Positions 1-51,391 of a stretch of DNA of 51,391 nt are shown piece by piece. Position 1 is the first letter of the stretch. Every line of letters starts with the position of its first letter. A program made the translations under genes and the position numbers. Origin of the DNA: Hysterium pulicare CBS 123377 (taxonomy: Eukaryota; Ascomycota; Dothideomycetes; Hysteriales; Hysteriaceae); assembly GCA_000467715.1 (NCBI GenBank), contig AJFK01000226.1, positions 1-51,391 on the forward strand, in the 5' to 3' direction. The notes below the pieces were generated by a model, which worked only from the letters and a program-made list of their open reading frames with translations, had not been told where the DNA came from and did not search any database.

Positions 1-239
1 GTATCATCGAAAGGAAAACCCGTAGGGTTGGCCTTCCGATCTACTCCTACTGTCAACGACTATGGTCCTTCTTTTGGGCCTGCATCTATGTCCATCTTTC
101 AATTCAAAAACATGGGGGTTTCCATGGCCGGTCCTTCTCAAAAAGTATTCGAGGGAATGCTGTAATGTCTCGGATTTCCAATCTCTCCCAGAGCCAAAAT
201 CGAAATGGTGTTTGGTTGGCTTGAATTTATGATCTATAC

Positions 240-1110
240 TTCAATCCAAGCGCATTAGACGATAATGCGTCCGTTCCTCGTGGTTCGTCCAAGTTTGCCC
301 GGCAATGCCCGTATGTCTCGGATTTCCTATCAGCAATGCCGCTGGGATTATGCTGTTTGTTTGGCTTGGCCACTACGTCCGTGCTTCAGTCAATGAATCC
401 AGGAAAGATCATGCCCATCCCTCGTCCAGATTTCTCATGGTGGCATTTCCATGCCGATCTCCCAATCACATCAAAGCTGAGGACGCATGGCTTTTATCTG
501 GGTCGGCCTCAATGTTCATACTTGGGACTTCAAAGACACCTGCAGGAATATAACATGCCCGTTCCTCGACTAAAAGTACAGTGAGGGAGATGGCCATGCC
601 TTGGATTCCCAATCATTGTCATCGAGGACAAATATGGCCTCTGTCTGGTTCGGTCTTGACCATTATACTTGATGCTTCAAACGATTTCTTCAGGAATATT
701 ATGTCGGTTCCTCGTCCAAAACAGCCTGCTTCAAACTGAGTGCATGTCTTGGACTTTCGAACCCAGGACACATTTGAAATCATGGTGTTTGTGGGCGTAG
801 GCTATGGTTTATTTATCAAGCATTCTTGGACCAAAAGTTCCATGTCCGTTGCCAGTTCAAATACAGGAGCCAAGGCGGATATGTCGTGGACCCGGACTCC
901 TCGCAATTCTTTGGCAAATGAAGTTTCAGGTCCGTTGCCTGTCCAATGACAACGAGACTTTGTATCCATGTCTCGGGCTTGGACTCCCCCATAACTGACG
1001 ATATCGAGAAGCTATGTCCAGTCCTTGTCCAAACATCTCCATTTCTCGGACATCCTGTCTTGGACTCCATATCCTCCACTCGCCATTGCTCAGACGTTAG
1101 GTCTTGGACT
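240..1110. repeat. degenerate tandem repeat, sector 1 (period about 144 bp)
   Basis: A recurring anchor resembling ccgttcctcg appears near 271, 415, 559, 705 and 846, which gives spacings of 144, 144, 146 and 141 bp; shorter spacings of 86 bp follow at 932 and 1018. A second phrase resembling catgtctcggatttcc recurs near 164, 311, 592, 741 and 964. Units are too diverged to align by eye over full length. Short open frames here change from unit to unit and look accidental. Function is unknown; an old satellite or minisatellite is the simplest reading. Confidence 0.55.
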
Positions 1111-2529
1111 CGGTAACCTCCACTCGTCATGTCCAATAACGAATCTTATTCGTTACTATGAACCAAAAGTACTAATCGACCGTTACATGTGCGGATACCT
1201 CATGCTGGATCTTCTAAAGCGCTAAACGACTGTGCGGTATGTCATTGCTTCCAGAAATTTTTTCTGATTTCCTCTTTCCGAACCCTCTTCCCGGCTCCAC
1301 ACGGACATCAAAATGGTTAAACGGCATATCTCCACCGAGATCTCTGGATTTGAGATATCTAATAGATCGCTGGTACAGTATGGCTGCGCGCCCTTCTCAA
1401 ATCGAACCTCGAAACTAGAAAATGTCTCTCGAGACTTTGGAGTCGACAATCAATTCGTCCTACTTGGCAAGATATGTGCTTCGAACAACTCTCCTCGATC
1501 TTGCTATGAGCGTCTCTAGCTTGTCTAAAAAGTTGCGAGGAGGTACCGATGGCTTCGTGGTGGCTTCAAACTCATTATTGAATCTCAGCCATGTCTTCGT
1601 TTCTACATCTGGAAGTGGCACGTCCCGATGGAGTCTAGGTGGCTGCTCTCTTAGTTGAAATGTCAACGTTGGGTCTCTGGCTAGAATAATTCCGAGAGGG
1701 AGTCCCATGTCCGTTCTGCCCCGAAACCCCTTTCATGCAGGAGGAAGGAGGAGGAAGATCTCTTCGCTTTGAAGCTTGGTCTGCAGCCACCGCATGTGAA
1801 TCTTGTACCCCGCGAAATCATCATTGCTTGGGCATTCATGTCGGGTTTCTTTCGCTTGTTTATCCATTAAATAATTGAACACCGCGTTATGGACCATCAG
1901 ACAAATGCATGAATTGCTTCATGCTCTGTGCTGCTGGTCAGTGCTTTGGCTATGCATCAATATAGTTCTCGGACTACCTGCTATGCGCTTGACGAGATAG
2001 ATTTGGATTCACACCGTCACGACGCTTGAATCTCCGACCATATGGAGCGTTTTGGATTATCCTGTTCATAGACTAATGTTCTTCGCATGGATGAGCCACA
2101 TCCCGGACTCACCCTTCCAACGTTCAGACCGAAACAGACCTATGGAGTACCGGACCAGAAATTGATACTTTACCGTTTCAAAACGATGAGAGTGGACCAG
2201 GTTGCGGAGATCTGATCCATCCATGTCTCGAGCACTAGAACTGTGCCTCGTATAATGCCGCTTTTCTCGCTTGTCTCAGTGTCGGAATGCCGCTTAGGAT
2301 GGTATTAACTAATTCAGGACTTTTGCATATGAGTTTTCAGACCAGTCTTCATCATCATCACCATGTCGGATTTCTTTCTCCGCCATCTCATAAGGCATAT
2401 ATAAGCATGTTTATGGGAGCGGACCTCTTTTGCTGTTTCAATATCAGCACACAACTTGACCATGGCTGAAGCGCTTGAATTACGATCTCTTCATTGTGCT
2501 CTTTTCACCATCCTCATATCACCGCCTAT
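1111..2529. other. gene-free stretch between repeat sectors
   Basis: No gene could be supported. Fragments recall the flanking repeat (phrases with catgtctcg and cggacct), so it may be a still more degraded part of the same array. An 82-codon open frame on the minus strand (1460-1708) has a protein-like composition but no recognisable domain or neighbouring exon. Confidence 0.4.
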
Positions 2530-4110
2530 CCATTTACCATGGGACTGCACCACTCTTGCTCTTTGACAATGTAAGGAGAAAAACCCATGAATGGAGCGGT
2601 GAAGTCAGTCTCAAAATGAAGAAATGAAGATGTTCTCGCTGCTCTTTTGTCACCATCATCACAGAGGAAATCTCAAGGAAGTATATGTGACTTGACCTCT
2701 CTTACTCGTTCAAAATGGCAAGCGGAAACCATCATGAGCCATGGCTGGGGTGGAGGACTGAACCTTCAAATTGCTCAGAAAAGACGTTGATGCTGCTCTT
2801 AAGTCTTCATCAAAGGGACGATATCAATTTTACCGATGGGACCGGACCTCTCCTGCCCTTTCAATTATTTGACCCTCGCGCACCGTGGCTGGAGTGGGTA
2901 AGCGAATTCTGAAGTTGCTCAGATTAATGATATCGCTGCTCGTCTTGAACAACCTTTATACGACAGATTACGGATCCTAGATGGGACTGAACGTCTCCTG
3001 CTCTTTCAATCGTTGTACCCAAAAGTGCCATGACTGGAGCGGGGAGCCTAGCTCAATCGAACTTGCAGGAGTATGGTGTATCGGCTTCTCCTCCACCATC
3101 TTGATAATAAAATCGAAAAGGCAAAAGACAGATGTGACTGGGTCTCGCGTGTCTTTTTTAATGCCCTCTCCTCATATTTGCCATGTTTGGAGCGAAGATC
3201 CAGTTTATACAAAACGCCAACCCCCTGATGTGGCTGCTCTTCCTCCACCATATTCATCAAGCAGCTTACCGGCCCTTCGCCTATGGACCCAGTTCTAGCT
3301 AACCCCTTGTAATACTCGGATGGAACCGGTCTATGCCTGTGGAGATCCCAAGTAGTTTTTGTGTTGGCGTAGGTGGTAGATGTCGTCGCTACACTTTCTC
3401 CACCATCTCCAACAATCAGAGTGCACAACATCAGAGTATGAGAGTGGAATTTTCCTGCTCCTTCATGGCGCTCATCGGAACCCCGTCTTGGCCAGATTAG
3501 AGAAGCACACGACTGGGTTACGCCCATTCGATGTCGCTACTCTTTCTTGTCACCCTAATTCGCACGTACGAAGAAGTAGAATGGGATTGGAGCTCTCATG
3601 AAGGATCAAGAACACGGCCAGAAAACGCACCAGCTTCTTTTCTCGCTGCTCTGTATCATATTCATCAAGCAGATGGGAGATTCGCTGTCGCGTTCTTCTA
3701 AAATGATGTCTGCCAGGAATGATGGCCGGAACGGGCAACAAATTCCCAATTGCTCAATGAACATGTCGTTGCTCTTCCTCTATCGCCTTAATATGCTCAG
3801 ATAAGAAAGCAACTGGACTCAGAGCTCTCATCAATCTCAATAGTACTTTTTCAGGCGCAAGTCATGGCTGGAGTGGGGACCTAAATTCGCAGAGTAACCG
3901 ACATCATGTTTTCTTTGCTATTCCTTGACCATCTTCATTATGCAAACTTGTTGGACCTGCTCCTGGGTTGAGGTATTTGATATACAATTCCTTGTGGCAT
4001 GTGGCTGGATCGGACATCTAAATCTTTCAAATGCTCTGGACTATGTCGTCGTGGCTGCTTGGGCCTTGGAGTGGCTTACGCTCACTCAATTGCTTAAATA
4101 CCCACGAACA
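2530..4110. repeat. degenerate tandem repeat, sector 2 (period about 150 bp)
   Basis: The phrase gctgctctt, usually followed by a ccaccatcttcat-like run, recurs near 2638, 2792, 2935, 3083, 3233, 3388 and 3536 (spacings 154, 143, 148, 150, 155, 148), then 3645, 3768 and 3915. Two other phrases keep the same rhythm: gggactg-acctctcctgctc near 2539, 2688, 2837, 2981 and 3133, and catggctggagtgggga near 2587, 2739, 2884, 3029, 3181, 3863 and 4002. Three anchors in the same order per unit make a tandem array convincing even though units are heavily mutated. The unit is close to nucleosome length, which may be coincidence. Confidence 0.75.
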
Positions 4111-5900
4111 AGTCCTGCGTCCCATAATATCAGCACAACTCACTTTATGTCGTTGTGAGATCTTTCGTCGATCAATGCAAAGGCATGACAGTCGCCATGC
4201 TTTGTGGAGCAGATATTCTTTTTATATACGACCAGGTGTGAAGGAGAAATCAGCTGGATCCTGGGGCTTGGCTTCTATTAATGGAACGCCAACCCTCAGT
4301 ATAATGCGTCCTTGGCAGACCCTCTCCTCTCCATACATCGCTTGCAGCACAAGACGATGTCTTGGCCTCGATAAACGAAGCAAGTCAAGAAAGTATGCGC
4401 CGCGGAGCTGACCACCTCGTCTTCATATAAAACATACCGCACGTGGCAAGGTATTGGCTTCGATAAACACTCCGTCCAGAAAGACGATCCTTTTCTAGAG
4501 TTTGATGCTTTGTGGAGGGGATAGTTTCCCTTTCTTGGAAAGATTAATTACCGCTACCATCGCCCGCGGCGTCATAGATTTTGGAGTGAAGGCTTCGTCC
4601 AAAAGATTGAAGTCGAGGACGACCAGCTTGAGTTTTAGACGGTCCGAAATCCTTTGACCTTGAGACGAATTACGCTGTATACGTTATATCTTCCATGGCC
4701 TGTTGTTCGCATTTATTATGTGCAAAGCTTCAACACGCATGTCGTCGTTCGGGATCTTCGCTTGGATCAACAACTACGCAGTATCCATATTATGCTTCCT
4801 GGAGCAGACCCCCTCCTCTTCGCATGGCTATATGTTATGGGTGGGCCCAAATAGATACTTCCTCTTTGCCATGAGCCGAACTATGTTGCATGCCCCACGT
4901 CTTTCCGTGGTCGATATGTCTGGATACTATAACCAGCCAAATTTCAAGTTATGTCCTCGGAGGATCTTGGCCTTCACTAGTGAACTATTGGTGGTGATTT
5001 TACTTCTTGCCGGTGGAATGTTCGCTTTTTATATCAATTGCGGCGATCGATACATGTTCTGGACAGCCCGAAATCTTTGCTTACCCCTAAGCAGGAGCCG
5101 GATTACGCTGCATGCTTTATATCTCAATGGCCGATTTGCTAAATGTTTGGATCCAAGGATTGGCTATACCTTAGCAATATGTCATCGTCCGGACTTTTTG
5201 CTTCGATGATTACAACGTAGACAATGAAACTCCTGGTTTAGGGAGCAGACCATTCCCTCTCAAAACGCTGACCATACTTGCTAAGAATATCTTGACATGA
5301 ACTACTTCGTTCTTCATGTATCGAATATTTCATGAACGGTGGTTGGATTTTATGACTATCAATTTTAAGCTATCATGCCGTCAGCCGAGCCTGTTGCCTC
5401 AATGTATCATAGACCTTTGAGTCTATCCTTGACAGAGTGTATCACCTCTTCTTGACTCCGAATTTGTCCAACAACATTTCCAGGCTGTTTTGTCAGATCC
5501 TGGTCTCGATCAATGGCTCGTGGATACAGAGTTCATGTTTTGTGGACACGGCAACACGATCCCACTTTGAGCCAACTCTGCGAATCGCAAGGTCTAGAAA
5601 ATGATCAGCTCATGGATTCATGGATTTCCTTGTATTGTTAAACCGCTTTACCCTACCGATATCATGTCCACTTTGCTTCCCAGCTCGCCGATCAGGCAGC
5701 GAACGGACACAGGCTGGAGTTGCCTGCCATGCTGGGGGAAATCTTCTGCCGTATCGTATGAGGATACTGCTGCATGTTCTTGCTCGAATCTGGCAATTGC
5801 CAAATTTCGACCATCCTGCTTATGAGTAGCTGCTGTTGTTACCCCACTAGTGAATACTCTGGATTTGAACCTCATTCAGTGCGGTGAGGCCGGGAATAGA
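4111..5900. other. gene-free stretch, probable continuation of the array
   Basis: No coding sequence is supported. Loosely repeated phrases (gatcttcgcttgg, gatcttggcctt, gagcagaccccctcctc, cttcgataaac) suggest more decayed units of the upstream array. Longer open frames, such as 4703-5209, lack any recognisable domain or fungal start context and are treated as chance. Confidence 0.4.
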
Positions 5901-7423
5901 GAAGTTGAGAATATTCAATGAAGTGCTTATTTAGCGCTTGAGTGGATCAAATTTGCTTGACAACTCCTGTGTTGCAAAGGTATGCAGGCGATAGAAAAGA
6001 TATGTACGTTAAGGTGACGAGCACTTCGAGCAGCACATTTCCTATGCCTGGCGTTTTGTCCGGTCATAAGATTAATCTTAATCACATGCGGGGATCTTTC
6101 AGTACATAGGATGCTGTCAGCAACTCACCACCCTAAAAAACTTCAAATTAACCTATTTCCGGGCTTACTTGCCTTGCCCTTCTCATGGTTCTCTATCGGA
6201 GGTAGGCAGATATAGAGATGGTGGTTTGAAGTCATCATGGTCAGCTGCTCAAGAAGTGCTGAAGTGATCCCTCTAAGGCTTGCTCGTACCCAAGAAATGG
6301 AGATTGTATATCGCGCCAATTTCCCAGAATTTACGCTATGTCTTTATTCTGGGCACTCTCTCATGCTCTTGGATATATGCATATGTTCATATTCTAGATC
6401 AAATTTAAAGCAATATATGGAAAACTATATAAAAAGAAAGCGGCTGTTGACATAGTTTCTTCTATATGGATTTTCCATGTTGATTTTGAAAAGAGTGCTC
6501 AGTTACAAGGTCCCCTAGCGAACACCCTGGACTCTATTGCGTAGATACTATCACCAACAACTTAGTTACTTCAGGTCCAGTCTTATCTCGGATGAGCATC
6601 ACTTGGTTGCTCAAAAGTTGAAGGCATTTAGTGCCATATAGCTTGTTGACTATTTTTCTTATAGTCAAGGAATTAAGAATAGAAAAAAGGTCACTTGAGT
6701 CTATCTCCACCGCTAAACAATATGGCGTGGACCAATTACGAGAAACACCAAGTGGATATCAGATGGATAATGAGAAATAGATTTGAAAATGTAAAATGTC
6801 AAAAATAAAATCCAAAAAAAGTAAGTTCATCCTGGCCCTTCTACAGGGCAATTTGTACGTTCGTTTAAGGCATTAAACTCATAATACATGAGATGGATGA
6901 ATTGAGATTCGAACTCAAAGCTTGATAACTGCTTGTTACCCAAGAAACCGTTGCAGCATCGTGGCATTGTATTTAAAATACTGGATATTTAAATTAAATA
7001 TATCATTCAAGAATTCCTTCAACAAATTAAAAACCGCAAGGGAAGGCATAGAGACACTGTTGGTAGTTACTCCATAATAACAAACCGAACTACGGTGAGA
7101 AACTTAGATCTGTTCAGCACTCACGCGTACCTGAGCTTTACTAATCTGCTGCTAATCCCCCCTTCACTTGATTGTTGATTAGGATTAGCGTGGACGCTAA
7201 GCGACACTAGCGGCTCACCGCCCATATATAAATTGCTTATACCTTCGCTACCTTTCTACCTCACCCACCCATCGCACTCATTTTGCTTCTGTAAGTTTTT
7301 CCTTTACCTACCTTTCCAACACCAGCTATCTAGACTCTGATCCTTTCTACATCAGCTCCACCTGGGCAACTTGCTAGAACATCTTGAACCGAACTCAGTC
7401 TACCTCTGTAGAGTCACGACAAC
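5901..7423. other. AT-rich intergenic region and promoter of the 7424 gene
   Basis: No gene is seen. The region is AT-rich with long A/T runs near 6780-6830 and 6970-7030. A tRNA-like T-arm lies at 6902-6918 and is listed separately. The right end has a TATA-like catatataaa near 7223 and a pyrimidine-rich run near 7250-7320, as expected for the promoter and 5' leader of the next gene. Confidence 0.5.
6780..6972 (-). mobile_element. possible tRNA-derived SINE remnant
   Basis: On the minus strand a perfect 5-bp stem with a 7-nt loop (ttgag-ttcgaat-ctcaa, 6918-6902) matches a tRNA T-arm and the pol III B box. About 45 nt before it lies an A-box-like stretch (gatgctgcaacgg). No acceptor stem or normal anticodon arm can be folded, so it is not a functional tRNA. 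Downstream on that strand a small hairpin (gccct-gtaga-agggc) is followed by T-rich sequence, as in many SINE tails. No target-site duplication was found. Confidence 0.25.
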
Positions 7424-8594
7424 ATGGTAGCGTCTGTAGAGCTCAGTTCCGACATTGAAATGGCGGATAACCTAGATGAGGAGCGGCCCTTTCCTCAGGA
7501 CATGTTAGAGCTTAAGATTCGGGGTGTCAATCCTAAGCTGCTCCCGGTTCTTCATTACACAGAGTAAGTCTAGCTGTGATACTGACCCTCCACAAACAAC
7601 CTCGCTGACAAACTCATAGCATTCTTCTCGACAACGAGAAGTGTTACCTCTCGCAGTAAGTCACCCGGCCTTACAGTTCACATTTGCCAGGTCCGTTCGC
7701 AACTGACTCACAAATCTTAGTATGCCGCCCGACCTCCAACTCAATCATCTGTTTACGTATCGAAGAACCATGGACCTCGACGAGTGTGTCGCTAAACAGA
7801 AGGATCAAGATCTAGATGTGTCGCGATGCATCTGGTATTACGAGACCGACCCTCTTCATTCCTTCAACTCTGGTTCGCGCCAAGTGCGCTATAACCTTCT
7901 CACCTTCGTTTGCTATCGTGCTCATCCTTCCTTCCAACCTACAGGCTCCAAAGCGGAGCTCTTTATGGATGAGTTCATACAAGCTTGGCTCGAGGGGCTC
8001 CGCCAACCACAACGGTTCACCGCTCGCGAGAACTTTATACGGACCTGGAAGGACGGTGAATATGACTTGATCTGGTTCCCTCAGAAAAAGGCGTTGTGGA
8101 TGAACATCGAGAGGACGAAACTTGTTGCACGCACGGAAGCCCTCTTCAAGAAGATCCACGCTCCTCTACGAGAAGGCGAAACTTGGGAGGAACGGAAGGC
8201 TTGGGCGGCCCCATTACAGGCAATGCAGTTCATCCTAGGAAATCTCAAAGATGCGCAAAAGGACGAGTCGGACGGGGATATGACGGGACTACGCGACCAT
8301 TATTGGTACGACTTAGCCGAAGGTGATGATGATATGGAGACAGAATTGGATTTGGATGAAATCGAGGCAAATACCGATTGGCTTCATCCAAGGAACCAGG
8401 CCTTGATGAGTCCTCTCGACGCCAATTCTGGGGACATCAGAGTGTGCTGGCAGAATCGAAAGTACTTTCACACCAATGGGGTCTTGTCTTTGGACGAAGC
8501 TCAGCGGACAGTCAGTAGTTTGCTACATGTCTCACATGACGACATCCTGTTGAATCTTGGTAGAATGGGCCTGGGACCAAAGGATGAACTGTGA
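7424..8594 (+). CDS. hypothetical protein, 349 aa
   Basis: Three exons are proposed, 7424-7563, 7620-7655 and 7721-8594. Both introns start GTAAGT and end TAG, both are phase 2, and the frame stays open to TGA. The ATG sits about 200 bp after a TATA-like element at 7223 and precedes an acidic N-terminus. The protein has no signal peptide or membrane segment, so it is probably cytosolic or nuclear. It is rich in Trp and acidic residues, and residues around 250-275 form a strongly acidic run (EGDDDMETELDLDE). No known domain was recognised and no function is proposed. It is transcribed towards the 3' end of the UstYa-like gene, whose stop lies about 320 bp away. The gene model is well supported by frame and splice sites. 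Confidence 0.8.
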
Positions 8595-8917
8595 TTGTTA
8601 TGAATGATAGGCGTTGATGGGGGATTGGCAAATGGATAGCTGTGGAATAGTTCTGGCTCATGTACGTAGGTGACGTCGGCCTACACAATACGATTGGCCT
8701 GTGGGATCGGTCTGAAAAGTCGCCCATCCCTTTACGATGACTTCTATCCAAGCCTTCTGGATAGATCCTCAGTTTCTATTCTTCAATAAGACTTAATAAT
8801 TTCAATATTACATTTACCGCTCTAGAACTTTGTGATTTTCCAATAAGCGATTCATGGATCTTACAGTCCAGTCGCTGGTCTCCCAGTCAATATCTCTTCC
8901 TCTCCATCCTCCTTAAA

Positions 8918-10257
8918 TCATTCCCACTCAGCAGCTTCCTCCAAAGCTTCGTTAATCTTTGCAGGATCATCTTGGATCAGCCCAACCATGTACTTGTACT
9001 CCAAACTCATGATCCTCGGCGTCACGCCTTCCGGTCGCCGAATGACGCCACGGAACTGGCTCATTGGGATACTCTTCTCCTCCTGCCATTCAAGTACTTT
9101 CTCAAAGTCGCGACACTGGCGGTTGATGCTGAAATCAGGGTATGGTTCATCGCCTACATCAACCCAGTAATCTGTATTAAAGGGTTAGGTTTGAGGGATT
9201 GTTAAAGGGAGGGAGGAGTTACGTACGAATGAACGGATCTGTATTCGCAGAGCACATCAACGATTGCAGGAGTGCGTAAATGCAGTGCGAGACGTGGACT
9301 TTGTGATCTGAAGTTGCATCGCTTGGTTTGTGCCATCCTTTCTCGGAATAGTAATGTTCAAAGTGGACTTCTCTGCGGAGCATGTCTAAACAATGTATCT
9401 CGTGGAAGACATCCAGTCTAGCGACTATGGAAGTATTTTAGCATCATCGCTTTGATAGAGAAAGCTTTCGTCATTCACAACGTACCATATGCGTCGTCTC
9501 CCAAACCGTAGACATCCGGCCACCTAGCCACCGTATCCGGATCATATCCAATGTTGCGCACATCTTGAGAAGAGATGGGAACAGGGTTTATGTTGGCCAA
9601 CCGATGCCATGCTTTATCGACTGCATCGGACGGATCTTGACGGAAGAGAGAAGGGGGGTGATTGGGGAGAAGAGAGCCATTGCGGCGTATTGTGGTGAGT
9701 GGAATATGGAGTTGATCTAGGATAGGGGCTACAGCGCGTTAGATGGAATCAATATGCTCATTTGGAGGCTTACAGGGCATAGAAACTTGTCGGATCAGTG
9801 TGTTATTAAAGCGATCATGCCATTTTAGTTGCAACTGTGGCCATGCTTGGGCGGCCAGTAATCCCGTGCTCAAAAGGAGCAATCCGTTCAGCACGAGAGA
9901 CAAGTAAAGGAGCCATCGATAAGGCCTTTTCTGGTGTAATTTCGATTGAAAGCATTCGGACGTGCGGGATGGTGAATCGGTTTCAGTGAAGAGAGCTTCG
10001 CTGGAGGACTTCTCCTCATCCGAATCATCGGAGTACGGTCGGATCTGGTCGTACTTTTGCTTCCATTGAGGCATCCAGGCTGTTAAAGAAGGCATGCTCA
10101 ATACTGAAGTGCCTATATTGAAGGACCAGGGCGTCGAGTCTTCAAACAACCTGCCGTGCAAAATAGAATGTAAGTCTTCAAAATCGAGCTCAGTAGAAGG
10201 TGGACTGAGAAGACCCAAAAAGTGGGAACAAGACGCTCTCCGAAGCGGATCCGACAA
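8918..10257 (-). CDS. UstYa-like DUF3328 protein (probable peptide-modifying oxidase)
   Basis: Four exons, 10257-9774, 9728-9486, 9424-9227 and 9171-8918, join with consistent phase-1 junctions to an open frame. The longest form is 392 aa; an in-frame ATG at 10095 (338 aa) fits the usual family N-terminus better. From that start a single membrane segment lies at about residues 60-81, after an acidic Ser-rich tail. Two copies of the family hallmark HxxHC are present, HEIHC (about 196-200) and HVSHC (about 232-236). Family knowledge: UstYa proteins act in dikaritin RiPP pathways such as ustiloxin and asperipin, where they oxidatively crosslink or cyclise core peptides; the His/Cys motif is thought to bind metal. 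The gene is divergent from the repeat precursor at 11243 with about 1-1.1 kb between starts, so it is the obvious candidate modifying enzyme. The substrate and reaction are inferred. Confidence 0.85.
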
Positions 10258-11242
10258 ACAACTATTCTCTAATCAAAGGAGCATTTGACAGAATAGCCGA
10301 TACACCCGGAATCTTGGTGACACAGGACGTTGGTGGCTTGAAAAGGTGACGACGGAGTGCTTGTCCCGTAAACATTTAATCCAGTATTGTGACATTCGGC
10401 CCCCGTGGTGGAGGCCTTGTAGCACTAATAGCGGCATTTTGTTCATGGGCACACGAACAAGATGCTTGCAAATGGGGCGAAGGATGCAGAGATAAAAGTG
10501 AGCTTCCTATTTAGTGATGATATAGATGGGAAGTCGGTGTTGGAGGTTGGATATCTGACCAACTTAAGCTTATTGGGCCCGCAACCCCGCAGCCGTGGTA
10601 TGCCCCGTTTGCGCCACGTGCGGCCGCTATCCCCTGGAACGGCGAAAGAAGCTTTCAGCGGACGAGACAAGCTTTCAAGTGCCTGACTGGGCCGAGCCTC
10701 GCCCGTGCCGTGTTGCAGACCATTACTACCATTTCCCCAGAGAAGCAAATGCAGTAGTTCTTATATATCTCGACGCTAACTTTGCCCATCTTCCCAGCAT
10801 CACCGGGGGTCGGTGGATAGTGTCTCATTTATTCATCATGTACGTCCTCATATGCTGGTGCCAGTAGAACGCCACCATATCAATGGCGTCGTTGGTTTTT
10901 GATATCCTACCACCTATGACGGATTTGGTACCCTGTCGAGCACCGATTTCACGACCCAAGTCTTACCTTGTCGGGAAGGTTGTATAGACGACCGCCCATC
11001 TTCTTTCCCCGTATCCTTGTGCACGGAGCTCAGAAACGTCTCCATTGGATTCCACATGACGGTCAGGAAAGGATTTCCTCGGCATATGATAACCGTCAAC
11101 TCCAGAATGTTGCATGAATTCGGCGAGTGCCCGCCTTAGCAGGCTTATGTTCTGTCCCCCTGCCCATCTCCTCTCTATATCTCACCTCCACGTCTTGCCC
11201 TTCGAGTTTGACACATTTGTCCCGTTTTCATCCTTTACCGTC
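10258..11242. promoter_or_regulatory. shared divergent promoter of UstYa-like gene and RiPP precursor
   Basis: About 1 kb separates the two divergent starts and holds no supportable gene. A TATA-like ttatatatc is near 10760 and another weak one (ctctatatctc) near 11173. Pyrimidine-rich sequence precedes the precursor ATG, as is common before fungal transcription starts. CGG and CCG triplets are frequent around 10570-10640, where a GC-rich block includes cgccacgtgcggccg, but no defined regulator site can be claimed. A common promoter would allow co-expression of enzyme and precursor. Confidence 0.45.
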
Positions 11243-11689
11243 ATGCATATCAAAGTTTCTCTCGCCCTCGCGGTCCTGCTCGGTCTTGCCATGGCTGCTC
11301 CAGTTGCTCCCGCAGCCGAGGAGACGGCAATGGAGAAACGTGAGGAGGGCATATATGGCTATTACTGCACTCCCAGTACATGCACCGCCAAAGTGGTACG
11401 AGAGGAAGGTATCTACAACTATTACTGCACCCCAAGTACATGCAAGACCAAGGAGAAGCGCAAGCCCGAAGAGGGAATCTACGACTACTACTGCTTTGGG
11501 AGTTCTTGCAAGCGCTCCGCTGAGCCAGAAGACGGAATTTACAACTATTACTGCACCGGTTCCGGGTGCGGTAAGAAGCTGAAGCGAGAGGAGGGTATCT
11601 ATGACTATTATTGTTATGGCTCTGGTTGTGGGAAGATGACGAAGCGAGACCCTCAGGATTTCGAAGACGAGGTTGTTCGTTCAGCCTAG
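11243..11689 (+). CDS. secreted repeat-peptide precursor (dikaritin/KEP-type RiPP candidate), 148 aa
   Basis: The chosen ATG begins a classical signal peptide (about residues 1-19, ending LAMAAP). Five repeats follow, each with the pattern E-[ED]-G-I-Y-x-Y-Y-C-x(4)-C: GIYGYYCTPSTC, GIYNYYCTPSTC, GIYDYYCFGSSC, GIYNYYCTGSGC and GIYDYYCYGSGC. Basic linkers between them end in KR or, once, VVR, which are Kex2-like cleavage sites. Glu, Gly, Ile, three Tyr and both Cys are invariant while codons differ, so peptide sequence is under constraint. An acidic tail closes the protein. Family knowledge: dikaritin precursors have a signal peptide, Kex2-spaced repeats and Tyr-containing cores that UstYa enzymes crosslink, and a UstYa-like gene lies divergently upstream. 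The Tyr-x-Tyr-Tyr-Cys core does not match the ustiloxin, phomopsin or asperipin cores known to me. Alternative: an unmodified Kex2-processed repeat protein with disulfide peptides. The product's activity is unknown. Confidence 0.85.
   Translation: MHIKVSLALAVLLGLAMAAPVAPAAEETAMEKREEGIYGYYCTPSTCTAKVVREEGIYNYYCTPSTCKTKEKRKPEEGIYDYYCFGSSCKRSAEPEDGIYNYYCTGSGCGKKLKREEGIYDYYCYGSGCGKMTKRDPQDFEDEVVRSA
11342..11634 (+). repeat. five in-frame core-peptide repeats
   Basis: Repeat cores begin near 11342, 11402, 11468, 11528 and 11588, so unit spacing is 60-66 bp. Within each 42-nt core most differences are at third codon positions, while variable amino acids are confined to the residue after the first Tyr (G/N/D) and the four residues between the cysteines. 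This is a coding repeat, not a satellite. Confidence 0.9.
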
Positions 11690-11760
11690 CGTTCTTCAGT
11701 GCAACTCCCGTAAGTATGCAAACTGGACTGTGACGCAATGCTGATTCTCGTTTCCAGGTG
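11690..11760 (+). other. 3' UTR of the precursor with a probable intron (11710-11757)
   Basis: Twenty bases after the stop codon a GTAAGT donor is followed 48 nt later by a TTTCCAG acceptor, with a branch-like ctgat between. An intron in the 3' UTR is therefore likely. It has no effect on the protein. Confidence 0.5.
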
Positions 11761-12927
11761 GGTTGGAAGTCAAACTCCGTTTGAAATAGGATGGGACTTT
11801 AATGTCTCTTACGGAGTGCACTACTGGAAAGTGGGTAGATGGTCACACGGTATTGTCTTCAATACGCAGGAGTACATTATCGTCACTCAGGCGGGAATTG
11901 TAAATTTGAAATACAGAATCATACTCAGCCCTCTCATGTAATCATTCTTTCTCACACTTATGAAGGAAAATTATAAACTTCCATTTTCTTCAGCTGCGCG
12001 GGCTCTCACATATTTACGCCGTGAAATTGCTACAAAGAGCTTTGAGATCCGTATCACCGACTCATAAGTAATTCCTATGATTCATATATTAGGTTGAACG
12101 TCTAGGGACACTCCTAGCTTTCCAGTCATTCGCGACGCTACTTTCCATGAGAGACTGTCAACGACCATGAAGATTTGGGAGGGAAGACTTACCTGCCTAG
12201 ATTTCCCAACATCTAAGCTCTTTCAGGGCCCATATTCATCCATTCTTGAAGGTCCTTCATCTCATCCAACTTCTTCAATGTGTTCATATCGAAACCTGGG
12301 CCCTGGCTCACGGTTCACCAATGGTTATCAAAGCGCAATGACCAAGCCAGGTTCCCAATGCTTCGCAGTAATTAAGGCGGGATGGCCGCGCCATGCGCCG
12401 TCATAATTTTGTGTCATAGTAACTATGAGGTACTGAGATTCTCAGTAAATGTACTAGCTATCATCGAGGTACTTCTAGTACACCATCAGCATAAGCATCC
12501 GCTTTCACCAATCACGCGGCGGAATCATGGTCTACGAGGCCAGATACTCACCTCCACAGCAAGAAACTTCTGCCCATCACCGATGGCTCTCAGAACAGCG
12601 TCTACTTGGCTACGATTGGTGCGATCTCATATGCCAAGGCAGTCTAGCTCATGCTCGAGCCTCAAGGCTGGCGCATGAGCTGCTCGCAGATGTATCACCA
12701 ATCAGTTGAGAACCTGTATTCTTCTCATTTTGCACGACACCAAAGATGATTGTAACTCGACACCGATGGTTTGAAGGTATGACTTAAACCGTTGCCAGCG
12801 CATTCAGTACAACGCTACATGTAGCGCAAGCCCGGGAAGCATTGACTATCACAAGACAGCCGCCATAGAAATACGTTAACAATGGTTCACTCTCTTTTAA
12901 TCAATCTTTAGTCTTCAGAATTTCATC
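11761..12927. other. intergenic, no gene seen
   Basis: About 1.2 kb without a supported gene. A phrase near 12157 (ctgtcaacgaccatg) recalls one near 50 (ctgtcaacgactatgg) and could be a stray copy of the left-end repeat, but the match is short. Open frames of up to 98 codons look accidental. Confidence 0.4.
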
Positions 12928-13584
12928 ATGCTACATTTGTCTGCCGAATTGTGTTTCCAAATCCTATCCTATCTTGATCGCGATGATATCTGGTTAATAT
13001 CCGGTCTAAAACCATCCTCTCAACCCTTCCAGCTGCTTCGCAATTGCGCACAACAGGTTTTCTACGAGGAGACGGAAATCCTTCTCTTTATCGTTCAACG
13101 CGAGAAATGGTCGAAGAGCATAGCGTCAGTACTCGTTGATTTTGCGAGCTTTTCGGAGGACTCCGAGCGAGTGTACTTCAAAGAGAAGACCTCGACAGAT
13201 GAAGGAAAAACAGTACGTTTCTGGGGGGAATTGGAATCGTGCGTTCGAGCCCAGCAGAAGAATTCGAGACACCCTTGTCCATCTGGACCGAAAGTTCGTG
13301 TGACCCCAGATTTCAGCCATCCTTATCGCCAGAGTCCGACACTCGATATCGACTTGGAGCGCCGTGAGATATGTATTCCGTGGTGGTCGACATATTGGTT
13401 GGGTTGTCAAGGAGTTGAACGAGGTTCAGCGGGAGGTGACGCAAAAGATCGATGGAATTGCAAAAGGGGGGTTGTCATCGAGGAGGACCCAAATGGGTTT
13501 AGTTATTGTGTTCATCGTGGAGATGAATTGAGGCTAGAGAGAAAAGGGGGCGAAACAGTATTGAGAAGTTTACGGTGGGGCTAG
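12928..13584 (+). CDS. F-box-like hypothetical protein, 218 aa
   Basis: A single-exon frame. The N-terminus (LSAELCFQILSYLDRDDIW, residues 4-22) resembles an F-box helix start, as in LPxELxxxILxYLxxxDL. If it is an F-box, the protein could join an SCF ubiquitin ligase through Skp1. The rest has no recognisable substrate-binding repeats and is rich in charged residues, and at 218 aa it is short for such proteins. No signal peptide or membrane segment is present. It points towards the convergent D-threonine aldolase-like gene, whose stop lies about 165 bp downstream. The ATG is preceded by ttcatc and no better start is near. The F-box call is tentative; the reading frame itself is likely real. 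Confidence 0.6.
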   Translation: MLHLSAELCFQILSYLDRDDIWLISGLKPSSQPFQLLRNCAQQVFYEETEILLFIVQREKWSKSIASVLVDFASFSEDSERVYFKEKTSTDEGKTVRFWGELESCVRAQQKNSRHPCPSGPKVRVTPDFSHPYRQSPTLDIDLERREICIPWWSTYWLGCQGVERGSAGGDAKDRWNCKRGVVIEEDPNGFSYCVHRGDELRLERKGGETVLRSLRWG

Positions 13585-13750
13585 TCGCCGGTCGGTTAGG
13601 TCGAGTGAGCATGTCCCAAATCCCGAGATTGAAATTTTGTAAATTAGGCTTTCACGGCCAGTGGCTTTATAACCATGAGCGGTGTTATTTAGCTGGCATT
13701 TGAATGAGAGCGGCTTCACTCGTGAACAAATTCTGGCCTAAAAGGTCGGG

Positions 13751-15049
13751 TTATTGTACCATCCCCCTCGCATCAACCGGCCAGATCTCCTCAATGATAC
13801 CCTTTCGATGCGCGTAATAAAAGTCATGCAAGTTGATCGTCGGATCAATATGGCTAGGAATCATCTCAACGCGATCACCAACATCTAAGCCCGGATCATC
13901 ACCCTCCCAACTCAAACTCCCATGCTCATCGCCAAGGACGTCGTAAGTGTATCCAGACAGGTCCTTTGGCTCTGCAAGCCCACTATCTGTAGGGAGTGAT
14001 TTGAGTCCACTATCAATGGTCACACATCTGGGGCTTTGCTTGCTTATGACGGTAGAGAGGATGGTCAGACTGTTCGAGTAGAATGTGCCGACCGCGTTGC
14101 GGTAATCTGTGTCCATGAAGATGAAAGAACCGGGTTGAACTTCTGTCACACCGGAGACAGTGACACAGAATTCTGCTGTACCGGTACCACCTGTTGTCAC
14201 TACTTGAATGTCATAGCCAGCTTTACGGAGGGATTCGGCGGTGCCGGTTAAGATTGCCATCGATTCAAGGCAGAGTTTCTTGCGTTCGTCGAAGGAGTGG
14301 AGATGTTGCAGATGCCCCTCGTAGCCCTGCACACCTATAAGCTTGAGGTGTTTGCAGCTGTTGATGCATTGTGCCAGAGCCATTGCGGGTTCCCCAGGAG
14401 CAACCCCAGTCCGATGCAGTCCCACATCGAGGTCGATGAGGACGGAGATAGGTTCTTCGATACCAGACGACGCCAACGCGTCATCAATTGCTTTAGCACC
14501 CTTCTGACTGTCGATGACGATCCTAATCTTCCTATTCTTTCTGAAAAGATTGACGAGTCTCGCAACTTTCGGTGCCCCAATGATTTCGCACGTGATCAGA
14601 AGGTCGTGAAACCCGCATTTCGTGATTACTTCTGCCTCGCTCAACTTCGCTACACACCCGCCTTTTGCGCCGGCATCGTTCAGTTTGCGTGCTAGAATGG
14701 CGCTTTTCGTTGTTTTCAGATGCGGTCGTATGCTTATGTTGGTGGGTAAGAGGCGGTCCATGAGCTTTTTGATGTTGGCCTCCATGAGGTCGAGGTCTAC
14801 GATCATTGATGGTGTATCGAGGCTTTCTAGCCGGTCTCCGACTTTTGGTTGGTACATCTTGGGCTTCGCTTGACTGGCGGAATATCTCGTATGGAGAAGG
14901 ACACCTCGTGAGAGAGCGGATACTGCGTTTCGAGCCCCTGGAAAACAGTTTCTCTTGGCCAACTTCAAACCGATTCTTGCTGAACGGCTGGTCGCAGTTT
15001 GCACAATGCGTGATGAAAGCATCAATGTTTCGGGACATGGAACTCTCAA
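13751..15049 (-). CDS. D-threonine aldolase-type PLP enzyme (alanine racemase-like fold)
   Basis: Single exon; 432 aa from the first ATG, or 368 aa from the in-frame ATG at 14857, where similarity to the family seems to begin. The family uses pyridoxal phosphate on a type III fold, with an N-terminal barrel and a C-terminal metal-binding domain. The PLP lysine is in RPHLKTTK (K112, long numbering). Near the C-terminus PSHIDPTINLHD places His400 and Asp402 where the metal ligands lie. Family knowledge: His plus Asp fits D-threonine aldolases (D-threonine to glycine and acetaldehyde), whereas eukaryotic D-serine dehydratases use His plus Cys. The first 64 residues are basic, Ser/Arg-rich and almost free of acids, so the long form may carry a mitochondrial targeting peptide. 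Any role in the RiPP locus 2.5 kb away is speculation. Confidence 0.85.
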   Translation of the reverse strand: MRVPCPETLMLSSRIVQTATSRSARIGLKLAKRNCFPGARNAVSALSRGVLLHTRYSASQAKPKMYQPKVGDRLESLDTPSMIVDLDLMEANIKKLMDRLLPTNISIRPHLKTTKSAILARKLNDAGAKGGCVAKLSEAEVITKCGFHDLLITCEIIGAPKVARLVNLFRKNRKIRIVIDSQKGAKAIDDALASSGIEEPISVLIDLDVGLHRTGVAPGEPAMALAQCINSCKHLKLIGVQGYEGHLQHLHSFDERKKLCLESMAILTGTAESLRKAGYDIQVVTTGGTGTAEFCVTVSGVTEVQPGSFIFMDTDYRNAVGTFYSNSLTILSTVISKQSPRCVTIDSGLKSLPTDSGLAEPKDLSGYTYDVLGDEHGSLSWEGDDPGLDVGDRVEMIPSHIDPTINLHDFYYAHRKGIIEEIWPVDARGMVQ

Positions 15050-15434
15050 AGGCTCTTGAGGGTGGGGTTCGATGATATATCGGTAATATTTCCCGACTCG
15101 GTATTCCGGTCCAGATGCACGTGCCGAGTCCGCGTAACGTAAGCGCCAAGGAATGTTATGACGGGCTCAGGTATCCTAGCGGGTTTAAACATCCTCCATA
15201 CCACACATAAAAAGAATTGGACGATAAAGCGAGGAACATTGATGATGCCTAACAATATGCGATGATTGCAGAAGCGATTGGTAATATGAAGTCAGGTGTT
15301 CCATTCCTAAGTGAGCTTCGTGGCCCTCCTGCGGCGATAATCAGGTGAAACTTCGTAACACGTTGCCTCTTTCATTCAACTTCCCAAAAGACTCCTGTCT
15401 TCTTAGACTGAGTTCTAACATATCATCATTCACA

Positions 15435-16352
15435 ATGGCAAGTGAGTGGACCGTAATCCCGCTACCGCATGAGAGCATGTTCCAAAACGCCGAGACGGAC
15501 GACGGGAAAAGATGGATCGCAGCCATTAAGAGTCTCAATCAATATCGCAGGAGAGTCTTGAGAATGATCTGGGCCGGGTGGTCGTATCCCATCGAGAGAC
15601 CAGGAGAGCTCTGGCTTGTTACGGGTGAGTTGATATGACTGAGACGAATGCCTTGTTCGGAAGCTAACTCACGATTACAGAGTGGAGATATGCCTCTCAA
15701 CTAGTTGGTTATCTTGCCTTGGAGGAATATGCATCTCAAATGGCCATGTTAACCTTCTTATGCGCCGAGGGATCTTCACCGCAAACCCTAGTGTTCAAGC
15801 TCATGGGAAGTTTCACCATTAAGAGAAGCCCACTCATTTCGATTCTCTCAGCTGAAAACTATAAAGTTTTGGAAAGAGTTCGAGGACCAAGGTATCTCTT
15901 TATCCCGTGGGACAACGAGTTGATGGCCTATATAACACCTGCTATCCGTGGGTGGTGTCATACTTCATCATTGGCAATTAGATATGAGGATAACCCCGTT
16001 ATCATGATGCGATTCATGAATTTCTGGAGGAGCGCGGAGGCTGAGATCGAGTTCCAGACGATGGAAGGGATCTTGACTGGCGCGGACTCAGAGTATGGTC
16101 GACGATCGCGGGCAATGAAGATATCCGACCTATTCATGGAGGAACTACAAGACTGCGGAATGACTGGGATGAAAGAGTGTCACGTTCAATTTAATGATAT
16201 ACTGCACTACTTCCCCGATGAGCTCGGTGACGAAGATCAACCAATCCCCGATGAATCATACCAGTGAGTATAATGCTGAAAGTATTTTTGTCATTAGATA
16301 ATAATAAACTTGATTCAGATTTGATGGAAGCATTGCGAGGAAGCAAATCTAG
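15435..16352 (+). CDS. hypothetical protein, 268 aa (263 if the last intron is retained)
   Basis: Exons 15435-15624, 15681-16263 and 16319-16352. The first intron (GTGAGT to TTACAG) is needed to keep the frame. The second (GTGAGT to TTCAG, 55 nt) extends the tail by a few residues to TAG; without it a TGA follows at 16265-16267. The start ATG follows tcattcaca. There is no signal peptide or clear membrane segment, and no domain was recognised. Aromatic-rich blocks (FIPWDNELMAYI, MRFMNFWRSAEAE) suggest a compact globular protein. A decayed copy lies directly downstream (16662-17290), so the family has expanded locally. It is divergent from the aldolase-like gene with 385 bp between the long-form starts. 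Confidence 0.75.
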
Positions 16353-16661
16353 CCGACGATGTAGTGCGGTGCTGAAGAATTCCCGTTCTTTTCCTAGATT
16401 TCCAAAGGATTGCTGCTAGTACTACCTATCAAAGCTCCTGGTTTACTCTTGTTAGAGGCTGCTTAATACTGACACTTATTTCTCTTAATAATGAAGTGTA
16501 GAAGCCCTTCAATCTCATATGAGATACGTAAGCGTGGGTCACGTGCTCACATGACGCCTTTGAACAATCATGTCTTCTGCAGCGTAGCGCAAGCTATAAG
16601 TCGCAAGGCGTTACATCTCCGTTTCGAACATCGTCAACGGTTTTTGAACGTCATCATCTGT

Positions 16662-17290
16662 GATGGGCAGTCAATGGATCGTGATACCGCTTTGACAATC
16701 AATCACCTTCCAGAATGCAGAAATGAACGATGGGAAACTCTGGATTTCCGCTATTGAAAGCCTTAACACTTATCGACAGCAAGTATCCTTCTTCGTCTGG
16801 GCGTGTGGGCACGACCTCACCCAAGCCTAATCTCCAAGTGGAATCGTCTCTTGATATTAATTACTAGTGAATATGTGCAGATTAGTTCTCCCACGCCGTT
16901 GCCAAGAGTTTCAAGTTTTCGAGGAGCATGCGACGATGATAACATACTTGCTTCTCATTGCGCGGAAGCCAAGTTACCTGAGTCCCAAGTGTTTGACATT
17001 GGTACTTTCATCAGTCTCCGCAATCCGCTTACACTCATCACAGAGGCAATACTTCCCTCTTGAGCTGTCTGTCGAGATGCGCAACCCAACCACTTAAAGT
17101 ATAAATTTCGCGGCCTCCGGTATCATCACATCCATTACGATGGTCGAGAACGAGCATATATGGACGTTGGCGTTCGGGATGGTCCAAAAATCCGTTGACG
17201 ATATTTGAAGGAGAACCAGCGACTTTGAGGGGATGGGCTAATTTTTGGGAGAGTGCGGAATTGAGGCTGAGTTTAAGGAAAATGCACTGC
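16662..17290 (+). pseudogene. decayed tandem copy of the 15435 gene
   Basis: The start (SQWIVIPL), the block FQNAE-NDGK-WI-AI-SLN-YR, the block CAEAKLPESQVF and the later NFWESAE match the intact neighbour in the same order: SEWTVIPL, FQNAETDDGKRWIAAIKSLNQYR, CAEGSSPQTLVF and NFWRSAE. These pieces lie in different reading frames with stops between them, so several indels have occurred. No full-length product is possible. The nucleotide context before the start (tcatcatctgtg) also resembles that of the intact gene (tcatcattcaca), so the duplication included upstream sequence. Confidence 0.8.
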
Positions 17291-17855
17291 TTCTAGCTCC
17301 CAGGCAATTGAGAAAGCATAGGTAATCACAGGATATGCTCCTAAGGAAGTTTTAGATGGAAGAAGCTGCCAAAGTACTTTCTAGACGACGTTGATAGATA
17401 GGAGCTGGCTGGGGCGTGAAGGAAGATTCCAAGTAGAATGACTGATCAGTCATAGACGCATTATCCCCCCTCTTACAATGCGCCCACTGCACATACTGCG
17501 GATGTTTATCCCATGTCAATTGCTTATTACCGTCTCACTGTAGCCGAGATGACAGGCGATGCAGCTCGAGTACACTCTCGTGAACATCACTAACATTATA
17601 AGAATTAAGTATTGCCGTGGAAAATAGTCAAAGAATAATCAAGGCTTTAATTACGACCACAGGCAAATAGACAGTAAAACCTGGGCATTCATACCTCTGC
17701 TCGTTTATCGCATTGCTACCATGTCGCACTTCTCACACATTGCATCTAAAACTCCCGACGGCATCATCCTCCGTGAAGTCATAGCATCCATTGACTTCAT
17801 CCAGCTAGCCAAAGGGCCCTTTCTCGCCCTCTGTGCAATACTGATCCTTCCAGAA
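17291..17855. other. intergenic, no gene seen
   Basis: About 560 bp between the pseudogene and the small secreted protein remnant. A 61-codon plus-strand frame at 17721-17906 overlaps the minus-strand remnant and has no supporting feature. Confidence 0.4.
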
Positions 17856-18153
17856 TTAGCACCCCAGCCCGCCGCCCGAGTTGAAAAAGGCTATCGATGC
17901 TGCTGAGATAGGCTTGTTGTAGCTTGTACCGGGGCCGTCGGAGTCACCTCCATCAGTATAGAAGATACAACTCTTGTCGGCTAGCCCAAGGCCATGGCAC
18001 TCGTCGTCTTCTCCATCGAAGTAGTAATAGGTATCGGGATGCTGGGCGGTGCAGAAGTGTGGTGGGAAAATCGAGAACTGGAATTCGTCGGCTGCTGTAA
18101 GGGAGACTCATGCTGAGAGTCAACAGAGTGGTAAAAAGACGCATTTTTGACAT
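17856..18153 (-). pseudogene. small secreted four-cysteine protein, apparently frameshifted
   Basis: An ATG at 18153 (or 18144) begins a signal-peptide-like stretch (MRLFTTLLTLSMSLP). The frame then shifts near 18091-18107; from there a different frame runs open for about 78 codons to TAA at 17858-17856. That part begins ADEFQFSIFPPHFC and has four cysteines in HFCT, DECH, KSCIF and a terminal GLGC, plus Asp/Gly-rich and Tyr-rich runs. A small secreted protein with two possible disulfides is a natural reading. No intron with usable sites joins the frames, because the acceptor-like ttacag lacks a donor at a workable distance. A 1-nt indel, from real decay or sequence error, is the simplest explanation. 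Family unknown. Confidence 0.55.
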
Positions 18154-18763
18154 TGATAGTTGGGACCTTAGAGTGATGGTACAGTAGTTTGAGGGTGTGT
18201 GATGAGCGAACAGGTCTAACGGAGGAGCTACTATTGTCGTTTCATATGTGAAATCTTGCGCGTGCTTCCGGGTTTCAACTCGCCTCCGAAAAGACTACAT
18301 ATGCTCCACTTGGCAAGTACACGCGGTGTTTGCGAAGTCAAGGGGAACGTAATGACATCACCAACAGCTTTGAGTCCAGGTGACTTGTGATATAACAGAT
18401 ACAGCTTCATCCTTCACAACTTGGACGCCCAACCCCGATCCTTCTGTTTGACAAAACATCATCCGACCTAGCCTAGCTTGGCTATCTTGCGTTGGAATCA
18501 AAACGTGGGGGCAAGTCAGAAATAAGTAGACTTGCGGAACCAAGCTCATGCGTACGAACGGCCACCCAGACTCAAGCTTTCCATTTCTATAAATAACGAT
18601 CTTGCTATCATCAGAAGTTCGGTCTACAATATCAGTTTCAAGCCACCAGGAGACATACAAGTTAGGAAATACGACAGTGGAGCCCCACAATTACAGTTCG
18701 CATAACTGTGATATTGAGTGGTTACCTCAAGGAGCACTAGCTGTAAATATGAGGTACTTGTGA
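18154..18763. other. intergenic; weak minus-strand open frame
   Basis: No gene is firmly supported. A minus-strand frame (18690-18358, about 110 codons, without an ATG at its start) is protein-like in composition but has no recognised domain and no clear splice partner. It could be an eroded exon. Confidence 0.35.
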
Positions 18764-19133
18764 CTACGCCACAACATCCGCCTTGATCTCCAAATTGGTG
18801 CCATTTTTTTCTCCCTTCCTGACCACGCCTCTAGTACCACTTTTCCAGTAATACCGTAGAACAGCGTAGAGAATGACAGCAACGGCATTAGAAACAGTCC
18901 AGATAGCAAGTTCTTCCCAATATGTCATCTCAAGCTGCTTCCAGCCGCTTAAATGAAGGAATGTCGTTCGGATGAAAGCAGACAGGGAACCGCAAACCAG
19001 ATACGTTTTCAATGAGATATGAGTTGAGGCGGATCCTGCAACATAGCGACACCGTTAACACGCATAGATGAAACATGGAAGGGATGCAGGAGAACAAACC
19101 GTTAATCTCTTGTTCAGCCGAGCCTTGAGACAT
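18764..19133 (-). CDS. small membrane protein, 101 aa
   Basis: Two exons, 19133-19100 and 19035-18764. The intron begins GTTTGT and ends TTGCAG, and the frame joins at a glycine codon. The protein has a short polar N-terminus (MSQGSAEQEING), a moderately hydrophobic segment around residues 20-38 and a strong membrane segment around 59-80 (LAIWTVSNAVAVILYAVLRYYW). A basic, Lys-rich tail follows. One or two membrane spans are likely, with the tail in the cytosol by the positive-inside rule. No family was recognised. Its upstream side faces the pyrimidine-rich region at 19.3-19.5 kb. Confidence 0.65.
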
Positions 19134-19946
19134 ATTCTGAGTAGGATGACGTATCAAGGGGGGAAAATGTATTAGAGACTTAATATGGGCAAGAGATTCG
19201 AATTTGTTTTTGAGGATGCAGAGAAACAAGTAAGAGGCGTGGTGGGTATATACTTCACAATGAGAGTGACGTCAGTTAGGCTGCGAAATTGGGGGCGGTG
19301 AATTACTGCGCCCCTTCTCCGGCATTCTTGATTATTGTTAGTTGGCTCTATCTGGTGGTAGCCACATAACTATGCCGCTTCCTGCGTCTATACTCATCCA
19401 AAACTACGCCTCCCCCGTTTTTACAACTCCTCCCGGTTACAACTCTTCCCGTTTACGCCTCCATCCTTTTATGCCTTCTACCATTCCCTCCTCCTTCGTT
19501 TTCAAGTCCCCCCTATAGGCCCAGATCTTTTCTAAATCCGGTGCCGCTTCCATGTTCACGCCGCATCGAATACCACAGTGATCACGTTGTCAATGATTGC
19601 CTACAATTCGGCTCAATCTGGATCTAACCCTATGAAAAACTGAAAAATGCCCTGTCTGCCCTTTGATTCACCAATAGCAACGATGACACTGTTTGAAAAA
19701 GATCTTCTAAGCGGAAGAGGTGGCGCTGGCAGGAGCTGGCGTCAATAGGAGCGGCACTGGGTTGGACCATATTGAGGAGTTTCTTGCCAGAGATCCCGGG
19801 AGGACACTTTGCGTCGATGTCGAAAGGGCGGAAGGGTGGTTTATATAGTTGGCGGTTCGAGAACAATCTAATGCATATCCACCCTAGAAACCTCAGCACA
19901 ACGACTCCAGCAACAAATACACTAGCTTATCAACTCATCAAACACA
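19134..19946. promoter_or_regulatory. intergenic with CT-rich tract and TATA element
   Basis: No gene is seen. At about 19400-19510 there is a strongly pyrimidine-rich tract containing a near-perfect direct repeat, ttacaactcctcccg then ttacaactcttcccg. A TATA-like ttatatag near 19841 lies about 105 bp before the ATG of the next small secreted protein and is probably its core promoter. Confidence 0.4.
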
Positions 19947-20138
19947 ATGCCATCTTTCTCGACTTACCTCACCGGAGTTCACTTTGCACTCCTCTCTTTC
20001 ATGGTCGCTGCGCTCTCATCAGGCTACGACCTCAGTAACATCCACGTCCGCCAGGCTACGCAAATGAACGCTCCGGTCTTCAATCCAAGCAAACCATTAC
20101 TAGCAGTACCGCAAGCAAAGGATCAAGATTATCAATAG
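19947..20138 (+). CDS. small secreted protein, 63 aa
   Basis: A single exon with a TATA-like element about 105 bp upstream. Residues 1-26 form a signal peptide with a hydrophobic core (HFALLSFMVAAL) and a plausible cleavage site after LSSG. The mature part is about 37 residues, polar, Gln- and Pro-rich, and has no cysteine. The stop is TAG, followed at once by cagtgagtg, so a splice there cannot be excluded. No family was recognised. It could be an apoplastic peptide or effector-like protein; that is inference from secretion and size only. Confidence 0.5.
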   Translation: MPSFSTYLTGVHFALLSFMVAALSSGYDLSNIHVRQATQMNAPVFNPSKPLLAVPQAKDQDYQ

Positions 20139-20192
20139 CAGTGAGTGATGCGACAAATGATTGGAAATGATAAACTAACATGAACGGGGGAC

Positions 20193-20701
20193 TCAAGCAA
20201 GCCTGTCGATTGCCTCGTCGTCCGGAAGATGGCTGAAAAATGCATATCGAGGGTCCCTGATGAACATGACGCCTTTCTCGACATCTTCGGTATTACAAGG
20301 CGGTAGTTGTCCACCGAATGGATCGAATAGTGATGTCCCTTGCGGAATAATGAAAGCAGACATGTAAAAGAGATGGGCAACGCCGCCCTTTAAGGGTGGG
20401 GTTTGCGACTGGCGCTGTGACAAGAGGAGGCCATCAATCGCATTTGAGCCGACCACTCCACCATAGCTGTGCATAAAGAGTATTATCGGATGACTCTCGT
20501 CCGCCAACTCGGCAATGGTCTCGCAAATTCGAAGGATATCGTCCGTCAACGAGGCAACAGGTGGGATGGTGTTCGATTGGACGGATGCTAAGGGCAGATG
20601 GCAAGAAATCCTACGCTGCGAAGGGCGTCGCATAGTTGCTCGTAGTGCTCGGAGGTATGCCATGCACCGTGGGAAATGACTACAGCAGGTTGAGGAGTCA
20701 T
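20193..20701 (-). pseudogene. alpha/beta-hydrolase fragment with frameshift and missing C-terminus
   Basis: The frame from the ATG at 20701 gives a typical start for small alpha/beta hydrolases (AVVISHGAWHTSEHYEQL, where HGAWH carries the oxyanion-type HG). Near 20592 it meets a stop, while the next frame carries on with the rest of the fold: SVQSNTIPPVASLTDDI, then the nucleophile elbow MHSYGGVVG with the catalytic Ser, then DPFGG. One missing base would reconcile the frames. The protein stops soon after a conserved acidic motif (LPDDEA) and lacks the part with the catalytic Asp and His, so it is also truncated. It is probably a relic of a salicylate-esterase-like hydrolase; substrate unknown. 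Confidence 0.7.
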
Positions 20702-21091
20702 GGCGGGTTGAGAACACTATAGGGGGGTTTGCTTGCTGTCAGGTGAGAAGAACGAGAGCTGCGGAACGGGAGGCCCATTATTTACGCTGATCAGAAAGCA
20801 ATCAGAACGGCCGCAAAGAATTACTCTCAGTTAGTTCTCTGTTAGTCAGTCTCATGGGGAGGTCTGCCAAGATGTGGAGGTGTGTGGTGGATGAGTTTTG
20901 GTGAACGCGACGCGGCACTAGAGGTGCAAATGGTGGCTTGCTGACTAACGGTTTCCTGAGACGGCGTGTTCGGTCAACCAACCTGACTTGCAACTTTTGA
21001 AGGTTGTCGAGGATCAAAAACCTTATCACAAATCACTCGAAGCGCGCATCACGTAAGACAGGACTTTTAAGTCTATAAGGACATGTACATG
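20702..21091. other. intergenic, no gene seen
   Basis: About 390 bp upstream of the hydrolase relic and downstream of the GH92 gene. No feature could be supported. Confidence 0.4.
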
Positions 21092-24000
21092 TCACAGGAC
21101 AACATGGCCTGGACTAGGCGGTGCCTCTCCACTCTCCCATCTCTTCATCTCCGATCCGAGTTCAAACACGATTTCTCCTCCTTCTATCATGATATCCATA
21201 TCGCCGTGTTCAAACCAGTTCTTCGTCCACGGTGTACCATTTATACTTACACTCTGCACATAATAGCCTTGATTGCCGTCACCATCAGCCAATCCATTCG
21301 ATTTTATATGTAGCGTTTTGTTGTAGTTCACAGTAATGTTGATGTCGTCAAACCAGGGGCTTTCAAGCAGGTATACAGGAGTGGTGACGATAGGGTACAA
21401 CCCTATCATTTGCCAGAGAAGCCAGCAGTTTATGGCGCCAGCATCCGAGTTTCCTATATATCTAGTCAAGGAGGTGATGCTGACCATATCTTGAAGCTGG
21501 AGTCTTACCTGGAATTCCATTTGACGAACTGAAGAAGAACTGGTAAGCCAGCTCCCGAGATTTTTGCACACTCTTATACTGCTTATTAATGTAGTTGTAC
21601 AAATATGGTGTTCCGAAGTCTATCTCGTCGCTATTCACATCGCCGTTAGACACCCCTGAACGACGCCGAAGGAGAGCTTGCGTACTCACCCGATGTTCAT
21701 GATGGTACTGATGCCAAGGCCATTCACGCCAAGGTCTCCTCCGCTTGTGTTTGGCTTAAAGATGTAGTCCAGGCGCTCTTCGAAATGCGCGGCACCACCC
21801 ATGAACTGAATCATCGTTTCAACGTCATGCGGTATGAGAAAAGAATATTCTAAACGAAGCTTGTCAGCAACTAATCTACAATTGGAACTGTATCTTCAAG
21901 AATCATCTATATAAACACTTCACTGTACTGGGTAAGATAGGACGGTGCCATGGGTGCGCGTGGATGGACTGGGCTTTGGGAAAGGGGTGAAATCCGGTTC
22001 GCGTTCGTGAGAGCATGGCCTAGTTCCTTGTTTCCTGATACCAGGCACAGGGTACTTCGATTAAGGATTCTGACTCACCAAAAGCTGTAGCTTCATATGC
22101 TTCATCCGACCAATTGCAATCCCCGCAATCCGTTACATCATACGTCTTGTCAAACGTTCCATTGGCATACCGCGGCATGACGAACCCAGTGAAATTCCTA
22201 CTGATTGCTTCATGATCCCAAGTCAACTGCCATCCTGCTGACCGTCTTAGATATAAGTCTTGATCCCCAGGCATCTCACCGACTGCAATCTGACTAACGG
22301 CAAAATCATTCAGTGAATACTCGACTGACTTCGAAATGCATCGCGTATTTCCATCGGCCGACACGTATCCGAGTGGAATCCAGTCATCGAGCGCACTGCG
22401 ACCTTCTTTTAGACTTCCTTGAAGATCAACTGGATTTACGTCGTAAAATGGCAGGACTTCGGCATCTTTCTTGACAGCTGCGTATCCTTCATTCCAGTTG
22501 ATCGCTCCGCGCATTCCTTTCACATACGCATCAGCAAGTACCTAGTTCATCGTTAGCTTGCAGAACTACCATTACCTCGATACGGATCAATCCACATGCG
22601 TTGTCTGCATTTGACCCTCCCTGAACTAGACCATTGTAGTTTCCGGACCGACCGTCCGGCATGAAACCCTCGTGTCTGTAGGACATTAGCAAACAATTGG
22701 CTTTAAGAATAACTCGAATCGTACTTGAATATGTCGATGAGAGATCGAATCATGCTCTCATAGTACCCTGGTTGTATGAGATGCCACATGCTGACCTGAT
22801 TGCGAAACATATCCCACAACGTATAGAAGTCATCTGGTTTTATGGTCAGCTTCGAAGCTGCCAAGGCAGTCTTTGACGAAGTCTCACCCCAACACGGTTC
22901 GTCGGATTCCCAAAGTGGATTCTCTCCCACTCGCTCCGAAGGAATCAAGTGCATGAAGTACAATGAGGAGTACAGCATTGCCAGCCTCGTCTTATTGGCT
23001 GCTTCACCCGTATTCACTCGAATCTTACTAAACACATCTCTGTTCCACTCATCACGGGCAGCTTGAGCAGTACCTTCAAGATCCCACGATGCCATTTCCT
23101 GGTTCTTATAGGCGCATGCTTTCTCGACTGAGATCAATGAGATCCCGACACGAGATTTGATCGAAGAAGGGGCTGTATCATTCCACGAGAAGATGGCTCC
23201 CACTCTATCATTCATGGGACCCGAGCGAGCTGCGGAGTCACCGAAGGTCGGCTCAGGCGTTGTGCCATTATCGAAGGTTCGGAAGTATCGTCCGGCAGGA
23301 AATGTGTTGCGACCAGTGAATGTCCTTGCATTGACCGGTGGTGTATCGAATTCGCCGCAAACATATACAGTTACCGGGGGTCCTTGATATGGTCAATTTC
23401 GTGCTCAGCTGCTCACGTGCTCTTAGCCGTACCGAGGTTCCATCCATTCGCAATGCTCGTATATCCAGTATAGATACTACCATTCGGTTGAATCTCTACC
23501 TCGGCGCCCGTGTAGAACTGCGAGTCCCACGCCCTCGATACATATGGGAGATACTTCAATTCTCAGCACTGTCCTCTCAACACATCAATAAGCTGTTTAC
23601 TTACATGCGAAAGGTCTACCAGGACATGTTTCTCTCCTCCCGGAAACTCGTATTCCAGGATCCCCGCATGCCTTGTCGCAGAAAGCTCCACACCAACCCC
23701 ACTCTCCAGCTTCGTTTTGAAGTAACCGACTTGCGCTGTATCTTGACCGACTCTTCCTTGCCAATACGTCAAATTATCCAAAAGATTCACAGGTGCCTCG
23801 ATAGTGGTCAATGGCATCTGAGCTGGATAACCATATTTTGGTCCTCCTCCAGTCCCGGACTCATGAAGCATGCTGAATCCAGTGACTTTTCCTCTCGGGG
23901 TATAGCCTCCATTGAGAGCGCTGATGTTGACTGGCTCTTCGAAGGTGTCAATACCCAGTTTGACCATTCCAAATGGCACTGCGCTGCCAACAAAGATGTC

Positions 24001-24141
24001 TCCGCCGCCATACGCTTGGCCTGGAATTGCTCCCTCAGAGCCTAACAGCGGGTTGACGAATCGAGAGTAATCGGCTTCAGCGACTACCAAAGACACAATC
24101 CCAGTGGTAAGGACCACCATGAGAGAGGTTAATGTCATCAT
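21092..24141 (-). CDS. GH92 alpha-1,2-mannosidase, secreted or membrane-anchored
   Basis: Eight exons, about 24141-23605, 23553-23433, 23382-22725, 22675-22600, 22541-about 22050, 21850-21690, 21630-21509 and 21453-21092. Family signatures appear in order: VNPLLGSEG and AVPFGMVKLG near the start, GYTPRGKVTGFSMLHESGTG, VTVYVCGEFD, the active-site block HEGFMPDGRSGNYNG, NGLGISTIM, and GNSDAGAINCWLLWQMIGLYP near the end. GH92 enzymes are calcium-dependent exo-mannosidases that remove alpha-mannose from N-glycans or fungal mannans. A hydrophobic N-terminus (TSLMVVLTTGIVSLVVAEA) is a signal peptide; an upstream in-frame ATG at 24336 would make it a signal anchor. The intron at 22599-22542 appears to be GC-AG. 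The junction of exons 5 and 6 is the least certain part of the model. The length of about 780 aa is normal for fungal members. Confidence 0.9.
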
Positions 24142-24903
24142 CGTGGCCAAAGGAATGCCGAATGCACATGGAAGGAAGCATCTTCGGGGCTTCTTTTTGA
24201 CTATATTAGATTTTTGCGGTAGGATTAATGCTACCTTGCCTTCTACCCAAGCCACCCCACTATGTCCTTGAGGTTGGGTTTTGGTTGGAAGGATGAATGA
24301 CGGAAGCCAAGCTTTTGGTACCTGACAAGCCCGCACGGACCGGAACTATTCCGAAGGCGTTGCTCAAGCTTTGTGGAGTCGCAGTCTTCATCGCCAACCT
24401 TTCCGTTCACTTCTCCCTGTTCACAGCCGCCTCTTGTATAACAATCATGTCAAATCCATGTCTCGACCGGCTCATGGCTTCATGACATCGGACAAGCACT
24501 CGAGCGCGGCCGGCGACAAAGCCACAGCTTTGACACGTCGTCGGGCGAAGACTTGTCTATTATACCTCCTCTGCGGTGAACCTTCTCCACATATATGAAC
24601 AATTTCCTCGGAAGAAATGTGAAGGCTCAAAAACATTCTTACGAACCTTAGAATGCCCAAGCCGATAAGTTACGAATATTCGTCATCACTTAAGCTTTTC
24701 CGTTCTGAGTTCATTCTCCATTTCCGTCAAAGCAGCTATGGTATCTCTATATTAAGAAGATGTTGTCCATTCGAAACTACGTCTCATATTGGAGGCCTTT
24801 CGACCGCCGCAGAACTTTCATACGCACGTGCGCTGTTCTATAATTAAGTCTTCCTATATAGGACGCTCCATGACTACCTAGGAAATCTTATGTACCACTG
24901 AGT
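24142..24903. other. intergenic, no gene seen
   Basis: Upstream region of the GH92 gene. Short frames on both strands overlap each other and have no domain or signal peptide. Confidence 0.4.
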
Positions 24904-25044
24904 TTATTTGCGCATGAACGTGTTGAAGTCTGCCTTATAGAGAGCCTTGTCGTAGGCCAAGTCGTACTTCCTCTTGGCATAGGAATCTCCTCTTCGTATC
25001 TTACTCACCTTCCTAAAGAAGCAATGATCTATTGTTACCTTCAT
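24904..25044 (-). CDS. possible 46-aa ORF or gene fragment
   Basis: An ATG-started frame of 46 codons ends TAA. Its second half (AKRKYDLAYDKALYKADF) is strongly charged, with a regular spacing of Tyr, Asp and Lys that looks like a real amphipathic helix rather than random sequence. A GTGAGT inside the frame could be a splice donor, so this may be a fragment of a longer spliced or decayed gene. No homology is recognised. Confidence 0.25.
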   Translation of the reverse strand: MKVTIDHCFFRKVSKIRRGDSYAKRKYDLAYDKALYKADFNTFMRK

Positions 25045-25527
25045 CTTACATCAGTACAAAACTAGTCGGATCTCGGTAGTTTCATGGAATGAATTACCAT
25101 ATTCTAGTACAGCTAAACACGAAAGGAGAAGTCTACCAAGCAAGTGTCGAAGATATACCTATAATGAATTGTGCTAACGAGTTTGAAAGCTATTAAGCAG
25201 CGTGTCGCGAGATGGCTTCCTTGAACGCTAAGCGAGCTCGTAATATGTGCCTTCATGCACCGCCTTGCTAATATTTGTTGACTGACCAAAGCTGTGGAAC
25301 CACCACAGCAGCCGCGGCCAATTATGATGGGGCAATCAGCACAGGCATCTTAATTGCCTACCTAATCCATCAACATGGGAATCTTATCGACCCAAAAATT
25401 TCTTGGTTTGATAAATGCAAAGCGGGGACCTTCTCGCGTCATATTCTAGTACATATAAACACCGCGTCGCTCGAGGATTTCGGACCTCAAGTCTCACTAA
25501 TTTCTCACCTAGACTGAATCCCGCAAT
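25045..25527. promoter_or_regulatory. intergenic; promoter of the S10 carboxypeptidase gene
   Basis: No gene is seen. The phrase atattctagtac occurs twice, near 25098 and 25441; the second copy runs into a TATA-like acatataaac about 80 bp before the carboxypeptidase ATG and is the likely core promoter. Confidence 0.4.
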
Positions 25528-27531
25528 ATGGCTTCCCTACGTCAACTCACATTCTTCTTGGCATTCTGCTCCCTCGTAGTGGCATTGCCAAAGCCATCAC
25601 TTAAGGATCGCGGCATTCCTGTTGACCCTACAGGAGTCATGACCATTACCTCACCTCAAGGCGCCGAGATTCGGTTCAAACAACCGGGAAAGGAAGGCAT
25701 CTGTGAGACGACAAAGGGAGTGGAAGACTATGCTGGATATGTCAGCCTCAATGAGGAAACGAACATGTTTTTTTGGTTCTTTGAAGCTCGTGAAAATCCA
25801 ACGGAAAAGCCGGTGTGTCTCTATATTAATCAAGGCCGGACACAGGCATACTGATATAATTTAGTTGACTTTGTGGCTCAATGGCGGGCCAGGATCAGAT
25901 TCACTTATCGGTCTCTTTCAAGGTACTTACAATTTTTCGTATCCTCCTTGTCGAGCTTTTCTCTCGCCCCAGAGGAACGAGCGCGGCGTTTCCTCTTACC
26001 CCGTGCGCTCATGAGCCGGGCGCATTCATTCGCTAATTCTTCGCAGAACACGGCCCATGCAACGTCACCCAGGACCTAAAGACGCAATGGAATCCATACT
26101 CCTGGAATAATGAGTCCAACATGCTTTATCTCTCCCAGCCTGTTGGTGTTGGGTTTTCATATGAAGAAGCAGTCGTAGGACGCTACAACGGTAGCCGATT
26201 CCTCAATGCGTCCCAAGCCACTCCGAATGGTCGATATTCACTTGTCGACCCTGAGCGGACGAATACTACCGATGCAGCAGCAATCGGCGCTTGGCATATT
26301 TTACAAGCCTTTCTAGATCTATCTCCGCAGTTAGATCCCAACATCAAGAACTTTACGTTCAATCTATGGACTGAGTCATATGGCGGACATTGTAAGTCGG
26401 GCATTCTTTCCCCGCGTGACTAGTTCGGTTGATGTACTAATGTGTTGGACAGATGGTCCTGCATTCTACAACTATTTCTATGATCAAAATGAAGCAATTC
26501 TGAATGGCTCAATTCCTGGCTTCCCATTGGCCATGGATACACTTGGCATAATCAATGGTATCGTAGACGAGTGTGAGCATCTACTCGACCTCTCTAATTC
26601 AGCCTCTGGAGTCTAATGTGCATCAGACATACAGGCGCCTTACTACCCAGAATTTGCCGTGAATAACACGTACGGAATCAAAGCCGTTAACGATACAATC
26701 TACACTTTCATGAAGCAAGCATTCTACATGCCAGGTGCATGCAGCGATTACATTCAAGCGTGCGCAGAGTCAGATCGAACCACCGATGACGGTTATCAAA
26801 CTTGCTCTACAGCGACTAGTATCTGCCGAGGTCTGGTCGAGGAGCCCTATTATAACTTTGGTGGCCGCGGTGTTTACGATATTCGCCATCCTTACGACGA
26901 TCCCACCCCTCCAGACTATTTTGTCGACTTCCTCAATTTGGCATCCACGCAGCAGGCCTTGGGCGTTAATGTAAATTATACGAGTGATTCTAGCCGGTCC
27001 GTTGGAAGTGGATTTGCTTCTACTGGTGACTTCGTCTTCCCGAATTTCATCGAAGATCTAGAGGAAATCCTTGATAACGGGGTTCGTGTCGCCTTGATTT
27101 ACGGAGATGCGGATTATGTGAGTTTATTTCTTTTTCCCAACTACTGCTTCTTGAGAAATTACTTACTAAAAGCTCAGATCTGCAATTGGTTTGGCGGCGA
27201 AGCTGTATCTCTAGCTGCGAACTACAGTCACAGCGAAGAATTCCGAGCTGCCGGATACGTTCCCTTCGTTGTCGACGGGGAAGAATACGGAGAAGTCAGA
27301 CAATACGGCAACTTTAGCTTTACTCGCATCTATGAATCTGGCCATGAGATTCCTTACTATCAGCCCAAAGCTTCTTTGGAGATATTCCGCAGAGTCTTGG
27401 GTAATTTGATCATTTCCGATGGAAGCGAACCTGTGACGGAGACGTACGGTACAAACGGAACGGCAAAGGCGACGCATACCAACAGCTATGTGCCCTTGCC
27501 TTCTCAGACGACGTCGGTGAAGAGCTCTTAG
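25528..27531 (+). CDS. secreted serine carboxypeptidase (peptidase family S10), 550 aa
   Basis: Six exons, 25528-25812, 25865-25922, 26047-26391, 26453-26572, 26627-27117 and 27178-27531, with all phases consistent. A signal peptide (LTFFLAFCSLVVALP) starts the protein. Family S10 landmarks are all present: LTLWLNGGPG (substrate/oxyanion loop), the catalytic serine in TESYGGHYGP (Ser225), the catalytic Asp in YGDADYICNW (Asp432) and the catalytic His in SGHEIPYYQP (His489). S10 enzymes remove C-terminal residues from peptides at acidic pH. Many N-x-S/T sites predict heavy glycosylation. The tail is Thr/Ser-rich without a clear GPI signal. Kex1, which trims basic residues after Kex2, is also S10, but this protein lacks the membrane anchor and acidic tail of Kex1, so a digestive role is more likely. 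Confidence 0.93.
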
Positions 27532-28387
27532 TGAGTCGGTGGAATGCAGTCTTGTACAATCCATACCGGCCTAGGTACATAACATGGTGCCTTCGACCCT
27601 CGCTGATTAGGCGTGAAAAGGTATTTAAACTACACCTTGTTACTAATATATAAAATGAAGCACAAATACTCCATTCCCTTATAATTCACTCTTTATATGC
27701 CTCTATCGGGGAAGACAGGCCTTGGTCATGGAGCGGCACTTAACTGCTCCCGGTCAGACCTCGGCTTATCCTCAACTCAAAACTTCACGACCTCCAGTTC
27801 ATATCTCCCTTCTCTCCACGCTTCCATCGGCTGGACACACAATCCTTGTGATAATTGCCCTTTCTAAGCAGAGCCACTCGCCCAAAAAGCTTAAACCCGT
27901 GCACCCGTGTTTCGACTATGATTTTACAACCGGTCTCGATATTAAACATCGGCTCCTCGTCGAATCTGCGATCGCCTTCCTTAGGCTAAATTCAAAATCC
28001 GGGGAATCCATACGTTTGTCACCCGGTTGCGATTGATTCTCGATAATAGAATAATTTAGGAACCCTTCATGCAATATGTTCTCGACCGGGCGCGCGTTTC
28101 CAACCATGGATTTTCGCCACAACGGCGTCATGATTCGATTCCTTACGCGGCTTCCTGTCCCTGTTCGAGTTCTTTGCGCCTCAAAGGACCACTAAGTCTT
28201 TCACTTTCTTGGTGTAGCACGCGCGAGAACAGATTCACGGCCCGCCGGGTCATTTTGGTTCACTACAAGAACCCTAAGGGCGCTCATAGTTGGGTGTCTC
28301 TTTCCTTTCTGCCGAGACCACAGGCATTCAAAAGTGGTCTCAATCACTCGTTCACCTTTCTTGAATCTTCATCTTCATACATCCACC
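27532..28387. other. intergenic; promoter of the CE1 esterase gene
   Basis: About 850 bp with no supported gene. An AT-rich block near 27625-27665 probably ends the carboxypeptidase transcript. A CT-rich stretch (ttcacctttcttgaatcttc) just before 28388 fits a fungal transcription start region. Confidence 0.4.
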
Positions 28388-29656
28388 ATGGTTCGTTTTA
28401 GTATCATTTCCACGCTTTTTGCAGGCCTTTGCGCATCAGCGACCCCGGTCGTAAAGCGCGCCTCATTGCAGCAGATCACCAACTCTGGTATATCTAACCC
28501 CACAAATGTAGGCTTCTACATGTATGTGCCAGATAAGCTAGCGACAAAGCCCGGTGTCATCGTTGCAATTCACTACTGCACCGGTTCGGCCCAAGCCTAC
28601 TACAGCGGCTCGCCATACGCAACTCTGGCCGAGCAGTACGGCTTTATTGTCATCTATCCAAGCAGTCCACATAGCGGCACCTGCTGGGATGTTAGCTCTA
28701 AGGCCACACTCACACACAATGGTGGTGGAGACAGCAATGCCATTGCCAACATGGTGACCTGGACTATTTCGAAGTACAGCGCCGATACAAGCAAAATTTT
28801 CGTTACTGGCAGCTCCTCGGGAGCTATGATGACAGTAAGCACAATCAACGTTGCAGATTATCAAAAATTCTAATCTTGAACTAGAATGTCATGGCTTCAA
28901 CATACCCTGAAATGTTCCAGGCAGGAATTGCGTACTCTGGCGTTCCCGCAGGCTGCTTCGTCTCTTCCAGCGGCGGCGTTGATGCTTGGAATAGCAGTTG
29001 CGCTCAAGGTCAAGTCAACGATACGCCTCAGCAATGGGCTAATGTTGTAAAAGCGATGTACGCTGGAGTATGTCTTCAACATCTACTGCATCTCCCAAAA
29101 CTGACGCTGGATAGTACACGGGTTCTCGCCCGAAGATGCAGATTTACCATGGCACTGCGGACACCACTCTCTACCCTAACAACTACAATGAGACGATCAA
29201 GGAATGGTGCGGTGTCTTTGGTTATGACTACACCAAGCCCACAACAACGGAGAACAACGTGCCGCAGAGCAAATACTATCGGTACACGTTTGGACCAGAG
29301 CTACAAGGAATTTATGCCATTGGTGTCGGCCATACCGTCCCAATCCAGGGTACGGAGGATATGAAATTCTTCGGATTCTCGGTAAGTGGCTGGATCGCTA
29401 TATACTAATGGTTCGTCGCTCATTGTTTTAGGGTTCTTCAAGCACTGGAGGCGGAGGCACAACCACCACAACCCAAGCTGCCAGTGCACCAGCATCCACC
29501 TCTACTAGCTCGACTGGCGATTCGACTGGTAGCACAACTGGTGGAAGTGTAGCACAATGGGGCCAATGTGGTGGCACAGGGTATACCGGACCAGCAACAT
29601 GCGCAAGTGGTTATACTTGCACTAAGTCGAATGACTATTATTCTCAATGCTTGTAG
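28388..29656 (+). CDS. CE1-family acetyl xylan/feruloyl esterase with C-terminal CBM1, 373 aa
   Basis: Four exons, 28388-28834, 28885-29067, 29115-29381 and 29432-29656. The signal peptide ([12 protein letters not shown]) is followed by a dibasic KR that may end a short propeptide. The catalytic domain (about residues 25-295) has the nucleophile elbow TGSSSGAMM (Ser143) and the catalytic His in VGHTVP (His283), as in fungal acetyl xylan esterases and feruloyl esterase B types. A Ser/Thr/Gly linker leads to a CBM1 cellulose-binding module (about 340-373) with the motif [15 protein letters not shown] and conserved cysteines. It is expected to de-esterify xylan while tethered to cellulose. The neighbouring tannase/feruloyl esterase supports a plant cell-wall role. 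The choice between acetyl and feruloyl specificity is not settled by sequence. Confidence 0.92.
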
Positions 29657-29968
29657 TTTACAGTCTGAAGGGTCATGGATGAGATTTTGGTGTATATCAA
29701 CAAGCTGTATATAATCCAAGGAAACTATTGTTAATGCGGATCAATGCCGGGTCTTAATACCCAGTGTGGATCCACGACCTCGTAACTCGTTTACATGGAC
29801 GAATCCGGCAAGGCGTAGAATACGTGCCTAAACTCCGACGGCAGGGGACGGCCAACTTTTCTCAGACGACAACCTCCAAACAACAAACCCCATCATATTC
29901 TCCATGAAAACTTCTACAACTCATACAACAGCTTCCTGTTCCCGTCTTTTCGTTCGCTTCGCTTCAAT
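29657..29968. other. short intergenic region
   Basis: About 310 bp between tandem esterase genes. It ends in a pyrimidine-rich run (cccgtcttttcgttcgcttcgcttc) just before the next ATG; no other feature is seen. Confidence 0.4.
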
Positions 29969-31636
29969 ATGCAGTTGCCGACGCTTGCATTCCTCACCCT
30001 TCTGACCGCACTCACCTCGGCACAAGGCGAAGCCCCTCACTCACTAGACTGCTCATCCATCAAGGAGCCTCACGTACCAGGCGCTGATGTCATATCAATT
30101 GAGAGCACCTCCAGGAAAAATGCCACCATCGAACCTGGCATTCTTGTACCCCACCGGATCACAGGCCTGGACTTTTGCGATGTGAAAGTCATCTTGTCGC
30201 ACCCGGGCGCCAATGACCGCGTTCTCGTTAATGTCTGGCTGCCGTTGGGAGAGAACTGGAACGGAAGATTTCAAGCCACAGGGGGTGGCGGCTACGCGAC
30301 TGGAATATTCGATATTATGCTTGGTCCCGCAGTTCAGGGTGGGTATGCCGCTGCTTCTACCGACGGAGGTCATAAGTTCGATATGATGGACCTTTCCTGG
30401 AGCTTGCGCGACAATGGAACCGTTAATTGGCATCTGTTAAACAACTTTGCCCACCGATCGCTCCACGATATGGTTATTGTAGGGAAGGCGGTTACGGAGA
30501 ACTATTATGGAACGAAGCCCCATCACTCCTACTGGAACGGATGTTCTATGGGAGGACGTCAGGGGTATACGATGGCGCAAAAGTATCCCAATGCTCTTGA
30601 TGGTATACTTGCGATGGCGCCAGCTCTTTACATGCCCAACCTTGCTATGAGTGGCTTCTGGCCTCAAGCAATCATGCAGGACTCGAAAACTTTCCCATCG
30701 TTCTGCGAGATTGAGCATCTCCTACAAGCTCAGATCTCTGCATGCGACATGTTAGATGGCGTTAGAGATCACGTAATTACCGAATATGAGGCATGCACCT
30801 TCAACCCACATGACTTAGTCGGTTCCAAAGTGTCATGCGATGGAGAGGATTTTACTATCACGTCTAAAACGGCCGACGTCTTCCAAAAGTACACCGAAGG
30901 CCCTCATACTCCATACGGAGACCAGCTCTGGCCCGGTTTCCCAGCCGGCACTTTGCCGCACGCAATTATCAGCACAACTGTCGTTAATGGCACTCGGGCT
31001 GCCAACCCTTTCGGGATAGCCGACGGCTGGCTTCGGTATCTTGTGGTTAAGAAGCCTGACTTTGACGTCTCCAAACTGGGAGTTCAAGAGCTGTATGCCC
31101 TATGGGCGCAAAGTAAGGTCGAATACGACTGGATCTTTGACACTGGTATTGCCGACCTCTCGCCTTTTCGTTCCGCGGGCAAAAAGTTACTCACCTGGCA
31201 TGGCGTAAATGATCAATTAATTACGGTTGGGAGCATGGTTAAGTATCGACAGCGCGTCGAGATGGAAATGGGCGGCCCAAAAGCCGTGGATGACTTTTAT
31301 CGCTTGTTTCTTGCTCCAGGTGTAGGTCATTGCGGAGGAGGCTCTGGTCCAGTTCCTGTGGATCCCCTTGCTAAACTGGTAGACTGGGTTGAGAATGGTG
31401 AGCCTCCTGAGATACTGGATGCGGCGACCACAGATCCCGAAGGAGAGTTGGTCACGAGGGAGACATGCTTATATCCAAGGAAACCGAAATATATGGGTGT
31501 TGGAAATTGGAGAAGAGCTAGCAGTTGGAGTTGCGTGGGGGGAGACGGGGAAGCCGTGGAAGAAAGAGATTACGTTTCAGAAGAACTAAAAACCTTTTTG
31601 GGAGGCTTAAAGCAGCGAATCATGGGTTTGTTTTGA
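29969..31636 (+). CDS. tannase/feruloyl esterase family protein, secreted, 555 aa
   Basis: An intronless frame with a clear signal peptide (LPTLAFLTLLTALTSAQG). Family motifs are all in place: GGGGYATG and GYAAASTDGGH near the N-terminus, the catalytic serine next to cysteine in NGCSMGGRQG (Cys192-Ser193), the acid in WHGVNDQLI (Asp415) and the His-Cys pair in GVGHCGGG (His454-Cys455). In this family the two cysteines beside Ser and His form a disulfide that brings the triad together. Members split esters of gallic, ferulic or related phenolic acids. Lid-region sequence does not let me choose between tannase and feruloyl esterase. It lies 312 bp downstream of the CE1-CBM1 gene on the same strand, so shared induction by plant material is plausible. 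Confidence 0.92.
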   Translation: MQLPTLAFLTLLTALTSAQGEAPHSLDCSSIKEPHVPGADVISIESTSRKNATIEPGILVPHRITGLDFCDVKVILSHPGANDRVLVNVWLPLGENWNGRFQATGGGGYATGIFDIMLGPAVQGGYAAASTDGGHKFDMMDLSWSLRDNGTVNWHLLNNFAHRSLHDMVIVGKAVTENYYGTKPHHSYWNGCSMGGRQGYTMAQKYPNALDGILAMAPALYMPNLAMSGFWPQAIMQDSKTFPSFCEIEHLLQAQISACDMLDGVRDHVITEYEACTFNPHDLVGSKVSCDGEDFTITSKTADVFQKYTEGPHTPYGDQLWPGFPAGTLPHAIISTTVVNGTRAANPFGIADGWLRYLVVKKPDFDVSKLGVQELYALWAQSKVEYDWIFDTGIADLSPFRSAGKKLLTWHGVNDQLITVGSMVKYRQRVEMEMGGPKAVDDFYRLFLAPGVGHCGGGSGPVPVDPLAKLVDWVENGEPPEILDAATTDPEGELVTRETCLYPRKPKYMGVGNWRRASSWSCVGGDGEAVEERDYVSEELKTFLGGLKQRIMGLF

Positions 31637-31851
31637 GACTCCAGATAGGTGGAATCATTTCGGTCAATCACGGAAGAGCTTCTGCGTTTGTCACTACTAT
31701 CGGCGAAGTCTAGGTGGTAGAAAAGTATTTTGATACATCTTATATCTGACTATATTACAGCAACGAAAGAGAAAGGAATGATTACGATGTACCGGATAGA
31801 CGTAAATAGCATCCCGAAACTCCACACTCCTCATTTCCAGCATCTCAAGTC
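31637..31851. other. convergent intergenic region
   Basis: About 215 bp between the stops of the esterase and the permease. It is AT-rich near 31720-31760, as expected for two facing polyadenylation regions. Confidence 0.4.
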
Positions 31852-33820
31852 CTACTTCGTTTCGACAACCGGTCCCTTATAGTATCTCTTTCCCCAGATT
31901 GCATAATAGGTAACTCCAAAGATGAACCAGAATCCCGTCATCATGCTACTCCAATTCATAGTCGCAGGTGTGACCACCATCAAGTTAGGCCAAAAGCTAA
32001 AGAACAAAGCTACGATAATCCAAGCCAAACCGAACACGTTCACCACTGTTCCGAATGGTTCGGGTAATCGCCAGGGACCCCAGACCAAGACCTCCTGGTT
32101 GACGAACTCATCGGAGTCGGAACTCGAGGTCATATTGCGGTTCGGGAGGGACGAAGCAGACTTGATACCACCGGTAGTGCGTCGCCAGAGCAGAAGGGTG
32201 AGCGGAATGGTTGCCGCTGCTAGCCAGCAAGAGACGATGAAGGAGAGAATGTTGAGGAGAGCGACTGCGGAACCAATGGTGATGAGCGCGAGGAGGATGG
32301 AGATCACCAGCGTCATCAAGATGGCGTTCATTGGGAGCATGGAGTTGGGATTGACCTACCAATCGGTTAGTACCATCTTAATTAATCTGGAGTTGACAGA
32401 ACTTACCAGCATCAATCGACTTGAAAATGGCAAACCCTGATCTCTTGCAAACGACCACATCTGCCTACTCGCCGTAGCCAACTGCCCGAACAGCGCAGCA
32501 AAGCAAAGCAGCAACGGAATACATACCATGAGCGTCGTGCCCACATGGCTCTTCGTGGCGTCAAAGAAAATCTGAATAAACGGATACCCAGTTGGGGACG
32601 CCAGGGCATCTGTCGGATCGCTCAGACTAAACAGGGTCGCAAGCAGCATACCGAATCCCAGAATGCCATTCACGACGAGTGTGATGATGATATTCCAAGG
32701 CACGATAACAGCCGCGTTATGAATCTCCTCGCTCATATGCACGGCGCCATCACTCCCTAAAAGACTCCCGACATTCGTAATCATGCCAACCAAAAAGCTG
32801 ACACCCAGCGTGGGGAACGCGCCTCCATTCTGAAAGCTGGTGAAGACTTGTTTCGCGGGGACTCTTTCACTCAGGTACAGCAAGGGTACCATGATGGCGA
32901 AGAAGCCCAGGAGATGGAGGTAGAGGATGAAGCCTTCGATTTTGGGAAGCCAGCGTGCGAGAGTCGTGTTTACGAAGAAAGCGACTAGGACGGATGCCCA
33001 GAGCATCAGTGCACCGTGCCAGCCGTGGGGGATGTAGGCTGTGGGGTAGTTCAGGGTTACGAGACCTTGGATTAGAGTACCACAGACGTAGGCGGTCATG
33101 GCTACGATGGCTTGCCAGACGGCAACGGACATCCAGCCTAGAGGATTGTTAGATCCTGATACGCGACGAATACGAATGTTTTTTGACGCAATCAACACCA
33201 AAGCCAGCAGTGCCAGCAGATATGCCCAAACAATGGCGTGGAATAAGACTTCGAACATTGAGGGCAAGGGGATTATTTCGACTTACCAACGACATAGCTC
33301 AAAACTCTACTCAAGCGTTTCGGAGCCATGATAGCAACCCAGTGATACTGACCAGCTGCCGTTGGAGCCATTGAGGCTAGTTCAGCAAGACAGCACATCG
33401 CTGAGATCGTACCAGTCCATGAAAGGATGAAGGAGTAGACGAGACCAGCGCTCCCTCCGTTTAGAAGACCTTGGGCGAGATAGCTGCATCGTTTCAGCGG
33501 AAGATTCAAAAACCAGCGAAGGAAATTCAAATAACAACGAGAACGTATCGAATCAGTTAAATTTTCACTCACATCAAAACACCTTCCCAAGTCAACATCA
33601 ACGTCGTGGACATGCCCAGCATAGACACGAAACCGAAGCGTCGCTTGAGAACCTCTGGTTTGCTTCATCAGTCCGTCCCCTATACTCCACATCGAGATCA
33701 CTCACGCTTCTTTCCAGTTCGAGCTAGATACCTCTCATCGCTCCTCTCCAAAGCTTCCCCTTTCCTCTGAGATGCTCCCATCTCTACCGAGTTTACCTCA
33801 ATTGCGTCCTTTGAATTCAT
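31852..33820 (-). CDS. amino-acid/GABA/choline-type permease (APC superfamily), 542 aa
   Basis: Five exons, 33820-33706, 33654-33573, 33483-33287, 33137-32407 and 32355-31852, with consistent phases. The N-terminus is hydrophilic, then about twelve hydrophobic segments follow. Signatures include VLKRRFGFVSMLGMS at the start of the membrane part, LAQGLLNGGSAGLVYSFILSW, SMAPTAAGQYHWVAIMAP and the exit loop SRQMWSFARDQGLPFSS. These match fungal permeases of the GABA/choline (Uga4/Hnm1-like) group, which import amino acids or amines using a cation gradient at the plasma or vacuolar membrane. The substrate cannot be assigned. Intron 3 (33286-33138) is long at 149 nt, and from an ATG at 33267 it is open in frame with exon 4. 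The start at 33820 was preferred over an upstream in-frame ATG at 33913 because the tail MNSKDAIEVNS is typical of the family. Confidence 0.92.
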
Positions 33821-34791
33821 CGTGAATATTTTTTGGGACCTCAGAACACTTGGGAGAGTGTCACAAGAAGACCACGAGGTATTAATGAAAGAGGAATATT
33901 GCCGGTAATACAAGGTGAGGGTCTTGGGAGGAGAAAACTGGACTTGGGCTCGTCTTCAAGAAAATGGATGGACCATGCCTCTTGAACCATGTCCCTGGAG
34001 TGTGCATTATCGTTGTATGGATAATAACAGGCAGAATTGATTGCAGATTCAATCTAATCCTTCAGGATTTTTGAAGCGGATAGCGTTTGGAGTTCGTGCG
34101 GGCATAGGGAAAGGTACTCTATGCTGTGTAACCAGGTTGAAGCGAACGCATCCCTGCGCCACCCTGCATCTGCAATATAATCAGCCTGCGCAAGATTCAT
34201 ATAGTGCCACACTGGTAGGTGGCACAGCCGCCAAATATCTCGCACTTCATTTATTCTGTTTAAAAAAAGCTGACCTAGAGTCCCAGTACCTTTGCGTCGG
34301 GAGCAGCTCACCTCGGGCGAAAATGTAGCTTTCACTCCGACATTACTTTTGCCAGCATCCGCACACATGTGCTTACGGCTCCCCAATGGAATCCAGAAGG
34401 AAGGGGTGCTCGCCCAAATGGATGCTCTTTCGGACGTGTGATTCCTTTCCAGGCCTGTGGTGATACCTTCACGCAATATGTGTGGCTATCGATGACCCTG
34501 CGAGCTGCAGAGAAGCCTCAAGGGAGCCCCACGGAAGCGCTGCCCAGCTTCATTTGATGAATTACCCCTGGTGAGAAAAGTCTCACTGTGGCTTCCAACC
34601 TCTAGCGATGGCGTGTTGGTTCGGCAGTCATCTTAAATGGAGCGAATTGATCCTCACGGCATTCGCTAGAAGACTATGTCATTCATATTCTCCGAGGTAC
34701 CTACCTTCATTCATATCCCGCAGTCTACAAGTACTTTTTGCTAGAGGGCTCGTATTTACTTCATATCAACTTAACATCAATCGAGAAGAGG
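33821..34791. other. intergenic divergent region, no gene seen
   Basis: Nearly 1 kb between the permease and rhodopsin-like gene starts. Frames of up to 140 codons occur (34054-34476 minus) but have no domain, and plus-strand frames overlap them. It presumably holds two promoters; no specific site could be named. Confidence 0.4.
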
Positions 34792-36178
34792 ATGGAGATT
34801 CTTTCAATGCGCAAAGAGGTGCGAGCAGCTCCAGTTACAGACAACGACAAGTCGACGGCGATATGCATTGCAACATGGCTTCTTGCTGTGGTGTATCTCG
34901 TCATGTATCTCTCCCGACAGTCTATCAAATTCGTTGTCTTGAGGAAAGTCCAATTCGATGATGGTCTTATTCTCGTTGGAACGGTATGGTAGTCCAATTT
35001 GAACCCTGAATATAATCGTGATGCTAATATTGCTAACAGGCCTTTGCGCTTGGACTATCAATTGTTACTTCACTTGCAGCATCGAATGGGCTTGGGAGAA
35101 AGTCACAAACTGTTTCGCCGAGAGATATCCTAACTATTCAGAAGGTATTTGAGCAGCGCAAATCCATCCCACGAGTCGAAGATCTAACATACTAGCAGTT
35201 TCAATATGCGGGAGAGCTCCTTTACATTTCCAGTCTTTGCTTTGCTAAGCTATCTCTGGTGGCTTTCTTCTATGGCCTCGGAGTCAATCGGTCTCAAAGA
35301 CGCGCAATCAAGGGACTCGGTATATTCATCATTGTATGGACATGCTGCTCCCTCGTTCCGGCCGTATTTCAGTGTGGTATCCCGAGGCCCTGGCAAATCC
35401 TCTCCTCCCACTGCTTTGATAGAAGCGCCTTCTGGACTGTCTACGGCACCATCGACATTGCCACAGAACTTGCCATTATTTTGGCAGCGATTCTTATTAT
35501 CTACGATCTCCATGTGGCGGTTTCTCGAAAGGTGGCAGTCTTTGGCTGCTTTGCGCCCCGCATTCTGGTCGTCACGGCCGCAATTTGCAGACTTGTATAC
35601 CTGATCCCTCTTTCGTATCACGATGATTCTACCTTCAAGCTTTGGGTTCCCACAGTCTGCACCCAAGTTCAAATCTGCTTCAGCATTACGACAGCATGCA
35701 TACCATATATGAAGCCATTCTTCGAGGGCGTTGAGGTATGTTTCCGGCCATGTTCATCTTTTCAACTCATACTGACCCAATATAGTCCGGAGTCTGGCGC
35801 AATGATGATCTCCGTCGCCGTGGCCTTACAGTTGAGGATCTTTACGGCTCGGGATATATTCGATCCCCACTTCGAACAAAGGAGAGCGATGCATATACTT
35901 TATCCTCGGGCGTCAAAGTCTCAATCGGCTCACCGACTCCCGTTCACTCACCGAGGCTCAACGACAAGAAGAGTTTTATATCGCGTGCATCAAGCTACAC
36001 TCATGGCGCGAAGAGCCCGTCCATTACAGGGACGACGCTTAGGGGAGCAAGTCCGATTGTCACTGTGACACCACAGCCCCACCGTGAGCAGGATGACTCG
36101 ATTTCGTATGAGAGCGAGGGTAGCGAAGTACGTATTATTCAGGATCGGAAGGCGTTGACGGTATTTCCGAAACATTAA
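34792..36178 (+). CDS. fungal rhodopsin-like integral membrane protein, 408 aa
   Basis: Four exons, 34792-34983, 35040-35144, 35199-35735 and 35786-36178, join in frame. About seven hydrophobic segments cover residues 20-270. Phrases typical of the fungal rhodopsin-domain family are present: FDDGLILVG after the first helices, FQYAGELLYISSLCFAKLSLVAFF, and TTACIPYMKPFFEGVESGVWRNDD at the end of the last helix. The cytosolic tail (about 130 residues) is Ser-rich and variable. Despite the name, these proteins lack evidence of retinal binding; no Schiff-base lysine motif is visible. A PTH11-like sensing role is sometimes assumed for related proteins but is not shown here. It converges on the second UstYa-like gene, with 199 bp between stops. 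Confidence 0.88.
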
Positions 36179-36377
36179 GTTTGCGTACCAAAGCGCTTCG
36201 ACTTTCGCAAGGGCATTTCCAGATCGTCTATTGAGTGAATGTATTGGGGGGGATTAAATCTTTTGAGTACATAGGATTTTTTTCAGCTCGCAGATACCCT
36301 TTAGCTTGTGTACTTGTACAGTAAACACATTTCTTATCGAATACAAAATTTGCTGGTCATATTTCTATTGCTATGAA

Positions 36378-37157
36378 TCAAACATGGTGATCGTGTTCCA
36401 AAACCCAGCTCTCCAACGCATTCCAGTCCCGACATTGATGGACTTGGCCATCTCCAAAGACTTTCCCGTCCTCCGAGTAAAGGAGAGTATCGTCTGCAGA
36501 GCACATCACGGACTGTCGTACTGAATCTAAACAATGAATCATATGCTGCCACGCGACCGTTTGCTCCTTGCCCTCCTTCCAATGATATAAGGCCGCCCGA
36601 ACCACAGACTGTCGATGGTCAAAATGGAATCAAGAGCACCCAGAGTTCATACTTACTAGGCAGTGAAGATGATGATATGCTGAGACAAAGTACACGCTTT
36701 CTGACTCATTATTCGGGTTCTTCATGCTTACTGGGAGTTTGTGCGCCCGCGTCCACTCATGTGGAAGATAAACGACTCCTTGGTTGACTGGGAAGAGATC
36801 TCTCCACAATTTGTTCATCTCCGTCTTGTTGTCACTCGAGTACCTTGTGTCCCAGTGGAAAGGCTTGAGGGCCATCTCGTCGGAATTCCCTATACCATGG
36901 TAAACTCTACCAACCTTCTTTGATTTTGCTGATCTTAACATACAGTATGTATTGTCTACCTTCAAAGGGTCCCGACGCGCACTATTCCACATCCACGCCG
37001 CATTCGATAACACAAGAGCCAGAAGGTTGACTACCAGCAAGTATCGAGTCCAACTCCTTCCCAAACGACTCACCTCTCGCGGAACTGCAAAGTCCGCGTC
37101 AGGTTCGTCGATCGAGTTTCGATCGAGAGTCAGATAGGCTTTTTCCTGGCGATTCAT
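36378..37157 (-). CDS. second UstYa-like DUF3328 protein, 243 aa
   Basis: Two exons, 37157-36657 and 36608-36378; the intron starts GTAAGT and ends CGACAG at a phase-0 junction. One membrane segment spans about residues 39-57 (YLLVVNLLALVLSNAAWMW), giving a short cytosolic tail and a lumenal domain. Both hallmark motifs are seen, HHLHC (162-166) and HMIHC (189-193), as well as the family-like LWRDLFPVNQGVVYLP. The protein is complete and close to the usual 230-270 aa. It should act on peptides or small molecules in the secretory pathway, as other family members do. No precursor peptide is visible beside it, and it is 25 kb from the repeat precursor, so partnership is open. A short GTATGT-containing stretch near 36940 could be read as an intron but the frame is open through it. 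Confidence 0.88.
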
Positions 37158-38514
37158 GGTGGCGTTTCGATGGCGTTTTCTGAAAGATAGAGCGTTGTCG
37201 GCTTTCTTTCAGCTAAGAGCACACGATCGTCTACATCAAACCCCGAATAACGTCAAGTTTAAGGCCCTTCTAGTGGCATACTAGCTCCACGCCACCATCG
37301 ATGGAGTTTGGTTTCGATTCGGCCCCCAAAAATCCAGGGTCGGCAGTTCTGCTTAGTGACATTGGTAGAGTGATCCGCCCACGGTGCTGGAGGCAATTAA
37401 TGATAGGGTGTACCGGCTATGTTACATGCTGTGCCACCCTACAGGTAAGTCTGGCCCTTGCCATTGCATGGGTATGCATCCCTCGATGCGGGAGCTACAA
37501 GCAAAACCCCAATACAAGCGGCCCCACCACTCTGATCAGACCTCTCGGCGCTTGCGGCAGAATTTGATCCAAGCATGCAAGCTTATCTTCATAGGCGTGA
37601 TCAAACGGTCGTTGAGACGATCTACGTTGGGATCTGCCTGGATCCTCCGTGCCGAGAAAGGAACCTCGTTAGCAAGGTTCCTAACAGTGGTATTTGGGAT
37701 CCCATCTGCGGAGCCCCCGAATCACGTTCCACTCCACGGAAATGCTCCTCAGGCGCGTCTTCCACAGTATAGTAGATTTACGGGCCTTCTATATATTGTA
37801 CCATGACAAGTCTGTAAAGGGGTTGAAGGAGCATTGCGAGAGATAGGAAATGATCAGCAAGCCAATTACGAATAAGAAAAGTAATACGGTTGGGACAGCA
37901 GTTTGACGCGTCAACATCGTCTCAGAGCCTTTTCCACACACGCATTAGGTGCGGATCATTTCCACGGTAGTTGAGCCTGTGCCCCTTCCATCAACCAGCC
38001 ACGGACAACCACTAGACCAGCGTGGAACCGTTAGGTTGGGTTTATGGAAACGAGAATTTGTAGAGTATTGCGCGTGACCTTTTGACCAGACCTCCTGCTA
38101 TACTTAGACATTCTGAATGTTCAACACGGGTAGAAGATATTCAGGTTCATGGATAGAGCTGGTAACTGCGTACGTGGATGAAGTGGGTCCATGTTTCAGT
38201 TGCTGGGCGATTTGGCCGTTGAAACGTCTGCTGCGAGACATGCAGAGATAAAAGTACAGAAATAGAAGGTTATATTAGCCGCATTGTTGGGGATGGTTGA
38301 TTAAAAGGAATAAGCGAACACGGAGGGCTGCGGTCCGCAACCGGGGGCACGGAAGATCTTCCTCGCCGCATGGTGAACGGTACCTGACACACCGGCATGC
38401 AAACGACCTAGATACGTTACACCACGTGAGAACCATCACAGCCTCAAATTGGATAATTTATATCGACAGCTTCATCCTCAACGGTGGTTCGGAATTCGGC
38501 ACGTTCATGGCAAA
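37158..38514. other. intergenic, no gene seen
   Basis: About 1.36 kb without a supportable gene. Overlapping plus-strand frames at 37301-37806 show no domain or consistent codon pattern. Confidence 0.4.
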
Positions 38515-39274
38515 ATGTCACTCCTCCTCGAAGAAGTGAAGGCGGCCGAGGAGTTTGACCAGATTTGGCCAGTCTTGTTTGAGGCTTTCGAGGACCCCTA
38601 CAATCCATTCTTCAAACATTTCAACCCCATACATACAACGCGAGATGACTGCCTCGAAGAGTCAAAAGAACGATACATTTCATGGTGGAAAGATGACCCG
38701 GACTGTCACTGGCTCAAGGTGACCGATACGGAAAATGGAACGATCGCTGGCGCCGCCTGCTGGCAGGTGCATGAACATGCCCCAGAGGCTCCAGAGCCAT
38801 TCGAAGCTTATTGGCACAAAGAGGCATCGGTGGAGAAAGCCTTCGCTGAAAAATTCCTGAACGGGCTTAAGGCGCTCATTGGAGAGAGAATGATGAGACC
38901 TCATCTTGGTTGGTTTCTAGCGCTTGTCAGACGGAATAACTCCGCTTATCGTTCTTCTAGAACTCGATCAAATCATAGTAGCCCCCAAGGATCGCCGCCG
39001 TGGCGTCGCAAGAACGCTTATCAGTTGGGGCACGAAAAAGGCCGACGATCTTGGAGTCGAATGTGTGATTGGATCCACGCCTTTCGCCCGTGAGGCGTAC
39101 GAGAAGTGCGGATTCACTACTGTGGAAGTCATGGATATTGATATGAGCATTCCAAATCCGAGCGAGAAGTGGAAGGAGTATCAGAGCGAAGACCTTCATG
39201 GCTACATTATGTGGCGTCCGGCTGGACATGACTATGTTGCAGGTGTTGATTCGGCTCCTTGGCTGAAATCATGA
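38515..39274 (+). CDS. GNAT-family N-acetyltransferase, 235 aa
   Basis: Two exons, 38515-38908 and 38961-39274; the intron has a GTTGGT donor and a TTCTAG acceptor. The start ATG (MSLLLEEVKAAEEF) begins the usual first strand and helix of the fold. The core is LDQIIVAPKDRRRGVARTLISWG, whose R-R-R-G-V-A loop is the acetyl-CoA pyrophosphate-binding motif (Q/R-x-x-G-x-G/A). It continues with a typical helix (AREAYEKCGF) in which the Tyr and the G-F turn are conserved. It would transfer an acetyl group from acetyl-CoA to an amine. The substrate is unknown; such 220-240 aa GNATs are common in filamentous fungi. It is cytosolic, with no signal peptide. Confidence 0.88.
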
Positions 39275-40131
39275 AGGGGTTTTTTAGACAGGGAAATCAG
39301 CACGGGTATATCCGTCATAAGTTTGCATTCACTCTTCAGAAGAATTTAGTGCTTCGTACATACTCTCTGGTATCTGATGGGCTGAACCTTGGAGAACTTT
39401 GCTGTTTAAATACAGGGAAAGAGCCTGCCTAGACGGTACATTGGCCGGAAGAGTCTGTTCAAGGCCGTTGATGCAACGATTTGGGCCATTGAAGTCCGCC
39501 TGGTGTTGAATTATCACATCTACTGGTCGAGCCCAATCAAGAACTGAAGCCCTTTCAATAGTGCCCAGAAGATGCACAGCAAGAAAACTTTAATAGATCG
39601 TTCCAAATACTACCAAGCAGTGAGATATTGGAGGTATTTTTGGTTATGCTGCGCCTCTCTCTGATGATATGGCATATATCGGAAGCGACATGTCAGCGGA
39701 GTGATGACGACTCTTCAGGTATCTTTAGAAAAACAATTTGTGATTTCAAGTGCAATATCAGAAAGCGAACTCTTGCTTAGGTAGTCAAGAAATTAGAGAG
39801 TTGCCCATGTCCTGGCCGTTGACCGTAAGCAGTATTTTCAATGATTTTGTAGATTAAATCCAATGAAAAGTAGAGTGAACACGAATCAACAGTACCACGG
39901 TACATTCCGAGCCCCAATATGGCTTGCTTCTTTTCTCCCAAATGAAGTGATTGCCTGCAGATGGGTAATCTCGATAATCGGCATCATAAAATCCTGAATG
40001 CATAAATACCAGCATCGAGACCTGAAACACATCTGCTGTGCTACCCCAACAGAATTTACCGAACTACATCACTTTGCCTGTCGTACCTAACCTCACCTTC
40101 CGTGTCCCAAAAAGTTCTCTCTCCAATCAAG
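39275..40131. promoter_or_regulatory. intergenic; promoter of the first micro-gene
   Basis: No gene is firmly supported. A minus-strand frame (39592-39329) without an ATG has protein-like sequence and may be a gene remnant. A TATA-like cataaatacc at 40001, followed by agc, lies 131 bp before the micro-gene ATG and matches the element before the second micro-gene. Confidence 0.45.
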
Positions 40132-40372
40132 ATGCAACTTACGAAGCTTCTTGTGATTACTATGTTAGTCGCAACCGGCACTGCTTTGGCAGCATCTCGT
40201 CGTGAAGCGGCGCAACCGTAAGTACTCGACGGGTCTCCATTGCTGCATGCTACAACTGACTTGAGTAGAGTGGTTTCTGCGATCCATCCCGACATTCCGT
40301 TTGGGTACGTACAGATCTGTCTACACCATGCATAATGCTTACAGTACTGCGTACAGATACGAAGAGGCATGA
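40132..40372 (+). CDS. micro-gene A: secreted peptide precursor ending GYEEA, 45 aa
   Basis: Three exons, 40132-40217, 40269-40304 and 40357-40372, joined by two short phase-2 introns (GTAAGT-TAG and GTACGT-CAG). Residues 1-20 are a signal peptide (MQLTKLLVITMLVATGTALA). Next comes SRR-EAAQP: a dibasic Kex2-like site followed by an Ala-containing dipeptide of the kind dipeptidyl aminopeptidases remove. The mature peptide would be about 20 residues and end HPDIPFGYEEA. The terminal exon has only 16 nt. The model is supported mainly by the neighbouring paralogue, which shares exon number, intron phases and end sequence. It is too short for most gene finders. No known peptide family was recognised. 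Confidence 0.75.
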
Positions 40373-40844
40373 TTTGAAAGCGACGAGTTCGGTTGATAAC
40401 AATCTTGGAGAACAAAAAGGCCGGGATTTGCACAGGTCATGGGACATTTTCGACCCAGTCGTTTACTACCATTTTCCGATATGTACTGCGCCCTCGCAGA
40501 AAACAGTGAACAGGGTCAGCCCTACACAATTCACATACCAATCATTAGTAAACTTTATTATTCACACCTCTGGGGGGTTATCCCACAATTCTCACTTGTT
40601 CATGTGCATTCTCGTTAACTAAAATTGGATGCATCTAGATATGCCGAGTTTCCCGATCGGCATTTGCAGCCAACCTCTCAACGCGCTCGGTATCTATGAA
40701 CTTTTGAGGTCCTTATCGGTTAGTAATCAACGAGGGTATGTACATAAATATCAGTTCTAGTCACTGAGCTCCCAGTATCTCCAGAGACATCACTATATAC
40801 CCTACTACATTCAGCTTCATTGAACCACAGCAGAACTTTTCAAA
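40373..40844. promoter_or_regulatory. spacer between micro-genes with conserved TATA element
   Basis: About 470 bp. Near its right end, acataaatatcag (40741-40753) matches the cataaataccag before micro-gene A, 103 bp before the second ATG. No other gene was found in the spacer. Confidence 0.5.
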
Positions 40845-41120
40845 ATGTATATCTCTAAACTTCTCAGCCTAGCAATGGTCGCTCTCATTGGCAGTGTTGC
40901 TGCAATGGCAGTCCCCGAAGAAGCAAACAAAGTGTAAGTTGATATTCTGTCTTTGATGTTGAAAGATTCACTAATGATCAATAGTGATGCTTCTGTCCCT
41001 CCTGAGGCAACTGGAGCTCCTGGTCTCTTGCCTCTCGGGTAAGCTCTTTGTGGTGCAGCTATGCTACATACGTTTGCAACAAGCTCTGACCTGATTCCCC
41101 GCAGATATGAGGAGGCATAA
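40845..41120 (+). CDS. micro-gene B: secreted peptide precursor ending GYEEA, 52 aa
   Basis: Three exons, 40845-40933, 40985-41038 and 41105-41120. Introns are GTAAGT-TAG and GTAAGC-CAG, both phase 2, as in micro-gene A. The signal peptide is MYISKLLSLAMVALIGSVAAMA. The remaining 30 residues are acidic and Pro-rich (VPEEANKV, then VPPEATGAPGLLPLG) and end in the same GYEEA from a 16-nt last exon. It has no dibasic site, unlike its neighbour. Exon 2 is 18 nt longer than in A. Shared exon plan, shared promoter element and identical C-terminus, with divergence elsewhere, point to tandem duplication with constraint on the end of the peptide. The function is unknown. Confidence 0.78.
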
Positions 41121-42172
41121 ACTTGGAAGGGATACAAGATATTATAACTATCGTCACGCATCTATGGTCAGACATTAGCAACGAGTCAATGATCCATATA
41201 TGCTTAGAATCGATAGATTCATCCATACCTTTCCAGTGCATCAACGTGAGGTGTCAGTAGCTCATACAAAGCGTGAAACTCGCTTCGGCCTAATAGAAGT
41301 CATCTGAAAACTGAAAGGAGTGATCAATCATTCTGCTTATGGCCTTGAATAGCATCGTTCGTACACAGTTTCGGAGTGGTCTCCTGGAAGATTAGTTGAC
41401 CCGGCTAGAGCCCTTTTCTATCAGGAAAATACAAGAAGCTAACAGAGCATGCAGCAACCGTGATAATCAAAAGGCTAGCGGAAGAGGTCACTGCTTTGAG
41501 GTCGCTCCTGTTGCTTCTGCTGCTCTTGAATAGTACTGTCGCTCGATAGCAAGCTTCAAAAGGTGTTGCCCTGTTGAAGCTAATTTGAATAGAAGAAAGC
41601 AATCTCACATTCTGTAAAGTTTCGAAGAGTTTTGACCTTAACACCCACAGCTTGTCGCCAGTGCTGGGTCCTATGCTGAAGGTGGATCAGATCACGTGGA
41701 TCGACCACGTGTAAAGGGAAACATTGCTACCTAAGGTAACAAGAATGCATTTCAATGCAATATCATCTACCTAGTTGCGTTATCCTAACTTTCACTAGAA
41801 ATGTAAGTCGCTAGAAGGATAGGGAATCTTGCATAAGAAGAAGGAAGTGTGTGTGCACGATTAAGACTCGGATATGAAAAACGCTCACTGGGATTGTAGC
41901 ACATCTAGAAATAAGGTGTCTACCGCTAGACAACTTCATCATTCACGTAATGATATACCAAATCGTTCAAATACATATAGAAGCAACTCAGACGGCTCGA
42001 ACAGGTGGTTGTGGCGTCTAAAAGATGTGGCGCTAAATATTCGGGCTATTTTTGGAAATACGAGCTTGTGGCAGCCTGGGCGAAATCCTTCGAACCCTCA
42101 AATCTCCTTTGTTTTCATCTCCATCCTTCTCCGCTCACCCGTCATTCGCATACCGCTCGGGTGATTCAGATA
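41121..42172. promoter_or_regulatory. intergenic with paired CACGTG boxes
   Basis: About 1 kb without a supported gene. Two CACGTG palindromes lie at 41693-41698 and 41706-41711, 13 bp start to start, in the context cacgtggatcgaccacgtg, which is itself an inverted repeat. CACGTG is the classical core for bHLH regulators. A second small palindrome, ttaccttaggtag-like, is near 41730. The next gene starts 460 bp downstream. Confidence 0.4.
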
Positions 42173-44557
42173 ATGGATCAAGAAGAGCGGGAGGCTCGCA
42201 TTCTCAATGATGCGGCGGCTGCGAATCTCGTTCCGTACACAGACGATCCCGACGCCAAGACCCTTGATGTCGGCGCAGCACCTATCGACGCGACAGCCGA
42301 TGACGATGACTTCCACAAGGACACGAATCCGAAAAACATTTTCACTCTCAATCCGCTCCGTACTACGCTTTTTGCCATCTGTGGCGGAATCTTCTTACTT
42401 GGCGGCATCTTTTCCATCTTAAGATCATCCCATTCTTCCAATAGGGGATATGCAGCCAAAAGTGCAACGCCAAACCCACCAAAGGCTGTCAACTGGGCCC
42501 TAGATTTTCCGCAGCTGTATCCACCTTTGAAGGCAAAAGGTGGTGGAGAATGTCAAGCCGCCTGGTCCACCCTCTCATCGATCCCTTGTCACGAGAAGAT
42601 CTTCAATCGTGGATGGGATAATGGTACCTATTTCGCACTTCGTAGCCCGAGTCCAATCCGTTATGTTCCTCAGCTCTGCCAACCCAGCTGTAGATCTGCA
42701 CTGAAGGAAGCATTCGAGCTTATTTCGCGGGCATGCTCCAACGAAGATTCGTTCTCCCTTGAAGACTATAAGGGCATGTTTAATATTAGCTTTTTAGAGT
42801 CTGGACCTGTGCAGGCTCTGGAAGTTCTGCTACATCGTAATGAGCACAGTTGCCGAACAAGTGATGACAACGAGTATGGGTTCTGTCTGATCGAAATGAC
42901 TGAACGTTGGGTGATTATGGACGGTATCAATCACGGCCTCTTAAACGGACTCGCGCAATTTCTACTGCGCACTGCAAAGCCTAAAGTGGATGCCGGTGGA
43001 TGGAAGAGCGGGGTAATGGGTGATAGCTCTGACGGCGGCTGGAAAAAGTCGTATAGGTATAACGCTCCACGGCGTCGATATGGACCTGGCATCAACTCCA
43101 CGGACTGCGGCTGGTGCACATTGGACTGGTTCGAGAACAAATTGAATGCATGGAAAGAGGGTGAAGTGTTAAGCTCCGACAGCGGCCTTCCGATCTCGCT
43201 CCCTGAATATCTTCGCCGAGTCAGAGAAGCTGGCCAACGATGCGAGGCCAATGAATGGAACCGAATGTGGAGCGAGGCAGTCCAGAAGTATCACAACCGA
43301 GGGATACTGCCGGAAAATTGGGAGAACTTACCATCGGGAGACTATGCATACCTCATTTCCAAGGGTCCAAATAGCGGCGACGAACCTATACCATCCATAC
43401 GAAAGGCAATGTCTTCGTTAGACAAGATGAGACCAGCAGAGAGGTATGCCATGAAATGCCTGGAGAAACTTTCGGGACACATCGAGTCCCTGCCCTGCTA
43501 CATCCATCTCAACCGAACTACGCTTGATTCCATTATACAGCCCCGGAACAGTCTACTGGAGTCATACTGCAGCGACGATTGCGCTCATGCCCTGAGTCGG
43601 GATGAGGAAGATCTTAACGTCTGCCATTATAAACGAATGGATCGAGACCCCGTCGCCGGGCCATTTATGAATGCCTATAACGATGCAAAAAAGACACACG
43701 ACAACGTTTGCCAACATACCAAGCAACACCCGCAACAGTGTGCAGTTATCTTTGCGGGTCTAAACCGCACTGACTGGATCTACGATGGGAGACCGGCGAC
43801 CCCGACCTTCATACATGAAGTAACAGACATGTTGATGAGGCTGGAGGACGGTTTGATTCCGGAAGTGGTAAAAGAAGCTCGTGGAAAATCATTATATGGC
43901 AGTATGGAAGGTAATCGGTTGCGTAAAGAGCTTCCGAGTTGGATAGACGATCTCAAAGCTAGCGTTTGCTCACCTTGCGTCTGGCAACTCGTGGTTGGTG
44001 CAGGTGATACTCAACTTCCTAAGCAGTTTCTTGAGCAGGGCGATATCGGCGTCTATTTGAGTTTTGCCGGAAGAATGTATTCCATCTGTAATGAGCGAGG
44101 AGCTGACTGGTTGGGTGGGCTGCCTTATGGCAGCGATGACGTTATATGGAGGATTCAAGAAGCGGATGGCACGGTGTACAGATATATCGAGAATACCTCG
44201 AGATACTCGTGGCAGACGGGTCGTTGGCACCGGGCTGAAGAAAACGAAGAGACGGGTAGGGTGAGCATACCACACCATAAGTGGGGTTCATTGTGGCATC
44301 TACGTGCCGCAGCGAGAGAATTGGAAGCAGAAAGAGAAGGGAGGTTGGAAGAGTGGCGCAAACAAGAGATGGAGCATAGGGATATCGAAGATGCCAAGGT
44401 CTGGAGAACAGTTGACATATCTGATCCTTATTGGATGGCGCCGGATGAGCGGCCAAAGGTAGATGATTACGAGGGAAAAGAACATGTGGAGTCTCCCTCT
44501 GGGCCCGAACTTCATCATCAACAGCCCATTGCTTCATGGCAAGCAAGTGCGAGGTAA
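42173..44557 (+). CDS. large type II membrane protein with Cys-rich lumenal domain, 794 aa
   Basis: A single-exon frame. The start at 42173 (MDQEEREARI) was preferred to an in-frame ATG at 42005 because a stop-free but atypical leader precedes it. An acidic cytosolic tail of about 60 residues is followed by one membrane segment near residues 65-83 (TTLFAICGGIFLLGGIF). The remaining 700 residues are probably lumenal or extracellular and contain many paired cysteines (DCGWCTLDWF, CSDDCAHAL, CSPCVW) and N-glycosylation sites. The last 100 residues are charged and helical. No domain was recognised. The Cys content suggests several disulfides, so secretory-pathway location is likely. Function unknown. 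Confidence 0.8.
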   Translation: MDQEEREARILNDAAAANLVPYTDDPDAKTLDVGAAPIDATADDDDFHKDTNPKNIFTLNPLRTTLFAICGGIFLLGGIFSILRSSHSSNRGYAAKSATPNPPKAVNWALDFPQLYPPLKAKGGGECQAAWSTLSSIPCHEKIFNRGWDNGTYFALRSPSPIRYVPQLCQPSCRSALKEAFELISRACSNEDSFSLEDYKGMFNISFLESGPVQALEVLLHRNEHSCRTSDDNEYGFCLIEMTERWVIMDGINHGLLNGLAQFLLRTAKPKVDAGGWKSGVMGDSSDGGWKKSYRYNAPRRRYGPGINSTDCGWCTLDWFENKLNAWKEGEVLSSDSGLPISLPEYLRRVREAGQRCEANEWNRMWSEAVQKYHNRGILPENWENLPSGDYAYLISKGPNSGDEPIPSIRKAMSSLDKMRPAERYAMKCLEKLSGHIESLPCYIHLNRTTLDSIIQPRNSLLESYCSDDCAHALSRDEEDLNVCHYKRMDRDPVAGPFMNAYNDAKKTHDNVCQHTKQHPQQCAVIFAGLNRTDWIYDGRPATPTFIHEVTDMLMRLEDGLIPEVVKEARGKSLYGSMEGNRLRKELPSWIDDLKASVCSPCVWQLVVGAGDTQLPKQFLEQGDIGVYLSFAGRMYSICNERGADWLGGLPYGSDDVIWRIQEADGTVYRYIENTSRYSWQTGRWHRAEENEETGRVSIPHHKWGSLWHLRAAARELEAEREGRLEEWRKQEMEHRDIEDAKVWRTVDISDPYWMAPDERPKVDDYEGKEHVESPSGPELHHQQPIASWQASAR

Positions 44558-45045
44558 AGACCCGGACATGGGAACTACATGGGGCGGAAAAGGAAGCGAA
44601 GGTGTCGAAATATTAGGACGGAGTGTAGCTTAGGAGTAATCAGAGGTGGGTGGGTGGATGTAGCGGCGCAGCTAGGGTTGCATATCTCTTTCTACATTCA
44701 TGAATACAATTGTTTACCTTCAAAACCGTATAGCTTCGCTACTATCTGTCTCGTCATTGTCCAAAAGAGTAGTACTTGATTGAGTATCATGACTTCAAGT
44801 TTTATGTTAGTATCGAGTAAGAATTACCCCATAGCCTTGCCCCGGGTCTAGTTAATCATCAATCGTGTAGTGATCTATGGCGTCGTTGTCTGAGAACATT
44901 CACCAAGAATGTTGAATCCGGTCCCGAGTTTCCGCCGCGGAAGCTGATCCTGATGAAATCAACCCATCCGGTTTGACTTAAGAAAGGAAATGCTTAATAA
45001 AAACTTAGTCGCAGCAGACCGAGCAGTCCATCATATGCAGATTTC
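44558..45045. other. convergent intergenic region
   Basis: About 490 bp between two stops; no gene or structured element could be supported. Confidence 0.4.
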
Positions 45046-47043
45046 TTACTGTTCGAGTTTCGAATCAATCCACGCGCACATCGCATCGAAATCAATATCC
45101 CGCAATCGTTTAAAAACCGACGTAACGAATGGACAAAGGAAACGTTTCATAAACCAGATGATGGCCACTGTCTGGCCGACTTGAATCGTCGACAGCCAGA
45201 TTAAAAATGCAGAGCTCAAGCACAGCATCAGACCAGATAAGCTTATGTTTTTCCAGCCTCGAGCTTGAAATAGGATCTTCCCGCGTGGATCCATATTGTA
45301 ATCGTCGAGCAGATTACGGGCATAGGGCAGACCATGCCCAAGTCCCTGTGCAATGCCAAGAACATGGAATTGCAAGAGGGCCAGCCGCATACTGAAGATA
45401 TTTCTCACTTCGAGTTTCCACTGCTCTGGATGTATAGGGGACGAGTAAAAGTCTCGAATCTTTTTGGGAGCGTCAAAATGGGCTGCGGTCCCAACATATC
45501 GTGATTGGAAGTACTCGGAAGCCAAGTACGACATATTCAAGATATGAAGGCTGCCAGCCACTGACGGGTTTTGCCATTCGGGGCGTTCAAGTTGTGATAG
45601 ATTCTGGTAGCGAGGATACCAAGTGGCGCCAGTTCGGGGGTGGCGAATCTCAATGCTGTCCGCACAGGCCAGAACAGTGACCGTTGGAGATCGTTCCAGT
45701 ATAGGGGATAATTAGTGCGCGAGGATTTTGGCGATAGAGATGCTGGAAATATCGGATCATTGCTCTCCTTGAGATACTTTAGCCCCACAGGTCGAATGAA
45801 GAACAAGATCACTTGGCTGTTCGAGACTTGGAGTTCGGGTTTCCAGTGCTTCCCATAGCGGTACTCAAGGCTTTCCAAAGCTTCACCTCTAACCTCTCTG
45901 CGAATTATTGTCAGCTGCATCCTTTGCTAATAGAGATCACACGTACCGCATCAAATAGTAACTTCCTGATTCTGGAGGCATGGAGGGATGTCTTATCACT
46001 TCCCCGAAAGTCTTGGCCTCCATATCCGATTTCCCCCATCCATCACCAAAGTGGTATTCGACATATCGAGTACCATCGCTGTCTATCTCGTGGGACTTCA
46101 CGTACTCTCCACTTGCCACAAGAGGTGCGCAGGTCTTCGTCATCCTGAACTGACAAGTGTTTTTCCCATTAATGCCTAGAATTTTAGCATCCTGGAACCC
46201 AGTATCCAGCTGAAATGCAGCGCTCTTTCCGAACACACATAAATCGTTTCGAAACGGACAACTGACGTTGTGTACCTCCTGGAAATGAATTCTCTGGTTA
46301 TAAAATAATGAACACTCATCCTGCCGCGCTTCATCCCTATAGCAATTCTCTGCATACGCCACAGCTTTAAGGGTAGTATCGCTGTATACCTCGTTTACCT
46401 GAGTAAAGACCGACGCGTTTGAAACACCATAAAAGAATTCATCCAGGACCTCCGGAATCCAAGAACCTGCGTATGGGTGTGCCGAGCGGGCAACAGCTGA
46501 GCCAATAATCTGAGCCGAACAAATGGCAAGAACTTGTTGCGAAATGAAGATGAGGAAGAAGAATAGACACAAAAAGACTAATCCGGTGAACATCCATGGA
46601 TCCTCTCTGAGGTTTTGTAGGAGCGCCGAGAACCCCTTCAAGATATTTGATTTCTTTTCGGGAGCGCCTTTGATCTCAACCCTTCTCATCAAAATGTGTT
46701 TGCGAAATAGACTGGCTGTTGCGTCTTCTGGGGAAGACGATCCAATGATTGTGACACTCACGCCATCAGCTATACGGGCGTGATGAGTTGGCGGATATGA
46801 CACCGGTAATGCTTGGAGCTCGATCGACTCTGGTGGAGGATTTCTGGTTTCCAACACTGCTCTGGGTTCAGGCTTGGAAGTTTGTGGAGGGTTCCAGAGA
46901 GCGCTGATATGCTGATGAAGGCGTTGGAGATAAGTGTTACAAGATGGAATGGCGAGTTTGATGAGGATGAAAAGCCTTGGTAAAGAGAGTGCCAGGCATA
47001 TTGCAACGATATTAGAGATCATAACAGCTGTTTCCTCCTTCAC
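45046..47043 (-). CDS. multi-pass membrane protein of unknown function, apparent frameshift
   Basis: Exon 47043-45947 and a second part 45897-45046 are joined by an intron GTACGT-CGCAG. The N-terminal part has membrane segments at VMISNIVAICLALSLPRLFILI and MFTGLVFLCLFFFLIFISQQV, then a Cys-rich extracellular region (ENCYRDEARQDECSLFY, NTCQFRMTKTCAP). The C-terminus has one more hydrophobic block (ISLSGLMLCLSSAFLIWLSTIQVG). The layout matches a family of uncharacterised fungal membrane proteins. Near 45698-45715 the coding frame changes: upstream SNDPIFPASLSPKS is in one frame, while downstream SPTVTVLACADSIEIRHP and TWYPRYQNL are in another, with no usable intron between. Either one base is missing from the sequence or the gene is damaged. 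The 5' end is unsure; an upstream exon near 47100-47160 is possible. Confidence 0.65.
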
Positions 47044-47788
47044 CAGTATCTGCGTATCTTTAGAGAAGTTAGATGCGAAAGCTTATCAGGGTTCATTATG
47101 GAGCTGGATACTGGCCTGCCTGGTCATAATTCCTCCACAACCCCCCAGTAATGAAATCGGCTTCGTATGAGTGCAACATTTACTACGAAACTTATACTGC
47201 AAATGCTGCAGATACCAAAACTACGTCTCGATGCAGCATATTTGAACAGACATTGGAAACAAGGCTCGTTCGTTTTCAAGCAGAGACAGCTCAGAAGGCT
47301 ATGAGGCTGATTTGATGTTGTTCGCAAACCATGAGCTTTTTGTCTCATCCAGAGTCTGCCTTGCAGCTTACACTGCCACTGGATTTTGAGGATCAGGCTA
47401 AGAAGAAGAAAATATGACACTTGCCTTCGGTCACGTGCAAGGCTGAAACCTTAGACATCGTGGAAGATCTCGATTCGGATCCTTGCTCTCGTTTTGTTTC
47501 GATGATTCCTTCAAAGACGGAACTAAATCACATAGCGCCATACGCTCTTGGTCTTGATTGGAAGGCAATGTTTGATCGGTGTGAGGGATGCGACATTAAT
47601 GCGAGGCTATGAAGTCGCATAATTAATAAACAAGTTCTTTGCTTTCATGAAGATGAAAGTTCATGAAGACTGCGCCTACACCTGGGATTTCTCTATAGAA
47701 ATCATAGAACTATTTTGATATTAATAATGTCAATATTGTACACGGAAGTTCGTATCTGATGGGTAAATTCCGGCACATGCATGCCAAG
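47044..47788. other. intergenic, possible missing 5' exon of the membrane protein
   Basis: On the minus strand near 47165-47105 the frame FITGGLWRNYDQ resembles the first exon of many such membrane proteins, but no clean donor and acceptor joins it to 47043. Nothing else is supported. Confidence 0.35.
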
Positions 47789-48498
47789 TCATTCGTCGTC
47801 ATCGGACTCGGGCGCTGGCTTTCCCTGCTTTTTCTCCCTCCTCTCCAACACAACCTCGATCCTCCTCATCTTGGAGTCAATTATGTCTTTCAACCCATCA
47901 TCATCTCTATCGAAATATAGCGCCCATTCCCCAGGACCGTACTTGACTGCCATGAACCCTTCCCAGCCCTCCAATGTAACCCGCTTGTCTATTTTGGTAA
48001 CGTCCCAAGGGCCGATGACATGGGGCTCCGACTCCACGCGGTTGCCGTATTTGACCTCGTGAGTGTCTTGATCGACGTATATCCAGTTCAGCTGTGGAGG
48101 GTCGTCTGAGATGGTGGAAACGAAGCCTTCTCCCTTCCGGCCCCAGTTTTGGTCTGGGTATGGGAGGAAATACCCCGCGAAAGGGTGGTCCTCGCCATCT
48201 TCGGATGAGGCCATCTCAAGATACAACTGCGACAACATTATCGTCCGCCAGGCTTGGAAACGGGTTGACTCCTCGCTGAGACTTTGTAGGAACGTCGTAC
48301 CTTGTTATCGCTTAATACCACTGCGCATCCGTTGACTTCCCTTCCTCCCCTCGAGGCAGTCGAACAATTCACGAAGAGATTCGATTTAACTCCCCTAAAC
48401 TTTTCTTTGGCACTCTGCCTTTGGCCTTGGCGGACTGCTTCGGTGGTGCCTATGATTGCGGGACAAGCAGCAATCGCCGTGAGAATGCCTAACACCAT
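47789..48498 (-). CDS. conserved fungal protein of unknown function, 211 aa
   Basis: Two exons, 48498-48301 and 48226-47789; the intron is GTACGA-TCGCAG at phase 0. The N-terminus MVLGILTAIAACPAIIGTTEAVRQGQR and the blocks HPFAGYFLPYPD, VSTISDDPPQLNWIYVD and VKYGNRVESEPH are, from memory, highly conserved in many filamentous ascomycetes, but the family has no assigned function to my knowledge. The N-terminus is hydrophobic over residues 2-20 and may be a membrane-associated helix. The C-terminus is helical, basic and then acidic (ESDDDE). The tryptophan-rich middle (GPWDVTKIDKRVTLEGWEGF) suggests a beta-rich domain. It is one of the best-supported models in the window. Confidence 0.88.
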
Positions 48499-49067
48499 GG
48501 TTTCTGGTGGACGAAGAAAGGTGCTTGTACAGGGACGTCGTGACAGCTAAATAAGGCTTGATTTGTAACGAGGATTGGCTGATGGTTGGGCTGCCCCGGT
48601 TGGAAAGCAGAAGTGTCGCGGCATGCGAACCATGGAACTTTACCAAGTTCAGCTCAACAGCTGGAAATGTATGATGATGTCATTTATCGCGAAAAGGCCA
48701 TAATAGCCCATCGAGAGACTGCGCCCGTTTAAACCTGCTTTTCACCCACGCAGCATGTATTTCTTGCGCTTGGCCCTAGTTCTGGACGCAAGTTTGGTTT
48801 CGTACTGGGATCTACGGACTGCGCACCTTTACGATTGCAAATAAACCAGATTTAACCCGCTACGTTCGATCTCGTGCAGATTCGAGTACGAGTCCTCCAA
48901 ATACTAATGGGTTCCGTCATCGCGCCCAGAGCCACCAGCTCTCGAATTTACCATAAAGATAGCTCCTGATCTCCTCCCTTATTCCTTCGTCCATTCATCA
49001 GTCCATCAATCGTTCCACCAAAACGACGACCCCACAGAGTATCAAGAGGACCGATTCTGCCGTATCC
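48499..49067. other. intergenic divergent region, no gene seen
   Basis: About 570 bp between two divergent starts, presumably holding both promoters. A CT-rich stretch near 48970-49020 precedes the plus-strand gene. Confidence 0.4.
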
Positions 49068-49563
49068 ATGTCTCAAGGGTAAGTCACATGTCGTAAACCT
49101 CCTCCGACCGTTGTGCGTTTTTGAACCAACACTCCCCCTCTAGAGCCCCCGTTAAAGACCATCCCATCGATGGAAACACATCTGAAAGCTCTCCCAGCCC
49201 AGCCGATCGCAAGAAGCCAAAGAAGATTAGTCAAAACGCGCTCCAGAAAACCGCCCCCCCGCAAGAGTCCAACGAAGAAGAGGAAGACGACGGTTTCATG
49301 TCCGAGCCAGTTCCCATGCCGAAAAGGCGCGCTGGAGGTCGCAGGATGGTGCCGGTCCACCAGTCCCGCATTGCCGACCGACCACCGAAAGTCGGCGAGA
49401 AGGACAGCAGTCTGAAGATCAAGATCGAGTTGGATCTGGAAGTTGAGGTAGAGATTTACGCTCGTGTGAAGGGTGATGTGACCATTGGGTTGATGTAGCG
49501 TGTTTTTTGCAGGTCGAGATCTACGCCAGAGTCAAGGGAGATGTGACGATTGGTTTATTGTGA
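49068..49563 (+). CDS. small charged protein with duplicated terminal exon, 121 aa
   Basis: Exon 1 (49068-49078) encodes only three full codons; the intron is GTAAGT-CTCTAG. Exon 2 (49144-49447) encodes a basic and acidic, probably disordered region (DRKKPKK, SNEEEEDD, PKRRAGGRR) that leads into LKIKIELDLEVE. The end VEIYARVKGDVTIGL exists twice, at 49448-49498 (ending M, TAG) and 49513-49563 (ending L, TGA). The first copy begins with GT and is followed by a strong acceptor ttttttgcag, so it can be spliced out as a 65-nt intron (49448-49512). Spliced and unspliced forms are both 121 aa and differ only in the last residue. No function is known; the beta-strand-like tail resembles those of other small fungal proteins. 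Confidence 0.8.
49448..49563 (+). repeat. tandem duplicate of the last coding exon
   Basis: Two 51-nt copies, 49448-49498 and 49513-49563, are offset by 65 nt. They encode the same 15 residues plus a last Met or Leu and a stop. About a dozen bases differ, nearly all at silent positions (for example cgt versus aga for Arg, gtg versus gtc for Val), so both copies have kept protein-level constraint since duplication. Confidence 0.9.
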
Positions 49564-50567
49564 GATGTGAGTCGTCCATCTATCATCGGGACGAAGTAGT
49601 AATAAAATTTTACAGTACAACCTAAACATGGCTCTTCAGACATGACCCGCGCTGTCTTCGCCCACTTCGCCCTCGAGCAGCGATTCACTTTGTTCGAAGA
49701 AATAGGTCGTCTATAATGGGGATGAGAGAATGTTAAAGTGTAAATATTGCCTAGGCCATGTGTCTCTGGAAGTTCTGCATTTCTAAATAATTAAAATCTA
49801 TCAGAATTGTTATCACAATCATGCCGTAGACCGATTACTAATTGCGATGGTGGAAACATACTAAGCAAAAATATTAGTCAGATCAAACACGGTCCACACG
49901 GACTATTTCTACATGCAAAAGCAACTTCAACTTCCATGTCAACCTGTATCAAAACTCCCTTCACGTGCATGGGGTGACGCCTTGGAGTTCCAGATTCAAC
50001 TAGCTTCTTGGCGGCGTGTTTATCTCTCAGCTGCCCCTTTATGCACTTTCTTCCATGTCCTATGCCGATTATGGTCCCACCTCGAGCGATAGAAGCAGAC
50101 CGACTATCGAAACTTGGTATTTGTGGCGTTTTTGGACCCTTTGTGGCGCTTCTGGTCACTACCTGGGCAGGTAAACAAGGGCCCCGTCCCCTGTGGCTAT
50201 CTTTGGGCGCTCGGCTAGTAGATCTGTGGCTGGCGTATGCCACGGCAGTGCGGCAAACTCACTTATAAATTCTTCTCGAGAAGAGCATGCGATAGCAGAG
50301 CGTCCAGCCACACGCAAGCCACGAGGCCGCAAGGCCCTTGGTAGTGGACATGTTTGATGCAGGTACCCGTGGCTGGACCGCCTTGCGTCTTCTTCTGGCT
50401 TATGTACAATCACCACCGCCGAGCACTTGGCGTCTAATACGTATACATAAATGGTAACAGCGTCTTCTGCTGAACACTTCATCTTTTCATCCTCAGTCAC
50501 TCACTTTCATCCCTCTGGATTCCCACGTTCGTTTTGCACCTTGCGACTTCTCTCGCGTCCATTCATT
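49564..50567. other. intergenic, no gene seen
   Basis: About 1 kb with no supported gene. Minus-strand frames near 49878-50500 are without domain or start context. The end near 50480-50567 is pyrimidine-rich and is probably the promoter of the next gene. Confidence 0.4.
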
Positions 50568-51391
50568 ATGCCTCGCTTCTCAGTCTTGCCTATCGCGGGC
50601 CTTCTTGCTCTCACGCCTCGTCTCATCGCGGCCTCGCCGATGCCCATTCCAATTACACCAACCGCTTCTACCGTTTCCTGTCCTGATTCAGACGGCCAAA
50701 CAGTCACCGTCGGTGCCGACTCCTTCTCCATTGCGTGCGGCTATGACGCCTACGGAGGCGATTTAGCATTGTCCTGGGAGACGACTTTCGGTGACTGCAT
50801 CACCACTTGCGAAAATACAGCTGGATGCGTTGCTGTCTCATACAGCGGGACCGCATGCTATATGAAGAGTCAGAATAATGGTCTTCAAGCCAACGCCAAT
50901 GTCTGGGCCGCCATAAAGGTTCTTGCGAGCTCCTCGACATCCTCTGCTATTTCCTCGACGTCCTCTGCTTCTTCAACACTCTCCTCCATCTCCTCTAGCA
51001 CTGCTTCTGCTACTGCAACCCCCACGGCTTCCTGCCCCGATTCAGATGGTTTAACCTTTACTGCGACAGACGGATCCATCTTCCAGATCGAATGTTCGAC
51101 AGATCGGTACGGTGGAGATCTCGATGTCACCTGGGTATCCGAGCTCCAAAGTTGCATTAACGTAAGTAGACCCGAACACGATGTGATCGGCTGTGACAGG
51201 TAGCTAACTCCAATAACAGGCATGTGCCGCAACGTCCGGCTGCGTCGATGTCTCCTACCGCCCTGGAACTCCTGGGCCATGCTATATGAAGTCTGTAGTC
51301 GAGGCGCCAGAGACCAATCCAGACGTCTGGGGAGCAGTGCGCGTTGGAACGACCTCGCCTACGTCTTCGATTGCATCAAGCACATCGTCTT
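50568..51391 (+). CDS. secreted protein with tandem apple/PAN-like modules, 3' end cut by the window
   Basis: The ATG at 50568 starts a signal peptide (FSVLPIAGLLALTPRLIAAS). Exon 1 runs to 51161 and exon 2 from 51220 past the window end (GTAAGT-ACAG). Two homologous modules of about 80 residues are seen. Each begins CPDSDG, has an internal YGGDL, then a Cys-rich core (CITTCENTAGCVAVSY and CINACAATSGCVDVSY), then CYMKS and VW-A. The pattern C-x(3)-C-x(4)-GC-x-x-VSY fits apple/PAN-like carbohydrate- or protein-binding folds. The modules are joined by a Ser/Thr-rich linker of about 35 residues, probably O-mannosylated, and a second such linker begins at the window end. More modules or a GPI anchor may follow. 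A cell-wall or adhesive role is inferred. Confidence 0.8.

Follow-up and report, generated by a model that had tools for sequence, protein, structure and literature searches.

The locus described here raises the question of whether a gene for a repetitive protein with a signal-peptide-like start and the UstYa gene beside it form a RiPP locus, and which residues of the peptide the enzyme would act on. We addressed this question in the window, i.e., the whole stretch of 51,391 nucleotides that was analysed, which is one contig (C179) of the 37.2-Mb genome of H. pulicare in 596 contigs. The UstYa genes, the introns and the named homologues are such as would be expected of a filamentous ascomycete.

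A precursor gene with five near-identical cores

The precursor gene was delimited by its open reading frame and hydropathy, and its start and tail are common to two related proteins (P0037 and P0038, see below). The gene and its cores are located as follows:

11243..11689, + strand: precursor gene, single exon, 148 aa, DPQDFEDEVVRSA
11342..11383, + strand: core 1, starting at residue 34, EEGIYGYYCTPSTC
11402..11443, + strand: core 2, starting at residue 54, EEGIYNYYCTPSTC; junction 1/2 with a single R only
11468..11509, + strand: core 3, starting at residue 76, EEGIYDYYCFGSSC
11528..11569, + strand: core 4, starting at residue 96, EDGIYNYYCTGSGC
11588..11629, + strand: core 5, starting at residue 116, EEGIYDYYCYGSGC

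A hydrophobic N-terminus, which resembles a signal peptide by hydropathy and inspection (best 10-residue Kyte-Doolittle mean 2.82), is followed by a short pro-region ending in EKR, the five cores and an acidic tail. All five cores show the pattern E-[E/D]-G-I-Y-x-Y-Y-C-x4-C, with both cysteines kept in each, as a preliminary description of this DNA had claimed. That description also had the cores separated mostly by KR, which is borne out: KR sites are located before core 1, at three of the four junctions between cores (2/3, 3/4 and 4/5) and after core 5, while junction 1/2 reads VVR, with one basic residue and no dibasic site. The precursor is a Kex2-processed repeat protein (KEP) in the sense that it has near-identical repeats with Kex2 sites between them.

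Over all 14 codons, summed over the ten core pairs, pS was 0.93 and pN was 0.19 (ratio 0.206). The nine conserved core positions alone gave a ratio of 0.015, but 0.206 represents the fair ratio because these nine positions were picked for their conservation. As synonymous changes have nearly reached saturation but the peptide has been retained, the core repeat is neither a chance pattern nor recent, and the codon comparison indicates that the cores are under strong purifying selection.

The core is also rare in its surroundings. Among 482,564 six-frame residues, covering the window and 20 other regions, Y.YYC or GIY.YY matched five times in the precursor reading frame and once elsewhere (in region L024). 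In the whole genome, a DNA pattern for EGIYxYYC was found exactly at four places and with one mismatch at one place, all in the precursor reading frame; with two mismatches, five other places were found. A reversed control pattern gave nine. When the precursor protein was compared to its own genome, the sole match at E <= 10 was the precursor itself. Pfam also matched the precursor with a DNA-ligase zinc finger (34.8 bits), but no single stretch passes, and we rejected this match as an artefact of the summed C-x4-C repeats.

A UstYa gene lies head to head with the precursor gene

Upstream of the precursor gene, the following features were found:

10096..11242, no strand: shared upstream region, 1147 bp, between the ATGs of the precursor and UstYa genes
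8918..10095, - strand: UstYa (DUF3328, PF11807) gene, 338 aa, four exons (10095-9774, 9728-9486, 9424-9227 and 9171-8918)

The PF11807 match scored 199.9 bits (cut-off 25) and covers residues 54-286 of the protein and positions 3-219 of the 220 in the profile. The three introns (45, 61 and 55 bp) are of the GT..AG type, and homologues align straight through the splice points; overall, both reading frames of the pair are intact and the introns canonical. The UstYa protein has one N-terminal hydrophobic segment and carries the HxxHC(x)nHxxHC copper motif as HEIHC (196-200) and HVSHC (232-236). These gene models agree with the preliminary description, which had placed the locus at 8918-11757 and reported a divergent neighbour with both HxxHC motifs of UstYa. 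In a published account (PMC12435403), the DUF3328 protein CctR is shown to be a dimer that associates with membranes and acts as a copper enzyme, its binuclear centre being located at HxxHC(x)nHxxHC; the account also reports that the cyclase AprY depends on copper and oxygen.

A search with the UstYa protein identified 36 homologues at E <= 0.001 among 1555 candidates. Close homologues, with 60-72% identity over 62-99% of the query, were found in Xylographa bjoerkii, Phialocephala subalpina, Penicilliopsis zonata and Aspergillus ellipticus, and from this similarity we infer that they are orthologues; other homologues (ena/jgi/lgn entries) showed up to 80% identity over 48% of the query. Among the 34 aligned rows, the residues of the first motif were present in 34 (H196), 32 (H199) and 32 (C200) and those of the second motif in 26 (H232), 29 (H235) and 26 (C236). 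At each position of the second HxxHC motif, 5 to 8 of the 34 rows have a substitution or a gap (gaps in only 1-2 rows), and this motif is not universal among the aligned homologues. Further searches gave no confirmed match, either for the close homologue P0005 against viral contigs (3 pattern matches) or for the UstYa alignment against bacterial and archaeal genome contigs (33 pattern matches), and the alignment had no match by sequence in the PDB.

Relatives of the precursor share a tyrosine-rich core without cysteines

As a single protein query, the precursor yielded 85 candidates, none with E <= 1. Of the 1447 candidates from a second query, in which the five cores were written twice, two proteins reached E <= 10, i.e., P0037 (217 aa, E 5e-27) and P0038 (139 aa, E 4e-13), both JGI-sourced; as both are of admitted size and yet had been missed, the single-query search lost them at the word stage. 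As doubling a repetitive query inflates its E-values, we used pairwise BLASTP with the real precursor instead. These comparisons gave 103 bits for P0037 and 76.6 bits for P0038, covering start, cores and tail, while P0037 and P0038 are closer to each other (107 bits, 52%).

Both relatives resemble the precursor in their start, their tail (QDFADD as compared to QDFEDE in the precursor), their EEGIYTYY repeats and their mostly dibasic junctions, with a single R ahead of the first core of P0037. They differ in the number of EEGIY cores, six in P0037 and four in P0038, and in the absence of cysteine from all ten of them; nine of these cores read EEGIYTYY and one reads EEGIYTYS. Only P0037 has a C-terminal extension, which contains one cysteine. 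The constant part of the three members is EEGIYxY(Y), with one change of E to D and one of Y to S, and core positions 9 and 14 are Cys in the precursor and other residues in P0037 and P0038. The YxYYC(x4)C core proposed in the preliminary description thus holds for all five cores of the precursor but not for the family, whose core, as the three sequences indicate, is EEGIYxYY, the C-x4-C pair being known only from the H. pulicare version. An outgroup would be needed to tell a gain of cysteines in the precursor from a loss in its relatives. As the cores of P0037 and P0038 lack cysteine, the substrate shared by the partner enzymes cannot need cysteines, and most simply it would be the I-Y-x-Y-Y stretch.

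The preliminary description had suggested co-occurrence of precursor homologues with UstYa genes as a check. The UstYa homologue P0010 (74% identity over 57% of the query) is from a JGI contig of 3482 bp, and P0037 is likewise from a JGI contig of 3482 bp. Judged from this equal size, which a chance tie could also produce, P0010 and P0037 are probably on one contig and the linkage has been kept in a relative. The contig of P0038 (2624 bp) does not equal the contig of any UstYa match in size.

Repeat precursors in other UstYa regions of the genome

At least 43 UstYa matches, counting exon pieces, are spread over 27 contigs of the genome. We read 20 UstYa regions, on 19 of the other 26 UstYa contigs, using a scan for open reading frames with at least three similar ten-residue stretches and at least two [KR]R pairs, from which precursors were picked by eye if they had Kex2-type sites between the repeats and a signal-peptide-like start. 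From the list that the scan produced, we dropped L001 and L008, which cover the places of L018 and L026, as well as L009-L013 and L017, which represent the window locus, and other-frame reading frames over the same repeats (L001, L018, L028 and the window). Repeat precursors were found in five of the 20 regions (L018, L024, L026, L028 and L035), each repeat frame being separated by 0.9 to 2.0 kb from its closest UstYa match; the signal-peptide-like start was in an upstream exon for all but L028. Those other than L026, which is described below, and one found by a looser scan, are as follows:

L018:6310-6657: Kex2-repeat precursor near UstYa (repeat scan; upstream exon seen)
L024:2810-3283: Kex2-repeat precursor near UstYa (repeat scan; upstream exon seen)
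L028:6967-8181: Kex2-repeat precursor near UstYa, di-histidine HHKGQ repeat (signal-peptide-like start within the reading frame)
L035:1378-1725: Kex2-repeat precursor near UstYa (repeat scan; upstream exon seen)
L030:8112-8426: Kex2-repeat precursor, UstYa about 2.8 kb away (looser scan only, counted apart)

Three L032 reading frames with tandem repeats were dropped, as they had no signal-peptide-like start; in the looser scan, one L032 frame and a WD-repeat-like L018 frame were dropped. In 11 control loci, together 33,264 bases, no repeat precursor was seen; this control is small, and its loci came from pattern matches and were not random.

Including the window, five of six precursor/UstYa pairs were divergent (binomial P = 0.0046 if one in four is expected by chance), as compared to four of five without the window (P = 0.016) and six of seven with L030; within the pairs of L018, L024, L026, L028 and L035, intervening genes are possible. 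Upstream of the six divergent pairs, seven 8-base words were shared by four pairs (2.35 expected) and none by five or six, and no 9- or 10-base word was shared by four or more.

Region L026 (contig C37) contains an open frame of 420 aa (L026:2421-3683, - strand), in which nine repeats of the TNWYADSASG type, with KR separating several of them, are joined to a C-terminal part that carries the motifs HQYHC and HTIHC. This frame matched the Pfam UstYa profile with E 0.15, below the cut-off, and in an hhalign comparison with the UstYa alignment, both motifs were aligned (probability 26%, E 0.0007); a separate UstYa match is located 0.9 kb away in divergent orientation. The frame is a candidate for a precursor that forms one protein with its own UstYa-like enzyme, an arrangement that recalls the plant BURP cyclases, in which precursor and enzyme are fused.

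Neighbouring genes and comparison with known systems

The Pfam scan of the window covered 149 of its 326 open reading frames of at least 62 aa; the scan excluded most antisense or overlapping frames and may overlook short exons. The neighbours identified are a D-serine dehydratase-like gene (13754-15166), GH92, a PHB-type esterase, a tannase, a fungal rhodopsin-type protein and a GNAT domain, as well as the following genes:

about 26-27.5 kb of the window: S10 carboxypeptidase
about 32-33.7 kb of the window: amino-acid permease, some 20 kb from the pair
about 36393-37208, - strand: second UstYa gene

The possible helpers (S10 carboxypeptidase, permease, second UstYa and GNAT) are at least about 14 kb away, beyond unrelated genes, and the window gave no further repeat precursor in the scan, including near the second UstYa gene. 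None of the 149 scanned frames matched a tyrosinase, S41 peptidase, methyltransferase, zinc-cluster regulator, P450, flavin monooxygenase or MFS transporter.

The clusters behind the name dikaritin are described as sharing tyrosinase-type PhomQ homologues, a zinc-finger regulator and S41 peptidases (PMC6514808), the tyrosinase being mentioned also in PMC7329392. In this strict sense, the scanned frames do not make the locus a dikaritin cluster; in the broad sense, i.e., a repeat precursor adjoining a UstYa (DUF3328) gene, the arrangement at 8918-11757 fits, and its core would be cyclised. The "defining minimal dikaritin arrangement" of the preliminary description is thus apt for the broad sense but too strong as worded, since strict clusters share more genes.

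Among known systems, the asperipin-2a locus (aprA, aprY, a transporter and an isoflavone reductase homologue; PMC6514808) is alike in its Tyr-rich core, single UstYa-type enzyme and few genes. Its core FYYTGY has no cysteine, in contrast to the C-x4-C found here, and it has a reductase and a transporter, whereas no reductase was matched here and the permease is the sole transporter match. Ustiloxin and phomopsin, which are strict dikaritins, are alike in their Kex2-site repeat precursor and UstYa-type enzymes, but they differ in core sequence and have the tyrosinase, S41 peptidases and methyltransferase that were unmatched in our scanned frames. The epichloecyclins (GigA), likened here by description only, share repeats and KR sites, their signal sequence corresponds to the signal-peptide-like start found here, and they are cyclised at tyrosine.

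In a survey of fungi (PMC7329392), DUF3328 genes are reported near 1758 of 7878 KEPs (22%), most often at the next position; 65.6% of the repeats of DUF3328-linked KEPs contain Y as compared to 38.2% of the rest, and most KEP types are confined to a single genus. As DUF3328-linked Kex2-repeat precursors are common, the locus belongs to an already known kind; the kind of pathway is known, while the peptide core looks new and its cysteine pair unusual. Core strings of the EEGIYxYY family were found in none of the papers searched, and supplementary tables and a 2016 Aspergillus survey (94 clusters) may list the core; similarly, the titles and abstract openings listed for DUF3328 and cysteine contained no report of a cysteine-bearing UstYa-linked core.

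Interpretation of the precursor/UstYa pair

We consider it likely (probability of roughly 0.75) that the pair is a minimal two-gene UstYa-type RiPP locus, a dikaritin locus in the broad sense, in which the enzyme would cross-link the I-Y-x-Y-Y stretch and a disulfide would have been added in this lineage. The precursor would enter the secretory pathway, where the UstYa protein, presumably membrane-anchored and a binuclear copper enzyme like CctR, would oxidatively join a tyrosine to a nearby side chain in I-Y-x-Y-Y. This chemistry is proposed by analogy, as tyrosine is described as tied to isoleucine in ustiloxin and phomopsin and tyrosines to beta-carbons in asperipin (PMC9233826, PMC6514808). 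Kex2 would then cut at KR and exopeptidases would trim the products, and a disulfide would form between the two cysteines of C-x4-C. The pathway would thus release up to five variants of a small cyclic peptide that is secreted; a role in chemical defence or signalling is our guess.

As the UstYa family is large in this genome, adjacency alone is modest evidence, and UstYa enzymes are reported to serve non-RiPP pathways too (PMC12048977). The precursor could encode a secreted Kex2 peptide (a signal or antimicrobial) that carries a disulfide only, with the UstYa gene adjoining by chance or for another pathway. This explanation, the strongest of the competitors though improbable, would fit with both C-x4-C cysteines being kept in five of five cores and with the 6120 of 7878 KEPs reported without DUF3328 nearby (PMC7329392). 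Against it, the ten cores of the relatives lack Cys and yet retain I-Y-x-Y in all ten and the next Y in nine. In addition, only about 0.3-0.6% of the genome is that near a UstYa match, the linkage of P0037 and P0010 has probably been kept in a relative, and divergent precursor/UstYa pairing recurs in the genome.

A variant in which the copper enzyme also uses the lineage-specific cysteines, forming a Tyr-Cys thioether or other sulfur link in the YYC stretch after Cys substitution into an older EEGIYxYY core, is rather unlikely; to our knowledge, sulfur cross-link chemistry is not known for UstYa enzymes. A decayed or non-expressed locus, which the lack of any usual cluster gene adjoining the pair among the scanned frames might suggest, is very unlikely given the intact frames, canonical introns and core pN/pS of 0.206.

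An alpha-type mating pheromone precursor would have the same plan, with a signal peptide (here a signal-peptide-like start), KR repeats and two cysteines per repeat, and one SAEP stretch in the precursor resembles a dipeptidyl-peptidase spacer. This identity was rejected as highly improbable, as an ordinary pheromone precursor gene with five CHLVGQSC and one CGMPGQPC is located elsewhere (L046, contig C149:29650-30650, - strand), its C...GQ.C pattern is absent from the cores described here, and 98.6% of 216 putative fungal pheromones are reported without a DUF3328 gene nearby (PMC7329392).

Overall, these data define a small family of UstYa-partnered EEGIYxYY precursors, with three sequences so far, in which one Tyr-rich stretch is kept while the rest of the core drifts, which points to the residues that the enzyme probably acts on. 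The frequent head-to-head pairing in this genome could help to find precursors elsewhere. The cysteine-bearing core of H. pulicare offers a natural case in which to test whether one small ribosomal peptide may carry a UstYa cross-link as well as a disulfide.
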